Shown here in pieces: positions 1 through 64,000 of a stretch of 64,000 nt of DNA. The translations under genes and the position numbers were made by a program. Each line of letters starts with the position of its first letter. The stretch's first letter is position 1. The notes under the pieces are model-generated. The model was not told the origin of the DNA, made no database searches, and worked only from the letters and a program-made list of their open reading frames with translations. Source of the DNA: Bacteroidota bacterium (lineage in GTDB: Bacteria; Bacteroidota; Bacteroidia; B-17B0; Aurantibacillaceae). The stretch spans positions 1 through 64,000 of the forward strand of contig JAFDYB010000050.1 of the NCBI GenBank assembly GCA_018267655.1, written 5' to 3'.

Positions 1-501
1 GAGGAAATGAGCAAGGAAACTTACGATAGATTTTTACTAAAGTACCGAGAAGAGTTTACATTAATCCAAAAGGAATTGGATAGTTGTACAGTTTCGATTT
101 CGAACCTTCAGGAAATGCTAAATGAAGTGGTAATTTTATCCCGAAACCTGCGTAAACTGTGGCATGAGGGCAGTATTGGGTTAAAGGAGAAACTGCAAAG
201 ATTACTATTCCCGTCCGGTTTGGTATATGACAAGAAAAATGGGGTATTTCGAACTCCTGAATTGAATTTGATAATAGCTGAAATCGCCCGACACACGGGC
301 GATTTAGCTATAATGAAAAAGGGACTTACCCCTTTTTTAAGTGATAAGTCCCTTTTAGCGGTGAGGGAGGGATTCGAACCCTCGGTACGGTTTCCCGTAC
401 GCATGTTTAGCAAACATGTCCTTTCGGCCTCTCAGGCACCTCACCTTTTTGGGTTGGCAAATATATTAATTTTATTTTATTTTTTAAAAAAATCAAGTTA
501 A
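1..501 (+). CDS. Serine-recombinase-type site-specific recombinase, C-terminal part (truncated by window edge)
   Basis: The frame is open from base 1 and enters from outside the window, so only the C-terminal part is seen; an ATG at 7 is probably internal. A coiled coil (roughly residues 8-50 after that ATG) is followed by LQRLLFPSGLVYDKKNGVFR, which resembles the conserved end of large serine recombinases in Bacteroidota (the LFP-G...Y-KK-R pattern). The catalytic domain would lie to the left. Homology probably ends near base 320: after that the frame runs through a hairpin and the antisense strand of tRNA-Ser, giving the familiar tRNA-derived peptide REGFEPSV, and stops at 501. This suggests the recombinase sits at the end of an island integrated at the tRNA 3' end. 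Family from pattern memory only; the true stop is uncertain. Confidence 0.6.
   Translation, partial: EEMSKETYDRFLLKYREEFTLIQKELDSCTVSISNLQEMLNEVVILSRNLRKLWHEGSIGLKEKLQRLLFPSGLVYDKKNGVFRTPELNLIIAEIARHTGDLAIMKKGLTPFLSDKSLLAVREGFEPSVRFPVRMFSKHVLSASQAPHLFGLANILILFYFLKKSS
275..310. repeat. Strong inverted repeat at 3' end of recombinase gene
   Basis: Arms TAGCTGAAATCGCCCG (275-290) and CGGGCGATTTAGCTA (296-310) pair over 15 bp with one bulged G at 280 and a 5-base loop. No T run follows, so it is not a standard terminator. It lies inside the open recombinase frame and close to the presumed island end, so it might be a recombinase binding or attachment element, or a processing hairpin. Function unknown. 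Confidence 0.6.
317..356 (-). terminator. Terminator of tRNA-Ser
   Basis: A 12-bp perfect stem (aaaagggactta 317-328 with taagtccctttt 345-356) lies just past the 3' end of the minus-strand tRNA-Ser and ends in a short T run on that strand. It fits a rho-independent terminator, and could act from both sides. Confidence 0.65.
359..445 (-). tRNA. tRNA-Ser(GCU)
   Basis: Reading the minus strand, a 7-bp acceptor stem GGTGAGG/CCTCACC closes an 87-nt molecule with discriminator G, a long variable arm typical of class II tRNAs (gcgtacgggaaaccgtac region), a T arm with GGTTCGAATCC, and an anticodon stem ACATG/CATGT with loop containing GCT. It decodes AGC/AGU. No CCA is encoded. Its 3' end faces the recombinase fragment, the usual orientation of a tRNA used as an integration site. 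Confidence 0.95.
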
Positions 502-664
502 CTTATTTTTATAGGGCTTATGTTTTAAAATGTGCTTGTGAGTTATAAAAAATAAGAAAAAATAAAATTATATTTTTCAATAAACTATTTTGTTAACTCA
601 CCGGCGATTTAAGATAAATTCAAATGCTTTGTAAATAAAAATCATTAATAGAAATAATTTTACA

Positions 665-672
665 TATCTTTG
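665..672 (+). promoter_or_regulatory. Putative -7 element for tRNA-Arg
   Basis: TATCTTTG matches the Bacteroidota housekeeping -7 consensus TAnnTTTG. No good TTTG -33 element is seen 19-20 bases upstream, so support is partial. A transcript from here would carry the 675-716 hairpin before the tRNA. Confidence 0.4.
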
Positions 673-674
673 CC

Positions 675-716
675 CCTCATTTTTAAAATTAAAAAAATTA
701 TTTTTTAAAAATGAGG
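675..716 (+). repeat. Perfect inverted repeat in tRNA-Arg leader
   Basis: CCTCATTTTTAAAA (675-688) and TTTTAAAAATGAGG (703-716) are perfect 14-base reverse complements with a 14-base A/T loop. The repeat lies between the -7 element and the tRNA 5' end at 722, so the precursor RNA would fold a hairpin just before the RNase P cleavage site. Role unknown. Confidence 0.65.
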
Positions 717-721
717 TTAAT

Positions 722-795
722 GGTCCCGTAGCTCAGCTGGATAGAGCACAGGTTTTCTAAACCTGCGGTCCTTGGTTCGATTCCAAGCGGGATCA
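722..795 (+). tRNA. tRNA-Arg(UCU)
   Basis: 74 nt, acceptor GGTCCCG paired with CGGGATC (one G-U), discriminator A. The D arm reads GCTCAGCTGGATAGAGC, the anticodon arm CAGGT-TTTCTAA-ACCTG gives anticodon TCT, and the T arm holds GGTTCGATTCC. It decodes AGA, a common codon in this AT-rich genome. Confidence 0.95.
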
Positions 796-930
796 CTTAA
801 ATGTTGCTTAGTTGTTATTATTTACGATCGTTTTTTTGACGCTGAATTCACACTCATTTAAGGTAAAAAAAGAATTAATCTTTGGATTACTTGCATTTTT
901 TCTCTTCACAATCTAGGTTAAAAAATATTA

Positions 931-961
931 TTTGCAAATTGCGATGTAAGCAGTACATTTG
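931..961 (+). promoter_or_regulatory. Probable metK promoter
   Basis: TTTG-type -33 element (TTG at 932-934) followed after 19 bases by TACATTTG (954-961), matching the Bacteroidota pattern TTTG-N(17-23)-TAnnTTTG. The metK ATG is 20 bases further on, giving a very short leader. No SAM riboswitch fold was recognised in 796-981. Confidence 0.6.
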
Positions 962-981
962 AAACTTAAAATTTAAAATCA

Positions 982-2235
982 ATGGGATATTTATTTACAT
1001 CAGAGTCTGTTTCAGAAGGGCACCCGGACAAAGTTGCCGACCAAATTAGCGATGCTTTAATTGATAACTTTCTTGCGTTTGACTCGCAGAGTAAAGTAGC
1101 GTGCGAAACATTAGTAACTACAGGTCAAGTAATGCTTGCCGGCGAAGTAAAATCAAAAGCATATTTAGATGTACAAGAAATAGCTCGTGAAGTAATTCGT
1201 AAAATAGGCTACACAAAAGCTGAGTATATGTTCGAAGCAAATTCATGCGGTGTATTATCAGCAATACACGAACAATCAACAGATATAAACCAAGGCGTTG
1301 AACGTAAGAAAAAAGAAGAGCAGGGGGCAGGCGACCAAGGTATGATGTTTGGCTATGCAACAAATGAAACTGAAAATTATATGCCATTAGCGCTAGATTT
1401 AGCGCATTACTTATTAATTGAATTAGCTGCTTTACGTCGCGAGAATAAAGAAATTAAATATTTACGCCCTGATGCAAAATCGCAAGTAACCCTTGAGTAT
1501 AACGATAATCATGAACCGGTACGTATAGATGCTATTGTAGTTTCTACGCAACACGATGATTTTGATACAGAAGCTAAAATGCAAGCAAAAATTAAAAAAG
1601 ATGTTATTGAAATTTTAATTCCAAGGGTTAAAAAGAAATATCCTAAGTACGCTCATTTATTTAACAACAAAATAAAATATCATGTTAACCCTACGGGCAA
1701 ATTTGTAATTGGCGGGCCACATGGTGATACCGGTTTAACCGGCCGTAAAATTATTGTAGATACTTATGGCGGAAAAGGCGCACATGGTGGAGGCGCATTT
1801 AGTGGAAAAGATCCAAGTAAAGTTGATCGTAGCGCCGCTTATGCAACACGCCATATTGCTAAAAATTTAGTGGCAGCAGGCTTATGTAAACAAGTTTTAG
1901 TACAAGTAAGCTACGCCATTGGTGTTGCACAACCAATGGGAATTTTTGTTGATACTTATGGTACTGCAAAAGTAAAAATGACAGATGGCGAAATAGCAAA
2001 AAAAGTAGAACAAATTTTTGATATGCGTCCTTATTCAATTGAGCAACGTTTTAAATTACGTAACCCTATTTATAGCGAAACAGCTGCCTATGGCCACATG
2101 GGTCGCAAAAATCAAATAGTTGAAAAAACCTTTAAATCGCCCGACGGAAAAGTTATAAAGAAAAAAGTTGAATTATTTACATGGGAAAAACTCGACTATG
2201 TTTCTAAAGTAAAAACAGCGTTTAAACTAAAATAA
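982..2235 (+). CDS. metK: S-adenosylmethionine synthase (methionine adenosyltransferase)
   Basis: Makes S-adenosylmethionine from methionine and ATP in the cytoplasm. All three MetK domains are present: the N-terminal motif [15 protein letters not shown] (about residue 11), the [12 protein letters not shown] segment (about 245) and the glycine-rich [19 protein letters not shown] loop (about 270), where the Lys and Asp residues bind phosphate and magnesium. At 417 residues it is slightly longer than the usual 385-400, as is common in Bacteroidota. It is a single gene between its own promoter and a strong terminator, so it is monocistronic. Confidence 0.97.
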
Positions 2236-2249
2236 TTTTAATAAAAAAT

Positions 2250-2284
2250 AAAAAGGCTGCCAAAAAAAGGCAGCTTTTTTATTT
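2250..2284 (+). terminator. metK terminator
   Basis: Stem aaggctgcc / ggcagctt with an A-rich loop followed by seven T, 15 bases after the metK stop. Classic rho-independent structure. Confidence 0.85.
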
Positions 2285-2354
2285 AAATATTTTTAAAGAC
2301 AAGTTTATTTTGTCTGTTAATTTATAGTAATTTTACCCTCTTATTTTACCCAAA

Positions 2355-4319
2355 ATGGGAAATCACAATACAAGTTCACTAAATAAATTATCTGCCGGTG
2401 GATTAATTATTACATTAGGAATTATTTATGGCGATATAGGCACATCGCCATTATACGTACTAAAAGCAATTGTAGGCTCAGAGCCAATAAATGCAAACTT
2501 AGTTAAAGGAGCCATATCTGCCATCTTTTGGACCTTAACATTACAAACAACCATTAAATATGTAATACTCACACTAAGGGCAGATAACAAAGGTGAAGGT
2601 GGTATTTTTTCATTATACACCTTAGTAAGGCGCAGTAAATTTAAGTGGCTTATAATCCCTGCTGTTGTTGGAGGAAGTGCATTATTAGCCGATGGCATTA
2701 TTACACCACCTATTTCGGTTGCATCAGCAGTTGAGGGTTTAAGAGAGCGCTATCCTAATATAAACACAGTACCAATTGTAATTGCTATTATTACCTTTTT
2801 ATTTGTCATTCAGCGTTTCGGGACTAAATTTGTTGGGCAGGCATTTGGCCCATTAATGTTCATTTGGTTTTCGATGTTAGGCGTATTAGGTATAGCAAAC
2901 CTACCTCATAACTGGGAGGTTATTTCCGCAATTAACCCTTATTATACCTACAAATTAATTCAAGACCACCCAATGGGTTTACTCATATTAGGTTCAGTAT
3001 TTTTATGCACAACAGGTGCTGAAGCCCTATATAGTGATTTAGGACATTGCGGAAAAAAGAATATACGTGTGAGTTGGATGTTTGTAAAAGTAATGTTGGT
3101 TCTTAACTACTTTGGACAAGGCGCTTGGTTAATGAGTAATGAAGGCCATAAGCTTAACGGCAGCAACCCTTTTTACGAAATTATGCCGCCATGGTTTTTA
3201 CTTACAGGTATTACTATTGCAACAATTGCAGCAATTATTGCATCGCAAGCCTTAATTTCAGGCTCGTTTACTTTAATTAACGAGGCTATGCGATTAAATT
3301 TATGGCCAAAAGCTCGCATAAAATACCCAAGCGAAGAAAAAGGGCAGCTCTATATACCCTCAATGAATTTTTTACTTTGGCTTGGTTGCACAATAGTTGT
3401 ATTGCATTTTAGAGAGTCGGGTAATATGGAGGGAGCTTATGGTTTAGCTATAACGCTTTGTATGATGATGACAACAATACTTCTTAATTTTTATATGCAC
3501 ATGAAGCGCTATAATTATGCTTTTATTGTTACAATCATTTCCGTTTATTCAATTATTGAAATGTCGTTTTTAATAGCCAATTTACATAAATTTTGGAACG
3601 GTGGTTGGATAACGCTGCTTATAGCAGGAACTTTAATGTTCATTATGATTATATGGATGCAAGCTAAAAAAATCAGAATGCAATATACCGACATGGTGCC
3701 TTTAAATGATTATAAAAAGTTTTTAATTGATTTAAGCAAAGACGAATCAATCCCAAAATACGCAACACACTTAATTTATTTAACTTCTGTTAATGACCCT
3801 AACTTGATAGAACAAAAAGTAATACACTCAATACTCCAACGCCGCCCCAAAAGAGCTGATATATACTGGTTTGTGCACGTTCACGTAGTTGATGAACCTT
3901 ACCGCATGGAGTATAAGGTAACGCACATTGCAGAAGATGATATTATTAGAGTAGATTTTAAATTAGGCTTTAGAATTCCACCTAAAATTAATTTGTTATT
4001 TAGAAAAGTGGTGGACGATTTAGTGGCTAATAAAGAAGTGGACATTAGAAGTCGTTACGAGTCTTTATTACGAAACAATATTAGCGGCGACTTTAAATTT
4101 GTTGTGGTTGAAAAGTATTTGAGTTACGACAATGATATGCCTTTTTATAATAAAATGATATTAGAAATATATTTTTATTTAAAACACATAAGTTTAAGTG
4201 AAGAGAGGGCCTTTGGCCTTGATAGCAGCATTGTAAAAGTAGAACGCTTTCCAATGATATTTAAAGCCCCAATTTATGTAAATAACCTAAAGCGAGTTGG
4301 GCAAATACCAAGTCAATAA
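2355..4319 (+). CDS. kup: Kup/HAK/KT-type potassium uptake permease
   Basis: Inner-membrane potassium importer, in the family usually a proton-coupled symporter. The signature GIIYGDIGTSPLYVLKA lies near residue 22, about 12 hydrophobic segments follow up to about residue 450, and a hydrophilic cytoplasmic tail fills the last 200 residues, as in other Kup proteins (about 620-680 residues; here 654). The ATG at 2355 begins a few residues before the first membrane segment and is a natural start. Flanked by intergenic DNA on both sides, so probably its own transcript; a weak hairpin (4334-4353) follows it. Confidence 0.93.
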   Translation: MGNHNTSSLNKLSAGGLIITLGIIYGDIGTSPLYVLKAIVGSEPINANLVKGAISAIFWTLTLQTTIKYVILTLRADNKGEGGIFSLYTLVRRSKFKWLIIPAVVGGSALLADGIITPPISVASAVEGLRERYPNINTVPIVIAIITFLFVIQRFGTKFVGQAFGPLMFIWFSMLGVLGIANLPHNWEVISAINPYYTYKLIQDHPMGLLILGSVFLCTTGAEALYSDLGHCGKKNIRVSWMFVKVMLVLNYFGQGAWLMSNEGHKLNGSNPFYEIMPPWFLLTGITIATIAAIIASQALISGSFTLINEAMRLNLWPKARIKYPSEEKGQLYIPSMNFLLWLGCTIVVLHFRESGNMEGAYGLAITLCMMMTTILLNFYMHMKRYNYAFIVTIISVYSIIEMSFLIANLHKFWNGGWITLLIAGTLMFIMIIWMQAKKIRMQYTDMVPLNDYKKFLIDLSKDESIPKYATHLIYLTSVNDPNLIEQKVIHSILQRRPKRADIYWFVHVHVVDEPYRMEYKVTHIAEDDIIRVDFKLGFRIPPKINLLFRKVVDDLVANKEVDIRSRYESLLRNNISGDFKFVVVEKYLSYDNDMPFYNKMILEIYFYLKHISLSEERAFGLDSSIVKVERFPMIFKAPIYVNNLKRVGQIPSQ

Positions 4320-4444
4320 CGTTAAACAGTGCCTCACAAATTATAGCTTGTGATTAATTAAAAAATAGTTGATTAATTTAATCTATTTAACACTTATGTT
4401 TTACTAGTAACAAAATACTGAGTAACTTTGTCGAAAATTTTATT

Positions 4445-4855
4445 ATGTATCCCGATCAATTAGTACAACCAATGAAAGCCGAATTAACAAGTGCCGGCTT
4501 TAGCGAATTATTAAATGCAGATGCTGTAAAAAATGCTGTAAAATCAAACGGAACTACCTTAGTTGTTGTAAACTCTGTGTGTGGCTGTGCAGCAGGAGCG
4601 TGCCGCCCAGGCGTTAAATTAAGTTTAAGTAATGCTAAAAAACCAACACAATTAACTACTGTTTTTGCAGGTTATGATATTGAGTCAGTTGCCGAAGCGC
4701 GTAAGCACTTTAGTCCTTACCCACCAAGCAGCCCTTCAATAGCTTTGTTTAAAAATGGTGAATTAGTGCATTTTATTGAGCGCCATAATATTGAAGGCAG
4801 AACAGCTGCCCAAATATCAGAGCATCTAAAAGTAGTTTACAACGAATTTTGCTAA
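4445..4855 (+). CDS. BrxA/BrxB-family bacilliredoxin
   Basis: Small thioredoxin-fold protein of 136 residues with the diagnostic C-G-C active-site motif (Cys46-Gly-Cys48) and the following GACRPGV stretch of the YphP/YqiW (DUF1094) family. In Bacillus these proteins remove bacillithiol from mixed disulfides; whether this organism makes bacillithiol cannot be judged here, although a CoA-disulfide reductase is encoded about 18 kb downstream. The start MYPDQLVQPM is typical of the family. TAACTTTG at 4423-4430 could be its -7 promoter element, though no clear -33 element accompanies it. Confidence 0.9.
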   Translation: MYPDQLVQPMKAELTSAGFSELLNADAVKNAVKSNGTTLVVVNSVCGCAAGACRPGVKLSLSNAKKPTQLTTVFAGYDIESVAEARKHFSPYPPSSPSIALFKNGELVHFIERHNIEGRTAAQISEHLKVVYNEFC

Positions 4856-4975
4856 GTAAATATTTTGTAGCACCGTTTATTAAATTTTACTATCTTTTAA
4901 TAAATTATTAGGTTACCTTTTGCTATTTTTTATAATATAGTACTGTTATTTATATTAAATTTTAAAATCAAACAC

Positions 4976-5839
4976 ATGAAAATTTTTAAAACCTTAGCGG
5001 CTGCTTTTATTCTTAGTCTTTCACTTGTTTCACTTCAATCGTGCGGTGGCGATAAAGAAAAAGAAATTAATCCGCTTGCAGACAGCTTAAAAACAGTTAA
5101 TGGCAATTTAAATGGCCAATTATCTGAAAAAGAAGCCGCTTTACAAGAATTTATAAACTCGTTTAACGAAATTCAAGAAAACCTAAATGCTATAAAAGAC
5201 AAAGAAAAAATTGTTACAAATGCAAGTTCAGGCGCTGATGTAAAAAGCAAAGAATCTCAAATTAAAGAAGATATACAAGCTATTTACGATTTAATGGCTA
5301 AAAATAAAAACCGCATCGGTTCTTTATCTAAAAAATTAAAAGATAGTAATTTAAAAATTGAAGGTATGCAAAAAATGATTGAAAACCTTCAAGCATCTCT
5401 TAACCAAAAAGACACAGAAATTTCAGATTTAAAATCAAAAATAGAGTCTTTAAATATTGAATTAGCTAGTTTAAATACAAATTACCAGCAAGCCGAAACA
5501 GAAAGCGAGCATAAAACAGAAGAGCTTAACACAGCATATTACGCTATTGGAACAAGCAAAGAGCTAAAAGAAAAGAATGTAATTACTAAAGAAGGCGGCT
5601 TTATTGGTATAGGAAAATCAACAAAAATAAAAGCCGATTTTAATAAAGATTATTTTACAAAAATTGATATAACCAAAACAACCACTATTAATATCGGTGC
5701 AAAAAAAGCTAAAATATTAACAAATCACCCAAGCAGCTCATATAAATTTGTAGGTCAAAAACCAATTGAAAAAATAGAAATATCAAATCCTGCTGATTTT
5801 TGGGGCGCATCAAAATATTGCGTAATAATAATTGACTGA
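4976..5839 (+). CDS. Coiled-coil lipoprotein of unknown function
   Basis: 287 residues. An N-terminal lipoprotein signal ends in SLQSC-GGD with the lipid-accepting cysteine at about residue 23. Residues about 35-180 are a long heptad-rich coiled coil (Glu, Lys, Leu, Ile, Asn), and the end is a compact domain closing with FWGASKYCVIIID, a pattern I associate with uncharacterised Bacteroidota lipoproteins. Expected to be anchored in the periplasm or outer membrane. No enzymatic motif is visible. Separated from both neighbours, so probably transcribed alone; the next gene has its own promoter overlapping this 3' end. Confidence 0.75.
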   Translation: MKIFKTLAAAFILSLSLVSLQSCGGDKEKEINPLADSLKTVNGNLNGQLSEKEAALQEFINSFNEIQENLNAIKDKEKIVTNASSGADVKSKESQIKEDIQAIYDLMAKNKNRIGSLSKKLKDSNLKIEGMQKMIENLQASLNQKDTEISDLKSKIESLNIELASLNTNYQQAETESEHKTEELNTAYYAIGTSKELKEKNVITKEGGFIGIGKSTKIKADFNKDYFTKIDITKTTTINIGAKKAKILTNHPSSSYKFVGQKPIEKIEISNPADFWGASKYCVIIID

Positions 5840-5842
5840 TTT

Positions 5843-5872
5843 TTTGCGAATAATAAAAAAATGCTATTTTTG
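5843..5872 (+). promoter_or_regulatory. Promoter of the small lipoprotein gene
   Basis: TTTG (5843-5846), an 18-base spacer and TATTTTTG (5865-5872) give a full match to the Bacteroidota TTTG/TAnnTTTG promoter. It begins 4 bases after the stop of the upstream lipoprotein gene, and the ATG at 5892 lies 20 bases beyond it. Confidence 0.6.
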
Positions 5873-5891
5873 TTCCTCAAAACAATATAAT

Positions 5892-6101
5892 ATGAAAAAA
5901 ATCTTAACTATTGCCGTAATCACTTTGGCATTTGCTTCTTGCAAAAAAGATTACACTTGTACTTGTAAAGTAGCTAGCGTTACAGTTGCAACTATAAAAG
6001 CAAACTCTACTAACAATAGTGCTACCGCTTGGTGCTCAGGCATTCAAACAGAAATGAACAGTGGCTCAAGTGGTACTAATGCAACTTGTTCTGTTCAATA
6101 A
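5892..6101 (+). CDS. Small cysteine-rich lipoprotein, hypothetical
   Basis: 69 residues starting at the ATG at 5892; a longer open frame from 5832 is rejected because it would start before a full promoter and bury the signal peptide. The signal ends in LAFASC (Cys17), a lipobox, followed by KKDYTCTCKV and two more cysteines near the end, so the mature chain of about 53 residues has four cysteines that could form two disulfides. Rich in Ser, Thr and Asn. Similar tiny lipoproteins occur in Bacteroidota, but no function is known. A strong terminator follows. Confidence 0.75.
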   Translation: MKKILTIAVITLAFASCKKDYTCTCKVASVTVATIKANSTNNSATAWCSGIQTEMNSGSSGTNATCSVQ

Positions 6102-6119
6102 TCTTTATTCTTTATAAGG

Positions 6120-6147
6120 AAAACCGCCCAAAAGGCGGTTTTTTTAT
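6120..6147 (+). terminator. Terminator between convergent genes
   Basis: AAACCGCC-CAAAA-GGCGGTTT followed by seven T, in the 46-bp gap between the small lipoprotein gene and the convergent aminotransferase gene. Could serve both strands, better on plus. Confidence 0.85.
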
Positions 6148-7290
6148 TTAAAAGCGGCATAAAATTTCAGCAGCTTTTTCAAGTGTTTCTTCTTTTTTAG
6201 CAAAGCAAAAGCGCAATAAAAAATCATCTTTTTTTGAGCTGTAAAATACCGATAAAGGAATTGAGGCTAGTTTATATTTTACAGTTAGCTCTTTGGCAAA
6301 ATCCACGTCGGGCATTTGAGATATTGAACTATAATTCAATAATTGAAAATATGTACCATTACAAGGTTCTAGTTTAAATTGCGAGTTTTTTAAAAGGCTT
6401 TTAAAGTAATTTCGTTTTTTTTCGTAAAAGTGCTTCAAATCTTTGTAATTCAATTCGTTTTGTAAAAAATCTGCTAAAGCCAATTGCAAAGGGTGATTTA
6501 CCGCAAATACCAAAAACTGATGTATTTTTCTAAATTCACGCATTAAAAAAGAAGGAGCTGCTACATAACCAATTTTCCAGCCTGTTGTATGTACTGTTTT
6601 TCCAAATGAAGATACTATGATGCTTTGATTGCGCAAGGTAGAATAACAAGCTACTCCCTCATGTTTTTTTGCATCAAAAACCATGTGTTCATATACTTCG
6701 TCGCTCAAAAGCAGTATATCTGTACCTTTTAAGATTGTAGTTAATTCACTCATATCACTTGCTGTTAGGCATGTTCCGGTAGGGTTATGCGGGCTATTAA
6801 TTACAATCATTTTAGTTTTTGTTGAAACTGCATTGCGAACTAAGTTCCAATTAATTGTAAAACCGGGGTATTCCATTTGAATTGGTACAGCTTTAGCACC
6901 TTGAAGCTCAATAGCAGGAATGTACGAATCATAACAAGGTTCAAACACAATTACCTCATCACCTGCCTGCAAAAAAGCACTAAATACAGTATAAAGTGCC
7001 TGTGTTGCTCCGGCAGTAATAGTAATTTCAGTATCTGGGTGGTAGGTGGCAGCATAGCAATTATGCATTATTTCGCTAATGCGTTCACGCAACTGAATTA
7101 CTCCGGGCATTGGTGCGTATTGATTGTAGCCCTTTTTTAAATAATTACTTGCAAGTTTTATAAGCTCAGGCGAACATTCAAAATCAGGAAATCCTTGAGA
7201 TAAGTTAATGGCATTATGTTCACGGGCAAGAGCACTCATCACTGTAAAAATTGTGGTGCCTGCATTAGGTAATTTAGATTTTAAATTCAT
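6148..7290 (-). CDS. PLP-dependent methionine-type aminotransferase (YbdL-like)
   Basis: Class I/II aminotransferase of 380 residues. Visible landmarks are NLSQGFPDFECSPEL (about residue 33), the cofactor-contacting NSPHNPTGT (about 164), the SDEVYEHMVF segment and SSFGKTVHTTGWKIGY, whose first Lys (about 230) should form the Schiff base with PLP. The SQGFPDF motif and HTTGWK spacing fit the YbdL/kynurenine aminotransferase-like branch, often annotated methionine aminotransferase and linked to methionine salvage or aromatic keto acids. Exact substrate is inference. Single gene on the minus strand, convergent with the preceding one. Confidence 0.85.
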   Translation of the reverse strand: MNLKSKLPNAGTTIFTVMSALAREHNAINLSQGFPDFECSPELIKLASNYLKKGYNQYAPMPGVIQLRERISEIMHNCYAATYHPDTEITITAGATQALYTVFSAFLQAGDEVIVFEPCYDSYIPAIELQGAKAVPIQMEYPGFTINWNLVRNAVSTKTKMIVINSPHNPTGTCLTASDMSELTTILKGTDILLLSDEVYEHMVFDAKKHEGVACYSTLRNQSIIVSSFGKTVHTTGWKIGYVAAPSFLMREFRKIHQFLVFAVNHPLQLALADFLQNELNYKDLKHFYEKKRNYFKSLLKNSQFKLEPCNGTYFQLLNYSSISQMPDVDFAKELTVKYKLASIPLSVFYSSKKDDFLLRFCFAKKEETLEKAAEILCRF

Positions 7291-7394
7291 TTTTATTTAA
7301 ATACGAAGCAATTTGCTAAAAAAATTGTACTTTTGTTTCCCTATTTTGGAAAAGTTTAAAATTAAGTTTAATTTTAATTTTTTAAAGTACAATT

Positions 7395-7465
7395 GGTCCT
7401 GTGGCCGAGTGGCTAGGCTGAGCTCTGCAAAAGCTCCTACAGCGGTTCGAATCCGCTCGGGACCT
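7395..7465 (+). tRNA. tRNA-Cys(GCA)
   Basis: 71 nt, acceptor GGTCCTG with CGGGACC, and discriminator T, the identity base of cysteine tRNAs. The anticodon loop CTGCAAA gives GCA. T arm GGTTCGAATCC is present. TACTTTTG at 7328-7335 may be its -7 element. Confidence 0.95.
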
Positions 7466-7477
7466 CAAAATACCTCT

Positions 7478-7505
7478 AAACCCCCTGTAAAATGGGGTTT
7501 TTTTG
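7478..7505 (+). terminator. tRNA-Cys terminator
   Basis: AAACCCC (7478-7484) and GGGGTTT (7494-7500) form a stem followed by more T, starting 13 bases after the tRNA. Confidence 0.85.
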
Positions 7506-7589
7506 TTTTGTGTATACCCTGAAAAGACCCTTTTTTGTAACCACCAAGTCTACTTAATAAGGTCAATGTGTAATTTTGATTGGATTAAT

Positions 7590-7881
7590 TCAGCTCCTTG
7601 TTAGCGGTTTAGTATGAATATTTTTTCTACTCTCCAAATTTATAATTTTAATTCACGGTCTGCCCGCTTGTATTGGTTTTTTTAGCCTTGCTGCTAACGT
7701 TTGGCGGCCTTGCGTAGTTGGGCTTTTGAAACATCAACTTGCTTAACCGACCAAAGGTATTTTAAAGATACTTACTTTATTAGCGAGCCGCAAAATAAAA
7801 ACGCGTTAGTAAGCACTTTTCCGCACCGAGCGATGACCGAAGTCCGCCCGCTTACGTTTATTTGCTGTTAGCTGACGTTTG
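7590..7881. other. Gene-free stretch with repeated GTTAGC/GCTAAC motifs, cassette-like
   Basis: The 376 bases between the tRNA-Cys terminator and the mazF stop hold no gene. They do contain GTTAGCGG (7600-7607), GCTGCTAACGTTTGGCGG (about 7690-7707) and CCGCCCGC followed by GCTGTTAGCTGACG (about 7844-7877). GCTAAC at 7693-7698 is the reverse complement of GTTAGC at both 7600-7605 and 7867-7872, with GGCGG/CCGCC just inside the outer pair. The layout recalls an integron attC or a related palindromic cassette element on the 3' side of the toxin-antitoxin pair, but the cores do not fit the strict GTTRRRY/RYYYAAC consensus. It is also more GC-rich than its surroundings. Confidence 0.4.
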
Positions 7882-8205
7882 TTACGCTACGAATGTCTCG
7901 TGAATAATTGTCTTAACATTATAAATTTCTTTTTCAGTTAAGACATCTAAAACTTTCACTATTCTTTGTCTGTCTACAGTCCTAATTTGATCTAATACAA
8001 CCCAACCTTTTGTCTTATTGTGTTTAACTGGAACTCTTGTTGGATAACTTTTTGAATTACTTGTCATGGGAGCAATTACAATTGTCTGTAAATATTTATT
8101 CATTTCATCAGGTGAAATAATAACACAAGGGCGAGTCTTTTTCATTTCACTGCCAATTGTAGGGTCGAGGTTAACCAATACAATTTGATATTGCTTTAGT
8201 TCCAT
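7882..8205 (-). CDS. MazF/PemK-type mRNA interferase toxin
   Basis: 107 residues matching the type II toxin family of sequence-specific endoribonucleases. Visible motifs are QYQIVLVNLDPTIGSEMKKTRPCVIISPDEMN (N-terminal half, with the Gly-Ser-Glu and Lys-Thr-Arg-Pro-Cys-Val-Ile strand typical of MazF), IVIAPMTS, and GWVVLDQIRTVDRQRI toward the C terminus, where the Asp-Gln-Ile-Arg-Thr-Val-Asp segment is conserved. Its start overlaps the antitoxin stop by 10 bases, the usual antitoxin-first arrangement. The toxin should be held inactive by the upstream protein. Nearby repeats suggest the pair may have been acquired horizontally. Confidence 0.92.
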   Translation of the reverse strand: MELKQYQIVLVNLDPTIGSEMKKTRPCVIISPDEMNKYLQTIVIAPMTSNSKSYPTRVPVKHNKTKGWVVLDQIRTVDRQRIVKVLDVLTEKEIYNVKTIIHETFVA

Positions 8206-8441
8206 TCTTCGAAGTCTTCGTCTTTAAAAACGTCTGAAACAAGCAATTTGTCATCGCCATTTTTATGCATTTTTTTGAACGATTTTTCCCACCCTTTACG
8301 AGCCTTCGTTTTAGGTTTTAAAATGATATAACCTTTCTCAAGAATTAATTCAATTGTATCTTGCAGGTTGTATTTCTCTATTAAAGTTTTCGAAAGTCGA
8401 ATACCTTTTGAATTACCTATTGAAATTAATGAAACGTCCAT
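8196..8441 (-). CDS. MazE/AbrB-type antitoxin
   Basis: 81 residues. The N-terminal half SLISIGNSKGIRLSKTLIEKYNL is a swapped-hairpin AbrB/MazE DNA-binding fold (the IGNSxGIRLSK pattern), and the acidic, tryptophan-containing C terminus (DVFKDEDFEEWN) is the kind of flexible tail that covers the toxin active site. Translationally coupled to the downstream toxin through a 10-base overlap. A perfect TTGTAATTACAA palindrome lies 11 bases upstream of the start and is the probable autoregulatory operator. Confidence 0.9.
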   Translation of the reverse strand: MDVSLISIGNSKGIRLSKTLIEKYNLQDTIELILEKGYIILKPKTKARKGWEKSFKKMHKNGDDKLLVSDVFKDEDFEEWN

Positions 8442-8451
8442 TTGTCAGATA

Positions 8452-8476
8452 TTGTAATTACAAAGTTATTACAATT
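8452..8476 (-). promoter_or_regulatory. Probable MazE operator
   Basis: TTGTAATTACAA (8452-8463) is a perfect 12-base palindrome just upstream of the antitoxin ATG. It is followed by TTATTACAA (about 8466-8474), which repeats one half-site. This fits an AbrB-type antitoxin binding cooperatively to repress its own operon. Binding itself is inference. Confidence 0.5.
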
Positions 8477-8542
8477 TATTTGAATGTCAAAATTTATTTT
8501 CAGAGTGAAGTCTGTCTTAACAAATGATAGCCAACATATATA

Positions 8543-10258
8543 TTAGCGAAGTATAACTAGCTTTTTAGTTGTTACATAATTTTGCTTTTTTATTGTTACT
8601 GTATAAATGCCTTGCACTAAGTTTGATACATCAATATTTGAGTTACTGTTTAAAATTTCGCTGTAAACTTGCCTGCCGTTTATATCATATAATGCTATGT
8701 TTACTTTATCAGGGCTATTTAATTCGAAATAAAATTTATCATTTGTTGGATTAGGATAAAGTGAAAATTTAGGGTCAGGCTCTTCTTTGATGCTTGTTGT
8801 TACACCTTGCATATTAAATTTTATTAATGCTTTTGCATAAGTGCTATTTATCATATAGGGATAATAAAGGCTGCCATAATTAACATTTCCGTTTTGCAGT
8901 GAGTATAGATAGATTGAAGGACCCCAACTTTTAATGAAAAATCCACATTGATAATCGTCAGGAGCCGGTTGATTTGTGTATTTATATGCGCGGTAAAAGT
9001 TAAAATTATTATCGTAAACTGCCATAAAAGCATCTCCCAAAACACCGCCGGTTAAGTTATACGTGCTTGCACTAGGATCAAAGTCTGCTGTGCCTGCAAG
9101 CACTCCACTTACATATATTTTTCCATCAGAGCCAACATCAAAATCAAAAGGATCCGGCCTGTACATATAAAAATCATTCATAAAATTTCCCGTAAATCCA
9201 TTGTATTTTATTATAAATGGGTTCCAAGTCCAACTACCGGTGGTAGAATGAAAATATGTTGTGTCGTTATACTTTGGGCAAAATTTTTGCGAAGGAGAGT
9301 AGCCACAAATAAAAATATTATTTGAAGTATCTATCAATGTTTTCATAAGCTCTGATGAGCCAATACTATGAAAAGCATTTACCCAATTAAAGTTTAATTG
9401 GGCGTCAGTTTTCATGACATAATAGTTGTATGAATTTGATATATTAGGTGTTAAAAGTGAATAGATTGAAGGACTATAATCAAAGTCTGTAGTGCTATCA
9501 TATACTCCTTGAATAATTAAATTATTATTGTAATCAAAATCTAATTTAAAAATATTAGGATTGGTTGTGTATGTACTAACGCTTTTATTCCAAAGGTAAT
9601 TACCCAATGTATCATAACGAGCATAAAAAAAACCTAAAGGAACATTAGCTACTGAGGGGCCAAAATCTATGTCAAATAATGAGTTTCCATTATTTGCATA
9701 TATAAAAACTTGATTATTTCTGTCGATTTTTAAATGCTGTATATTAATTGATGCAGTTGAACCAACAGCAAATTGTCTGTGCCATCTATAATTACCATTT
9801 TTATCAAGTGAAACTAAAATCTGATTAGGTGAAGCAGATGAGATGGTTGCATTTATAACTGCTGCACCAGGATCTACATCAACAACACCTGTATAACCAT
9901 ATTGAATTGTGTAATAAATATTACCAACGCCATCTATACTTAAATTTGTTATGTAAATATCATTTGTGGCAACAATTTTTTTTGCCCACAAAAAAACTCC
10001 ATTACTATCTAATTTCATAATTGCACCACCATCTTTGCCCCCCGTAGTGTTTAGATTATAAGTTGCAGGGCTGGGATCAAAATCATATGTGCCATTAAGG
10101 TCTCCAATAATAATATGATTACCTTGTTTATCAATTTCATACATTTTTTGTAAAAATTGAGTGCCTGCCCATTGCTTATGCCAAAGAGGAAAGTAATTTG
10201 ATTGTGAAATCAAAAATGTTGACAATGCACAAAAACAGATGCTAAATAATTTTTTCAT
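8543..10258 (-). CDS. Secreted repeat protein with T9SS C-terminal sorting domain
   Basis: 571 residues from the ATG at 10258, chosen because it opens a clear signal peptide (MKKLFSICFCALSTFLISQS); an ATG 14 codons upstream would hide it. The body carries several blocks with the pattern D-F-D-P-S-x-x-Y-N-L-t-G (for example FDPSPATYNL, FDYSPSIYSL, FDPSASTYNL) and regularly spaced Trp and Asn strands, suggesting a beta-propeller like SBBP-repeat proteins. The end, SLYPNPTNDKFYFEL to VTTKKLVILR, is a type A T9SS sorting domain with the PNP motif, GRQVY and a basic last strand. Exported by T9SS to the cell surface or medium; ligand unknown. Confidence 0.88.
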   Translation of the reverse strand: MKKLFSICFCALSTFLISQSNYFPLWHKQWAGTQFLQKMYEIDKQGNHIIIGDLNGTYDFDPSPATYNLNTTGGKDGGAIMKLDSNGVFLWAKKIVATNDIYITNLSIDGVGNIYYTIQYGYTGVVDVDPGAAVINATISSASPNQILVSLDKNGNYRWHRQFAVGSTASINIQHLKIDRNNQVFIYANNGNSLFDIDFGPSVANVPLGFFYARYDTLGNYLWNKSVSTYTTNPNIFKLDFDYNNNLIIQGVYDSTTDFDYSPSIYSLLTPNISNSYNYYVMKTDAQLNFNWVNAFHSIGSSELMKTLIDTSNNIFICGYSPSQKFCPKYNDTTYFHSTTGSWTWNPFIIKYNGFTGNFMNDFYMYRPDPFDFDVGSDGKIYVSGVLAGTADFDPSASTYNLTGGVLGDAFMAVYDNNFNFYRAYKYTNQPAPDDYQCGFFIKSWGPSIYLYSLQNGNVNYGSLYYPYMINSTYAKALIKFNMQGVTTSIKEEPDPKFSLYPNPTNDKFYFELNSPDKVNIALYDINGRQVYSEILNSNSNIDVSNLVQGIYTVTIKKQNYVTTKKLVILR

Positions 10259-10334
10259 GATGTGAATATACCAAATTATTAGATTATAGATACTGTTCAA
10301 AAATGTATTTGGATTAGCAAACTATTAAAGGCTG

Positions 10335-12296
10335 TTATGCACTATACCTAAGCGTTAATTTAAAACCCTTATTTGTTTTAGTATCAATACTTATATTCCC
10401 ATTTATGATTTTTGAACGTTCGGCAATTGACAGTAAGCCTAAGCCACTTTTTTGTTTATTAGATAATCCTATTCCATTATCTTGATAGGTTAATATAAAT
10501 TCATGTTGGCGCTGGGTAATTGTAATTTTTAACGCGCTTGCTTGAGCATGTTTTATAGTGTTATTACTACACTCTTGTATAATTCGGTACAAATGCGTTT
10601 TTGTTGTAATGGGCAGTAATTCTACTTTTTCAGAGATATCAAAACTACATTCAATGTTTGTACTTGATTGTATGTTTTCTAATAAACGGGCAATGGAACG
10701 TATTAGACCTATTTTTTCAAGATACGAAGGATATAAATTTTTTGAAATATTTCGAGTTTGGTCAATTACTCGTGAAAGTTCTTCTTCGATTTTTTTATGT
10801 GTTGTATCAGCATTTAAAATAGAAATTTTTGCTTTAATCATTGATAAGGATTGTCCTATATCGTCATGCAAATCCATAGAAATACGCGATCTGTCGTTTT
10901 CAATAGTTTGAATTAATTGTCTGCTAAAATAAATTTGTTTTTCTTGCACTTTTCTTAGGTACAGGTAATATACAATGCCACCAAGCACTATTAAAACTAA
11001 CAATGCTATGCCAATTGTTAACCACTTTAAAAAACGTTCCTCTTGGTGTTTTTTTTCAAGTAGCAAATATTTTGATTTTTCTTTTTCTAATTCTATTTCC
11101 TTTTTTTGAACATTGTGCTTTAATTGAAGTTCTTGAATGATTTTTCCATTCATAATATGTTCTAAACTGTCTTTGTACGTTTGGTGCATCAAAATATAAT
11201 TGAAAGCATCTTTATAGTTACGTTCTTCTTTTGCAATTTTATAGTTTAGGTAATAAAAAATAATTCTATCTTCTAAACGATTAGTTTTTATAAAAACTGC
11301 TTCAGCATCTTTTAAAGTTTGCCGTGCTTGAGAGTATAGTTTTAAATCAATTAGAATTTCCGATTTTCCAATGTATGCACCACTTAACTCGTTAATTAAT
11401 GAGCTTCCTTTTAAAATAAATATAGCCGAATCGGCATAGGATAAAGCTATCTCTTTTTTATTATGTTTATTTAAAGAAGACGCTAAATCAATAAATGCAA
11501 CTGAAAGTTCTCTTGGGCGATTATTAGCTCTAGTATAATTAATAACGTTTTTGAATAAAGAAAGCGCTTCTGAAATTTTATTTTGCGCAACATATACTAA
11601 GCAAATATTAATTTGAAGATGACTTAGTAAATTTTTATCATTTTCTTTTTTAGCTATTTGATAAGCTTTTTCATAATCAACTAATGCATCATTAATTTGA
11701 TTGGCATAAAATTTTAATAAGCCTAAATTGTTTCTAAAAACAGCCGGGTAGCGCTCTATGTTTTGGCTTTCAGAAATAGCGATACCCTTTAAATATAAGT
11801 TAGCAGCTTCGACTTTTTGATTTTTACTTTCTTTTATAATTCCTAAGAGGTTTAGTATTTCGCAAACATTTTTATAATCTTTATTTTTTTGACATTCGTT
11901 CAATAATAAATTAAAATTTTGCTCAATATCTAAGCCTAATCCTTGTTCGTAATCTAAGTACAAAATCCTAATGAGTGCTAAATGTTTTATGTAACTATTA
12001 TTAGTTTGTTTTGCTTTTTCTAGAGCAAGGGTAAAATAATTTTTTGCTCGAGCTACATTCTGTGTATAATAGAAATAATTGCCGTAATGAATATAAACAT
12101 CAGCTACAGCTGCCTTATCAAAAGAAGTTTTAAGCGCTTTGTTTATAGTTTCTTCGCCAACTTTAAAAAGATGAATTGAGTCGTAATAAGATGCATCTTT
12201 AACTTTTTTCAATAATAATTTTATTTCTGATGAATATTGAGCAGTAGCAGAAAAAACAATAAAAATAAAAATGTATGCAATACTTTTTTTAATCAC
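10335..12296 (-). CDS. TPR-containing sensor histidine kinase (HisKA_3 type), orphan
   Basis: 653 residues. A signal peptide (ending near ATAQ) is followed by a periplasmic region of about 380 residues made of tetratricopeptide-like helical repeats, a coiled-coil stalk, and one membrane helix (about 421-446, WLTIGIALLVLIVLGGIVYY). The cytoplasmic part has the HisKA_3 dimerisation box ENDRSRISMDLHDDIGQSLS with the phospho-accepting His near 477, and a HATPase_c domain with the N box CSNNTIKHAQAS and G boxes DNGIGLS and GLGLLSIAERS. This is the NarX/LytS-like family common in Bacteroidota. No response regulator gene is adjacent, so its partner is elsewhere. Signal unknown. Confidence 0.9.
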   Translation of the reverse strand: MIKKSIAYIFIFIVFSATAQYSSEIKLLLKKVKDASYYDSIHLFKVGEETINKALKTSFDKAAVADVYIHYGNYFYYTQNVARAKNYFTLALEKAKQTNNSYIKHLALIRILYLDYEQGLGLDIEQNFNLLLNECQKNKDYKNVCEILNLLGIIKESKNQKVEAANLYLKGIAISESQNIERYPAVFRNNLGLLKFYANQINDALVDYEKAYQIAKKENDKNLLSHLQINICLVYVAQNKISEALSLFKNVINYTRANNRPRELSVAFIDLASSLNKHNKKEIALSYADSAIFILKGSSLINELSGAYIGKSEILIDLKLYSQARQTLKDAEAVFIKTNRLEDRIIFYYLNYKIAKEERNYKDAFNYILMHQTYKDSLEHIMNGKIIQELQLKHNVQKKEIELEKEKSKYLLLEKKHQEERFLKWLTIGIALLVLIVLGGIVYYLYLRKVQEKQIYFSRQLIQTIENDRSRISMDLHDDIGQSLSMIKAKISILNADTTHKKIEEELSRVIDQTRNISKNLYPSYLEKIGLIRSIARLLENIQSSTNIECSFDISEKVELLPITTKTHLYRIIQECSNNTIKHAQASALKITITQRQHEFILTYQDNGIGLSNKQKSGLGLLSIAERSKIINGNISIDTKTNKGFKLTLRYSA

Positions 12297-12493
12297 ACTT
12301 GAAGTTACAGATAAAATTGATATAACTACCTCGCTCTAAAAAAAGTTTGCACTTTTATTTGCCATCAGTTTTTGTTACTGCCTGTTTTACGCTTATATAC
12401 AATACAATATAGGTTACAAAGTTTTAATAAAGGGTACGATTTTAATGTATAGTAAAAAAATGTAAGAATGGAATAGCAAAATTTTATACTTTG

Positions 12494-15304
12494 TTATTTT
12501 TTATTTTCAGCTGCTTTTGCATCGGCCTTAAGTTTTGCATCAGCAATTGTTTTTTGACATCTGGCATCAGCATCATCTAACACTTTTTGCACTTTTTTAT
12601 CAACCTCTTGTTTGGCTTTTTCGGCTGCTTTTTTAGCGGCAATTTTAGCAATAGGATTATCTGCTTGCTCAACTAAATTATCGGCAGCGGCATAACCATC
12701 TTTTTTGAATTGTTCGGCTTGTGTTTGAGCATCTGCTTTTTGTTTTTCACATTGCGCTTTTGCATCGTCTAATATTTTTTGAACTTCGGCGTTTGCTTTG
12801 TCAATTCCGGAGTTTAAAGCTTGTGTGGTTAATGTACTTACGGCACTTTTAGCATCATCTTTTAAACTGGTTTTTACTGTGGGCTTCATTACTGTACCGC
12901 CAAATAAAGCTGTAATATTAATTTTATCGCCAAGTGCAATGTTTGTGCCGGCAGCGCCATTGGCTTTGTTTATTAAACTTGTTATGGCTTCATTTGCAGC
13001 GCTTCCCAGCATATTTTTAGGAATTTCCATTTTCCAAGTGTAATCAATAGTTTGGTCTATTCCTGTGCTGCCATTAATATTTACAGGAATAGTATTAATT
13101 TTTGTATTGAATGGATCCATAACAATACGGCCATTTTTCAATTGATATTTTAAATTTAAATCGCTAATGTCTTGCGATTTTAATTGTTCAATTTTTAACG
13201 CTTCGCCTAATTTTACAAATGGAGGAAATCCGCCAACATTAACTTTACTTGTTTTTAAAATACCATTAGCGTTAACTGAATTTAAATCGGGCTCCATTTT
13301 TGAGTTGAGCGAAGTATTAAAGTTTTCAAGTGTTGCTGTAAATTTCCCTTTTGCATATTCTGCTACAGGAGCAATTTTTTTAACGGTATTAAATGTTTTA
13401 AATGTTTGTTGTATATCAAAGTTTTCAATTTTTAAATTTAAGCCTGTTGTTGGTTTTAACTTATTACTTGTTTCGTAAAAACCGTTCACTGTAAGCTGCC
13501 CATCCATGGTGTTCATTTTAAGGTTTGTCATGTCAACTTTTTCATTACGCACAATAACATTCCCTTGCATATTTTCAATAGTCATATTAGTGTACAATAC
13601 TTTGGCTATTTTTGTATTTAAATTAAAGTCAATATTAGCGGGCACTAATATAACTGAGCTAGCACTAGTAGCGTTAGTACTTGTTGTTGCAGCATTTGTG
13701 GCGCTTGTTTGTGTGCTAGTTGATGAGGAAGATGTTAGTTCGTTAATATCCATTAAAGTTGAATTAAGTGTAAAATCGCCTTTAATTAAGCCTCCTTTAA
13801 AAACATATTCCATAAAATTTTCAATTTTACCATTTGCTTGAATGTCGCTTTTGCCAAGCTTTGCATCAAATGCGGCTAGTTCAACAAACTTATTAGTAAA
13901 ATTTAATTTTAAGGTATTTAGCAAAACTTCATAATTAATGCTATTTGTTTTGTAATTCATTTTGTCTATTTCTAAACTTCCTGACGCTTTAAATTTATCG
14001 TACTCCTTTTTAGTAATCGCGCTTTGATGACCTGCAATACTAATATCTGATTTAATTGTACCACTAAGATTATCTGTTTTTTCAAGTGGTATAAATTCTT
14101 TAACAGAATTTAAATTGATTATTCCTTTTATGTTTGCAATAAGGCTTGGGTCTGATATTGGTGTACTAACGTGAGCGGTTAAATCAACAGGATTACCGGC
14201 CATTTCAACATGAAATTTATTAATATCAATTGTAGTTGCATCTAAAATGCCATTTGGGTTTTTAACTTGGATATCTACATTAATATTGTTAACTGATTTT
14301 GGCAGCGACGGATATTTAAACATAGCATCATTAATGGCTAAATTAACTGCAAACGCAGGGTATTGTTTAGAATTATAGATCCCTTTTGCAAAACCGCTAA
14401 GCGCAAGCTTTCCAGATGTTTTAATGTCAGAAAAACTTTTACTGTAAACAACCGGTATTAAAGATAATATAGACTTAAATTCAGTTTGCTTGGTATTAAA
14501 TTTTATATCCATATTAATATTTGAATCGGGCATTTGTACAAAGCCATCAAACATTAAGGTTAAATTATTTAAACTAAGTTCGTTTTCTTTAAAAGTGTAT
14601 TTGCTTTGTGGCATATTCATTTCAAGATTTGCTTTAAATGCAATTTTTGTTTTGGTTAAATAATTAACCGGTCCCATGCTAAAAGTAATTTGATTAATAT
14701 CAAGTGCATTTGAAAGCACAAACTCATCTTGAGTAAAATCACCTTTTAAGGTGTAATTTAAGTTTTTAATATCTGCATTCATATCAGATTTTTCATCTGC
14801 ATAAGTAATATTAGCATCTATAATTTTAAACTCTTTTAATTTTATATTAAATTTTGTTGGTGCTGTTGTGGCGGTTGGCGCTGCACTTGTTGCCGAATCT
14901 GATTTTGTAATATCCCAATTAGCTTTACCACTTTTTAGCACCTTAGCGTGTATAATTGGTTTTTCAATGGTTATTGAGTTAATGCCATAAGGGCCACCGC
15001 TAATAACAGATTTAAGATTAATATCGGTGCTTAATTGATTAATAAAGGCTAATGTATCATTATTAAACTCGTTTACCCCCACAACCGACACGTTATTAAT
15101 TTCAAAACGAAAATCAGGAAAGCTTGAGAAAATGCTTAAATCAAATTCGCCAAAGTCAACTTTTGCATTTAAATTTTTATTTGCCTGTTCTTTAACAATG
15201 GAAACAATTTTGTTTTTGAATATAAACGGCGCAATTATTAATAACAAAATAATAATTAGAAGACTAAGCCCTGTCCATTTAAAAATTTTTTTTAAAATTT
15301 TCAT
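12494..15304 (-). CDS. AsmA-family protein
   Basis: 936 residues. An N-terminal membrane anchor (about 8-30, WTGLSLLIIILLLIIAPFIF) is followed by the AsmA N-terminal pattern (NLNAKVDFGEFDLSIFSSFPDF) and a long beta-rich region of repeated GxLxIDxMN-like strands ending in an AsmA_2-type segment (NGRIVMDPFNTKINTIPVNI). Such proteins form bridge-like lipid conduits between the membranes. The last 110 residues are an Ala/Lys/Gln-rich helix in which a QKxLDDAxAxCxK block occurs twice. A Ser/Thr/Ala linker interrupts the body near 520-550. The gene stands alone with a 64-bp gap to the upstream rluA-like gene. Confidence 0.85.
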   Translation of the reverse strand: MKILKKIFKWTGLSLLIIILLLIIAPFIFKNKIVSIVKEQANKNLNAKVDFGEFDLSIFSSFPDFRFEINNVSVVGVNEFNNDTLAFINQLSTDINLKSVISGGPYGINSITIEKPIIHAKVLKSGKANWDITKSDSATSAAPTATTAPTKFNIKLKEFKIIDANITYADEKSDMNADIKNLNYTLKGDFTQDEFVLSNALDINQITFSMGPVNYLTKTKIAFKANLEMNMPQSKYTFKENELSLNNLTLMFDGFVQMPDSNINMDIKFNTKQTEFKSILSLIPVVYSKSFSDIKTSGKLALSGFAKGIYNSKQYPAFAVNLAINDAMFKYPSLPKSVNNINVDIQVKNPNGILDATTIDINKFHVEMAGNPVDLTAHVSTPISDPSLIANIKGIINLNSVKEFIPLEKTDNLSGTIKSDISIAGHQSAITKKEYDKFKASGSLEIDKMNYKTNSINYEVLLNTLKLNFTNKFVELAAFDAKLGKSDIQANGKIENFMEYVFKGGLIKGDFTLNSTLMDINELTSSSSTSTQTSATNAATTSTNATSASSVILVPANIDFNLNTKIAKVLYTNMTIENMQGNVIVRNEKVDMTNLKMNTMDGQLTVNGFYETSNKLKPTTGLNLKIENFDIQQTFKTFNTVKKIAPVAEYAKGKFTATLENFNTSLNSKMEPDLNSVNANGILKTSKVNVGGFPPFVKLGEALKIEQLKSQDISDLNLKYQLKNGRIVMDPFNTKINTIPVNINGSTGIDQTIDYTWKMEIPKNMLGSAANEAITSLINKANGAAGTNIALGDKINITALFGGTVMKPTVKTSLKDDAKSAVSTLTTQALNSGIDKANAEVQKILDDAKAQCEKQKADAQTQAEQFKKDGYAAADNLVEQADNPIAKIAAKKAAEKAKQEVDKKVQKVLDDADARCQKTIADAKLKADAKAAENKK

Positions 15305-15368
15305 TTTTTAAGTTTTTTAGAATTGCAAAGTTAATCTATTTTAAAAGCAAATCAAGTTTATTTGCGCA

Positions 15369-16085
15369 TTAAATACATTTGTTTTCAATAAAAAAATCCC
15401 AAACGACATCTGTAGTTAGTGGCAAACAATTCACTGTAATTTCTTCTTGTTTAATAGGATGTATAAATTTTAAAATATGGCTGTGCAAATGTAAATACCC
15501 CCCCTCATTTGGACGTGCAAAACCATACTTAACATCGCCTTTAATAGGCATGCCTTCTGCGGCCAATTGACAACGTATTTGGTGATGTCTCCCCGTTTCA
15601 AGGTTTATTTGTAAGAGGTGATAATTGTTGCTAGACGCAATTAATTTATAGTGTAAAATAGCTTTTAGCGAGTTTTTAATTTCATTTTTAAATGCTTTTG
15701 AAGTATTATATTTTTCATTTTTAATTAAATAGTGTGTTAGTACGCTTTCCTCTGCTTTTGGTTTTTGTTTAACAACCGCTAAGTATTTTTTTTCTATTTT
15801 TTTTTCTTTAAAAAGTTCGTTAAACCTACTGAGTGCTTTTGATGTTTTTGCAAATATAACTAAGCCACTTACGGGCCTGTCTAGTCGATGTATTACGCCA
15901 CAAAAAACATTTCCGGGTTTATTGTCTCGTTGTTTAATGAAATTTTTAATTAATTCACTTAATGGTATATCACCTGTTTTGTCGCCTTGCACAATTTGTC
16001 CGGCAATTTTATTTATAATTAATATATGATTGTCTTCGTAAACAATCTGTTCTTTATTAAAAACGGCAGGGTTTAATTTTTTCAT
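15369..16085 (-). CDS. RluA-family RNA pseudouridine synthase
   Basis: 238 residues. It contains the catalytic segment GVIHRLDRPVSGLVIFAKT (Asp about residue 69), in which the Arg-Leu-Asp triad is diagnostic of RluA-type enzymes, plus ETGRHHQIRCQLA and HLHSHILKF further on. No S4 RNA-binding domain is present, as in the shorter RluA/TruC-type members. It should isomerise specific uridines in rRNA or tRNA; the target is not predictable. The ATG at 16085 lies 6 bases after the stop of the upstream gene, so it is co-transcribed with the thioredoxin-fold protein and GT9 genes. Confidence 0.9.
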   Translation of the reverse strand: MKKLNPAVFNKEQIVYEDNHILIINKIAGQIVQGDKTGDIPLSELIKNFIKQRDNKPGNVFCGVIHRLDRPVSGLVIFAKTSKALSRFNELFKEKKIEKKYLAVVKQKPKAEESVLTHYLIKNEKYNTSKAFKNEIKNSLKAILHYKLIASSNNYHLLQINLETGRHHQIRCQLAAEGMPIKGDVKYGFARPNEGGYLHLHSHILKFIHPIKQEEITVNCLPLTTDVVWDFFIENKCI

Positions 16086-16091
16086 TTTTAA

Positions 16092-17537
16092 TTATTTTAT
16101 GCCTATTTTATTTTGACGTTTACGAATTTTAAAAATTGCATTAAATCTTTTTTCAATACCGGCGCTTGGACTTAATGCCGGAGATGCTGCCAAATTACCT
16201 AAATTACTAATTAAAAAATAAGCTTCTGTTCCTACAATGTTGTACTTATCTTTAGCTGTAATTGGAATTGATGAGTCGTAGTTATACCAAATATTCCAAT
16301 CAAATTTTGGATTTGTTTTTAAAAAATTCATATATTCTTTTATGCTATCGCTTAAGCAAATGCTTATAAACACAATTTTATCGGCATACTTCTTTTTTAA
16401 ATCATAAACTTTACCCATTTCTTTTACACTTTCAATATTTGAAGTGCTAAAAAAATTAAGATAAATCCAACGATTTTTAAAACTGTTTAAACTTCCCATT
16501 GTTCCTAATTTTGTTCTTGCTATAATATCAGGTGCAGGCGTTCCAACAATCATTTTATTAAAATGTGCAAGCATGTTTGATAAAATAGTTTTATGTGTTT
16601 TATTTTTAGTTTCTCGCAAAAAGTCATTACATATTATTTTAATTGCTTCAGGGCTATAATCATTGCTATAATGCATTTGCCATAGGTTTAATATGGCAAC
16701 TAATTCTCTAATGCTATCTTTTTTTAAAAATTTATCTTCCAACATAAAAGCATTTAATTTTTCCCAACTTGCTTTTGTATTAATAATATTGAATAGCGAT
16801 TGCCCTTTTCTGGTAGAAGCAATTTCGGTTAAATAACCTTTAAAAGAGCTTTCAAAAAACGCCATGTAATCGTAATTACTGTATTGTATGGGTTTTTCAA
16901 TAATGAAATAATTTATTAGCGCATTTTTCCCTCTTGCAACACTCATGTTAATTGACGCAAATTCATATTCAACATGATTTAAAAAGTAAGCATTTTTTAT
17001 TTTTATGTAACGTTTATTGCAATTTAATTTCAACGAATCGGTTCGCTTAAAAATTTCCGGACGATTTAAAAACATATTATTTTCTGTTATAAATAATTTA
17101 TTTTTTTGCTCCTGAAAATCATACATTAAATGGTTTAACTCAGTTGAGTCGTTCCCAATAATGTTAGGCGAGATTTCTAACTCTGTATCTTTATCGCGCT
17201 CTAAGCTTTTATCTGCTTCAGGGATAGTGATGCCATACACAAAATTTGGTTCAACATATAGTTTGGCAACAATATTTTCAATTTTTAAAATTATAGCTTG
17301 TGTAAAATCAGCTTGAAATTTTAATTCAAAAAAGCCATCACTCTCAATTGTATCAACACCCTCTTTAATGGTAATTTTAGTAATTAAATCTTGGTACGAT
17401 AAAAGTTCAATTTTTTTGCCGGCATAACTAACATGTGCTTTGCCTCTAATAGTAACATTTTGCGCAACCAACACATTTATGCTGCAATATAGTATAATTA
17501 GAAATGTAGGATATAATTTAATGATAGTATAATTCAA
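16092..17537 (-). CDS. TlpA-like thioredoxin-fold protein lacking the CXXC motif
   Basis: 481 residues with a signal peptide (ending near LVAQN). The first 130 residues resemble the beta-rich DUF4369-type domain found before TlpA domains in Bacteroidota. The C-terminal 150 residues look like a TlpA/AhpC thioredoxin fold: VGTPAPDIIARTKLG, then NRWIYLNFFSTSNIESVKEM, where FFSTSNIES stands in place of the usual FWATWCPPC. Both redox cysteines are missing, so a disulfide role is unlikely; a binding or scaffold function is more probable. It lies in an apparent operon between GT9 (21-base gap) and rluA-like (6-base gap) genes. Confidence 0.75.
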   Translation of the reverse strand: MNYTIIKLYPTFLIILYCSINVLVAQNVTIRGKAHVSYAGKKIELLSYQDLITKITIKEGVDTIESDGFFELKFQADFTQAIILKIENIVAKLYVEPNFVYGITIPEADKSLERDKDTELEISPNIIGNDSTELNHLMYDFQEQKNKLFITENNMFLNRPEIFKRTDSLKLNCNKRYIKIKNAYFLNHVEYEFASINMSVARGKNALINYFIIEKPIQYSNYDYMAFFESSFKGYLTEIASTRKGQSLFNIINTKASWEKLNAFMLEDKFLKKDSIRELVAILNLWQMHYSNDYSPEAIKIICNDFLRETKNKTHKTILSNMLAHFNKMIVGTPAPDIIARTKLGTMGSLNSFKNRWIYLNFFSTSNIESVKEMGKVYDLKKKYADKIVFISICLSDSIKEYMNFLKTNPKFDWNIWYNYDSSIPITAKDKYNIVGTEAYFLISNLGNLAASPALSPSAGIEKRFNAIFKIRKRQNKIGIK

Positions 17538-17558
17538 AATTCAATAAAGGTTACAAAG

Positions 17559-18551
17559 TTAAAAATCAAAATTTAATTTAGATAAATTTATTTCATTGCC
17601 GCAATTAAAGTGTTTTTTTGGGCAAGATTTAAATCCATGAATGCCACAAGGGCGACAACTTAAATTTTGCACCTCTATTATAGTTTGCTTGTTGCTTAAA
17701 GGCCCAAAACCAAAACCGGTAACAGTTGAACAAAAAAATGCTGTAACAGAGGCATTAGTAGCTGAACATAAATGTAGCGGCGCACTGTCATTAACATAAT
17801 TCATTTTTGCGTTTTTCATTAGGGCAGCTGATTGTAATAAATTTAGTTTGCCCGACAAATTGTTGATTTTTTTATGCTTAGCACTTTTAATAATGCGTTC
17901 GCATAATTCAACATCAGTGTTCCCACCTAATACAAAAATAGTTACTTGCTCTGGTATTAAATTAATTAACTCAATCCATTTTTTTTCGGGTAATTGTTTT
18001 GTAAACCAAACCGAAGCCGGCGCCATGCAAACATAAGGGCTTTGCTGAATGTAGTTAGATAAACCTCTCTCTATAGCTTCGGTATATAATTTAGGTTTAA
18101 AAATTACGGTATTTGTAAAATCTTCAATTAATAAATTATAGCGCTCAATTTCATGTAAATTATTGTTAAGCGAATGGTGTGCAGTAACATTAAATAAAAA
18201 AGAAAAAGGGTTTTGTTTATACCCGGCAATGTGTTTTGCATTACTAAAACCGGCAATAATTCCGGAAGATGCATAACGGTGGCAATTAATGACTACATCA
18301 TATTTTTGTTTTCTTACTTTATAAAGAAGTGAAAGCAAATTCTTAATTTTATTTTTACTCTTATCCCAAATTAGTATTTCTTTTAAAAAAGGATGTAAAT
18401 GATAAATACCCTCATTTCCTTTGCGAACTAATATTGAAATTTCACTTACTGGGGAAATAGCATGCAATTTTTCAATTAATGAAGATGCCAAAATAGCATC
18501 GCCAATAAAAGCAGTTTGAATAATTAAAAATTTCTTATAGTTCTTATTCAT
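17559..18551 (-). CDS. Glycosyltransferase family 9 (heptosyltransferase-like)
   Basis: 330 residues from the ATG at 18551; an ATG at 18590 would add 13 residues. The start MNKNYKKFLIIQTAFIGDAI gives the GT9 hallmark (I-x-x-x-x-x-G-D-x-I), and later parts include the MAPASVWFTKQLP acceptor loop, VLGGNTDVELCE and NYVNDSAPLHLCSATN (nucleotide-sugar site). The cysteine-rich end (CRPCGIHGFKSCPKKHFNC) is typical of Bacteroidota members. These enzymes add heptose or related sugars to the lipopolysaccharide core at the inner face of the inner membrane. First gene of a three-gene minus-strand operon. Confidence 0.88.
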   Translation of the reverse strand: MNKNYKKFLIIQTAFIGDAILASSLIEKLHAISPVSEISILVRKGNEGIYHLHPFLKEILIWDKSKNKIKNLLSLLYKVRKQKYDVVINCHRYASSGIIAGFSNAKHIAGYKQNPFSFLFNVTAHHSLNNNLHEIERYNLLIEDFTNTVIFKPKLYTEAIERGLSNYIQQSPYVCMAPASVWFTKQLPEKKWIELINLIPEQVTIFVLGGNTDVELCERIIKSAKHKKINNLSGKLNLLQSAALMKNAKMNYVNDSAPLHLCSATNASVTAFFCSTVTGFGFGPLSNKQTIIEVQNLSCRPCGIHGFKSCPKKHFNCGNEINLSKLNFDF

Positions 18552-18670
18552 TTCTGAGTCTAAAATTATAACTTTAACCAAATTAAACATATAATTTGTT
18601 ATTCAGTTATGATTTCAAATTTAGGATATAAAATTTAAATAAACTTCTACTTAATTTTAAAACAAATATT

Positions 18671-19426
18671 ATGATTGCTACTATTTTTCATGCAGGAAAA
18701 GATTATAAAGTTGATTTTTTTAATCCTATTGATATATCAATTCCACTAAGCAACGAAAAATCAGCTGTTAGCGCTTGGTACGTTGAACCTATGAAAATTG
18801 AAAGCGTTGTAACTGGCAACTGGATTGGTGATGTTAATAAAGGTGGAAGTGTAAATTTTAGAAACATTACGTTCAACCCTCATGGAAATGGCACGCATAC
18901 CGAATGCGTTGGGCATATAAGTAAAGAAAACTTCACCATTAACTCATCGCTTAAACGCTTTATGTTTGTTGCAGAGTTAATTACCATTTTACCTCAAGAA
19001 ATTGAAAACGGCGATTTTATAATTTCTGCATCTGCACTGGGTGAAGCGTTAAGTAACATCATCAATTGCGAGGCGCTTATTATTCGTACACTAGGCAATT
19101 CGTCTGCCAAAAAACATATGCAATACAGTAATACTAATTGGCCGTATTTTACAAAAGAAGCCATTGAGTTTTTAAACTCTAAAAACATTCAACATTTATT
19201 ATTTGACCTACCAAGCGTTGACAAAGAGGTTGACGGCGGCAAACTTGAGGCGCATCATGCATTTTGGGAATACCCTCACAACACGCAACTACATAAAACA
19301 ATTACTGAAATGATTTATGTGCCAAATGAAGTTGATGACGGCACATATATTTTAAACATTCAAATTGCAGCGTTTGAAAACGATGCAAGCCCCAGTAAAC
19401 CCATAATTTATAAAGTTTATAATTAA
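18671..19426 (+). CDS. Cyclase-family metal-dependent hydrolase (kynurenine formamidase-like fold)
   Basis: 251 residues of the PF04199 type. The metal-binding motif HGNGTHTECVGH (about residue 72) corresponds to the family HxGTHxDxxxH, with Glu where Asp is usual, and a second conserved element (EAHHAFWEYP) near 197 supplies further metal ligands. Members hydrolyse small amides or lactones, formylkynurenine being one; the true substrate is unknown, and no tryptophan-degradation genes are nearby. Starts at the first ATG after a 120-bp divergent gap from the GT9 operon. Confidence 0.82.
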   Translation: MIATIFHAGKDYKVDFFNPIDISIPLSNEKSAVSAWYVEPMKIESVVTGNWIGDVNKGGSVNFRNITFNPHGNGTHTECVGHISKENFTINSSLKRFMFVAELITILPQEIENGDFIISASALGEALSNIINCEALIIRTLGNSSAKKHMQYSNTNWPYFTKEAIEFLNSKNIQHLLFDLPSVDKEVDGGKLEAHHAFWEYPHNTQLHKTITEMIYVPNEVDDGTYILNIQIAAFENDASPSKPIIYKVYN

Positions 19427-19442
19427 CTTTGCGTTTTTATAT

Positions 19443-20019
19443 ATGAAACAGATTTTAATACTTCTCTTTTTTAGTGTATTTACATTAAAAACAGCGTATG
19501 CAGCCGATTCGCTGTACATATCTCCTGTGGTATGCGATTCAAGCACAGTTATTCATTTTTCAATTTCTCAAAACGATACTGTAACACTAGAAGTGTTTAA
19601 TGTAATGGGTAGTACTATGCATACATTTTTTTTAAATAGCTTATTGCCGGCGGGCTCGTATGCGTTAAATTATCAAACATATTCAGCTTCCTTATGGAAT
19701 ATACTATGTTCGCTTAAAAATAAATTCAATTGTTAAAACGGGTAGGTTTATTCGCACAAATACTGCTGGAATTAATGAAAGCACTTTAACAGATAACAGC
19801 ACAATTATTTATCCGAACCCTGCCAAAGGCATAGTTAATATTAATTTACCCTATTTAAGTGAATGTTTGTTTTATGATATTACCGGAACTCTAATAAAAA
19901 TAAGTAATACAATCAATAGTAGTATTGATATTTCTGAAATACCTAATGGCATTTACTTTCTTGAAATTACATTGAGTAATGGCTCAAAGGTCAAAAAGAA
20001 ATTAGTAAAACAGGATTAA
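19443..20019 (+). pseudogene. Small T9SS-tail protein gene broken by a frameshift
   Basis: The first frame (19443-19736) gives a signal peptide (MKQILILLFFSVFTLKTAYA) and a beta-rich stretch ending in LPAGSYALNYQTYSAS before drifting to a stop. The +1 frame becomes meaningful at about 19687 (LPYGIYYVRLKINS) and continues to 20019, including IIYPNPAKGIVNI and IPNGIYFLEIT to KKKLVKQD, a full T9SS type A sorting domain. Joining the two gives about 190 residues with a tandem of two related strands (LPxGSY and LPYGIYYV). One extra base near 19683-19690 explains it. Could be a real mutation, a sequencing error, or less likely programmed frameshifting. TAACTTTG (19424-19431) is a possible promoter element. 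Confidence 0.75.
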
Positions 20020-21335
20020 TTAAATAGAATTTTAAAGGTTGAAGTTTGACCTTTAGTATTTTCTACTTTCAAAAAATAAATTCCTTCAGTGATATTTTCT
20101 TTCTGTATAAAAACAGTTGAAGCACCTGAACTAATTGTTTTCACTACTCTTCCCGAAATATCGCTTAGCTGCAAATAGTGCGTTTCATTTTGATTAAAGT
20201 CAATTTGAATGGTATTGTTTGAAGGGTTAGGATATATTTTTTTTACAGGTTGAAACTCATGATTGGCTATGCCGGTAACAGAGCATGGAGACTGTATATT
20301 ACCCGAGCAATTAGTGTAGGTATATAAATTTGCTGTTCCATAAGCTGCATTAGCGGGCATGCTTAATGTACAGGTGTAGCCCATTCGCTGCAATAAATAA
20401 TCTTTTACAAAGTTAACGGTAGTGTCCATATAAGCCATTTCAGTTGCAGTAGTGCCGGCATAAGGAATATGGTCTGCCCCATTCCATGTATAAAAATTAT
20501 TTTGAACACCCACTGTTTGTGCTTGTTTATACAACATTCTGCTGCCATCAGCAACTAAAATATGAAAAGGAAATGTTGGCAACACATTACCGCGATTATA
20601 ATTTATAGTATTATCATTAGTGCCATGCATTGAGCAAAAAGGAATGTCACCGGCTTCTATCCAGCCATAAGTGCCCAAAGTGCCACACAAGTTTATAACG
20701 CCTTTAATTTTTTCTGAATAGCATTGATTGCCGCTATAACCACTTAATCCACCTAAAGAATCTAGTGTATGTTGTGATACATATTGTGTTAATTGGCACG
20801 ATCGTTTTAAAAAAGCGTAATGTAAAACCATTAAAGCGCCTGCCGAGCTACCTCCAATAAAAATATTATTTGTATCTATTTTGTAGGTGTTGCTTGTGCT
20901 GCGATCTTTATAAAAAAAGCGCACAGCAGCTTTCATATCCTGCACCGAACGTATTAATGCGTAAATAAATCCTAACGAGTCGTATGAAGTAACTCCTAAG
21001 CGATAATTGATAGATGCACAGGCGTAACCTTTTCTAACAAAGCGGTAGCACAATGTATCAACATCTTGGTCTGAAGAAGAGCCGCCAATAAATGAACCTG
21101 CATGCGCCCATATTATTAAAGGACGCGCGGTTGCTACATCGCCGGTGGGCTGATAAAAATCTAAGGTTAATGTTGTTTGGTTAGTGCTGCTTGATGCCGA
21201 TACGTTTTGACCATAAACTATGCCGGTAGTACCGGTTACGCTAAACATGTTGATGTCATACCTACTTCCGCATTGTGCGGTTACTAAAGAGTAAGTGCTA
21301 AAAATAAGAGCAATTGATAATAATATTTTTTTCAT
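20016..21335 (-). CDS. Secreted alpha/beta-hydrolase (carboxylesterase-like) with T9SS tail
   Basis: 439 residues. Signal peptide (ending TAQC), then an alpha/beta-hydrolase with the oxyanion-side PLIIWAHAGSFIGG (HAG in place of HGG), SINYRLG, the nucleophile elbow IGGSSAGALM (Ser about residue 167) and HGTNDNTINYNRG plus ADHIPY supplying probable Asp and His. The last 75 residues, KKIYPNPSNNTIQIDF to FKILFN, are a T9SS type A sorting domain. It therefore should be a surface or extracellular esterase or lipase. Its stop overlaps by 4 bases with that of the convergent frameshifted gene. Confidence 0.88.
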   Translation of the reverse strand: MKKILLSIALIFSTYSLVTAQCGSRYDINMFSVTGTTGIVYGQNVSASSSTNQTTLTLDFYQPTGDVATARPLIIWAHAGSFIGGSSSDQDVDTLCYRFVRKGYACASINYRLGVTSYDSLGFIYALIRSVQDMKAAVRFFYKDRSTSNTYKIDTNNIFIGGSSAGALMVLHYAFLKRSCQLTQYVSQHTLDSLGGLSGYSGNQCYSEKIKGVINLCGTLGTYGWIEAGDIPFCSMHGTNDNTINYNRGNVLPTFPFHILVADGSRMLYKQAQTVGVQNNFYTWNGADHIPYAGTTATEMAYMDTTVNFVKDYLLQRMGYTCTLSMPANAAYGTANLYTYTNCSGNIQSPCSVTGIANHEFQPVKKIYPNPSNNTIQIDFNQNETHYLQLSDISGRVVKTISSGASTVFIQKENITEGIYFLKVENTKGQTSTFKILFN

Positions 21336-21461
21336 TTGTAAATTTTTTAAAGACGGTATAATTAAATTATGATTTAAATATAGAAATATATCTGCATTAA
21401 ATGCGCTTTATGAAAAAGCAAAATAGAAAGATTTTTTCTAAAATAAATTTAGAAAATTGTT

Positions 21462-22850
21462 TTAAAACTCAAAGTGAGCTCTTGCGCTTAATACATGCAC
21501 AGGCCCTCTGTCTTTATTATAAGCAGGGTTTGTAATAAACTGATAATCGGCAGTTGCCCATAACCAATCAGTAAGTTTTACTTTATAAAAACATTCTAAA
21601 ATTTGTTCGTAGCCATAATTTAACTTACCATCGCCAAGCATAAAATCATTGCCTCCTGCGTTTAAATAATTTCTATGGTCAACAGATGCGCCATTTGCAA
21701 CGTAGGCTAAGCCAAAGTTATCGGTAGGGCGACCTATTAAATGACCTTTAACTCTAATCCCACCACTAATTGACTGATCAATTGGTGTAAATGCCCATGT
21801 GCAAGTCTGTCCATCATTCCAACTTGCTCTGGCAAAAACACCCATGTATTTATTTATTTCTTGATTAAAACTAAAGCCACCACCGTATTTTATAGCGCCA
21901 TATTGTGTACCGGGTGTTTGCCCATTAATTATTGGGATAAGAGAGCTATCGCCTTTTGCCATTAAATTTATGGCTGTTGTGTATTTAACAGCCGAGGTAA
22001 AGTTTGCAAAGCCCAAAATTCTAAAATTACCGGGATGATTATTTATTTTAAACTTTTTTTCAAACTCAAGGTTGTTGCCGCTAGCCTTATCAACATGTGT
22101 GTCAAATTCACTACCGTTAGCTGATTTAGGAACCATTGCCGAAGCTAATCGGATTGCGTAGCCCGGTTTTATAAGCTCAATTGCTGCGCCCCAGGTATAA
22201 CCGCGTGTATTCGCCATATAATCCCAGCCGCCATTGTCCATTAAACTCCAGTTCATAAATTCACTTCGTGGATCGTGGCTGTAGGCATTATCATCAAAAA
22301 AATCGGCTAAACAAAATTTTCCAATTGAAATGGTAATGCGCGATTCGGGAATGTTATCGGCAATTTGATTTACCTCTCCGTTACGATGTTCTGTTTTTGA
22401 ATGTTTTAACGGAATATGTTGTTCAAAAAAGCAACGTGCAATGTATAAAGCAGGGGCAGGATCGCCAATTCTAAAAGTTTCGCCATTAGTTGCACCGGCT
22501 AAACCAAGCACTGAGCTTAGCCCTTTGCCACCGGCAATTTCCGGGTTAAAAAAGAAAGAAGCATTTTTCCATAGTTTTCTTCCTAAAAACAATGTTGTAG
22601 TTAATGATAAAGCATTTTCTGATTTTGTGTGCAAGCTATTTATTCCGGTATATTGTGCTTGAAAGTCAGGGTGCCATTGCATAATACTCGTTAATTGAAA
22701 GTGTACGCTCCATTTTTCTAAACTATCAAATCTGTTAGAGAGTAGGCCCTTGTAGTAATTTGTTTCATCATTTCCTTGCGCATGAATATAATTTATCTCT
22801 ACTAAAAAAAGTAGTATAAAAAGAAAAAATATGAATTTTTGCCTCAACAT
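21462..22850 (-). CDS. OprB-type carbohydrate porin
   Basis: 462 residues from the ATG at 22850, which opens a signal peptide (MLRQKFIFFLFILLF); an ATG seven codons earlier is less likely. The mature chain is beta-barrel-like, with alternating aromatic strands, SVHFQLTSIMQWHPDFQAQYTG at the N terminus and a C-terminal strand ending SARAHFEF with the terminal Phe typical of outer-membrane porins. Fragments such as RDPRSEFMNWSLMDNGGWDY fit the OprB family (selective for glucose and other sugars in Pseudomonas). No sugar transport gene is adjacent, so the substrate is open. Followed upstream by the CoA-disulfide reductase gene. Confidence 0.8.
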   Translation of the reverse strand: MLRQKFIFFLFILLFLVEINYIHAQGNDETNYYKGLLSNRFDSLEKWSVHFQLTSIMQWHPDFQAQYTGINSLHTKSENALSLTTTLFLGRKLWKNASFFFNPEIAGGKGLSSVLGLAGATNGETFRIGDPAPALYIARCFFEQHIPLKHSKTEHRNGEVNQIADNIPESRITISIGKFCLADFFDDNAYSHDPRSEFMNWSLMDNGGWDYMANTRGYTWGAAIELIKPGYAIRLASAMVPKSANGSEFDTHVDKASGNNLEFEKKFKINNHPGNFRILGFANFTSAVKYTTAINLMAKGDSSLIPIINGQTPGTQYGAIKYGGGFSFNQEINKYMGVFARASWNDGQTCTWAFTPIDQSISGGIRVKGHLIGRPTDNFGLAYVANGASVDHRNYLNAGGNDFMLGDGKLNYGYEQILECFYKVKLTDWLWATADYQFITNPAYNKDRGPVHVLSARAHFEF

Positions 22851-22910
22851 TAAGTCGGCAAAAATAGGCATTTAAGAGTAAATAAAAATCACAAATTTGT
22901 AATTTATGCT

Positions 22911-24596
22911 TTATACTGTTTCAATTTTGTTTTTTTTAAGGTAATTTTCTTCCTCGGTACATACAAGCCATGTTTGATAGCCTCCGGAAAGGTTAAACAC
23001 CAACTTATAATCATTTTGCAGTAAAATTCTTTGCGCTAAATATCCCCTTAAACCTGCGGCACAATAAATAAGTATTTTTTTGTTTTTTGGAATTTCATTT
23101 ATCCTTTTCCTAAGCTCATCAATAGGAATGTTTATTGATTTTGGGATTATGCCTGTGCTTGTTTCTGCTTCTGTTCTAACATCTAATATATAAGTGTCGG
23201 CTTGTAAATTTTGAAATTCATCCCAATTAACTAGTCTTGCTTTTTCAGTTAAAACGTTTTCTGCTGCAAATGCAGCAATATTTACAGGATCTTTAGCCGA
23301 TGAAAATGGAGGGGCGTATGCATGTTCAAACTCAGTTAGTTCATAAATTGAGTGATTGTTTTTGATTGCGCTTGCAAAAACATCAATACGCTTGTCAACC
23401 CCAGATACACCAATAATTTGAGTACCTAAAATTTTTCCGTTTTCAGGTGAATAAGCAAGTTGAATTGTCATTTGATTGGCTCCCGGGTAATAACCTGCAT
23501 GTGAGCCGCTGTGGGTTATTGAAGTAAGATGCTTAATATTTAAAATTTTTAAGTGTTTTGAAGCAATACCTGTTGTAGCCACAGTTAAATCAAAAACTTT
23601 TACAATAGCTGTATTTATTGAGCCATTGTATTTATGTTTATTTCCTAATACAATGTTGTTTGCACAAATACGTCCTTGTTTATTTGCAGGCCCCGCAAGA
23701 TATGTTATTGTTGCTTGTTTTGAAATTGGATGAGGAAATTCAATAGCATCGCCTACTGCATAAATATCGGGGTTAGAGGTTTGTAAATACTCATTTACCC
23801 AAATGCCTTTAGTAGCACCTATCTTTAGGCCTGCTGCTGTGGCTAAATGACTATCAGGTTTGACGCCAATTGATAAAATTACAAGGTCTGTTTCAATAAA
23901 CTCGCCATTATTTAAGTTAACTTTTATACCTGAATTTGTTTTTTCAAAACTTGTAACAGCAACATTTAATAATAAATTTACACCTTTTGATCTAATATGT
24001 TTTTGAAGTATTGCGGCTATTGTATAGTCAACCGGTGCTAATACTTGCTTAGCCATTTCAATAATTGAAACATTAAGGCCAATATGATGTAAGTTTTCAG
24101 CCATTTCAAGTCCTATGAATCCTGCGCCAATTACTACGGCGCGCTTAACATTGCTTTGTTGTACAAATGATTTTATATAATCTGTATCATTTACATTTCT
24201 AAGTGTAAATATTCCTTCATGTGTTATTCCGGGTAATGGCGGTTTGATAGGCTCTGCACCTGGCGAAAGTATAAGTTTATCGTAGGATTCTTGATATTCT
24301 TCTTGTGTATTTTGATTTTTTACTATTACAGTTTTAGTTTCAGGATGTATGGCAATAACTTCTGTTTTTACTCTTACATCAATATTAAAGCGTTTGTTAA
24401 AGGCATTGGCTGTTTGAACAAATAAGGCGTCTCTCTTTTTAATAACATTACCTATATAATATGGCAAACCACAATTGGCGTATGAAATATATTCACCTTT
24501 TTCAAATAAAATAATTTCTGCTTTTTCATCTAATCTTCTTAACCTTGCAGCTGCACTGGCTCCTCCTGCAACAGCTCCTACAATTACATATTTCAT
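22911..24596 (-). CDS. CoA-disulfide reductase with C-terminal rhodanese domain
   Basis: 561 residues. N-terminal FAD site IVGAVAGGASAAARLRRLD, the single-cysteine redox site SYANCGLPYYIGN (Cys42), an NAD(P)H site with VIGAGFIGLEMAENL (about 155), the second FAD strand (NPDIYAVGDAIEF), and a dimerisation domain with HAYAPPFSSAKDPVN. Residues about 460-555 are a rhodanese domain with ILIYCAAGLRGYLAQ, where Cys (about 512) is the sulfur carrier. This is the CoADR-RHD architecture, which reduces CoA disulfide, CoA persulfide or polysulfides. It links to the thiol chemistry suggested by the bacilliredoxin at 4.4 kb, though the connection is inference. Monocistronic or paired with the porin gene (60-bp gap). 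Confidence 0.9.
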   Translation of the reverse strand: MKYVIVGAVAGGASAAARLRRLDEKAEIILFEKGEYISYANCGLPYYIGNVIKKRDALFVQTANAFNKRFNIDVRVKTEVIAIHPETKTVIVKNQNTQEEYQESYDKLILSPGAEPIKPPLPGITHEGIFTLRNVNDTDYIKSFVQQSNVKRAVVIGAGFIGLEMAENLHHIGLNVSIIEMAKQVLAPVDYTIAAILQKHIRSKGVNLLLNVAVTSFEKTNSGIKVNLNNGEFIETDLVILSIGVKPDSHLATAAGLKIGATKGIWVNEYLQTSNPDIYAVGDAIEFPHPISKQATITYLAGPANKQGRICANNIVLGNKHKYNGSINTAIVKVFDLTVATTGIASKHLKILNIKHLTSITHSGSHAGYYPGANQMTIQLAYSPENGKILGTQIIGVSGVDKRIDVFASAIKNNHSIYELTEFEHAYAPPFSSAKDPVNIAAFAAENVLTEKARLVNWDEFQNLQADTYILDVRTEAETSTGIIPKSINIPIDELRKRINEIPKNKKILIYCAAGLRGYLAQRILLQNDYKLVFNLSGGYQTWLVCTEEENYLKKNKIETV

Positions 24597-24678
24597 ATCA
24601 ATTTATTAATAATTTGATACAAAGTTATTTTGATTAATTTTAATTTTATGTAACAAATGTCACATATCTCAAAAATAA

Positions 24679-24888
24679 TTAAGGTACAGGGTCATGCCCG
24701 TGTTTGCAAAACGGATTACACCTTACTATACGTTTTAAGGATAAAAAACCTCCTTTTAAAAAACCATACTTTTGCAGGGCTTCAATAGCATAGTCGCTGC
24801 ATGATGGAGTAAATCTGCACACATTAGGTAATAAGGGGCGAATGCTTGCCTTATAAAATTTTACAAAAAGTATCGCTATTTTTTTCAA
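24679..24888 (-). CDS. yidD: Membrane protein insertion efficiency factor YidD
   Basis: 69 residues with the full YidD pattern: FYKASIRPLLPNVCRFTPSC, SDYAIEALQKYG, KGGFLSLKRIVRCNPFCKHGHDPVP. The four conserved cysteines are all present. YidD helps YidC insert proteins into the inner membrane; yidC, rnpA and rpmH, its usual partners, are not in this window. Its start is only 38 bases from the divergent PBP1C start. Confidence 0.95.
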   Translation of the reverse strand: MKKIAILFVKFYKASIRPLLPNVCRFTPSCSDYAIEALQKYGFLKGGFLSLKRIVRCNPFCKHGHDPVP

Positions 24889-24926
24889 TTAATTTTAACA
24901 CAAAGTAATTAAATTTAAACTTGTAA

Positions 24927-27296
24927 TTGAAAGGTTTGGTAAATATATTTTCGCATATTAATCGTAAAAAGAAATTATACATTAGTTTGTTTTATTTACT
25001 ATTTATTTTTTGGATTTGGTTACCAAAAAACTTATTTAATTCGAGTTATAGTACAGTTTTATTAGATGAAAATGGAGAGTTGTTAGCTGCCCAAATTGCA
25101 GATGATGGTCAGTGGAGATTTCCGCTTTCAGACAGTGTTCCTATAAAATTTGAAAAATGTATTCTTGCCTTTGAAGATGCGTATTTTTATCATCATTTGG
25201 GTGTAAATCCGGTTTCGCTTTACCGCTCATTGCTTGGTAATATAGATGCCGGTAAAATTAAATCGGGTGGGAGTACAGTTACTATGCAGTTAGCCAGAAT
25301 GATTAGAGGAAAAAAACGAAGAAATTATTATCAAAAAATAATTGAAATACTTTTAGCTTTTAGAATAGAATGTTCTTATAAAAAGAAAACTATTTTAAAT
25401 TACTACACCTCTAATGCACCATTTGGGAGTAATGTAATTGGCTTACAAGCCGCAGCATGGCGTTATTTTGGAAGAAGTCAAGAAAATTTAACTTGGGCTG
25501 AATGTGCCACTCTTGCAGTTTTACCAAATGCTCCTTCACTTATTTATCCCGGAAAAAATCAACATAAATTATTAGAAAAAAGAAATAAAGTTTTAAAAAA
25601 AATATACGACACTAAAATTATTGATAAACGAACCTATGAATTATCGCTACAAGAAGCTCTACCCGAAAAACCATTTAATATTCCTCAAATTACCCCTCAT
25701 TTGCTTGAGCGAATTGTTGCTGAAAAAGGAAAGGGGAAAAAATACAAAACAACCATACGTAAAGAACTACAGGTAGCCTGTACAAATTTGCTTAATAACC
25801 ATGTTGCATCTCTTAAATCTAACCAAATTTATAATGCTTGTGTGCTTGTAGCAGAAGTTAATAGTGGAAAAATTTTAAGCTATGTAGGCAACAGCGAAAG
25901 TAATTTAAATGAATACCAAAATTTTGTAGATATAATTAAATCGCCTAGGAGTACAGGTAGTATCTTAAAACCATTTTTATATGCACTTATGCTAAGTGAG
26001 CATAAGCTTTTACCATCTATGTTATTAGAAGATGTGCCTGTTCAATTTGGGTCATATTCTCCAAAAAATTATAATTTAACTTTTGATGGACTAGTGCCGG
26101 CAAATCAAGCTTTAGCTAGGTCGTTAAACATACCTGCTGTAAAAATGTTACAAGATTATGGTATGTCAAAATTTCATCATCGCTTAAAACAATTAGGCTT
26201 TAAAACATTTACCCGAAGCACTCAAAACTACGGTCTTTCTTTAATTTTAGGCGGCGGAGAGGCTACATTATTTGACATAGCAAGTGCATACGCTTCATTA
26301 GCCAGAAGTTTAAATACATTTAATAATAGTAGAAATTTGTATGTTACCAATAGCTATAAACCATTGCTATATATTAGCGAAAACAATGCGCCGAAATTAA
26401 ACTATAGTAAAACAGATATTATAAATGCATCATCGTTATGGTTAACATTTAACGCAATGACTGAATTATTAAGACCACAAGATTATGTAGGCTGGGCCAA
26501 ATTTTTAAATAGATACAAAATAGCTTGGAAAACAGGTACAAGTTTTGGATATAGGGACGCTTGGTCGGTTGGCTTAACTGCCAATTACATAGTAGCTGTT
26601 TGGGTTGGTAATGCCAGTGGAGAAGGAAGACCTGATTTAACAGGAACAACATGTGCAGCGCCTTTAATGTTTAGTGTTTTTAATAGACTAACAAACAAAC
26701 AATGGTTTGCAAAACCAACACTTGATTTTGAAAAAAAATTAATTTGCATGCAGAGTGGTTATAGGGCATCTGCAATTTGTCCGGATAAAAAACTATGTGA
26801 TGTACCTGCCGGGAGTGATGCTTGCGGATTTTGCCCTTTTCATAAAACAATTTTTTTAGATGAAACGTATAACTACAGAGTTAATAGCAATTGCTATGAC
26901 GTTTCAAAAATGAAGTCAAAAGCGTGGTTTATTACCTCCCCACTACAAGAATATTATTTTAAACAACACAGCGTTTTTTATAAGCCGCTGCCACCTTACC
27001 TTCAGGGCTGCATTAACGAGCAATCAATAAATCAAATTAGCATTGTATATCCTAAAAATAATTTTAAATTATATGCACCGGTAAATGAGCTTGGAAAAAA
27101 AAACACAATTATTTTACATGCCACGCATAAAAAAGCTGATGCTGAAATTTTTTGGTATTTAGATGAGAGTTATATAGGTGTAACAAAAAAATTTCATCAA
27201 TTATCTATAATGCCGTCGTTGGGAAAACATAAACTTTTTATTACAGACGGAGAGGGAGAGACAGAAGAGTGTAATTTTGAAGTAATAAATAAGTAA
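24927..27296 (+). CDS. pbpC: Penicillin-binding protein 1C
   Basis: 789 residues, a bifunctional wall synthase. A membrane anchor (about 14-34) is followed by a GT51 glycosyltransferase domain (ILAFEDAYFYHHLGVNP with the catalytic Glu near 75; GGSTVTMQLARMI near 113), a transpeptidase domain with SxxK as STGSILKPF (about 343), KTGTSFGYRDAW (about 534), and a C-terminal BiPBP_C beta domain of about 90 residues with preceding Cys-containing linker (CDVPAGSDACGFCPFH). The only sensible start is TTG at 24927, since no ATG lies before the anchor. PBP1C is often neighbour to an alpha-2-macroglobulin gene; none is seen here. Convergent with the lipoprotein gene that follows. Confidence 0.92.
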   Translation: MKGLVNIFSHINRKKKLYISLFYLLFIFWIWLPKNLFNSSYSTVLLDENGELLAAQIADDGQWRFPLSDSVPIKFEKCILAFEDAYFYHHLGVNPVSLYRSLLGNIDAGKIKSGGSTVTMQLARMIRGKKRRNYYQKIIEILLAFRIECSYKKKTILNYYTSNAPFGSNVIGLQAAAWRYFGRSQENLTWAECATLAVLPNAPSLIYPGKNQHKLLEKRNKVLKKIYDTKIIDKRTYELSLQEALPEKPFNIPQITPHLLERIVAEKGKGKKYKTTIRKELQVACTNLLNNHVASLKSNQIYNACVLVAEVNSGKILSYVGNSESNLNEYQNFVDIIKSPRSTGSILKPFLYALMLSEHKLLPSMLLEDVPVQFGSYSPKNYNLTFDGLVPANQALARSLNIPAVKMLQDYGMSKFHHRLKQLGFKTFTRSTQNYGLSLILGGGEATLFDIASAYASLARSLNTFNNSRNLYVTNSYKPLLYISENNAPKLNYSKTDIINASSLWLTFNAMTELLRPQDYVGWAKFLNRYKIAWKTGTSFGYRDAWSVGLTANYIVAVWVGNASGEGRPDLTGTTCAAPLMFSVFNRLTNKQWFAKPTLDFEKKLICMQSGYRASAICPDKKLCDVPAGSDACGFCPFHKTIFLDETYNYRVNSNCYDVSKMKSKAWFITSPLQEYYFKQHSVFYKPLPPYLQGCINEQSINQISIVYPKNNFKLYAPVNELGKKNTIILHATHKKADAEIFWYLDESYIGVTKKFHQLSIMPSLGKHKLFITDGEGETEECNFEVINK

Positions 27297-27314
27297 TTTA
27301 AAAACACAAAACAA

Positions 27315-28400
27315 TTAATATTGGGCGGCCAAAGAGGGTAGCAATGTCCACCAATTTGCTTTTCCTTCATTTTTTCCTAACCGCACTATAATTAATGATT
27401 TAGCCGGATTTACATAAATGTATTGACCTAAAAATCCCTGTGCCATAAAGTCACCATTAACAGTTGGTAACCACCACTGGTTGCGATAAAACTTTGCGCC
27501 CCCTTCTGTGGTATCAGGTTTTGTTGATTCTTTAACCCATTTTTCTGATACAATTTGTTTGCCATTCCATTTTCCTTTTTGTTCAAATAACCTGCCAATT
27601 TTAGCAAAATCGCGCGCTCGAGCATTTACACAACAAAATGTTTTTTCAATTCCGTTTTTTTTATCGGTGCTCCACGATGCGTCGTATTCCATTTCTAAAG
27701 GTGTCCAAATTTTTTCTTGAAAATAGGTGGTAATAGTTTTCCCTTTTAAAACTCTATTTAAGATTTCTCCTAACAATTGTGTGTTCCCACTTATGTACTC
27801 AAATTTTATTCCTGGCTCGCGTATAAGTTTCATTTTTAAAACTTGTTTTTGTAATTTAGTACCGTAATAATAACTGGCAGCATCGCCAAAAGGATTAAAA
27901 TAACTTTCGTTATACTTTATGCCAGAAGTCATTTGCAACAGGTGTTTTATTTTTACTTTATTTAGTCCGTTTTTTTCGAGTTCGGGGAGGTAATTTGTAA
28001 TAGGATCGTTAATTGAATTTATTAGCCCATCATCAATTGCGCATCCAATTAAAATTGAAGTAAACGATTTTGCCATTGAAAATGAAGCTACAATACTTTC
28101 TTTATTATAGCCGTTAAAATAGTTTTCGTATTGAATAGTGTCGTTTTTTATTACTATAAACGCAACGGTTTTATTTTTTTTAAGAAAATCATCAAAGGCA
28201 ATATCATTAATTTTTTTAGGAATTTTTCCTGTTTTACTTTCATTAAAGGTAAACTTTGTGTTAGATGATTTTAAAGGCTTTGATGTAAATATTTTATAAT
28301 CGCTTATATCGGCAAAATTGTAAACGATAAAGCGCCCAACTTTACAAGACGAGTTTAAAAGAAGGCTACATAATAAAAGTAGTTTTAAGTATTTAAGCAT
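27315..28400 (-). CDS. Serine hydrolase lipoprotein of the beta-lactamase/PBP4* fold
   Basis: 361 residues. Lipobox LLLNSSC (Cys about residue 19) predicts a lipid anchor. The catalytic SxxK is in FSMAKSFTSILIG (about residue 105), with HLLQMTSGI following, and the second element is probably YISGNTQLLG (about 200). RARDFAKIGRLFEQKG is also characteristic. The family includes class C-like esterases and D-alanyl-D-alanine-processing enzymes; true beta-lactamase activity is not implied. Its partner or substrate is unknown. Convergent with pbpC, and 15 bases before the TMEM175-like gene on the same strand. Confidence 0.85.
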   Translation of the reverse strand: MLKYLKLLLLCSLLLNSSCKVGRFIVYNFADISDYKIFTSKPLKSSNTKFTFNESKTGKIPKKINDIAFDDFLKKNKTVAFIVIKNDTIQYENYFNGYNKESIVASFSMAKSFTSILIGCAIDDGLINSINDPITNYLPELEKNGLNKVKIKHLLQMTSGIKYNESYFNPFGDAASYYYGTKLQKQVLKMKLIREPGIKFEYISGNTQLLGEILNRVLKGKTITTYFQEKIWTPLEMEYDASWSTDKKNGIEKTFCCVNARARDFAKIGRLFEQKGKWNGKQIVSEKWVKESTKPDTTEGGAKFYRNQWWLPTVNGDFMAQGFLGQYIYVNPAKSLIIVRLGKNEGKANWWTLLPSLAAQY

Positions 28401-28414
28401 ATTTAAATATACAA

Positions 28415-28987
28415 TTATTCTGATTTTTTTTCAATTCTTTTATCGGGAATAAGCCAAATAAAGGCTACAATGGCGTAACACACTGCACCAATGATAGAAA
28501 AGAAAAATGCAGCAACGATTCCAATAATATACAAAGCAACCGAAATGTATTCCTTTGTGTGATTGCCGATGGCTGTTCCAATTTTAGAGTTTTTGCCTTC
28601 GGTACGTATGGCAATTTTTTCAATAATAGTAAAAGCAATGGCACACATTACTAAGTTTATACCGTATAACACAACGGTGTAATGCTCAAAATGATTTTCG
28701 CCCATCCAAGCGGTACTAAAGGGAATGAGTGAAAGGCAGAATAATAAAAAATGATTAGACCACATTATTTTCCCATTTATTTTTTGAATGGCGTGAAATA
28801 AGTGATGATGATTGTTCCAATAAATTCCTACATAAATAAAACTTAAAATATAAGATAAAAATTTAGGGAGTAATGGTTTTAGAACTTCAAAGGTGTGCCC
28901 CTCAGGCACTTTAAGCTCCAACACCATTATGGTTATAATAATTGCAAATACACCGTCGCTAAAAGCTTCTAATCTTCCTTTTGTCAT
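28415..28987 (-). CDS. TMEM175/DUF1211-family membrane protein
   Basis: 190 residues with about five to six membrane helices. The first helix GRLEAFSDGVFAIIITIMVL carries the R-x-x-x-F-S-D signature of TMEM175 potassium channels, where the hydrophobic residues of this helix form the selectivity filter. Bacterial members have one six-helix repeat and work as tetramers. A second FSD-bearing repeat is absent, as expected in bacteria. ATG start at 28987, just 1 base after the VOC gene stop, so the two are co-transcribed. Confidence 0.88.
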   Translation of the reverse strand: MTKGRLEAFSDGVFAIIITIMVLELKVPEGHTFEVLKPLLPKFLSYILSFIYVGIYWNNHHHLFHAIQKINGKIMWSNHFLLFCLSLIPFSTAWMGENHFEHYTVVLYGINLVMCAIAFTIIEKIAIRTEGKNSKIGTAIGNHTKEYISVALYIIGIVAAFFFSIIGAVCYAIVAFIWLIPDKRIEKKSE

Positions 28988-28988
28988 T

Positions 28989-30047
28989 TTATTGTTTTTT
29001 TCTGTTAAATCTTAGTGCTTTTAACATCCAATTAGGTAAGGGTTTTTCAGGTGGACGTTTTGTTAAATCAAGATACCAGTTTAATTTTTTTAATATGGGC
29101 ATTTTTTTTGTTTCAACAAATTCAATTAAAGAGCCATCTGGGTCTTCAATGTATGTGAAATGTCCCGCTGCTTCGCCCATTTCAAAGCCTGCACCTCCAT
29201 CAACTGTGAATGGGTGCCCTATTGATTCGCATTTTTTCTGAAGCGCTTTCATGTTTTTTATATCAAAGCACAAATGAATAAATCCTAAATCGCCCCAAAA
29301 ACGATTTTCAAATATTTTTTTAGGCGTATAATTTTTTGCTTCAATAAGTTCAATGTAACTATTTCCAAACAAATTACTAAATGGACCCGCTCTTTTTTTA
29401 GAGTGCGTTAATATAACTCTACGAAAAGATTTAGCTTCGTGCGGCAGGGCATCAAAATCTGAAAAATTATTTGAAGTATCGCTTAAAGTTTTATCATAAC
29501 CCAATATATCCGAATAAAATTTTATAGACTTATCTGCATTTGAAACGCCTATTACCATGCCAATTGGTCCGCCGGTATGCTGCTGCCCCTTTCCAAAAAA
29601 AACAATGTCTTCAATTATTTCAAATAAATTACCAAAAGCATCTTTTAAATAAAAATGTTTTTGCCCGCAAGGATTTGTAGAAATTTCGCCTAATACTTCA
29701 ACATTTTTTGATTTTAAAAAGTGATACGATGCTTCAACATTATCGCTTTTTATTTTTGCGCAAAAAAAACCTAAGTCACCTAACTGTATTTTAAATTTTG
29801 GTGCTTGAGGCGTTCTACTTGTGTATTGCCAAATTTCAAAACCGCCACCGCCTTTTAAATTAATTGCCAATATAGCATGTCGCTTATGAGGCATGTTACC
29901 GGTGTATGGTAACATTAAATTTGCTTCGGCAGCTTCTTCAAAAATTGGAATATCCATTCCGAAATGTTGATTATACCAATTAAACGCTTGGTGTACGTTA
30001 GAAACGCCAATGCCTACTTGTTGTATGCCTGAAATAATATAACTCAC
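28989..30047 (-). CDS. VOC-superfamily (glyoxalase/dioxygenase-like) protein
   Basis: 352 residues with at least two VOC units: residues about 5-140 (GIGVSNVHQAFNWYNQHFGM to FGNLFEIIED) and about 165-310 (GMVIGVSNADKSIKFYSDIL to DPDGSLIEFVE). Histidine and glutamate at the ends of these strands (FHLCF-like and LIEF) are in the places used for metal binding. The short third part (residues 315-352) is basic. VOC enzymes include glyoxalase, extradiol dioxygenases and fosfomycin-resistance proteins; the substrate cannot be told. Sits in a tight minus-strand cluster (M20 peptidase, CBU_0592, VOC, TMEM175). Confidence 0.8.
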   Translation of the reverse strand: MSYIISGIQQVGIGVSNVHQAFNWYNQHFGMDIPIFEEAAEANLMLPYTGNMPHKRHAILAINLKGGGGFEIWQYTSRTPQAPKFKIQLGDLGFFCAKIKSDNVEASYHFLKSKNVEVLGEISTNPCGQKHFYLKDAFGNLFEIIEDIVFFGKGQQHTGGPIGMVIGVSNADKSIKFYSDILGYDKTLSDTSNNFSDFDALPHEAKSFRRVILTHSKKRAGPFSNLFGNSYIELIEAKNYTPKKIFENRFWGDLGFIHLCFDIKNMKALQKKCESIGHPFTVDGGAGFEMGEAAGHFTYIEDPDGSLIEFVETKKMPILKKLNWYLDLTKRPPEKPLPNWMLKALRFNRKKQ

Positions 30048-30051
30048 AATT

Positions 30052-30279
30052 TTATTTTTTTAATAATGGAATTAACGATGCAAAAACCCAAACAAATTCA
30101 AGTATAACAAAGGGCCAAAAGCCTATCATAAAACTGCTAATACCTGCCAATGCTGCACCTACAACATTTAGTATTAAATATAATTTATGTTGAGGTGTTA
30201 TTTTTTTTGCAATGTTTAAAGTAAATGCAATTAATAGCAGTGTTACACCAATGGTGCCAATCCAATTACTTAGGTTCAT
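30052..30279 (-). CDS. Small membrane protein, CBU_0592-like
   Basis: 75 residues from the ATG at 30279 (a longer frame from 30300 is rejected because the internal ATG sits in an ATGA overlap with the upstream peptidase stop). Three hydrophobic segments (WIGTIGVTLLLIAFTLN, YLILNVVGAALAGISSFM, FVILEFVWVFASLIPLL) with the LNxxGAxLAGISSxM pattern of CBU_0592 proteins, an uncharacterised bacterial membrane family. Translationally coupled to the M20 dipeptidase. Confidence 0.8.
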   Translation of the reverse strand: MNLSNWIGTIGVTLLLIAFTLNIAKKITPQHKLYLILNVVGAALAGISSFMIGFWPFVILEFVWVFASLIPLLKK

Positions 30280-31676
30280 TTTTGAGTACTTAAATCGCAA
30301 AAGTGTTTATAGAATAACGGTATTGTTTCAATACCCTTATAATAGTTAAACAATCCGTAATGTTCGTTTGGTGAATGTAAAGCGTCAGTATCTAAGCCAA
30401 ATCCAAGAAGCATACTATCTAAGCCAAGCACATCTTTAAATAAGGCTACAATAGGGATACTTCCGCCACCCCTTGTTATAACAGGCTTTTTGCCAAACGA
30501 TTGTTCTAAAGCTTTGCTTGCTGCTTTGTAACCAATACTGTTAGTGCTTACCACCACAGGCTCTCCACCATGATGAAAGGTAACATTAATTTTAACGGAC
30601 TTAGGCGCAATTGATTCGAAATGCTTTTTAAACAAATGCCCTATCTCATCGGAGTTTTGATTTGGCACTAAACGCATACTTACTTTAGCAAAAGCTTTGC
30701 TTGGTAAAACTGTTTTAGCACCCTCACCAGTGTATCCACCCCAAATGCCGTTAACATCAAGTGTTGGGCGGATGCCCGTGCGTTCAATAGTATTATAGCC
30801 TTTTTCGCCCCAAAGTTCTGAAACATTCAAATCTTTTTTATAATCGCTTTCGTTAAATGGGGCACTACTAAGCTCTTTGCGATAGATGTCGGTTTCTGTA
30901 ATTACTTTATCGTAAAAACCGGGAATGGTAATGTGATTATTTTCATCGTGGCACGAGGCAATTAATTTACATAAAATATTTATGGGATTTGCAACACCAC
31001 CACCGTAAACACCACTGTGTAAATCGCGGTTAGGTCCGGTAAGTTCAATTTCCATATAACTTAATCCACGTAAACCAATATCAATACTTGGCGTGTCGTT
31101 GCTTAAAATGCTAGTGTCAGAAATTAAAATAATATCGGCTTTTAATTTTTCTTTATTTGTTTTTACCCAGTTACCAAGGCTTGGCGAGCCAACTTCTTCT
31201 TCACCTTCAATCATAAATTTTACGTTGCAAGGGAGGGTTGAAGTTTTCATCATCAATTCAAAGGCTTTTACGTGCATATACATTTGCCCTTTATCGTCGC
31301 AGGAGCCACGTGCAAAAATTGCTCCGTCGGGGTGAAGCGCTGTTTTTTTAATAACAGGTTCAAAAGGCGGGCTGTCCCATAACTCAAGCGGATCGGCAGG
31401 TTGCACGTCGTAATGCCCATACACTAAAATTGTAGGTTTATTTTTATCAATAATTTTTTCGGCGTAAACAACGGGTATGCCTTCGGTTGGACAAACTTCA
31501 ACGTTATCAGCGCCAGCTTCGGTAAAGCGTTGCTTAATTTTTTCGGCGGTGCTAAGCATGTCATTTTTACGGTTGCTATCGGCACTAACCGAAGGAATTC
31601 GGAGTAATTCAAAAAGCTCGTCGAGAAAGCGTTGCTTATTTTTATTCAAATAATCGTTTATAGTGTTCTGTTCCAT
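30276..31676 (-). CDS. M20-family metallopeptidase (dipeptidase)
   Basis: 466 residues, cytoplasmic di-zinc aminoacyl-dipeptidase. The first zinc ligands are in YGHYDVQPADPLELWDSPPF (about residue 88), the bridging Asp in GSCDDKGQMYMH, the catalytic Glu pair in MIEGEEEVGS (about 156), and later ligands in LISDTSILS and DALHSPNEHYG (about 437). A lid domain (about 205-330) contains LHSGVYGGGVANP. Similar to Bacteroidota dipeptidases annotated M20/M25/M40. ATG start at 31676; the 300-base region before it is gene-free. Confidence 0.93.
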   Translation of the reverse strand: MEQNTINDYLNKNKQRFLDELFELLRIPSVSADSNRKNDMLSTAEKIKQRFTEAGADNVEVCPTEGIPVVYAEKIIDKNKPTILVYGHYDVQPADPLELWDSPPFEPVIKKTALHPDGAIFARGSCDDKGQMYMHVKAFELMMKTSTLPCNVKFMIEGEEEVGSPSLGNWVKTNKEKLKADIILISDTSILSNDTPSIDIGLRGLSYMEIELTGPNRDLHSGVYGGGVANPINILCKLIASCHDENNHITIPGFYDKVITETDIYRKELSSAPFNESDYKKDLNVSELWGEKGYNTIERTGIRPTLDVNGIWGGYTGEGAKTVLPSKAFAKVSMRLVPNQNSDEIGHLFKKHFESIAPKSVKINVTFHHGGEPVVVSTNSIGYKAASKALEQSFGKKPVITRGGGSIPIVALFKDVLGLDSMLLGFGLDTDALHSPNEHYGLFNYYKGIETIPLFYKHFCDLSTQK

Positions 31677-31976
31677 ATCTAAAAATATAAAAGGCTGAAA
31701 TTACATAAATTAAAACAGTTTTTAGTCAATTTTTTTTATAAAAGACACACTAAAATAATCTAAAAATATTTTGAAAAATAATTGCTTTGATTATTTGAAT
31801 TGAATTTCACAAAATGAATTAATAAATAATCTATTTCAGTTCAAACATGGCAATTATACTTTGCATAATTGATTGGAATGAAGGTACATTTGGAATTGCT
31901 TGATACAACAGGATAATAGAAAAAAAAATATTCTATATTACATCATTTTAAATATCTTTATATTTGAATAACTAAA
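31677..31976. other. Gene-free divergent region between M20 peptidase and meaB
   Basis: 300 bases that are strongly A/T-rich and must hold the promoters of the two divergent genes. No tRNA, repeat or open frame of note was seen; a short frame from an ATG at about 31846 encodes only 18 residues and has no ribosome site. Confidence 0.5.
31959..31966 (+). promoter_or_regulatory. Putative meaB -7 element
   Basis: TATATTTG matches TAnnTTTG and ends 10 bases before the meaB ATG, so the message would be nearly leaderless. No clear -33 element. Confidence 0.35.
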
Positions 31977-32960
31977 ATGGACGTTTCTAGCAGTGAAAAT
32001 ATTCAAAAAATTATTACAGGTGTTTTAAATTCGGATATTTCATTTTTGAGTAAAGCGATAACGCTTGCTGAGTCATTTAAACCGGAGCATCAACTTGTTT
32101 CCCAAAAAATAATTGATAATATTATTTCTCATACAGGCAAATCATTTAGAATTGGTATTACAGGAGTGCCGGGTGTTGGAAAAAGTTCGTTTATTGAAAA
32201 ATTTGGTTTAGAGCTAGCAAATAAAGGTTTTAAAATTGCTGTGTTGGCAGTTGACCCAAGTAGTACTAAAAGCAAAGGCAGTATTTTGGGTGATAAAACC
32301 CGAATGGACGAGCTATCAAAGCACCCTAATGTTTTCATCCGCCCTTCGCCAAGTGCTGGCGAGTTAGGTGGATTAACTAAATCAACTTATCAGAGCATTT
32401 TGCTTTGCGAAGCTGCCGGTTATAATAGAATAATAATTGAAACTGTTGGCGTTGGGCAAAGTGAAACATTAGTGCATCAAGTAACTGATTTCTTTTTATT
32501 ACTTATGCTCGCCGGTGCAGGAGACGAGCTGCAAGGGATTAAACGCGGCATTATGGAAATGGCTGATGTAATTGCAATTACAAAAGCAGATGGATCGAAT
32601 ATTGAAAAATCGAGAGCTGCTAAAATTGAATATGCAAGGGCTTTACATTTATTTCCACCTAATGAAAGCGGTTGGATACCTAAAAGTGTTATTTGCTCAA
32701 GCTTATTAAACAGTGGTATTTCAGATATTGTTGATTTAAGTGAAACATTTTTACATTACACTACCCAAAACGGCTTTTTTAATACAAAAAGAAATAGTCA
32801 AGTTTTAGAACTTTTTAACCAACTTTTAAATCAAAAAATAATACAAAACTTTTTTAGCTCAGAAACTAATCGGCAGAAAATAAATTCAGCTATTTCAAAG
32901 ATAAAAAACAACGATAAAAATTTTTTAAGCCTTATTAATGAAGTTTTAGGACTGCATTAA
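31977..32960 (+). CDS. meaB: Methylmalonyl-CoA mutase-associated GTPase MeaB
   Basis: 327 residues. G-domain motifs: P-loop GITGVPGVGKSSFIEKFG (about 60), Walker B AVDPSSTKSKGSILGDKTRM, the G2/G3 elements ETVGVGQSE, and ITKADG (about 200). MeaB (also called ArgK) protects adenosylcobalamin-dependent methylmalonyl-CoA mutase and helps load its cofactor. The mutase genes are not here, but the protein implies a propionyl/methylmalonyl-CoA route in this organism. The gene converges on ftsZ with a 4-base overlap of the two stops. Confidence 0.93.
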   Translation: MDVSSSENIQKIITGVLNSDISFLSKAITLAESFKPEHQLVSQKIIDNIISHTGKSFRIGITGVPGVGKSSFIEKFGLELANKGFKIAVLAVDPSSTKSKGSILGDKTRMDELSKHPNVFIRPSPSAGELGGLTKSTYQSILLCEAAGYNRIIIETVGVGQSETLVHQVTDFFLLLMLAGAGDELQGIKRGIMEMADVIAITKADGSNIEKSRAAKIEYARALHLFPPNESGWIPKSVICSSLLNSGISDIVDLSETFLHYTTQNGFFNTKRNSQVLELFNQLLNQKIIQNFFSSETNRQKINSAISKIKNNDKNFLSLINEVLGLH

Positions 32961-34576
32961 TCAACATTGTCATGGAGGGTACGATTTGGCCTGAGCTCAA
33001 TTTTTTTCTCATCATTTTCGCCTAATGCAAACTTTGAAACGCTTGATTCTTTGCTTGGTAATGAATTATCGAGCGAAATATTTTTTCTTTCAAAAGCAGT
33101 TTGTTTTTCAAGAGAAGCCAAACCTTCGGGGCTTTTCATTTTTAAAGTTAGTTCCTTCAGTTTTCTAATTCTTTCTTGGGCTAGCTTAATTTGCTCTTCG
33201 CGATTATTTATATCTGTTACCTTTGGTGTATTATGAAAGACTACACTATTTTCTGTTGATTTATCTACTGTTTCATCGTTGCTAATATCATTAAATGTAA
33301 ACTCAGTAACTGTTGTGTCAAGTTCAATTTTATTTACCGGAGCTTCTTCTTCTAATTGATGGACTGTTATTTTAATTTCATCTTTTATTGAAATATCATC
33401 AACGTTATCAATAGAAACAATGTTTACATCGTTTTTTTCTACTTCTGGTAATTTTGTTTCTTTTGTGAATGAAAAAAGTTCGTTTACCGGCGGAGTATCT
33501 GTAAAAATTGTTTGCTTATTTTCAACAATTGGTTCAATTTTTTCTTCTTCTAACTTAATTACTTTGCGGTCAATAAAAGATGGCATTTCAAATCCTGTTT
33601 GAATTTTTGAATTAAATCCGGTAGCAACTATTGTTACACTTACATTATCTCCTAACGAAGGATCGGTGCCGTAGCCCATTATTAACTCAGCGGTACCACC
33701 TGATGATTCTTGAATATAATCAGTAATTTCGCCATATTCATCCATATCAAGTTCGCCGCTACCGCTCATTATATTTAATAATATATGGCGTGCTCCGGAA
33801 ATATCGTTATCGTTTAATAATGGAGAATTTAAGGCTTGTTCAACGGCTTTAATAGCTCGCTTTTCGCCACCTGCTACAGCCGATCCCATAATGGATACAC
33901 CGCTATCTTTCATTACGGTTCTAACATCATTAAAATCAACATTAATGTGCATGTGTTGACCAATAATTTCAGCAATACTTTTAGCAGCATTAGTTAAAAC
34001 GTTATCGGCATGAGCAAAAGCTTCGCTCATTTTTAAATTACCATAAATTTCTCTTAATCTATCGTTACCGATTACAATTATTGTGTCAACATATTTTTTT
34101 AGTTCTTCTAACCCTTGCTCAGCTTGCATTTTACGTTTTTTACCCTCAAAACTAAAAGGCATTGTTACAATACCAACCGTTAAAATATCTAAGCTTTTTG
34201 CAATACTTGCAATAACTGGTGCTGCACCTGTTCCGGTGCCTCCGCCTAAACCGGCAGTAACAAACACCATTTGGGTTCCATCAGATAAAAATAATTTTAT
34301 ATCCTCAATTGATTCTAAGGCAGCTTCTTTTCCAATTTCGGGAATTGAACCTGCGCCTAAGCCTTTTGTTGATTTTGAACCCAATTGTATTTTGTTATTA
34401 ACGGGGCTTTTTTCTAAAGCTTGTTTATCTGTATTACACACAGCAAAACTTACACCGGCAATACCCATACGCGCCATGTGATTAACTGCATTGCTACCAC
34501 CGCCGCCAACGCCTATTACTTTTATTATTGAGCTATCTTTTTGATTTTGCTCTTCGGGTAATTCAAATTGAATCAT
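32957..34576 (-). CDS. ftsZ: Cell division GTPase FtsZ
   Basis: 539 residues. The tubulin-like G domain starts with VIGVGGGGSNAVNHM (about 20) and has the tubulin signature AGLGGGTGTGAAPVIAS (about 107), the T7 loop VDFNDVRTVM (about 208) and a C-terminal activation domain up to about 320. It then carries a long acidic, low-complexity linker (about 340-450) and a basic coiled end (QIKLAQERIRKLKEL), making it about 150 residues longer than E. coli FtsZ, as usual in Bacteroidota. It forms the division ring at mid-cell. Last gene of the dcw operon, 25 bases after ftsA; its stop overlaps that of convergent meaB. Confidence 0.97.
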   Translation of the reverse strand: MIQFELPEEQNQKDSSIIKVIGVGGGGSNAVNHMARMGIAGVSFAVCNTDKQALEKSPVNNKIQLGSKSTKGLGAGSIPEIGKEAALESIEDIKLFLSDGTQMVFVTAGLGGGTGTGAAPVIASIAKSLDILTVGIVTMPFSFEGKKRKMQAEQGLEELKKYVDTIIVIGNDRLREIYGNLKMSEAFAHADNVLTNAAKSIAEIIGQHMHINVDFNDVRTVMKDSGVSIMGSAVAGGEKRAIKAVEQALNSPLLNDNDISGARHILLNIMSGSGELDMDEYGEITDYIQESSGGTAELIMGYGTDPSLGDNVSVTIVATGFNSKIQTGFEMPSFIDRKVIKLEEEKIEPIVENKQTIFTDTPPVNELFSFTKETKLPEVEKNDVNIVSIDNVDDISIKDEIKITVHQLEEEAPVNKIELDTTVTEFTFNDISNDETVDKSTENSVVFHNTPKVTDINNREEQIKLAQERIRKLKELTLKMKSPEGLASLEKQTAFERKNISLDNSLPSKESSVSKFALGENDEKKIELRPNRTLHDNVD

Positions 34577-34601
34577 ATTATTTGGTTTTAAGGGTTTTAA
34601 A

Positions 34602-35978
34602 TTATTCTATATTTTCATCTGACATCCAGTCGCGTGTTTTGTCGAGTATTACATTTAAAAATCTTCCTATCCTGTTTTTAGAATGTCCTACTACTTTGTC
34701 TTCTTCAGGTGTATTTGTTTTTTCTTTTCTCTTTGTATTATTAATATTTTCAGGTCTTTCAGAGTTAGAAGCACGTTTTTCTTCACGCTCGTATTTTTCA
34801 ATACCTTTCATAACTAAGCCAATGCCTGTTGCATATAATGGATTTTTTAAATCATCATTGTCACCAGCAAGATGTTCATTAGGCGTTCCTATACGGCAGT
34901 CCATACCTGTGTTAAGCATCACAAGCTGAGTTAAATGTTTAAGCATAGCGCCTCCTCCTGTAATTACAATTCCTGCAGCCATTTTCTTTTCATAGCCACT
35001 GCATTTAATTTCGTATAGTACAAAATCTAAAATTTCTTCCATGCGTGCTTGAACTATTTGTGCCAAAAACCGAATTGAAATTTCTTTATGAGGTCTTCCT
35101 CTTAAACCGGGAATAGAAATAATGTCACTTTCTTGATTTTCTTGAGCTAAGGCAGAGCCAAAACGGATTTTTAATTGCTCTGCTTGTGTTTTTATGATAC
35201 TGCATCCCTCTTTAATATCTTCAGTAATTATATTTCCTCCAAATGGAATTACAGCTGTGTGGCGAATAATACCATCATAAAAAACAGCAACATCAGTTGT
35301 GCCGCCGCCAATGTCTACTAAAACTACGCCGGCTTCTTTTTCTTCGTTGGTTAATACCGAATCGGCGCTTGCTAGTGGTTCTAATTGTAAATCGGCAGTT
35401 GTAAGTCCTGCACGGCTAACGCATTTAAAAATGTTTTTTACAGCACTTACCTGTCCTGTAATTATATGAAAATTTCCTTCGAGTTTAACACCTGCGTGTC
35501 CAATTGGGTTTTTTATGCCACCTTCGTTATTAATAATATATTCTTGAGGTATAACGTGAATAATTTCTTCGCCCGGATTCATAGCTAAACGGTGCATGCT
35601 ATCAATCAATTCATCTACATCTTTTTGAGAAACCTCATCATCTTGGCTATGTCGCATAATCATTCCGCGGTTTTGCATACTTTTAATGTGTTGACCGGCA
35701 ATACCAACAATAACTTCATCAATATCAACATTAGCTTTATCTTGGGCAATTGAAATGGCGGTTTTTATTGAAGCAACTGTTTGCTCAATATTTACTACTA
35801 CGCCACGGTTTACGCCTAAAGACTCTGCTTTACCCACGCCTAAAATTTCGATTTTACCGTATTCGTTTTTTCTGCCAACAATAGCTGCAATTTTGGTGGT
35901 ACCAATATCAAGTCCTACAATAAGTTCAGAACCATTTGAAGGTATTTCGTTACTTGTTTCTTTTTCATTCATAAGCAT
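34602..35978 (-). CDS. ftsA: Cell division protein FtsA
   Basis: 458 residues from the ATG at 35978, chosen because it falls 13 bases after the ftsQ stop; starts at 36011 (inside ftsQ) or 35972 are possible. Actin-like ATPase with phosphate loops IVGLDIGTTKIAAIVG (about 20) and VVLVDIGGGTTDVAVF (about 203), a 1C domain following HIKSMQNRG, and AAGIVITGGGAML (about 330). It tethers FtsZ to the membrane through an amphipathic helix, which here should be in the last residues (IGRFLNVILDKTRDWM). Positioned between ftsQ and ftsZ as expected. Confidence 0.95.
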   Translation of the reverse strand: MLMNEKETSNEIPSNGSELIVGLDIGTTKIAAIVGRKNEYGKIEILGVGKAESLGVNRGVVVNIEQTVASIKTAISIAQDKANVDIDEVIVGIAGQHIKSMQNRGMIMRHSQDDEVSQKDVDELIDSMHRLAMNPGEEIIHVIPQEYIINNEGGIKNPIGHAGVKLEGNFHIITGQVSAVKNIFKCVSRAGLTTADLQLEPLASADSVLTNEEKEAGVVLVDIGGGTTDVAVFYDGIIRHTAVIPFGGNIITEDIKEGCSIIKTQAEQLKIRFGSALAQENQESDIISIPGLRGRPHKEISIRFLAQIVQARMEEILDFVLYEIKCSGYEKKMAAGIVITGGGAMLKHLTQLVMLNTGMDCRIGTPNEHLAGDNDDLKNPLYATGIGLVMKGIEKYEREEKRASNSERPENINNTKRKEKTNTPEEDKVVGHSKNRIGRFLNVILDKTRDWMSDENIE

Positions 35979-35991
35979 TTTTTTATTTTGT

Positions 35992-36810
35992 TTAAACTGC
36001 TTTAGTAGCAACCACTATGTTTTTATATTTTAAATTTATTTTTGAGTACTTGTTCCAAGCATTTGTTTTATTTAATCCTTCTTTGTAAAAGAGTTTTAGC
36101 TTTTGAAATTTTTCGTTTAGGTTATTACAGTCTCCTAATACAATAGTTTGCCTACCAATAGCCGGAAACAGCTCAATTTCATTTTGGCTGTTAATATTAA
36201 TTTGTTGCACTAAATCAAGCAAAGTTGAGTCGGCATTTATAAATTTTCCCAACTCAAATAAGTCGTCAATGATAGTTATTGTTTTTAGTTTTTGATTTTT
36301 ATTTAAATAATCAAAACCCCATTCGTTACGGCGGCTATATGGTTCGTTAATATTTCCTGATGCTACAATTACTCTCGCTGTATAATTTTCATTTAGAGGC
36401 ATTGGCTTACCTTCGGTATCTATATAATAACTTTCTCCATCTGTATTTATTAATCTTAAAATTGGTGTGCGTTGAATAATGTTTATTTTAATTTCGCCAT
36501 TAATGTCTGCTGCCACATCAGCCTTTTGAATTGCCGGGTGTGAGTTAAGTGTTTTTTCGAGCAGAAGCATATTTAAGTTTTTGAGCTTGTTGTTTAATAG
36601 AGAATCTTTACGTGTGTTAAAAAAATCAATAATGTCAGTTTCGGTAATAAATGGATTAACTGAATTGTTTTTAATTTGGATACTAATATTTTTAACTATT
36701 GTTTCGCCTTCAGTTTTATTTACAAATGCTAATGAAAAGCTAAGACCGCACAAACACATTGTCCATGCGGCTATTTTCAAAATTCTTTTATAATTTATTT
36801 TTTTAAGCAT
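35992..36810 (-). CDS. ftsQ: Cell division protein FtsQ
   Basis: 272 residues. One N-terminal membrane helix (about 10-28, ILKIAAWTMCLCGLSFSLAF) and a periplasmic part with a divergent POTRA domain (residues about 38-105, ending EIKINIIQRTPILRLINTDG, the most conserved FtsQ segment) followed by a beta domain. FtsQ links early and late divisome proteins with FtsL and FtsB. No FtsB is seen next to it, so another gene must supply that role. Overlaps the murC end by 8 bases. Confidence 0.88.
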   Translation of the reverse strand: MLKKINYKRILKIAAWTMCLCGLSFSLAFVNKTEGETIVKNISIQIKNNSVNPFITETDIIDFFNTRKDSLLNNKLKNLNMLLLEKTLNSHPAIQKADVAADINGEIKINIIQRTPILRLINTDGESYYIDTEGKPMPLNENYTARVIVASGNINEPYSRRNEWGFDYLNKNQKLKTITIIDDLFELGKFINADSTLLDLVQQININSQNEIELFPAIGRQTIVLGDCNNLNEKFQKLKLFYKEGLNKTNAWNKYSKINLKYKNIVVATKAV

Positions 36811-38200
36811 TTGTAGTTATTGCTTTTTTTATTGGTTCAACTAATTGGTCAATATCTCCTGCTCCCATAGTTAAAAGCACTTGTTTTTTATGTTGTTTTA
36901 AGTAATTTATTAAATCGCTTTTTGAGAAGAGTTTTTTTTCGTTTGCAACAATTTTATTAAGTAGCCACGCCGAAGTAATATTTTCGATTGGCAATTCTCT
37001 AGCAGGATATATCTCTAACAAGATACATTCATCGAGCATTGACAAGTTTTTAGCAAAATCTTCAGAAAAATCACGAGTACGAGTGTATAAATGCGGTTGA
37101 AAAATCCCTGTAATTTTTTTATTAGGGTATAATTTTCTAACAGAATTAATAAAAGCGTTTAACTCTTCAGGGTGGTGTGCATAATCATCAATATAAACAG
37201 TATCATGTGTATTTACATGAAACTCAAATCGGCGTTTAACACCTTTAAAAGAACGTAAGCCCTCTCGAATTTGCTCAAAGTTAAGCCCAACTATTTGAGC
37301 TGCTGCTACTGCTGCAATCGAGTTCTCAACATTGTGAAAACCAGGAATACCAAGTGTTATACCCGATATTTCACCTTGAGGAGAAACTATATTGTACGAA
37401 AATTGCGCATTATTTATTGTAATATTTTTTGCACAATATTCAGTATCTAAATTTAATGAGTAGATAAGGCGATGCGCCGTCAATAAAATTTCGTTATCAA
37501 CATTTTTTTTAACAATCAAAATGCCATCTGATTTTAATTTTTCACTAAATAATTTATATCCTTCTTTAACGTTTTTATCGTTACCATAAATATCGAGGTG
37601 ATCCGCATCTGCACTTGTTATAATTGCTATTTTAGGTTCAAGCGTTAAAAACGACCTGTCGTATTCATCTGCTTCAACAACCATCCAAGCGCTTTCATTG
37701 CCCACGTTTCCTAATAACAAATTTGTGTTGTAATTAGAAGAAATACCCCCCATAAAGGAAAAGCAATTAATGCCGGCATTTTTTAAAAGATGCGAAATCA
37801 TTGTGGTAGTAGTGGTTTTGCCATGAGTACCTGCAATTGCAATGGTGTTAAAACTTTTGCTTATTTCGCCCAACACTTGCGATCGTTTTAATATCGTAAA
37901 ATCATTATTTACTAAGTATTGGTATTCGGAATGGGTAGTTGGAATTGCCGGAGTATAAATAACTAAAACATCTTGCTTATTATAGTTTAAAAGTTCATTT
38001 TTCAATCTAGCGACATCTTCAATAAAAAAACAGTTAATGTGTTCTTCTATTAGCCGCTCTGTTAAATCAGTTGATGTTTTGTCGTATCCTGCTACTTTTT
38101 TTTTATAGTGATTAAAAAAGCGAGCCAAAGCGCTCATGCCTATGCCACCTATTCCCAAAAAATAGTAAAATTTATATGTTAAAATGTTACGACTATTCAT
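36803..38200 (-). CDS. murC: UDP-N-acetylmuramate--L-alanine ligase
   Basis: 465 residues, cytoplasmic Mur ligase that adds the first amino acid of the wall peptide. The N-terminal Rossmann motif is FLGIGGIGMSALARFF (about 14), the P-loop AGTHGKTTTTTMISHL (about 117), the central VVEADEYDRSFL (about 172), and the C-terminal YIDDYAHHPEEL (about 335) plus FQPHLYTRTRD. ATG at 38200 overlaps the murG stop by 8 bases, meaning tight coupling inside the dcw operon. Confidence 0.96.
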   Translation of the reverse strand: MNSRNILTYKFYYFLGIGGIGMSALARFFNHYKKKVAGYDKTSTDLTERLIEEHINCFFIEDVARLKNELLNYNKQDVLVIYTPAIPTTHSEYQYLVNNDFTILKRSQVLGEISKSFNTIAIAGTHGKTTTTTMISHLLKNAGINCFSFMGGISSNYNTNLLLGNVGNESAWMVVEADEYDRSFLTLEPKIAIITSADADHLDIYGNDKNVKEGYKLFSEKLKSDGILIVKKNVDNEILLTAHRLIYSLNLDTEYCAKNITINNAQFSYNIVSPQGEISGITLGIPGFHNVENSIAAVAAAQIVGLNFEQIREGLRSFKGVKRRFEFHVNTHDTVYIDDYAHHPEELNAFINSVRKLYPNKKITGIFQPHLYTRTRDFSEDFAKNLSMLDECILLEIYPARELPIENITSAWLLNKIVANEKKLFSKSDLINYLKQHKKQVLLTMGAGDIDQLVEPIKKAITTNA

Positions 38201-39305
38201 TTTTATAGTTTGCCAATTTTAAAACTTGCTTTGCAATAATTTCTGCCGAATTAAGAAAAGCTAATTGTTTTATGTTGTTTTTTAGTTTGCTTTGTAAAGG
38301 TGCATTTTCTGAAAGTGCAATAGCTTGTTCTATTAATTTATTAGCTGATTCATTATCTTTAACCAATATTGCAGCTTCTTTAAGAACGAGTGCCATTGCG
38401 TTTTTTGTTTGATGATCTTCGGCAACGTTTGGAGATGGTACTAAAATGCAAGGCTTTTCTGTAATACATAATTCTGAAACAGAGCTTGCTCCGGCTCTGC
38501 TAATTACTATATCGGCACAAGCGTATGCTAAGTCCATTCTAGATACAAAATCAAATACTTTAATTAAAGGACTATTAATTTTTTCAACAGCTTGTGTTGC
38601 TTTTAAAAAATAACTTTTTCCGGTTTGCCAAATTATTTGAATATTGTTTTTCACTAATAAATCAAGCCCATTTTTTATGGCTTCATTAATTGAAAGTGCG
38701 CCAAGGCTTCCGCCAATAATTAATATTGTTTTATTTTCTTTATTGAGTTTAAAATAATCAAGGGCATTTTCTTTTTTTAATTCTACGTGGTGTATATCTT
38801 GTCTTACAGGGTTTCCCGTTAAAATAATTTTGTGTGCTGGAAAAAATTTTTCCATCCCCTCATAAGCAACACAAATTGTAGTTGCTTTTTTTGATAAAAT
38901 TTTATTTGTGATTCCGGCGTATGAATTTTGCTCCTGTATGAGTGCAGGAATGCCTTTATTAATAGCAGCTCTTATTAACGGCCCGCTTGCATAACCACCT
39001 GTTCCAACTACAACAGTAGGTTTAAACTCATTAATTATTTGCTTTGTTTTTAAAAGACTTTTAATTATTAAAAAAGGTAATTTAAAATTTGATATAGTAA
39101 ATTTTCTTTGTAAGCCTGCTATTGGTATTCCAATTATTTTATAACCTGCAGCCGGTATTTTTTCCATTTCCATTTTTCCAAGAGCACCAACAAACAATAT
39201 TTCGATATCAGGAACTATTTGTTTAAGTTGATTGGCAATTGCTATTGCAGGGAATATGTGTCCACCGGTACCTCCACCACTTAATATTACCTTTAATTTT
39301 TTCAT
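38193..39305 (-). CDS. murG: UDP-GlcNAc--lipid I GlcNAc-transferase MurG
   Basis: 370 residues, GT28 glycosyltransferase at the inner membrane that turns lipid I into lipid II. N-terminal ISGGGTGGHIFPAIAIANQL (about 8) and C-terminal nucleotide site with ISRAGASSVSELCITEKPCI (about 265) and PSPNVAEDHQTKNA. Placed between ftsW and murC, 6 bases from ftsW. Confidence 0.96.
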   Translation of the reverse strand: MKKLKVILSGGGTGGHIFPAIAIANQLKQIVPDIEILFVGALGKMEMEKIPAAGYKIIGIPIAGLQRKFTISNFKLPFLIIKSLLKTKQIINEFKPTVVVGTGGYASGPLIRAAINKGIPALIQEQNSYAGITNKILSKKATTICVAYEGMEKFFPAHKIILTGNPVRQDIHHVELKKENALDYFKLNKENKTILIIGGSLGALSINEAIKNGLDLLVKNNIQIIWQTGKSYFLKATQAVEKINSPLIKVFDFVSRMDLAYACADIVISRAGASSVSELCITEKPCILVPSPNVAEDHQTKNAMALVLKEAAILVKDNESANKLIEQAIALSENAPLQSKLKNNIKQLAFLNSAEIIAKQVLKLANYKNE

Positions 39306-39311
39306 TTTAAG

Positions 39312-40466
39312 TTATGCCATTTCAGTTTTTTCATCACTTTTATCTTCAATACCTTTGCTTACACTCAACACAATTCCAAGTGTAATCATTGTAAATATTA
39401 TTGATGTGCCGCCCATACTCAACATGGGTAGCGGCTGGCCGGTTACCGGAAATAAATTTACGGCAACAGCCATATTAACTAAGGCTTGGAACACTAAACT
39501 AAATGTAAGTCCTACGGCAATTAAGCTTCCAAAAGGTTTTTGACTATCTCTAAAAATCCTAATACTTCTATAAAGTAAAATCATGTATAAGAATAGTAGC
39601 ATAAACCCACTAACTAGCCCATACTCTTCAATAATAATTGCATAAATAAAGTCAGATGATGCCTGTGGCAAAAAAGCTCTAGCGGTGCTGTTTCCGGGGC
39701 CTTTACCAATAATTCCACCAGTTGCAATTGCAATTTTTGCTTGTTCTGATTGGTAATTGCTTTTTGTGTCTCCTGAAAAAAAGTTCTCAATTCTGGCATG
39801 CCATGTAGGACCTCTTCCACCTGGTATTGCAGATGGGGCAAACCACACTATACAAAAAAATAATGCTGCAAATACAATACATATTCCTATTATTTTTAAT
39901 ATTATTTTGAAATTTACACCTCCAAAAAACATTAGCACTAAACAATTAAAAAACAAAATTGCAGCAGTAGAAAAGTTTGCAGGAAGAATTAGTACACAAA
40001 CAATTCCTATAGGTAATAGTAAATATTTAAAAACATTTTTTAAATCGCTGAGCTTATCGGCTTTTATGGTTAAAATTCGTGCAACGTAAATAATAAGCAT
40101 TAGCTTGGCTAAATCAGAAGATTGAAATGTTAATTTTAACCCGGGTATTTCAATCCATCGAGAGGCCTCGCCGGCACTAACACCCTTTGCAAGGGTAAAT
40201 AAAAGCAAAGGTATGCATAAATAAAAACCAATTAGCGATACCTTACTAAACATTGTATATCTGAATTTATGCACAAAGTACGCTGCAATAAAGCCACATA
40301 AAATAAAAACAGAATGTTTTATTAGATAATATTGCGAGTTGCCTTGTTGATATTTATGCGCTAAAGTAACAACAGCACTATAAACAACTAATATAGAAAG
40401 TAGCGATAGCAGTAACATAATTACCCACATAACTTTATCGCCCTTTAAGTATTTAAAGATATTCAT
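39312..40466 (-). CDS. ftsW: Septal peptidoglycan glycosyltransferase FtsW (SEDS family)
   Basis: 384 residues with about ten membrane helices, SEDS polymerase for septal wall synthesis together with the FtsI encoded upstream. Landmarks: WIEIPGLKLTFQSSDLAKL near 100 (the E-x-x-K region), the big loop with PGGRGPTWHARIENF and AIATGGIIGKGPGNS, DFIYAIIIEEYG (about 270, catalytic Asp region), and LFPVTGQPLPMLSMGGTSII (about 335). The last part is typical of FtsW over RodA given its place in the dcw cluster. Confidence 0.93.
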   Translation of the reverse strand: MNIFKYLKGDKVMWVIMLLLSLLSILVVYSAVVTLAHKYQQGNSQYYLIKHSVFILCGFIAAYFVHKFRYTMFSKVSLIGFYLCIPLLLFTLAKGVSAGEASRWIEIPGLKLTFQSSDLAKLMLIIYVARILTIKADKLSDLKNVFKYLLLPIGIVCVLILPANFSTAAILFFNCLVLMFFGGVNFKIILKIIGICIVFAALFFCIVWFAPSAIPGGRGPTWHARIENFFSGDTKSNYQSEQAKIAIATGGIIGKGPGNSTARAFLPQASSDFIYAIIIEEYGLVSGFMLLFLYMILLYRSIRIFRDSQKPFGSLIAVGLTFSLVFQALVNMAVAVNLFPVTGQPLPMLSMGGTSIIFTMITLGIVLSVSKGIEDKSDEKTEMA

Positions 40467-40486
40467 AAGCCTATTGTGTATTTTAT

Positions 40487-41839
40487 TTAAATTGAACGCA
40501 CTGCAGCTTTAAATTGCAAGCCGCGCTCTTCGTAATTTTTAAATAAATCAAAACTTGCACATGCCGGAGAAAGTAAAACAGCATCTCCTTTTTTTGCTAG
40601 TTTATATGAAACAGCCACAGCATCAACAGCATTATCGGTTTCAATAATTGTTTCAACGGCTTTTGAAAACGAGGATATGATTTTTTTATTGTCTTTACCA
40701 AGACAAACAATCGCTTTTACTTTTTCTTTCACAATGTCAAACAACTCGTTGTAATCGTTCCCTTTATCTTGTCCGCCGCAAATCCAAACAATTGGTTTTT
40801 TCATACTTTCGAGTGCATACCAAGTGGAGTTAACATTGGTAGCTTTGCTATCATTTATAAATTCAACTCCATTGATTGAAGCTACAAACTCAAGTCGGTG
40901 TTCAATATTTTGAAAGTCGGATAAACTTTCGCGAATTGTTTCTTTGCGTATATCCACTACGCGAGCGGCTAATGATGCTGCCATACTGTTGTAAACATTG
41001 TGTTTACCTTGCAATGCTAATTGTTCAATTGTCATAATTAAGGGTTGGTTAATGGTTGGTTTATAATTAAGGGTTATTTGGTTTTGGTTTAAAAAAGCGC
41101 CATCTCCTTCAATATTTTTCTTAATTGAAAATGGAAGCGTTGTAGCAAGTATTTTATTATGCTGCATAAAATTGTTTATCACATCATCATCAGCACAATA
41201 AATTAAATAATCGTTTTTGGTTTGGTTTTGTGTTATTTTAAATTTTGATTTTACGTAGTTTTCAAATTTATAATCATAACGATCTAGGTGATCGGGAGTA
41301 ATATTTAGCAAAATGGCTATATCTGCTTTAAAATTAAACATGCCATCTAATTGAAAGCTACTCAACTCAATTACATAATAATCAAAACTTTCAGTAGCTA
41401 CTTGGTATGCAAAACTTTTTCCAACGTTACCTGCTAAACCAACATTATAGCCTGCTTTGCTTAAAATATGGTATGTAAGTAAAGTAGTAGTGGTTTTACC
41501 ATTTGAACCGGTAATGCATATTTTTTTTGCATTTGTATATTGTGCAGCAAATTCAATTTCAGAGATTATTGAAATGTTTTTTTCTTTTAATTTGAGTATA
41601 ATGTCTGATTTATCAGGTATTCCAGGGCTTTTAATGATTAAGCCGGATAATTCTAATTTATCATAAGTATGCACCCCCTCTTCAAATAAGATATTATTTT
41701 GAATTAAAACAGATTTGTATTTATCTGCAATTACACCTTTGTCGCTCACAAAAACATCAAAGCCCTTTTGCTTGGCAAGTATTGCACTTCCAACGCCGCT
41801 TTCGCCGGCACCTAATATGGAGATTAGTTTATTCATCAC
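40487..41839 (-). CDS. murD: UDP-N-acetylmuramoylalanine--D-glutamate ligase
   Basis: 450 residues. N-terminal [17 protein letters not shown] (about 10), P-loop [20 protein letters not shown] (about 112), central [35 protein letters not shown] (about 183), [17 protein letters not shown] (about 320), and the late [20 protein letters not shown], all diagnostic of MurD. Its start overlaps the mraY stop by 4 bases. Confidence 0.96.
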
Positions 41840-43101
41840 CTTATTTTAAGTGTTACAAATGTTAGTACCGCAAGCATAATTCCAATGATAAAAAATCGCA
41901 TAACTATTTTTGATTCATGAAAGCCTGATTTTTGATAATGATGGTGCAGTGGCGCCATTTTAAATAAACGATGCGTTTGTGCATACTCTAGTCCTCGTTT
42001 CTTTTTTTGGTATTTAAAATAATATACTTGAAGAATAACTGATACGTTTTCAACCAAGAAAATACCACATAAAATTGGGATGAGTAATTCTTTTCTAATT
42101 GCAATTGCAAATACTGCAATGATACCACCTATAGCTAAACTGCCTGTATCGCCCATAAATACTTGTGCTGGAAAAGTGTTGTACCATAAAAACCCAACGC
42201 ATGCGCCTATAAATGCAGAAATAAAAACTACCAGCTCTCCGGAGTTAGGTATGTACATAATGTTTAAATAATCGGCAAAAATTGTATTTCCGGAAACGTA
42301 GGCTAAAATCCCAAGAACTACGCCTATAATGGCGCTAGATCCGGCAGCTAAGCCATCTATGCCATCGGTTATGTTTGCGCCATTGCTTACAGCCGTTACA
42401 ATTAAAATTACTAATGGAATAAAAATGATCCAACCCCATTTTTGGCAATCATTACACACCCACGAAACAATTTTGCCATAATCCAACTCATTATTTTTAA
42501 AAAATGGAATGGTTGTTTTTAAATTTTTTACCGGTTGATTTGAGTAAATTGGAATTTTTAATTTTCGTTGAGCCGTATCGTTTTGAATTGCCCATAGTTG
42601 CTTATTGTTGTGAGTTAAGCGTTCTTTAATTACAATATCTGGGTGAAAGTAAAACACGCAGCCAACTATAATTCCTATGCCAACTTGCCCAATGATTTTA
42701 AATTTCCCTTGTAGGCCTTCTTTGTTCTTTTTAAATACTTTTATATAATCATCTAAAAACCCTATTCCACCTAACCAAATAGTTGAAACTAGCATTAAAA
42801 TAATATATATGTTAAATATTTTTGCAAACAATAATGTTGGAATTAAAATGGCTGCAATAATTATTATTCCGCCCATGGTTGGTGTGCCTGCTTTTTTTGC
42901 TTGACCATCTAAGCCTAACTCTCTAATTGTTTCGCCAATTTGTTTTTTACGAATGAAGTCGATTATTTTTTTACCAAATACAAGTGATATTAAAAGAGAC
43001 GCAATTAATGCAAATGCCGCACGAAATGAAATATAATTAAATAATCCTGCTCCAGGGAAACTGTAGGCTTTATGCAAATATGTAAATAAATAGTAGAGCA
43101 T
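41836..43101 (-). CDS. mraY: Phospho-N-acetylmuramoyl-pentapeptide transferase
   Basis: 421 residues, ten-helix membrane enzyme that makes lipid I on undecaprenyl phosphate. Motifs [12 protein letters not shown] (about 70), [21 protein letters not shown] (catalytic Asp pair, about 115), [17 protein letters not shown] (about 255), [19 protein letters not shown] (about 310) and [20 protein letters not shown] (about 390). It is about 60 residues longer than E. coli MraY because of an insert of roughly 165-235, which is common in Bacteroidota. Shares one base with murE. Confidence 0.96.
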
Positions 43102-44564
43102 TATATTTCAAAATTTTTAAATGTTTCTTTTAAAATTTGTAAGTCGTCAAAATTGTGTTTTACACCTTTTATTTCTTGATATTTTTCGTGCCCCTTACCG
43201 GCAATTAAAATAATATCGCCCGGTTTGCTTAACTGGCAAGCTGTTTTAATTGCTTCTTTGCGATCGCTAATACGCAATGTTTTTTTTATATCAGAAATTG
43301 GAATTCCCTTTTGCATTTGATTTAAAATTTCTTCGGGATCTTCACTTCTAGGATTATCAGAGGTTAAAATAACTTTTTGGCTGTATTGACAAGCAATTGA
43401 AGCCATTACAGGACGTTTGGTTGTATCTCTGTCTCCACCGCAACCAACAAGTGTAATAACTTGTTCGTTACCATTTCTAATATCCTTTATTGTTTCTAAT
43501 ACATTTTTTAGAGCATCGGGGGTGTGTGCATAATCAACAATTCCTATTACGCCATGCTCTGATTTTATATATTGAAACCGCCCATCAACTGAATTAAGAT
43601 TGCTTAAAGCGGTTAAAGCAGAGGTTTTTTCAATTTTTAGTAAAACAGCGGTAGCATATACTGCAAGTGCATTATAGGCGTTAAAAGTTCCAATTAATTT
43701 AATGCAAGTTTCGTAACCATCAATGTTAAGTATTAATCCGCTTAAATGACTTTCAATAATTTTACATTTAAAATTTGCAATGTTTTGTAAAGAGTAAGTG
43801 TATTTTTGCGATTTTGAATTTTGTAACATTACCATTCCATTTCTGTCATCGCGGTTTACAAGAGAAAAAGCAGTGTTTGGCAAAGTGTCAAAAAAATGTT
43901 TTTTGGCTTTAATGTATTCATCAAAAGTTTTATGATAATCTAAATGATCGTGCGTAATGTTTGTAAAAACAGCACCCGTAAAATTTATTCCTGCAATTCG
44001 ATTTTGAACTACAGCGTGCGAACTTACTTCCATAAATGCATACTCACACTCTTGCTCAACCATTGCCTTAAGCAATTCATTAAGTGCAATAGCATCTGGA
44101 GTTGTGTGTGTTGATGGAATTATATTATTATTTATTTTGTTTTGAACCGTTGAAATTAAACCAACGTTGTGCCCAAGCGATTTAAATAAATTAAACAGTA
44201 ATGTTACCGTAGTTGTTTTACCATTTGTACCCGTAACGCCAACTAATTTTAATTTTTCAGAAGGATTATCGTAAAAGTTACAAGCAATTATACCCAGCGC
44301 ATAGGAAGCATCGGTAACTTTAACATAGGTTACATGATTTTTTATTTCGTTTGGAATATGTTCGCAAACAATAGCGTTTGCCCCGAGTTCAATGGCTTTA
44401 TCTATAAACGCGTGCCCGTTGTTGACTGTACCGCTGGTTGCAATAAATAACGAATCTTTTTTTACTTTTCGAGAATCAAAAGTGATAGACGAAATAGCTA
44501 TATGCGTTAAGCCAATCACCTCTTCTAAACGTACTTTATATAATATGTCGCTTAATAATTTCAA
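43101..44564 (-). CDS. murE: UDP-MurNAc-tripeptide synthetase (meso-DAP-adding)
   Basis: 487 residues. P-loop [20 protein letters not shown] (about 107), [17 protein letters not shown] (about 178), and [21 protein letters not shown] (about 200), whose Lys is carbamylated in the family. The substrate motif [12 protein letters not shown] (about 408) has Asn-Pro-Arg, the signature for meso-diaminopimelate rather than lysine. The next expected gene, murF, is missing and mraY follows instead. Overlaps ftsI by 4 bases. Confidence 0.96.
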
Positions 44565-46687
44565 CTTAGTGTAAGAATAATTTTATTGCCTTTATAATAT
44601 TTTTGTCCTGCTTCAATACTTTGTTTTTTCACAGATCCAAAGCCTTCAATTTTTACAATGAGCCCGTTATTTTCAAGTAAAAACAAGGCTTCTTTTGCCG
44701 ATATGCCTAATAGATTTGGCATTATCCCTTTTCTTAATTGAGATTCAAAATTTTTTGCAACAAAACTTTCGGTAATTGTGTCGTTTGTGTTTCTTGTAAC
44801 AAACTCATTGCTAAACGTATTGGTTGATTTAATTCCAAAAGTGTTTGCTAAGCTTTTCAATTCATTTGCTCTGCCTGTTATTAATGTTGGAACATTAACC
44901 AGTAGTCCCTTATTATTATTCAAAGGCTTAATAAAATCGGTATTACCCGAATAAACTTTTTCTGCAATTTCTTTAAACACCGGTCCTGCAACTGCACCAC
45001 CATAATAAATACCATTACTTGGCGAATTAATTACAACAATGCATGTATATTGCGGGTTATCAGCCGGAAAATAACCAATAAATGATGCTTGATAAGTAGT
45101 GCCATTTTTTTTATAGTCGCCATCTTTAGCTATTTGTGCAGTACCTGTTTTACCGGCTACTTTAAAGGCCTTAATGTTTAAGCTTTTTGCAGTACCCGTA
45201 GCAACAACACTCTCCATTAATAATTTTGCTTTACTAATAGTGCTTTGTTTTGCAATTGCTTTATCAATTATTTCGGGTTTAAAATCATAAATTGATACGC
45301 CATTGCGCTTAATTTGATTTACAAAATGAGGTTTAACCATACAGCCATTATTTGCAACAGCATTATAAAGCGTAAGTGTTTGCATTGGCGTTATTAAACT
45401 TTCGTAGCCGATGCTAATCCAGGGCAATGATGTTCCATACCAATCACGATCTTTAACTTGTTTAACCCTAGGAATTCCCTCGCCCGGTATAGATAATCCT
45501 AACTTTTGATTAAGATGAAATGAATTAAGTTTTGAAATAAATGCTTTTGGATTTTTTGAGAAATATTTAGTAACTATTTTACTAACACCAACATTTGATG
45601 AGGTTTCAAAACACTCTAATACACTACAAATTGATTTTGCAGGAGCATGCGAATCTTTCATCTTACGATCGTAATACATACACTCTCCATTTCCAACATT
45701 TACCTTTTCATCAAGCGAAATATTATACTCTTCAATAGTTGCCAACATTGAAGCTAGTTTAAACGTTGAACCGGGTTCAGTTGGATAACCAATGGCATAG
45801 TTTAAGCTTTCAGAATATGAGGTGCTGTCATCGCTATTATTTTTGGTTAAATTTGTTATGGCTTTAATAGCACCTGTTTTAACTTCCATTAAAACGGCGC
45901 AACCGTGCGAAGCATTATTTTTAATTAAAGCTTTAAGTAAGGCCGACTGAGCCACATCTTGCACATTAATATCAATGGTGGTGTATAAATCACTTCCGTC
46001 TTTTGGCTCTACCTCATTCTCATCATTAATTGGTCTCCAAACATCGCCCGCAATTTTTTGCATTAATCGTTTACCACTAATGCCTGTTAAAACACTGTCG
46101 TAGGCGCCCTCTAAACCAACCGGTTTAATACCCGGCCTCGATAAGCCTATAGTACGTGCGGCGAGTGATTGAAAAGGTCTTTCTCGTTTATTGGTTTGTA
46201 ATGTAACCAAAGCTCCGCCGCCTTTTTTACTCCGCTTAAATAATGGAAAGTTTTTTAATGCCTGTAAATCTTTATAAGGAACATTGCGCTTTAATAAAAC
46301 GTATCTATCTTTTTCTTTACGCGCTTTATTTAATATACTTAAATATTCACGCTTTGATTTATCGCCAAAAAGAGTACTTAATTGTAGCGCTAGTGAATCG
46401 CGTTTTGCAGAATAAATTTTATCATCAATAGAGGGGGTATTAATATCCATACCTATTTCATAATAGGGTAAAGATGTTGCTAATAAAGCACCATTTGCAT
46501 CAAAAATATTACCCCTAACAGCTTCTATTTCGAATACTTTGGTTGAAAATGCTTCTGCCTTTTCTTTCCAATCATTACCTTGTACAAATTGAATAACACA
46601 AATGCGGTAGAGTATCGCTAATGCAAAAAAGCACATTAGTATGTAAACTAAATAGGTTCTTATTAATATGTTGCGCTTTTCGTTCAA
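44561..46687 (-). CDS. ftsI: Division-specific penicillin-binding protein FtsI (PBP3) with PASTA domain
   Basis: 708 residues. Membrane anchor (about 9-27), PBP dimerisation domain (about 50-230, with RGNIFDANGALLATSLPYYE), and a transpeptidase domain with the nucleophile motif EPGSTFKLASML (Ser about 308), SSNVGVSKI (about 367) and AGKTGTAQIA (about 510). A single C-terminal PASTA domain (MPNLLGISAKEALFLLENNG to the end) follows; E. coli FtsI lacks it. Works with FtsW to cross-link septal wall. Overlaps ftsL by 4 bases. Confidence 0.95.
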   Translation of the reverse strand: MNEKRNILIRTYLVYILMCFFALAILYRICVIQFVQGNDWKEKAEAFSTKVFEIEAVRGNIFDANGALLATSLPYYEIGMDINTPSIDDKIYSAKRDSLALQLSTLFGDKSKREYLSILNKARKEKDRYVLLKRNVPYKDLQALKNFPLFKRSKKGGGALVTLQTNKRERPFQSLAARTIGLSRPGIKPVGLEGAYDSVLTGISGKRLMQKIAGDVWRPINDENEVEPKDGSDLYTTIDINVQDVAQSALLKALIKNNASHGCAVLMEVKTGAIKAITNLTKNNSDDSTSYSESLNYAIGYPTEPGSTFKLASMLATIEEYNISLDEKVNVGNGECMYYDRKMKDSHAPAKSICSVLECFETSSNVGVSKIVTKYFSKNPKAFISKLNSFHLNQKLGLSIPGEGIPRVKQVKDRDWYGTSLPWISIGYESLITPMQTLTLYNAVANNGCMVKPHFVNQIKRNGVSIYDFKPEIIDKAIAKQSTISKAKLLMESVVATGTAKSLNIKAFKVAGKTGTAQIAKDGDYKKNGTTYQASFIGYFPADNPQYTCIVVINSPSNGIYYGGAVAGPVFKEIAEKVYSGNTDFIKPLNNNKGLLVNVPTLITGRANELKSLANTFGIKSTNTFSNEFVTRNTNDTITESFVAKNFESQLRKGIMPNLLGISAKEALFLLENNGLIVKIEGFGSVKKQSIEAGQKYYKGNKIILTLS

Positions 46688-47142
46688 TTTTTTTTACTAA
46701 TCAAATTACTATCTGTTGTTATTTTAAATGGAGGTGATACCGGTTCTTTTAATCCAATTTTTTCTACGGCTTTAGCAACCTCGCTTTGTTTACTGGCAAA
46801 CATTAAATCGCTTGTTGATGAAATGTATGCTGACCTTAACTCCTTTAATTCATTATTTAATTTATTTTCTTCTCTAATTTTATTGTCGGCATAGTACCCA
46901 TTAGCGATATATAAAATCAAAACAAATACTAAGAACAACACAAAGGGAAAATGCTTTAAATACTTTTCGTTTGATAGAAAAGTTCCACTAAACATTTTAC
47001 CAAGTGCTTTTGAAACATATCCCTTAGGTTTGTTTTTAGGCATTATAGTTTTTGTCTTTTCTTTAGCAATAGCTTCGGCCTTTTCAACGGGTTGCTCTAA
47101 TGCATTTGTATTTACGGGTATGTCTCTAAATTTATTTGCCAA
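46684..47142 (-). CDS. FtsL-like cell division protein
   Basis: 152 residues with little sequence signature, assigned by place and shape. A basic N-terminal cytoplasmic stretch of about 60 residues, one membrane helix (about 65-85, FPFVLFLVFVLILYIANG) and a short periplasmic coiled coil (about 90-135, ENKLNNELKELRSAYIS) match Bacteroidota FtsL-like proteins found between rsmH and ftsI. It should join FtsQ and FtsB in the divisome. A one-base gap separates it from rsmH. Confidence 0.8.
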   Translation of the reverse strand: MANKFRDIPVNTNALEQPVEKAEAIAKEKTKTIMPKNKPKGYVSKALGKMFSGTFLSNEKYLKHFPFVLFLVFVLILYIANGYYADNKIREENKLNNELKELRSAYISSTSDLMFASKQSEVAKAVEKIGLKEPVSPPFKITTDSNLISKKN

Positions 47143-47143
47143 A

Positions 47144-48058
47144 TTATATTTTTTTTGCAGCTCTTAGTTTTGCACTTCTAGCTCTGCTGTTTTCATTAAT
47201 TTCATTATCGTCAGGTACAATTGGTTTTGTAGTTAGCAATTCAAAATATTTTTTAGTTGTGCCAAATACAATATCTCTCTCTATATTTCCTTCAATGTTT
47301 CCTGCTTTCATAAAGTTTTTTACTAATCTGTCTTCTAAGCTGTGATAAGAAATTACAACTAAATTAGAAGTGTTATTTAGCAATTCATAGCTTTGCTGTA
47401 ATGCCTCTTTAAGTGCCTCTAACTCTTGATTTACCTCAATTCTTAGCGCTTGAAAAACTTGAGCATGAAATTTTTTCGCTTCAAATTTTGGTGTTACTTT
47501 TTCAATAGCATCAATTAATTGTTGTGTTGTATTTATTGTTTTTTCGACTCTTGCACTTAATATTAATGATGTTAGTTTTTTTGCATTTTCAATTTCACCA
47601 AAATTTTTGAATAGTTTTGTAAGACTAGCTTCATCATATTCATTAATAATGTTTTTTGCCGATAGTGGTGCGTTTTTATTCATCCTCATATCTAAGTCTG
47701 AATTAAATCGGATTGAAAAACCGCGCTCAGCTTCATCAAATTGATGTGATGAAACGCCTAAATCAGCTAATATGCCATCAACTTTTAAAACGCCTTGTAG
47801 CCTTAAGTAACTTTTAAGAAATCTAAAATTGTGAGGAATTAACGTAAAGCGGTCATCGTTTATAGTATTTGCAACAGCATCACTATCTTGATCAAATGCA
47901 AATAACTTACCATCTTTTCCAAGGTGTTTTAATATTTCTTTTGAGTGGCCTCCACCACCAAAAGTTAAGTCAACATAAACACCATTTGGCTTAATATTAA
48001 GCAACTTTATGCAAGCATGTAAAAGAACGGGTTTGTGATACGCCCAATCGTTACTCAT
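47144..48058 (-). CDS. rsmH: 16S rRNA (cytosine-1402-N4)-methyltransferase RsmH
   Basis: 304 residues. Methyltransferase motif I is VYVDLTFGGGGHSKEIL (about 30), with DGILADLGVSSHQFDEAERG (about 98) and VVISYHSLEDRLVKNFM (about 235), typical of MraW/RsmH. The inserted helical domain lies between about 110 and 215. It uses SAM (made by the metK product) to methylate C1402 in the decoding centre. Start overlaps mraZ by 8 bases. Confidence 0.96.
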   Translation of the reverse strand: MSNDWAYHKPVLLHACIKLLNIKPNGVYVDLTFGGGGHSKEILKHLGKDGKLFAFDQDSDAVANTINDDRFTLIPHNFRFLKSYLRLQGVLKVDGILADLGVSSHQFDEAERGFSIRFNSDLDMRMNKNAPLSAKNIINEYDEASLTKLFKNFGEIENAKKLTSLILSARVEKTINTTQQLIDAIEKVTPKFEAKKFHAQVFQALRIEVNQELEALKEALQQSYELLNNTSNLVVISYHSLEDRLVKNFMKAGNIEGNIERDIVFGTTKKYFELLTTKPIVPDDNEINENSRARSAKLRAAKKI

Positions 48059-48521
48059 TTACCTCATCGTTAAAATTTAGTCCTCCAAGCACATCTTCGG
48101 CCAATTTTTCTATATTAATGTCTTGGTTTAAAAAATCTTCGTATTGTTTTTTATCCCACAGTTCAATTATATTATTGCTGCCAATTACTTTTAAATCATT
48201 TCCTAAACAGGCGTACTCAGATAAAGATTTTGGAATTAATAGTCGCCCCGTACTATCAGATAAAACATTAGTTGCTCCGCCTGTAAATTTTCTTACAAAC
48301 ACATCGTTAGCTTTAATTAACCTATTAAGTTTAGATAAAGTTTTATTTAATTTTTCCCACTCATTAACCGGATAAAGCACTAAGCACTTTTGGTGTAGAT
48401 TTCGATTAATAACAAAGCCTTTTTCAAAAGCAGCCGCAAGCTGATTTCTTAAATCAACAGGGAACATAAAGCGACCTTTTGGGTCAATTCGGCAATCATA
48501 TTCTCCAATTAAACTTGTCAT
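48051..48521 (-). CDS. mraZ: Transcriptional regulator MraZ
   Basis: 156 residues with two AbrB-like half domains: LIGEYDCRIDPKGRFMFPVDLR at the N terminus (conserved D-x-K-G-R-x-x-x-P) and GGATNVLSDSTGRLLIPKSL near residue 85 (D-x-x-G-R-x-x-x-P). MraZ forms rings that bind repeated boxes upstream of its own gene and controls the dcw operon. Four 10-bp repeats of that kind start 39 bases upstream. First gene of the dcw operon. Confidence 0.94.
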   Translation of the reverse strand: MTSLIGEYDCRIDPKGRFMFPVDLRNQLAAAFEKGFVINRNLHQKCLVLYPVNEWEKLNKTLSKLNRLIKANDVFVRKFTGGATNVLSDSTGRLLIPKSLSEYACLGNDLKVIGSNNIIELWDKKQYEDFLNQDINIEKLAEDVLGGLNFNDEVNE

Positions 48522-48542
48522 TTACTGATTTATAAGCTTTTA

Positions 48543-48550
48543 CAAAAATA
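48543..48550 (-). promoter_or_regulatory. Putative dcw operon -7 element
   Basis: On the minus strand TATTTTTG matches TAnnTTTG, 22 bases before the mraZ ATG. The place of a -33 element falls inside the MraZ boxes at 48560-48599, which would let MraZ block RNA polymerase. Confidence 0.45.
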
Positions 48551-48559
48551 TTTATTTAA

Positions 48560-48599
48560 TTGCCACTTTTTACCACTTTATTACATTTTTTACCACATT
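48560..48599 (-). promoter_or_regulatory. MraZ box array (four 10-bp direct repeats)
   Basis: Read on the minus strand the four decamers are AATGTGGTAA, AAAATGTAAT, AAAGTGGTAA and AAAGTGGCAA, with strict 10-base spacing. The last two fit the AAAGTG(T/G)N3 box reported for mollicute MraZ, and 10-base spacing also matches the E. coli TGGGN-N5 boxes. The array sits 39-78 bases before the mraZ start. MraZ binding is inference from pattern and position. Confidence 0.7.
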
Positions 48600-48783
48600 G
48601 TTGATAAATTGTAGTTATTAACAAATGTTGATTAAAGATTTTTTTGTATTAAATAATAAAGTAATTTTTGATTAATCCTTTAATTAGTAAGAAAAGCAAC
48701 TTAGTTTAAAATTATTTTTAATTAAAAATCATAGAAAATTTAGCAAGTAGGATATTAACATTAATAGCTTAATTTTGTACCCT

Positions 48784-49632
48784 ATGAGTGGTAAAAAATT
48801 TATTGATATTGAACAAATTTTAAAGGAAAAATTAAAATTTTGGTACAAATTACTCCCATCGTTTTTAATAAAATGGCTAAAGAAAAAATTACATGAAGAT
48901 GATTTTAACGAGATGATGCCAAAAGTTGAAAATAAATTTGGTTTAGAATACAACTCGGAGGGCTTAAAATTAATGGGTGTAAATGTTGAAGTGCATGGAA
49001 TTGAAAATATACCAAAAACAGGTGGTGTAATTATTGCGGCTAATCACCCTTTAGGTGGGTTAGATGGAATGGCACTAATACAAGAAATTGGAAAGGTTAG
49101 AACTGATGTGAGGTTTATTGTAAATGATGTTTTAAAAAAGTTAAAAAATTTTGGCGATATTTTTGTTGGTGTAAATAAGGTAGGCCGCTCAAAAAGCAGA
49201 GAGAGTTTAAAAATTATTGAAAGTGTTTATTCCTCAAACGCTGCTGTTTTAGTATTTCCGGCAGGTTTAGTAAGCAGAAAACAAAAACGCGGCATTGAAG
49301 ATTTAAAATGGAATAAAAGTTTTATTACAAAAGCTGTAAAATACGATAAGCCCATTGTGCCGGTATTTGTTGAAGGAAAAAACTCTGACTTTTTCTACAA
49401 TTTTATTAGATGGCGAAAATGTTTATTAATTAAAGCAAATATTGAAATGCTTTTTTTACCCGATGAAATGTTTAAACAAAAAAATAATACCATAAAAATA
49501 CATGTAGGGCAACCCATTTCACCTAATACTTTTGATAATAAGCAGCGCCCTCAAAAATGGGCAAATAGTTTAAAAAAATATGTATATAGCGGTAATATTC
49601 AAAACGGGAAGGCGTACAATTCTGTTGAATAA
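48784..49632 (+). CDS. Lysophospholipid acyltransferase-family protein (PlsC-like)
   Basis: 282 residues from the ATG at 48784 (a TTG three codons earlier is weaker). Acyltransferase blocks: GVIIAANHPLGGLDGMAL (about 80, the N-H-x-x-x-x-D catalytic pair, with NHP-L-G-G-L-D), GVNKVGRSKSRESLK (about 140), AAVLVFPAGLVSRKQKRG (about 160, the F-P-A-G block), and IVPVFVEGKN (about 195). The Pro in NHP rather than NHQ points to the hemolysin/ornithine-lipid-type branch of PlsC-like enzymes; substrate unknown. Divergent from the dcw operon. TAATTTTG (48770-48777) ends just before the ATG, so the message may be leaderless. Confidence 0.85.
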   Translation: MSGKKFIDIEQILKEKLKFWYKLLPSFLIKWLKKKLHEDDFNEMMPKVENKFGLEYNSEGLKLMGVNVEVHGIENIPKTGGVIIAANHPLGGLDGMALIQEIGKVRTDVRFIVNDVLKKLKNFGDIFVGVNKVGRSKSRESLKIIESVYSSNAAVLVFPAGLVSRKQKRGIEDLKWNKSFITKAVKYDKPIVPVFVEGKNSDFFYNFIRWRKCLLIKANIEMLFLPDEMFKQKNNTIKIHVGQPISPNTFDNKQRPQKWANSLKKYVYSGNIQNGKAYNSVE

Positions 49633-49690
49633 ATCATTTCAATAAAAAAAGAACAAATTAATTGTAATATATTTAGGTTAAAGGGTGAAT

Positions 49691-49714
49691 AAAAAAACCG
49701 CCTTAAAAGGCGGC
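49691..49714 (-). terminator. tRNA-Met terminator
   Basis: On the minus strand GCCGCC-TTTTAA-GGCGG followed by seven T, directly after the tRNA 3' end. May also stop transcripts from the plsC-like gene on the plus strand. Confidence 0.8.
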
Positions 49715-49718
49715 TTTG

Positions 49719-49792
49719 TGCTCCCACATGGGCTCGAACCATGGACCCTCAGATTATGAGTCTGATGCTCTAACCGACTGAGCTATAGGAGC
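49719..49792 (-). tRNA. tRNA-Met(CAU)
   Basis: 74 nt, acceptor GCTCCTA/TGGGAGC, discriminator A. Anticodon arm CAGA-CTCATAA-TCTG gives CAT; D arm GCTCAGTCGGTTAGAGC; T arm GGTTCGAGCC. The first acceptor pair is G-C, so it is not an initiator. The loop resembles the elongator, but an Ile2 tRNA with lysidine-modified CAU cannot be excluded without a tilS identity test. Confidence 0.9.
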
Positions 49793-49861
49793 CGATTTAA
49801 AAATCGATTGCAAAAGTACACAAATAACCTAAATTTCAAAAAATAACTCCAAAAAAAGCAC

Positions 49862-49869
49862 TATCTTTG
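49862..49869 (+). promoter_or_regulatory. Putative typA -7 element
   Basis: TATCTTTG, a TAnnTTTG match 18 bases before the typA ATG. Gives a short leader of about 12 bases. No clear -33 element. Confidence 0.4.
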
Positions 49870-49887
49870 CGCCCTTAAATTTTTTTT

Positions 49888-51696
49888 ATGTCAAATATTC
49901 GTAATATCGCTATTATTGCCCACGTTGACCACGGTAAAACTACATTGGTTGATAAAATTCTTCACACATGTAAACTTTTTCGTGAAAACCAAAGTACCGG
50001 AGAGTTAATTCTTGATAATAATGACCTTGAGCGCGAACGCGGTATAACCATTTTAGCAAAAAATGTTTCGGTTAATTATAAAGGCACTAAAATTAATATT
50101 ATTGATACTCCCGGCCACGCTGATTTTGGAGGTGAAGTTGAACGTGTTATGAATATGGCTGATGGCGTTATTTTATTAGTTGATGCTTTTGAAGGCCCAA
50201 TGCCTCAAACGCGTTTTGTTACTCAAAAAGCAATAAGCGCCGGCAAAAAAGCTATACTTGTTATTAATAAAGTGGATAAGCCAAATTGCCGCCCGGAAGA
50301 GGTACACGATCAAGTATTTGATTTATTTTTTAATCTTGGTGCAACTGAAGATCAGCTTGATTTCAAAACCGTTTATGGTAGCAGCAAACAAGGGTGGATG
50401 GGCCCTGATTGGAAAACCCCTACCCAAGATATTACTTTTTTACTGGACACTATTTTAGAGAATACTCCTGAAGCTCCAAAACGCGAGGGTACTTTGCAAA
50501 TTCAAATAACTTCGCTCGATTATTCTTCATTTATAGGTAGAATTGCTGTAGGGAGGGTTTATAGAGGCACTATTAAAGAAGGCATGCCCGTAAGTGTTGT
50601 AAAACGTAATGGCACTATACAAAAATCAAGAGTAAAAGAATTATTTGTTTTTGATGGTTTAGGTAAGGTAAAAGTGCAAGAAGTATCAGCAGGAGATATT
50701 TGTGCTTTTACCGGTATTGAAGGATTTGAAATTGGCGACACCGTTGCTGATTTTGAAAATCCTGAAGGGCTGCCAAATATCAGTATTGACGAGCCTACCA
50801 TGAGCATGCTGTTTACAATAAACAATTCTCCGTTTTTTGGCAAAGATGGTAAGTTTGTAACCTCTCGCCACTTACGTGATAGGTTGTTTAAAGAACTAGA
50901 GAAAAACTTAGCGCTTAGAGTTGAAGAAACTGAAAGCCCTGATTCATATTTAGTATATGGGCGAGGTATTTTACACCTTTCGGTTTTAATTGAAACTATG
51001 CGCCGCGAAGGCTATGAACTGCAAGTTGGACAGCCGCAAGTAATTATTAAAGAAATTGACGGGCAAAAACATGAGCCCGTTGAAATACTTACGGTTGATG
51101 TGCCTCAAGAGGGTTCAAGCAAAGTTATTGATTTGGTAACTCAGCGCAAAGGCGATTTATTAGTAATGGAGCCTAAAGGCGATTTAACACATATTGAATT
51201 TGAAATACCAAGTCGTGGCATTATTGGCCTAAGAAATAATGTGCTAACTGCTACAGCCGGCGAGGCAATTATGGCACACCGTTTTAAGTCTTACGAGCCA
51301 TGGAAGGGTAATATACCTAGCAGAATAGCCGGTGTACTTATTTCAAAAGAAAAAGGCGAAGCTGTTGCATATAGTTTAGATAAACTTCAAGATAGAGGTA
51401 AGTATTTTATTGAGCCGGGAGATGAGATTTACCCTGGAATGGTTGTAGGTGAACATATTCGCCCTGATGATTTAGTGATTAATTTATGTGGAGAAAAAAA
51501 GTTAACTAATATGCGCGCCAGTGGTTCTGACGAAAAAATGCGCATTGCCCCAAAAATTAATTTTAGCTTAGAAGAAGCGATGGAATATATTCAAAATGAT
51601 GAGTACGTTGAAATTACGCCTAATCACATTCGTATGCGCAAAATTGTATTGGACGAAAATGAACGTAAACGCTTAACTAAAAAGATGGAGGCGTAA
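49888..51696 (+). CDS. typA: Ribosome-binding GTPase TypA/BipA
   Basis: 602 residues, an elongation factor-like GTPase acting on ribosome assembly and stress responses. G1 is [17 protein letters not shown] (about 10), G2 ERERGITI (about 51), G3 [15 protein letters not shown] (about 73), G4 [10 protein letters not shown] (about 128). Domains II and III follow, then a C-terminal domain typical of BipA ending in the conserved [20 protein letters not shown]. Single-gene unit with a tRNA on its left on the other strand and 256 gene-free bases on its right. Confidence 0.97.
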
Positions 51697-51952
51697 TTTT
51701 GAATCAAATCAAAAAAAAGAATAAGGGAGATAATTTTGAAGTGAAGCAGAATAATCGTTCATGCTTTTTATAGCCAATAAAAATAAATTATACCAAATTC
51801 AAATATTTTTGAGGAAGTATAAACGAAAAATAATAAGTAGATTGGGCTATATATACTTGTACTTAGTATTACATTTTAGCATACAACGTATTTGAATTTA
51901 ATGTAATTATAGAAAGTGATTTGCGTTTAAAAAAACATATAAGTACTTGATA
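51697..51952. other. Gene-free convergent region after typA
   Basis: 256 A/T-rich bases between the typA stop and the LRR gene stop. No clear terminator hairpin with T run, tRNA or repeat was found. Confidence 0.4.
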
Positions 51953-52555
51953 TTAATTACCACAATTACAAGGGGGTGAAAAATTAAAAATTGCTCCCGG
52001 TAAAATTGCTTGTAAATAATCTTGTTTTGATTGCGATATAAGTATGTTTCTTAAATCAACCCATTTTAATTCTATTAAATCTTTCATTGATTCAGGAAAG
52101 TAGTCAAGTTCGTTACTCCATAAATCTAAATAATTTAACTTTGAAAGCTTTCCGATGCTGTATGGTAGCGCTGTAAGATTGTTTTGATTTACATTTAAAA
52201 TTTTAAGATTTTGTAAACTGCCTATAGTTGCGGGCAAAGCCACTAAATTATTTTTACTAAGAATTAATACTTGTAAATTTTTCAATTGACTTATTGAGTC
52301 TGGAATTTCTTTAATATTGTTTTTACTTAAATCAAGGTATTGCAGGTTTGTTAATCTCAAAATAGACAATGGAAATTCTTTTAGTTTCTTCTTTCTTAGC
52401 ACTAATTTTATAACATCTTTTTCATTAGAAAGAGCATCATTCAACTCAATAATTTGCGGTGCATTTGCTAAGGCAGTTGAATCAAGTAAATTTTGACATT
52501 TAGCTGCGTTAAAAACGAAGCAAGTAACAACTAAGGAAAAAAAAACTTTGCGCAT
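51953..52555 (-). CDS. Secreted leucine-rich repeat protein
   Basis: 200 residues from the ATG at 52555, which opens a signal peptide (MRKVFFSLVVTCFVFNAAKC); the longer frame from 52597 would overlap ribF. It contains about five LRRs with LxxLxxLxLxxNxLxxLPxxI spacing (for example NLQYLDLSKNNIKEIPDSIS, NLQVLILSKNNLVALPATIG, KLNYLDLWSNELDYFPESM), of the Bacteroidota Ras-LRR or SDS22-like kind. The end, PPCNCGN, is cysteine-containing. No sorting tail is visible, so it is probably periplasmic or lipid-free surface protein. Role likely protein binding. Confidence 0.82.
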   Translation of the reverse strand: MRKVFFSLVVTCFVFNAAKCQNLLDSTALANAPQIIELNDALSNEKDVIKLVLRKKKLKEFPLSILRLTNLQYLDLSKNNIKEIPDSISQLKNLQVLILSKNNLVALPATIGSLQNLKILNVNQNNLTALPYSIGKLSKLNYLDLWSNELDYFPESMKDLIELKWVDLRNILISQSKQDYLQAILPGAIFNFSPPCNCGN

Positions 52556-52571
52556 ATTTCTAACACTAAAG

Positions 52572-53519
52572 TTACAAAATGTTTTTTTGTTTTTCAAGTA
52601 ATTTTAAAGATTCAATTTTATCATTAGATATTGCATTTTTTAACGATTCTAAATCATTAAACTTAATTTCATTGCGCAGGTAATTTAAAAAATCAATTTT
52701 TATTGTTTCATTGTAAATATCTGCTTCAAAATTAAAAATGTTTACTTCTATTTTTAAAGTATCATTATTGCAAACGGTAGGATTTGTACCAATATTTAGC
52801 ATACCAAAGTAATTACTACTTTTTACACATACTTTAACAAAGTAAACGCCATTTTTTGGCACTAATTTTAAATTACTGTGCAATTTTATGTTTGCAGTGG
52901 GGAAGCCAATAGTTCTGCCAAGTTGTTTCCCTTTTATAACAGAGCCGGTAAAAAAATAAGGGTATCCTAAAAAGGCATTAGCAGTTGTTATATCACCACT
53001 AAGCAATGCATGACGTATTTTGCTGCTGCTTACGGCAATGTTGTCAATGTCTTTTGCATTAATTTCGATGAGATTAAAGTTATTTGCTTTTGAAAATGGG
53101 ATTAAGGTTTTTATGTTTCCTTCACGATTTTTTCCAAAGTGATGGTCGTAGCCAATTACCAGGTGTTTTGCATTAAGTTGTTTAAGTAATATGTTATTGA
53201 TATAATTCCCGGCGTCCATTTCAGAAAAAGCTTGCGAAAAGGGGTAAACTACAACAATATCAAGTCCCATTTTTTTTAATAACTCCAATTTTTCATCAAC
53301 AGTGTTTAATAATTTTAAGTCAGTTTGGTTTGGAAACAATACCGAGCGCGGGTGTGGGTCAAAGGTTAATAAGCAGGTTTGAATGTTTGTTTGTTGTTTT
53401 ACTGCTTTAAGCTGCTCAATAATAGCCTTGTGTCCTATATGAACGCCATCAAATGTGCCTATTGTGAGTATGGTAGGTTTTTCAATCCTAAATTCAGGAG
53501 TATGGCGGATTGATAGCAT
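52572..53519 (-). CDS. ribF: Bifunctional riboflavin kinase/FAD synthetase
   Basis: 315 residues. N-terminal FAD synthetase with the nucleotidyl-transfer motif TIGTFDGVHIGHKAII (about 20; G-x-F-D-G-x-H-x-G-H), LLTFDPHPRSVLFP (about 50) and SSKIRHALLSGDI (about 160). The flavokinase half begins at about 185 with GKQLGRTIGFPTANIKL and NGVYFVKV, plus GMLNIGTNPT. It makes FMN from riboflavin and ATP and then FAD, and feeds flavin to enzymes such as the CoA-disulfide reductase. On the minus strand with the 86-residue protein gene 16 bases upstream, which itself follows folD. Confidence 0.95.
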   Translation of the reverse strand: MLSIRHTPEFRIEKPTILTIGTFDGVHIGHKAIIEQLKAVKQQTNIQTCLLTFDPHPRSVLFPNQTDLKLLNTVDEKLELLKKMGLDIVVVYPFSQAFSEMDAGNYINNILLKQLNAKHLVIGYDHHFGKNREGNIKTLIPFSKANNFNLIEINAKDIDNIAVSSSKIRHALLSGDITTANAFLGYPYFFTGSVIKGKQLGRTIGFPTANIKLHSNLKLVPKNGVYFVKVCVKSSNYFGMLNIGTNPTVCNNDTLKIEVNIFNFEADIYNETIKIDFLNYLRNEIKFNDLESLKNAISNDKIESLKLLEKQKNIL

Positions 53520-53535
53520 TTAGTGAAGTTTTAAT

Positions 53536-53796
53536 TTAACTTTTATATTTAAAAATAATAATTAGTAAAAAAAGTATTGGCAGCGAGCTAAAAAAAATGC
53601 CTAAGTAGCCTTTTGGGAATCGCTCTCGGTCGTAAAAAAATTTAATGTTTAAAAAAATATTAGTTAGCCCAAACAAAAAACCAAGTATTGAGCAAGCAAC
53701 TGCAAAGCGTAGTGTTTCTATTCTAAACATTAATATTACAGCAAACAAGGCTATTGCTATTGATAAATAGCCGCTAAGTATATAAAATGCTTTCAT
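53536..53796 (-). CDS. Small membrane protein of unknown function
   Basis: 86 residues with about three hydrophobic helices (SIAIALFAVILMF, FAVACSILGFLFGLTNIFL, GIFFSSLPILFLLIIIF) and a basic loop with FYDRERFPKGYLG between the second and third. Not recognised. Located between folD (2-base gap) and ribF (16-base gap), so expressed with both. Confidence 0.65.
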   Translation of the reverse strand: MKAFYILSGYLSIAIALFAVILMFRIETLRFAVACSILGFLFGLTNIFLNIKFFYDRERFPKGYLGIFFSSLPILFLLIIIFKYKS

Positions 53797-53797
53797 A

Positions 53798-54679
53798 TTA
53801 TGGATAAATTTCTTTTTTTGCTGCCAGCAAAGTATTTTTTAAAAGGCTTGCTATAGTCATTGGGCCAACGCCACCCGGCACAGGTGTTATAAAACTGCAC
53901 TTTTGTGAAACTTCATTAAACATTACATCGCCTTTTAATTTAAATCCATTTTTACTTTCTGTACTTTCTACTCTTGTTGTGCCAACATCAACAACTACTG
54001 CACCTTGTTTTATCATATCAGCTTTTATAAATTCAGGACTGCCTAGTGCACAAATTAAAATATCGGCCGAGCGTGTGTAGTCAGATAAATTAGTTGTTTT
54101 GCTATGGCAAAGAGTTACAGTGCAGTTGCCTAGAGTAGTGTTTTTTGCCATTAAGATACTCATTGGAGAGCCAACTATGTGGCTTCTGCCAACAACAACA
54201 CAATGCTTTCCACTGGTTTCAATTTTATAATGTTCAAGTAGTTGAACTATGCCATAAGGCGTAGCACTAACATAACAAGGCAGGTTTAAAACCATTCTTC
54301 CAACATTTATTGGATGAAAGCCATCAACGTCTTTTGAAGGAAGTACAGCTTCAATTATTTTATGTTCATTAATATGTCTTGGCAATGGTAGTTGAACGAT
54401 AAAGCCATCAATATCTGAATTGTTATTTAAGTCGGCAATAGTTTGTAATAATTTTTCTTCTGTAACATATTCAGGGTGGCGAATTAAAGTAGAATTAAAT
54501 CCTACTCTCCCACAAGCTTTAATTTTAGCGGCAACATAAGTTTCACTGCCACCATCGTTACCCACTAATACGGCTGCTAAGTGCGGTGGTTTTTTACCTG
54601 ATGAAGTAATTTTTTTAACTTCTTCGGCAATATTTTCTTGAATTTTTAGTGAAATTTTTTTTCCGTCAATTAAGTTCAT
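53798..54679 (-). CDS. folD: Bifunctional methylenetetrahydrofolate dehydrogenase/cyclohydrolase
   Basis: 293 residues. Signature regions are [27 protein letters not shown] (about 35, with Tyr and Lys of the cyclohydrolase site), [16 protein letters not shown] (about 97), [16 protein letters not shown] (about 117), the NADP site [17 protein letters not shown] (about 162), and the C-terminal [34 protein letters not shown]. It interconverts 5,10-methylene- and 10-formyl-THF for purine and methionine synthesis. Follows ffh with a 30-base gap on the same strand. Confidence 0.95.
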
Positions 54680-54709
54680 TGTGTGAGTTTATTTCAATTG
54701 TTTAAGGAG

Positions 54710-56059
54710 TTATAAATTTGGCATGCCGGGCATACCTTTAGGCATATTACGCATCATTTTTGCCATTGCATTTTTATCATTCATCATGCGCATCATTTTT
54801 CTAGTATCTTCAAATTGTTTTAATAATTTATTTACCTCTTGTATGTTTTGACCAGAACCTTTCGCAATGCGTTGACGGCGGCTACCATTAATAACTTCAG
54901 GTGCAGAGCGTTCTTTTGGAGTCATGCTAAAAATAATAGCTTCGATGTGTTTAAAAGCATCGTCGCTAACATCCATATCTTTTATGGCTTTACCAACGCC
55001 CGGAATCATTCCCATTAAATCTTTTATGTTTCCCATTTTTTTAATTTGATTTAATTGCGCTAAAAAGTCGTTAAAGTCAAATTTATTATTGGCAATTTTT
55101 TTATTGAGTTTTCGGGCTTCTTCTTCATTAAATTGTTCTTGGGCACGTTCAACTAAAGTAACAACGTCGCCCATACCTAAAATTCTATCAGCCATGCGTT
55201 CAGGGTAAAACACATCTAAGGCATCCATTTTTTCGCCGGTTCCAACAAATTTAATAGGTTTATTAACTACTGATTTTATTGATAAAGCAGCACCGCCGCG
55301 GGTATCGCCATCAAGTTTGGTAAGAATAACGCCGTCAAAATCAAGTTTATCGTTAAAGGCTTTAGCAGTATTAACAGCGTCTTGGCCTGTCATACTATCA
55401 ACTACAAATAAAATTTCGTTCGGTTTAACTGAGCGCTTTAGTTCTGCAATTTCGCTCATCATTTGTTCGTCAACAGCCAAGCGTCCGGCAGTATCAATTA
55501 GTACTACACTGTTTCCGTTTTCTTTAGCTTGTTTAATAGCAGCTTCGGCAATTTTAACAGGATTTTTTTCTTCTTTGTTGCTGAATACATCAATGCCTAT
55601 TTGTTGCCCTAGTACATGTAGCTGATCAATAGCTGCGGGGCGATAAACGTCGCAAGCAACCATTAATGGGTTTTTACCTTTTTTAGTTTTAAGATAGTTG
55701 GCTAACTTACCTGTAAATGTTGTTTTACCACTACCTTGCAAACCGCTCATGAGGATGATTGTAGGATTGCCGCCAAGGTATATTTCTTCTTTAGAACCAC
55801 CCATTAAAGCGGCAAGTTCGTCGTGTGTTATTTTAATTAATAATTGCCCCGGCGAAAGTGCAGTAAGCACGTTTTGCCCCAAGGCTTTTTCTTTAACTGA
55901 ATCGGTAAATTGTTTGGCAACTTTGTAGTTAACGTCGGCATCTAATAATGCTCTACGTACTTCTTTCATTGTTTCAGCAACATTTATTTCGGTAATTTTT
56001 CCTTGGCCTTTAAGTGTTTTAAGGGCTCTATCAAGCTTTTCTTGTAATGAATCAAACAT
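54710..56059 (-). CDS. ffh: Signal recognition particle GTPase Ffh
   Basis: 449 residues from the ATG at 56059 (MFDSLQEKLDRALKTLKG, the canonical SRP54 start). N domain, then the G domain with P-loop MSGLQGSGKTTFTGKLANYL (about 105), DVYRPAAIDQL (about 137), IDTAGRLAVDEQM (about 188), TKLDGDTRGGAAL (about 245) and the M domain (about 300 to the end) rich in Met, ending AMAKMMRNMPKGMPGMPNL. It delivers membrane and secreted proteins to the Sec translocon. No SRP RNA was recognised nearby. Confidence 0.96.
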   Translation of the reverse strand: MFDSLQEKLDRALKTLKGQGKITEINVAETMKEVRRALLDADVNYKVAKQFTDSVKEKALGQNVLTALSPGQLLIKITHDELAALMGGSKEEIYLGGNPTIILMSGLQGSGKTTFTGKLANYLKTKKGKNPLMVACDVYRPAAIDQLHVLGQQIGIDVFSNKEEKNPVKIAEAAIKQAKENGNSVVLIDTAGRLAVDEQMMSEIAELKRSVKPNEILFVVDSMTGQDAVNTAKAFNDKLDFDGVILTKLDGDTRGGAALSIKSVVNKPIKFVGTGEKMDALDVFYPERMADRILGMGDVVTLVERAQEQFNEEEARKLNKKIANNKFDFNDFLAQLNQIKKMGNIKDLMGMIPGVGKAIKDMDVSDDAFKHIEAIIFSMTPKERSAPEVINGSRRQRIAKGSGQNIQEVNKLLKQFEDTRKMMRMMNDKNAMAKMMRNMPKGMPGMPNL

Positions 56060-56168
56060 AATTAAAAAAGAAACCAAATATACTTAAAAAAAAGAAGCGG
56101 AATTGGGGAGATCAAAAGCAAATAAGATGACAAAAAGGGTTTCTTATTGTTAACACCAAGTAGAGGTA

Positions 56169-58862
56169 CTATGGTTTTGCGGCACCTGGTATGTTTTTAT
56201 AATTATCATTGTAAAACTGTTCGTAAATTTTAGGTTTTTTAACTTTATAAAAATAGGGTAAATTAAAACTTGATATAGGATATAAATCAAAGGCTTCGCG
56301 TTTTACGTTGCCTTTAAATACTTCGGCATCTCTATTTAAGTTTTCGTAAAAGGCTACGCATTGTGTTGCATTATCAAATGCTTTAAGCATAATCATTTGT
56401 TGCCCGTTTCCAAATAAATTAGATGTGATACTGAATTGCTTGTTTGAATAGTATTTTTTTGAAAAGCCATCTAAACGGGTTTTAAAATCAGTTATCATTT
56501 TAGGATCATCGGGGCAAATAGCTATTAAAATATGTTCTTTTTCAAAATCAATTAAAAATGTGTCTTTTTTAGCAATTAAATTATTGTTTTTTGGCGTGAA
56601 TAATTCTGGGTTTTTTTGCTTTTTTATAGATAGTAATATGTCGTTTGCTAATGGTGTAATATCAGATTTTGGATATTGAGCTACTAATAATTTTAAATAA
56701 AATTCAGTTGAGTCAATGCTACTAAGTTTGCCTAAAGAGATTGCTTTTATGTATTGAAATTTTGGTGTAAAATCGTTTATGCCAAATTTACTTAATCCAT
56801 GGTTAGAACTGTCTAACGCGGCTTTATATTCTCCTTTATTAAATTTACGGTAGGTACGTGCATAAAATTTCTCAACATCGCTTTTTCGCGAATTAATTTG
56901 TTTAACACTTTCTGGATTTTTTAAAAGTAATGCAATATCGCTATCAGGATATTCATTTAAAATTTTATTTTTAAAGTATTCACTACGTTCTGTGTTTTTG
57001 TCTGTATCAAAAATTCTATATAAGATGTAGTAAGTATTTAATTCGTATTTATTTTTTGGAAAACGCTTGTTTAACTCTTCAAATGTTCCAATTGCTTTTT
57101 TGTTATTATTTAGTTCTTCTTTATAAATGGAGCCCATTAAATAATAAGCTTCAATAATTTTTAAATTACTTTTTGTTAAAAGAGAGTCGCTTAAAAATAA
57201 ATTTTTCAGGTAATATTCACGGTCTTTATTAGTGAGTGCTTTAGTAGTTGTTTTTGTGTTAGATGTATCTTTTTTTACATTTTCTGGGGTGATATTTTCA
57301 GCAATAACTGCTTTGTTAGAACGGCGCCAATTATCTTCGTATTTTCGGTTACCCCATTTACTGGCAAAATCTGTAATACCATTATTTACAAGTTGGGGTG
57401 TATAAAAATAAAACATTACTTGCCCATTACCTCCCATACCAGGTATTTGGCTATTGTTGTTGTTGTTGTTACCTAAATTTGTGAAAGTTCCTGCGGCATT
57501 ATTTAAATTTTGCTGTGCTTCTTTTTCTCTTTCTTGCTGTTCTTCGTCTTTTTTTACTTTTTTAATTAGTTTGTCGATGTAGGCATTTCGTTCATTATCA
57601 CTCATTTTAGTAATTCGTTGCAAACTATCTTCATTTTTAATTGTTTTAATTTGAGCCACTAGTTGGCTTAGCGTTTTTTTACGGGCAACAATTTGATCGT
57701 ATTGTGGGTGGTCTTTGGGAAGTGTGGCTATTGTGCTATCGTAATAGCTTTCGGAGCTTGGGTAGTTTGTTTTGTCAAAATTTATTTCGCCTAATTTTAG
57801 ATACGAGAGTGCTTTTTGATTTTTGTTAACTGTACTTTTTTGAACTGATTTTAAGTAATACAAATAGGCTTTATCAATATTATTTTCTTTTTCTTCCATT
57901 TGGCCTAGCGTGTAGTATATTACATCGCAATACTCAATGTTTTTGTATTCTTTTGCCATTTGTAAAAGCTCACGTTTAGTTCTGTCGCTATTATTGCGCT
58001 TAACATCAAGCATTCTGGCAAGTTTAATACGGGCATAAAAAGAAAGTTCGTATTGAGGAGGTTTTAAGTCAATTGTTTTTTTATAGTACATTGCGGCTCT
58101 TCTATAGTCGCGATTTTGTTCAAGATATTGAGCTACAATAAAGGCATAACGCGCTCTTTTTTTTCGTTTAATGCCTGTAAAGATATTTTTGTTTTTTACA
58201 GCTTTCATTAAATTGGTTGATGCTTCTGCATAAAGGCCTATGCGAGAATAGTAATCAGCCAAAACAACCGGTACTTCGCGTTTAACATAGTAAGGTAGTT
58301 TTTTTTCGTTTTTTAATAGACTTAAATATTGCTCTGCGGCCGAAACTGTTCCTACTTCGCTATTTACACGAATATTCCAAAGCATAGCACTGTATTTGTC
58401 TTTGCTTTTTATATACATTCTGATAACGTATTCAAAATTATCAATTGCATTAAACATTTCGCGTTTGTAAAACATGGCAATTCCTATATTTATCCAATTG
58501 TCGTCAATCCATTTTCCTGCCGAAGGGATTTCTACATTTTTTTTATCTTTTATGGCGTGTAATCTAATGCACCGGGTTGATTTTTTGATGGCGTTATCAA
58601 AATCGGTAAAGGTGCTTTTTGCGCTTTCGTTGGTAGGATAAATAAAAACGGGTAAGGTTTTTTCAAAATTATCTTTATGATTTTGTTCTATTTTATAAAT
58701 CCCTTCGTTAATATTTAAAGTTGAATAGTATAAGCCATTAAAGCGAGCAGTAAGGTTGTTAAATGCTCTACTAAACATAGTGTTGTTTTTAGTAGTACAC
58801 GACGAAAATAGTAGCAGTATAGCTACTGGTACTGTAAAAAATATAGTTTTGTTTAATTTCAA
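56169..58862 (-). CDS. PorW/SprE-like T9SS lipoprotein with TPR repeats
   Basis: 897 residues. A lipobox (LLLLFSSC, Cys about residue 22) is followed by TTKNNTMFSRAFNNLTARFNGLYYSTLNINEG, a start I recognise from the Bacteroidota SprE/PorW family. Two TPR regions (about 130-400 and 580-750) are separated by a charged, coiled-coil, Asn-rich linker with a run of Asn (about 465). C-terminal segment (KEHILIAICPDDPKMI to the end) forms a distinct domain. SprE/PorW is required for type IX secretion and gliding in Flavobacterium. The genome here encodes several T9SS cargo proteins, which supports the call. Not adjacent to other T9SS genes. Confidence 0.7.
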   Translation of the reverse strand: MKLNKTIFFTVPVAILLLFSSCTTKNNTMFSRAFNNLTARFNGLYYSTLNINEGIYKIEQNHKDNFEKTLPVFIYPTNESAKSTFTDFDNAIKKSTRCIRLHAIKDKKNVEIPSAGKWIDDNWINIGIAMFYKREMFNAIDNFEYVIRMYIKSKDKYSAMLWNIRVNSEVGTVSAAEQYLSLLKNEKKLPYYVKREVPVVLADYYSRIGLYAEASTNLMKAVKNKNIFTGIKRKKRARYAFIVAQYLEQNRDYRRAAMYYKKTIDLKPPQYELSFYARIKLARMLDVKRNNSDRTKRELLQMAKEYKNIEYCDVIYYTLGQMEEKENNIDKAYLYYLKSVQKSTVNKNQKALSYLKLGEINFDKTNYPSSESYYDSTIATLPKDHPQYDQIVARKKTLSQLVAQIKTIKNEDSLQRITKMSDNERNAYIDKLIKKVKKDEEQQEREKEAQQNLNNAAGTFTNLGNNNNNNSQIPGMGGNGQVMFYFYTPQLVNNGITDFASKWGNRKYEDNWRRSNKAVIAENITPENVKKDTSNTKTTTKALTNKDREYYLKNLFLSDSLLTKSNLKIIEAYYLMGSIYKEELNNNKKAIGTFEELNKRFPKNKYELNTYYILYRIFDTDKNTERSEYFKNKILNEYPDSDIALLLKNPESVKQINSRKSDVEKFYARTYRKFNKGEYKAALDSSNHGLSKFGINDFTPKFQYIKAISLGKLSSIDSTEFYLKLLVAQYPKSDITPLANDILLSIKKQKNPELFTPKNNNLIAKKDTFLIDFEKEHILIAICPDDPKMITDFKTRLDGFSKKYYSNKQFSITSNLFGNGQQMIMLKAFDNATQCVAFYENLNRDAEVFKGNVKREAFDLYPISSFNLPYFYKVKKPKIYEQFYNDNYKNIPGAAKP

Positions 58863-58901
58863 AACAATTAATTAAAACGTAAAAAACTTTAAAATATTGT
58901 T

Positions 58902-59825
58902 TTAAACCAATGAAATATCAAATTGCACAAGGTTTACAAACTCTTGTACTCTTTCGTCAACATTAGTTTGAGTTAAGTTGATAAGATTTTCGGTTCCAAA
59001 TTTTTCAACGGTAAAGCTTGCCATTGCGCTTCCAAAAATTATAGCGCGTTTCATGTTTTCAAAGCTAATATCTTTAGTTTTTGCTAAGTAACCTATAAAT
59101 CCTCCGGCAAAACTGTCTCCTGCGCCTGTGGGGTCAAACACTTCTTCAAGCGGTAAAGCCGGTGCAAAAAACACTTCGGTTTTGTTGAATAAGAGTGCGC
59201 CGTGTTCACCTTTTTTAATTACTAAAACTTTTGGTCCCATTTCAATAATTTTTTGTGCAGCTTTAACTAAGCTGTACTCACCTGATAGTTGGCGGGCTTC
59301 GCTATCGTTTATGGTTAGAACATCAATTTCTTTTAAATTTTCTTTTAGGTCGCTTAAGGCAATATCCATCCAAAAATTCATAGTATCTAATACTATTAAT
59401 TTTGGGCGCTTGCTCATTTGTTTTAAAACGTTCATTTGCACTGCCGGTACAAGGTTTCCAAGCATTAAGAATTCGGCATTTTTTGCATTTTCGGGAACAA
59501 TAGGGTTAAAATCTGCCAATACATTGAGTTGTGTATCAAGGGTATCGCGGGTATTTAAATCGTTATGATATTTTCCGCTCCAAAAAAACGATTTTTCTCC
59601 CTTTTTAATTTGAAGTCCGTCGAGATTTATGCCTTCTTTTTTTAAGGTGGCTAAAAAATTTTGGTCAAAATCATCACCAATAACTGAAACTAAGTGAATA
59701 TTATTGTAAAAATATTTGGCTGCTAAGGCTATGTAACTTGCAGCACCGCCAACAATTTTATCGGTTTTTCCAAAAGGAGTTTCAATAGCATCGTATGCTA
59801 CTGTTCCTACTACTAATAAGCTCAT
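58902..59825 (-). CDS. PfkB-family carbohydrate/nucleoside kinase
   Basis: 307 residues of the ribokinase superfamily. VVGTVAYDAIETPFGKTDKIVGGAASYIALAAKYF at the N terminus (GGA-ASY substrate loop), and the C-terminal signature FDPTGAGDSFAGGFIGYLAK (about 228; catalytic Asp in GAGD, ATP-binding anion hole). A characteristic lid is in HNDLNTRDTLDTQLNV (about 88). Sugar, adenosine or inosine could be the substrate; this subgroup is usually annotated as sugar kinase in Bacteroidota. ATG start at 59825. Separated from the PorW-like gene by 39 bases. Confidence 0.85.
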   Translation of the reverse strand: MSLLVVGTVAYDAIETPFGKTDKIVGGAASYIALAAKYFYNNIHLVSVIGDDFDQNFLATLKKEGINLDGLQIKKGEKSFFWSGKYHNDLNTRDTLDTQLNVLADFNPIVPENAKNAEFLMLGNLVPAVQMNVLKQMSKRPKLIVLDTMNFWMDIALSDLKENLKEIDVLTINDSEARQLSGEYSLVKAAQKIIEMGPKVLVIKKGEHGALLFNKTEVFFAPALPLEEVFDPTGAGDSFAGGFIGYLAKTKDISFENMKRAIIFGSAMASFTVEKFGTENLINLTQTNVDERVQEFVNLVQFDISLV

Positions 59826-59857
59826 TAAGTATTTTATTAAAATTTAGGGTAAAGATA

Positions 59858-59887
59858 TTGTTTATTTCTAAAAAGTATGTATTTTTG
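59858..59887 (+). promoter_or_regulatory. Probable tRNA-Asn promoter
   Basis: TTG (59858-59860), 19-base spacer and TATTTTTG (59880-59887), matching TTTG/TAnnTTTG in form and spacing. Leader to the tRNA is about 48 bases. Confidence 0.6.
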
Positions 59888-59940
59888 CGCTCCTAATCAG
59901 TAACTAATTGTTTATTTAATTAGTTAAAAGACGGTAAGAT

Positions 59941-60014
59941 TCCTCCTTAGCTCAGCTGGTTAGAGCACATGACTGTTAATCATGGGGTCCCTGGTTCGAG
60001 CCCAGGAGGGGGAG
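59941..60014 (+). tRNA. tRNA-Asn(GUU)
   Basis: 74 nt, acceptor TCCTCCT/AGGGGGA (one T-G pair), discriminator G as in Asn tRNAs. Anticodon arm CATGA-CTGTTAA-TCATG gives GTT; T arm GGTTCGAGCCC present; no CCA encoded. Confidence 0.95.
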
Positions 60015-60017
60015 CTT

Positions 60018-60048
60018 AAAAGGGTTGTTTTTACAACCCTTTTTTATT
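60018..60048 (+). terminator. tRNA-Asn terminator
   Basis: AAAAGGGTTGT and ACAACCCTTTT form an 11-bp stem (60018-60028 with about 60033-60043) followed by more T, right after the tRNA. Confidence 0.85.
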
Positions 60049-60143
60049 TAATATTCAAACCCAATTTAATAAGTGAAAAATTCCTTTCTTACTTTAAAAA
60101 CACCATTAATACCATAGTTTGTTTTTTAATGTTTATCTATTTG

Positions 60144-60151
60144 TATTTTTG
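60144..60151 (+). promoter_or_regulatory. Putative -7 element of the TonB receptor gene
   Basis: TATTTTTG matches TAnnTTTG, 18 bases before the ATG at 60170. TTTG at 60118-60121 could be the -33 element with a 22-base spacer, longer than ideal. Confidence 0.4.
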
Positions 60152-60169
60152 CCATCGATTTAATCTTTT

Positions 60170-62698
60170 ATGAAAAAAATTCTGTTTTCTTTTTTAATGC
60201 TTTCTACATCATTGCTTTTTTCGCAAGGGTCACCTTCGGGTGGCGGTGGCAATAATAAAGCTTTTATGAAGGCTATGAGCGACATTAAAGGGAGTGTTTA
60301 TGGCAAAGTAATTGATTTAAAAACAAAAAAACCGGTTGAGTATGCTTCTGTAGCAGTATTGTGGTATAATAAAGATAGTATTTTGAATGGAGCACTCACT
60401 AAAGAAAACGGAGAATTTAAAGTAGATAAATTGCCGGCAATGGGAGGTTTTAGATTAAGAGTAAGCCAAATTGGATATAAAACTTTAATTACAAAATTTT
60501 ATTTAAAAATTCCGGATAATATTGATTTAGATATTGGCAATCTTTCGCTTGAAACCGATGAGAAAGTATTAAAAGAAGTGGAGGTTGTTACCGAAAAAAG
60601 TACAGTAGGGCTTTCAATTGATAAAAGAACTTATAATGTTGATAAAGACCTTTCGGTAAGAGGCGGAACAGCTGTTGATGTAATGAAAAATGTACCGGGT
60701 GTAACAGTTGATGCAGATGGAAACGTTCAATTACGTAATTTGGCACCAAACATATACATTGACGGAAGGCCAACCACCCTTACATTACAACAAATTCCCG
60801 CCGACCAAATTGACAGAGTAGAAATTATAACTAATCCATCGGTAAAATACGACGCTAATGCTACCGGCGGTATTTTAAATATAATAATGAAAAAAAATTT
60901 AAAACCCGGATATAATGGCATGGCTATGGCCTATGTTGGCACCGGTGATAGATACGGAGGAATGTTTAATTTGAACGTAAAAGAAGGAAAATGGAACGTG
61001 TCGGCAATGTACTCATATAACCAGTCAATTAATATTACAAAAGGATACAGCAACCGTACCACCTATACAGATTCGGTATCAAAAAATCCGGCAAATTTTT
61101 TAAAGCAAAATAATATTACAAACTCTCGTTTTATATTTAATTTCGGTCGTTTAGGTATTGATTATTCTATCAATAATCGTAATACCATATCACTAAATAC
61201 AAATATAGTTGGCGGTGCTTTTAGAACTTTTGACGATCAAGTTTATAGCATGATGACGGCCGCTCAAACCGTTACCAATAGCGGTAATCGAAACAACTAT
61301 CAATTTGCACAATTTCAAAATTATAGTGAGCAACTGCAATACAAAAAAACATTTCCAAAGCAAGGTAAAGAATTAACTGCCGATTTAAATTACAATTTTA
61401 CAAACTCTAATAACGGCTATGTTTTTTCAACTTATAATTATGACAATATGGGAAACGAATTTACCTTATTTCAAAGCAATGGGGGTATTTCAAATGCTCA
61501 CCAATACGTGTTTCAAAGCGATTTTGTAAATCCCTTGGGCGATGTTAGAAAGTTTGAAGCCGGTGTAAAATCCTATTACAAAAATTCACTTACTGTAAAT
61601 ACTACCTCCGATGCTATTGGCAGTACTAGTACTTATACGGTTGACCCCTATATGAGTAATAATTATGTTATACATGATATGGTTAATGCTGCTTACGCAA
61701 ATTACAACGATAAGATATTTTATGGCATTCATTACCAGGCAGGTTTAAGGTTTGAACAGTCGTATTATAAGGGTGAAATCTTAGATAAAAATCAAAGTTT
61801 CTCATATAATTACCCATCTAACGAATCAAATTTACTTAAAGCATTTTTTCCCGGAATTTATTTCTCTAAAAAAGCGGGTACTAATGAATTTCAAGTTAAT
61901 TTTAGTAGAAAAATTCAACGCCCTAATTTTTTTCAGTTAATGCCGGTAGTTATGTTTGCAGATAGGCAAAATTACAGAATTGGCAACCCTTCGTTAAAGC
62001 CTGAATTTAGAAATAATGCAGAGTTAAATTACAATAAAATTTTTGGCAAAGGTAGTTATTTAGGCTCAGCATACTTTAGCTATATTGAACAGCCAATTAC
62101 TGATGTAGCCTATCCGCAGCCAAACAATGCTAACGTTTTAGTTAATACAACAATTAATGGAAGTAATAGCATTCGCTATGGTACAGAACACACAATTAAA
62201 TATACATTTTTTAAAAACTTAGATATTACATTAAACGCTAATGGATTTTATACCTATATAAATGGATACATAAGTCCACAGTACCCTAACGTAACACGTG
62301 AGGGTTTTGCTTATAATGCAAAGGCAATATTTGCGTATCGTTTTCCAAAACAAATTACATTACAATTGAATGGCAGTTATGCTTCGCCCCTTGTTTTATT
62401 AATTGGGCAAACCCAGCCTGTTTATGGAATGGACTTATCGCTTAATTATATGATTGGCACAAAATGGGTAATTAATGGGTCGTTAATTGATGTGTTTAAC
62501 TCACGTAACATGGGTACAGTTTACGACACGCCGTATTATTATCAAGATTTATTAAGAAGACGTGAGGCACGCTATGTTAAATTATCGGTAACATATTTGT
62601 TTGGTAAGATGGATGCCAGTATTTTTAAACGTGCGAAACAAATGAAAAACTCAGGCGATCAAAACCAAGGAAATCAAGACGGCTTAGATTTTAAATAA
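60170..62698 (+). CDS. TonB-dependent receptor-family outer membrane protein
   Basis: 842 residues. Signal peptide (ending LLFSQG) is followed by a carboxypeptidase-regulatory-like domain (about 40-125, GSVYGKVIDLKTKKPVEYAS to IGYKTLIT), a plug domain (about 135-245, with KNVPGVTVDADGNVQLRN and EIITNPSVKYDANATGGILNI) and a long OMP_b-brl_3-type beta-barrel (about 300-842) with aromatic strands. Ends with VTYLFGKMDASIF and a polar Gln/Asn tail. No N-terminal TonB box is clear, so the energy coupling is uncertain. In Bacteroidota such barrels import nutrients or metal chelates; no SusD partner is adjacent, arguing against a polysaccharide locus. Confidence 0.88.
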   Translation: MKKILFSFLMLSTSLLFSQGSPSGGGGNNKAFMKAMSDIKGSVYGKVIDLKTKKPVEYASVAVLWYNKDSILNGALTKENGEFKVDKLPAMGGFRLRVSQIGYKTLITKFYLKIPDNIDLDIGNLSLETDEKVLKEVEVVTEKSTVGLSIDKRTYNVDKDLSVRGGTAVDVMKNVPGVTVDADGNVQLRNLAPNIYIDGRPTTLTLQQIPADQIDRVEIITNPSVKYDANATGGILNIIMKKNLKPGYNGMAMAYVGTGDRYGGMFNLNVKEGKWNVSAMYSYNQSINITKGYSNRTTYTDSVSKNPANFLKQNNITNSRFIFNFGRLGIDYSINNRNTISLNTNIVGGAFRTFDDQVYSMMTAAQTVTNSGNRNNYQFAQFQNYSEQLQYKKTFPKQGKELTADLNYNFTNSNNGYVFSTYNYDNMGNEFTLFQSNGGISNAHQYVFQSDFVNPLGDVRKFEAGVKSYYKNSLTVNTTSDAIGSTSTYTVDPYMSNNYVIHDMVNAAYANYNDKIFYGIHYQAGLRFEQSYYKGEILDKNQSFSYNYPSNESNLLKAFFPGIYFSKKAGTNEFQVNFSRKIQRPNFFQLMPVVMFADRQNYRIGNPSLKPEFRNNAELNYNKIFGKGSYLGSAYFSYIEQPITDVAYPQPNNANVLVNTTINGSNSIRYGTEHTIKYTFFKNLDITLNANGFYTYINGYISPQYPNVTREGFAYNAKAIFAYRFPKQITLQLNGSYASPLVLLIGQTQPVYGMDLSLNYMIGTKWVINGSLIDVFNSRNMGTVYDTPYYYQDLLRRREARYVKLSVTYLFGKMDASIFKRAKQMKNSGDQNQGNQDGLDFK

Positions 62699-62725
62699 TT
62701 AATAGTAAGTACAGAGGTATTAAAA

Positions 62726-63649
62726 TTATTTGAGAGCAGTATTTTTTATTTTTTCTTCAAATGCTTTATTGCCTTGAGTTCCGCCGCTATGCACAATTAA
62801 AACTTTACAATTGGAAGGAATGTGTTTTTTTTCGATAATGTCAAAAACTGCATAAAATAATTTAGATGTGTAAATATAATCCAATTTTATTTGGTGTTTT
62901 TCTTCAAAACTTTGTTTAAAATTAATTAATGTTTTATTTGTTTTAGCATACCCGCCTTGCTCATAGCCGGATATGATGCAATTTGAATTAATAAAGTCAG
63001 AATTGGTAAGAGATGAAACCTGTTTTGTACTATTAAATTTTATTAACCATTTTTTTACAGTTTCACATAAACTGCCTTTATCATTTAAAACCGATATGCC
63101 AACGATTTTTTGATGATCTTCAGCACTCAACAAAAGGCCTGTATAAGTGGTGGCAGTGCCGCAGGCACAAAAAATATAATCATAATGTTTAGTGTTTTCA
63201 TTTAAAATAGTAAAACAACCTTCAACGCCTAATTTATTGGCACCACCCTCTGGTATTAAATAAAAATCACCATATTTTTCTTTTAGTTCGTTAATAAAAC
63301 TTTGTTCATTTTTTAATTTATAGTTGCTCTTGCCGGCAAATTCTAATTGCATGCCATTACTTTGAGCAGCGAAAAGAGTTGGAGATGTTAAAAAATTTTC
63401 GGCATAAGCTCGTATAACGCCTATTGATTTTAGTCGCAACTCTCTGCAATAGGCTGATGTAGAAAAAATATGGTTAGAGTGCAGCCCGCCAAAAGTTAAT
63501 ATGCATGAATGTTTATTTTTAATTGCTTCGGCAACATTTAACTCTAATTTAAAAAGCTTATTGCCGCCATATTCCGGGTGAATTAAATCAATTCTTGCAA
63601 TATCGAGCAAAATAGAAGTTTTAATATTTAATTGATGAATTGGGTACAA
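62726..63649 (-). CDS. PLP-dependent D-cysteine desulfhydrase / ACC deaminase-like enzyme
   Basis: 307 residues of the fold type II PLP family. YGGNKLFKLELNV (about residue 30) contains the Lys that should bind PLP, LTFGGLHSNHIFSTSAYCREL (about 55) the conserved Ser-Asn-His site, and EGGANKLGVEGC plus FCACGTATTYTGLLL (about 165) the phosphate-binding loop. ACC deaminase and D-cysteine desulfhydrase cannot be told apart by eye; the latter is commoner in Bacteroidota. Single gene, convergent with the TonB receptor. Confidence 0.85.
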   Translation of the reverse strand: MYPIHQLNIKTSILLDIARIDLIHPEYGGNKLFKLELNVAEAIKNKHSCILTFGGLHSNHIFSTSAYCRELRLKSIGVIRAYAENFLTSPTLFAAQSNGMQLEFAGKSNYKLKNEQSFINELKEKYGDFYLIPEGGANKLGVEGCFTILNENTKHYDYIFCACGTATTYTGLLLSAEDHQKIVGISVLNDKGSLCETVKKWLIKFNSTKQVSSLTNSDFINSNCIISGYEQGGYAKTNKTLINFKQSFEEKHQIKLDYIYTSKLFYAVFDIIEKKHIPSNCKVLIVHSGGTQGNKAFEEKIKNTALK

Positions 63650-63701
63650 AACATTAACAATATCTGCAAAGCTATAAATAAATTATTTCTACATTTACAT
63701 C

Positions 63702-64000
63702 ATGAGCGATAATAAATACCAACAAAGAGGTGTATCGGCAGGCAAAGAAGATGTTCATGCGGCTATTTCAAAATTAAGCAAGGGCTTATTTGCAAATGCT
63801 TTTTGTAAAATAGTACCCGATTACTTGACAAATAATAATGATTACTGCGTGGTAATGCATGCCGATGGAGCAGGAACTAAATCAAGCTTGGCGTACGCTT
63901 ATTGGCGCGAAACTGGTGATTTAAGCGTTTGGGAAGATATTGCTCAAGATGCTGTAATTATGAACATAGATGATTTAATTTGTGTTGGGGCAACTAATAA
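63702..64000 (+). CDS. purM: Phosphoribosylformylglycinamidine cyclo-ligase, N-terminal part
   Basis: From the ATG at 63702 the frame reads MSDNKYQQRGVSAGKEDVHA and continues without a stop to the window edge, about 99 residues. VVMHADGAGTKSSLAYAYWRE and DIAQDAVIMNIDDLICVGAT are the ATP-grasping N-terminal segments of PurM (AIR synthase), in the form found in Bacteroidota (E-D-V-H near the start). It makes aminoimidazole ribotide in purine synthesis. Cut by the window end, so the rest cannot be checked. Confidence 0.9.
   Translation, partial: MSDNKYQQRGVSAGKEDVHAAISKLSKGLFANAFCKIVPDYLTNNNDYCVVMHADGAGTKSSLAYAYWRETGDLSVWEDIAQDAVIMNIDDLICVGATN

Follow-up and report, generated by a model that had tools for sequence, protein, structure and literature searches.

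The 64-kb window, by which we mean the whole stretch of DNA analysed here, carries a complete dcw cluster without a large gap. It is headed by mraZ and continues as an uninterrupted minus-strand series from 48521 to 32957 in the order mraZ-rsmH-ftsL-ftsI-murE-mraY-murD-ftsW-murG-murC-ftsQ-ftsA-ftsZ, with the genes placed as follows:

48051..48521, minus strand: mraZ, coding for a 156-aa protein with PF02381 in two stretches (E 4e-23), the likely cognate DNA-binding protein of the repeats considered below
47144..48058, minus strand: rsmH (mraW), PF01795 (E 5.5e-97)
46684..47142, minus strand: ftsL, PF19579 FtsL_2 (E 1.5e-32)
44561..46687, minus strand: ftsI, a transpeptidase with PASTA (PF00905, PF03717, PF03793)
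32957..44564, minus strand: murE, mraY, murD, ftsW, murG, murC, ftsQ, ftsA and ftsZ, contiguous ORFs whose identities were read from their translations rather than assigned by family search

In the MraZ protein both PF02381 stretches score above the cut-off and correspond to two MraZ/SpoVT-AbrB-type halves, each with a DxxxR motif (D13PKGR17 and D89STGR93) that is common to E. coli MraZ and invariant in A1 and A3. Among solved structures, the nearest chains belong to MraZ rings such as 1n0e and 9qlr (E 5e-14). Upstream of this gene lies a tandem array together with two further predicted elements:

48599..48607, minus strand: a 9-mer, TTATCAACA (TTWTYAACA), adjoining box 1
48590..48599, minus strand: predicted MraZ box 1, AATGTGGTAA; GTGG occupies this slot in 16/17 loci of the window's genus, the remaining locus being shifted by one unit
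48580..48589, minus strand: predicted MraZ box 2, AAAATGTAAT, degenerate with the core ATGT; in the genus this slot reads ATGG, GTGT, ATGT or GGGG
48570..48579, minus strand: predicted MraZ box 3, AAAGTGGTAA; GTGG in 17/17 genus loci
48560..48569, minus strand: predicted MraZ box 4, AAAGTGGCAA; GTGG in 17/17 genus loci
48543..48550, minus strand: predicted -7 element, TATTTTTG (consensus TAnnTTTG), 9 bases after box 4

Read on the minus strand, boxes 1–4 form gapless 10-bp units from 48599 to 48560. An earlier note on this DNA had claimed an array of four MraZ-box decamers before the dcw operon. Its placement of the array 39–78 bases 5′ of mraZ agrees with the coordinates, because the ATG of mraZ is at 48521 on the minus strand. 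All four units do stand in the 10-bp register, but the second lacks GTGG, and across the genus loci compared its slot is nearly always degenerate. The site is thus a run of GTGG direct repeats with a 10-bp period in the mraZ/dcw promoter region, in which three units keep GTGG and the other is degenerate; an MraZ operator has at least three repeats. A GTGG pair at exactly 10 bp occurs just once in the window when both strands are scanned, and when the 120 bases upstream were dinucleotide-shuffled, three GTGG words fell in one 10-bp register in 0/20,000 trials.

To place this array in a phylogenetic context, upstream regions were drawn from the window's genus, from other families of its class, from other classes of the phylum and from 80 named rsmH loci, including those of Flavobacterium, Chryseobacterium, Pedobacter, Sphingobacterium, Mucilaginibacter, Polaribacter and Bacteroides; the named genomes were scanned via rsmH, the MraZ alignment being too divergent for that scan. 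The earlier note had offered the absence of the decamers upstream of mraZ in other members of the phylum as grounds for rejecting its claim. GTGG units paired at 10 bp occur at 101/107 Bacteroidia mraZ loci, the window's genus contributing a single count, and at 63/65 mraZ loci from other Bacteroidota classes. These loci are related and not independent, and counts collapsed by family give the same picture, with at least one array locus in 20/20 Bacteroidia families and in 25/25 other families sampled with mraZ. Thus, the array spans nearly the whole phylum Bacteroidota, and the note's ground for rejection falls away. When 188 loci are pooled, the distances between GTGG words peak sharply at 10 bp (215 pairs), 20 bp (108) and 30 bp (34), most other distances having 0–7 counts, with minor peaks at 21, 25, 31 and 35 bp. 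The opposite-strand word CCAC gives no 10-, 20- or 30-bp peak at these 188 loci, and the mraZ coding sequences of the same loci contain no GTGG pairs in the 10-bp register. In one Prevotellaceae MAG (L147) the usual GTGG array is missing and AAAGTGCCAT occurs twice in a 10-bp tandem, perhaps reflecting an altered box specificity.

The presence of the array also tracks that of mraZ itself: 164/172 loci with mraZ have it, as against 0/15 rsmH loci without a neighboring mraZ, in which no paired box was found within 1 kb upstream of rsmH. Ten of these 15 loci come from genomes without an MraZ match, eight of them from one family (f40; L217 and L219–L225); the other five are Alistipes loci (L149, L174, L184, L187 and L188) with neither mraZ before rsmH nor the array, for which only the rsmH neighborhood was covered, so that mraZ could be elsewhere in those genomes. 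Within the window's genus, the tandem pair AGTGGNAANAAGTGGNA occurs as one copy in 17/22 genomes, always at mraZ; it was found nowhere else in the 22 genomes, and a reversed control pattern gave 0 matches. Hence the tandem-site regulon of MraZ is likely to be a single operon, with single boxes elsewhere being possible. In the window's own genome, the best candidate for a second box pair (C47:14925, two mismatches) falls inside a long coding sequence and was rejected as a site; two further weak matches have three mismatches each. Taken with the conservation across the phylum and the lack of a paired box where mraZ is missing, the presence of one near-perfect pair outside coding sequence in the genome upholds the array claimed by the earlier note.

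The unit can be compared directly with known MraZ operators. Its consensus in Bacteroidia is AAAGTGGTAAA, the base following GTGG being G in 30% and T in 61% of units, and in the other classes it is AAAGTGGGGAAA, with G following in 83%; the GTGG core of both consensuses is fixed by the way in which units were selected. The E. coli K-12 operator reads GTGGGAAATT GTGGGGCAAA GTGGGAATAA, that is, GTGG(G) at a spacing of exactly 10 bp, so the GTGG core and the 10-bp spacing are common to both known box types, the latter as the earlier note had stated. Set against the unit consensus, this reading makes the E. coli TGGG box and the mollicute AAAGTG[T/G] box a single decamer seen in two registers. 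The note's further contention that the array resembles the mollicute more than the enterobacterial box is accordingly correct as regards the flanking AAA and the base following GTGG, which is not G, both features leaning towards the mollicute form, but overstated as a contrast, the GTGG core being present in E. coli too. The mollicute box has been given as (AAAGTG[T/G]N3)k (PMC8475190, quoting Fisunov 2016). Units 3 and 4 of the window match AAAGTGG exactly and units 1 and 2 with one mismatch each, at the same 10-bp period; unlike in mollicutes, where T or G follows GTG, G is nearly fixed in arrays of the window's kind, and the promoter type differs. In Burkholderia cenocepacia, MraZ binds four 7-bp GTG repeats with 3-bp spacers at PmraBc in controlling the dcw operon, and the GTG motif has been called conserved in E. 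coli, B. subtilis and mycoplasmas (PMC7761207). Given this conserved motif and the core common to the E. coli and mollicute boxes, the site in the window very probably belongs to an already known kind, the MraZ operator. No paper on an MraZ site in Bacteroidota was found in the literature searched.

What is new is the geometry of the predicted promoters. Although E. coli Pmra shares with the window the GTGG core and direct repeats exactly 10 bp apart before the mraZ of a dcw cluster, its GTGGG units lie downstream of TTGACA/-10 and overlap the start site, and the operator of PmraBc likewise lies downstream of the -10 and over the start site (PMC7761207); the boxes of the window are instead upstream of TAnnTTTG. 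The box layout relative to the -10 is a feature of arrangement and does not define the operator. Across Bacteroidia, TAnnTTT[GA] begins 13–17 bp past the start of the last GTGG at 76/102 loci (shuffle mean 2.2, maximum 10), or at 89/102 when the range is widened to 27, and is found after the last GTGG at 0/63 loci of other classes. Conversely, TTGAC stands 36–40 bases before the first GTGG at 38/63 other-class loci (shuffle mean 0.3) and at 0/102 Bacteroidia loci. Counted by family, the upstream layout is seen in 15/20 Bacteroidia and 0/25 other families, and the E. coli-like layout in 16/25 other and 0/20 Bacteroidia families. Thus, the boxes of Bacteroidia are predicted to lie upstream of TAnnTTT(G/A) and over the -33 region, and those of the other classes around +1, on the downstream side of a TTGAC promoter, as in E. 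coli. In family f19 (seven loci, among them L039, L049, L051, L055, L062 and L068), a -7-like TATTTTG(T) (TATTTTGT) is embedded between the boxes of the array.

The -7 consensus has been placed at -12 to -5 (PMC9723704, PMC7366714). The -7 motif of the window then predicts a start at ~48538 with a leader of ~17 nt, and GTGG cores at ~-58, -48 (degenerate), -38 and -28, so that the array would cover the -33 position. The earlier note had described such cover, and it recurs in 89/89 Bacteroidia promoters with a -7 element. The -33 word TTTG is found in 0/89 of these promoters; F. johnsoniae promoters have no detectable -33 motif (PMC7366714).

From these comparisons we infer that the repeats very probably serve as the operator of MraZ, which is itself encoded by the leading gene of this operon. 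An MraZ oligomer in the form of a ring would touch the successive GTGG cores, which the 10-bp spacing sets on one face of the helix, and would thereby control its own gene and the entire dcw operon from one promoter. Since the boxes stand immediately 5′ of the -7 element and overlie the -33 position, repression is the most likely action: MraZ bound over the -33 region would keep the sigma factor off, resulting in negative autoregulation of the operon. We consider this sign of regulation probable; E. coli MraZ acts as a repressor, and a mutant of M. genitalium also points to repression (PMC8475190).

The alternative that survives best is that MraZ bound upstream of the -7 element activates, by recruiting or steadying RNA polymerase where the promoter has no -33 element. 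In most Bacteroidia the whole array is 5′ of the -7 element and its distance from it hardly varies, which would suit such a role, as would the lack of TTTG at -33, a feature that fits an activator-dependent promoter, and Fisunov's work of 2016 is said to have found MraZ acting as an activator in Mycoplasma gallisepticum. Against this, the -33 region itself lies under the array, an arrangement that usually blocks sigma, the precedents of E. coli and M. genitalium are for repression, and the -33 motif is missing from many Bacteroidia promoters anyway (PMC7366714). Activation is the less likely sign of regulation.

Explanations that dispense with MraZ fare far worse. The array might be a curved-DNA promoter element in which 10-bp-phased A-tracts bend the DNA, with GTGG as a mere separator, and units such as GTGGTAAAAA do constitute A-tracts in 10-bp phase. 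However, the other-class unit GTGGGGAAA has fewer A and yet keeps GTGG and the spacing, no paired box is left where mraZ is missing, and the E. coli GTGGG operator, known to be that of MraZ, has few A-tracts, making this proposal very improbable. We give equally little credence to the idea that another regulator reads the array and that mraZ is just its neighbor: the link between the two is drawn from sequence evidence, but array and mraZ vanish together, and the same core and spacing form the MraZ site in bacteria as distant as E. coli and Burkholderia (PMC7761207). A chance origin of the repeats in A/T-rich DNA is refuted by the shuffles and by conservation at more than 150 loci.

In Bacteroidia the predicted operator is often accompanied by TTWTYAACA. 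This 9-mer lies 10–23 bp before the first GTGG at 61/102 Bacteroidia loci (shuffle mean 0.12, maximum 2), usually in the context AAAA(C/G)TTATYAACAAAGTGG, and is found before the array at 0/63 loci of other classes. An inverted TGT(T/G)GAAAA stands 12–40 bases before box 1 at a further 20 Bacteroidia loci, counted separately and possibly overlapping with the 61. TTWTYAACA could be a variant of the DnaA box TTATNCACA, from which it departs by one change, and one Kaistella locus (L142) has TTATACACA in its place; neither an origin nor a box cluster was found in a rough GC skew of the one-contig relative G001 and in 400 kb around one candidate switch. Pairs of TTATTAACA and TTATCAACA also occur in the gap separating genes for an HU-type protein and a methionyl-tRNA formyltransferase (L211, G000:C83:96475, with a very similar pair at G001:C1:494608) and ahead of a gene whose product reads like a PUR-domain protein (L209, G000:C67:8555). 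Given these pairs at other genes, TTWTYAACA may mark a wider regulon. About 15–20 bases upstream of the 9-mer, in the window (48630–48607) and in the genus loci, there is an imperfect palindrome, e.g., TTATTAACAATGTTAATAA or TGAACATTGTTCA, where another dimeric regulator may bind. In Flavobacterium (e.g., L137, L144 and L152) an extra GTGG flanks the 9-mer (gtggTTAAACTTATTAACAAAgtgg) at 21 bp upstream of box 1, and this accounts for the minor 21- and 31-bp peaks in the pair distances.

It is conceivable, though we advance this tentatively, that the operator sequence was kept and its side of the core promoter switched when Bacteroidia took up the -7/-33 promoter type. Given the changed place of the operator, MraZ may act by a different mechanism in Bacteroidia, blocking or replacing the -33 contact and perhaps having an activating effect, in concert with a second factor at TTWTYAACA. 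MraZ ranks among the regulators of bacterial division genes that are most widely distributed, and Bacteroidota are a phylum with a promoter type of their own. With its consensus and position defined, the predicted MraZ site can be tested directly in Flavobacterium and Bacteroides, and the occurrence of both layouts in a single phylum allows a natural comparison of how one predicted operator acts from either side of the promoter.
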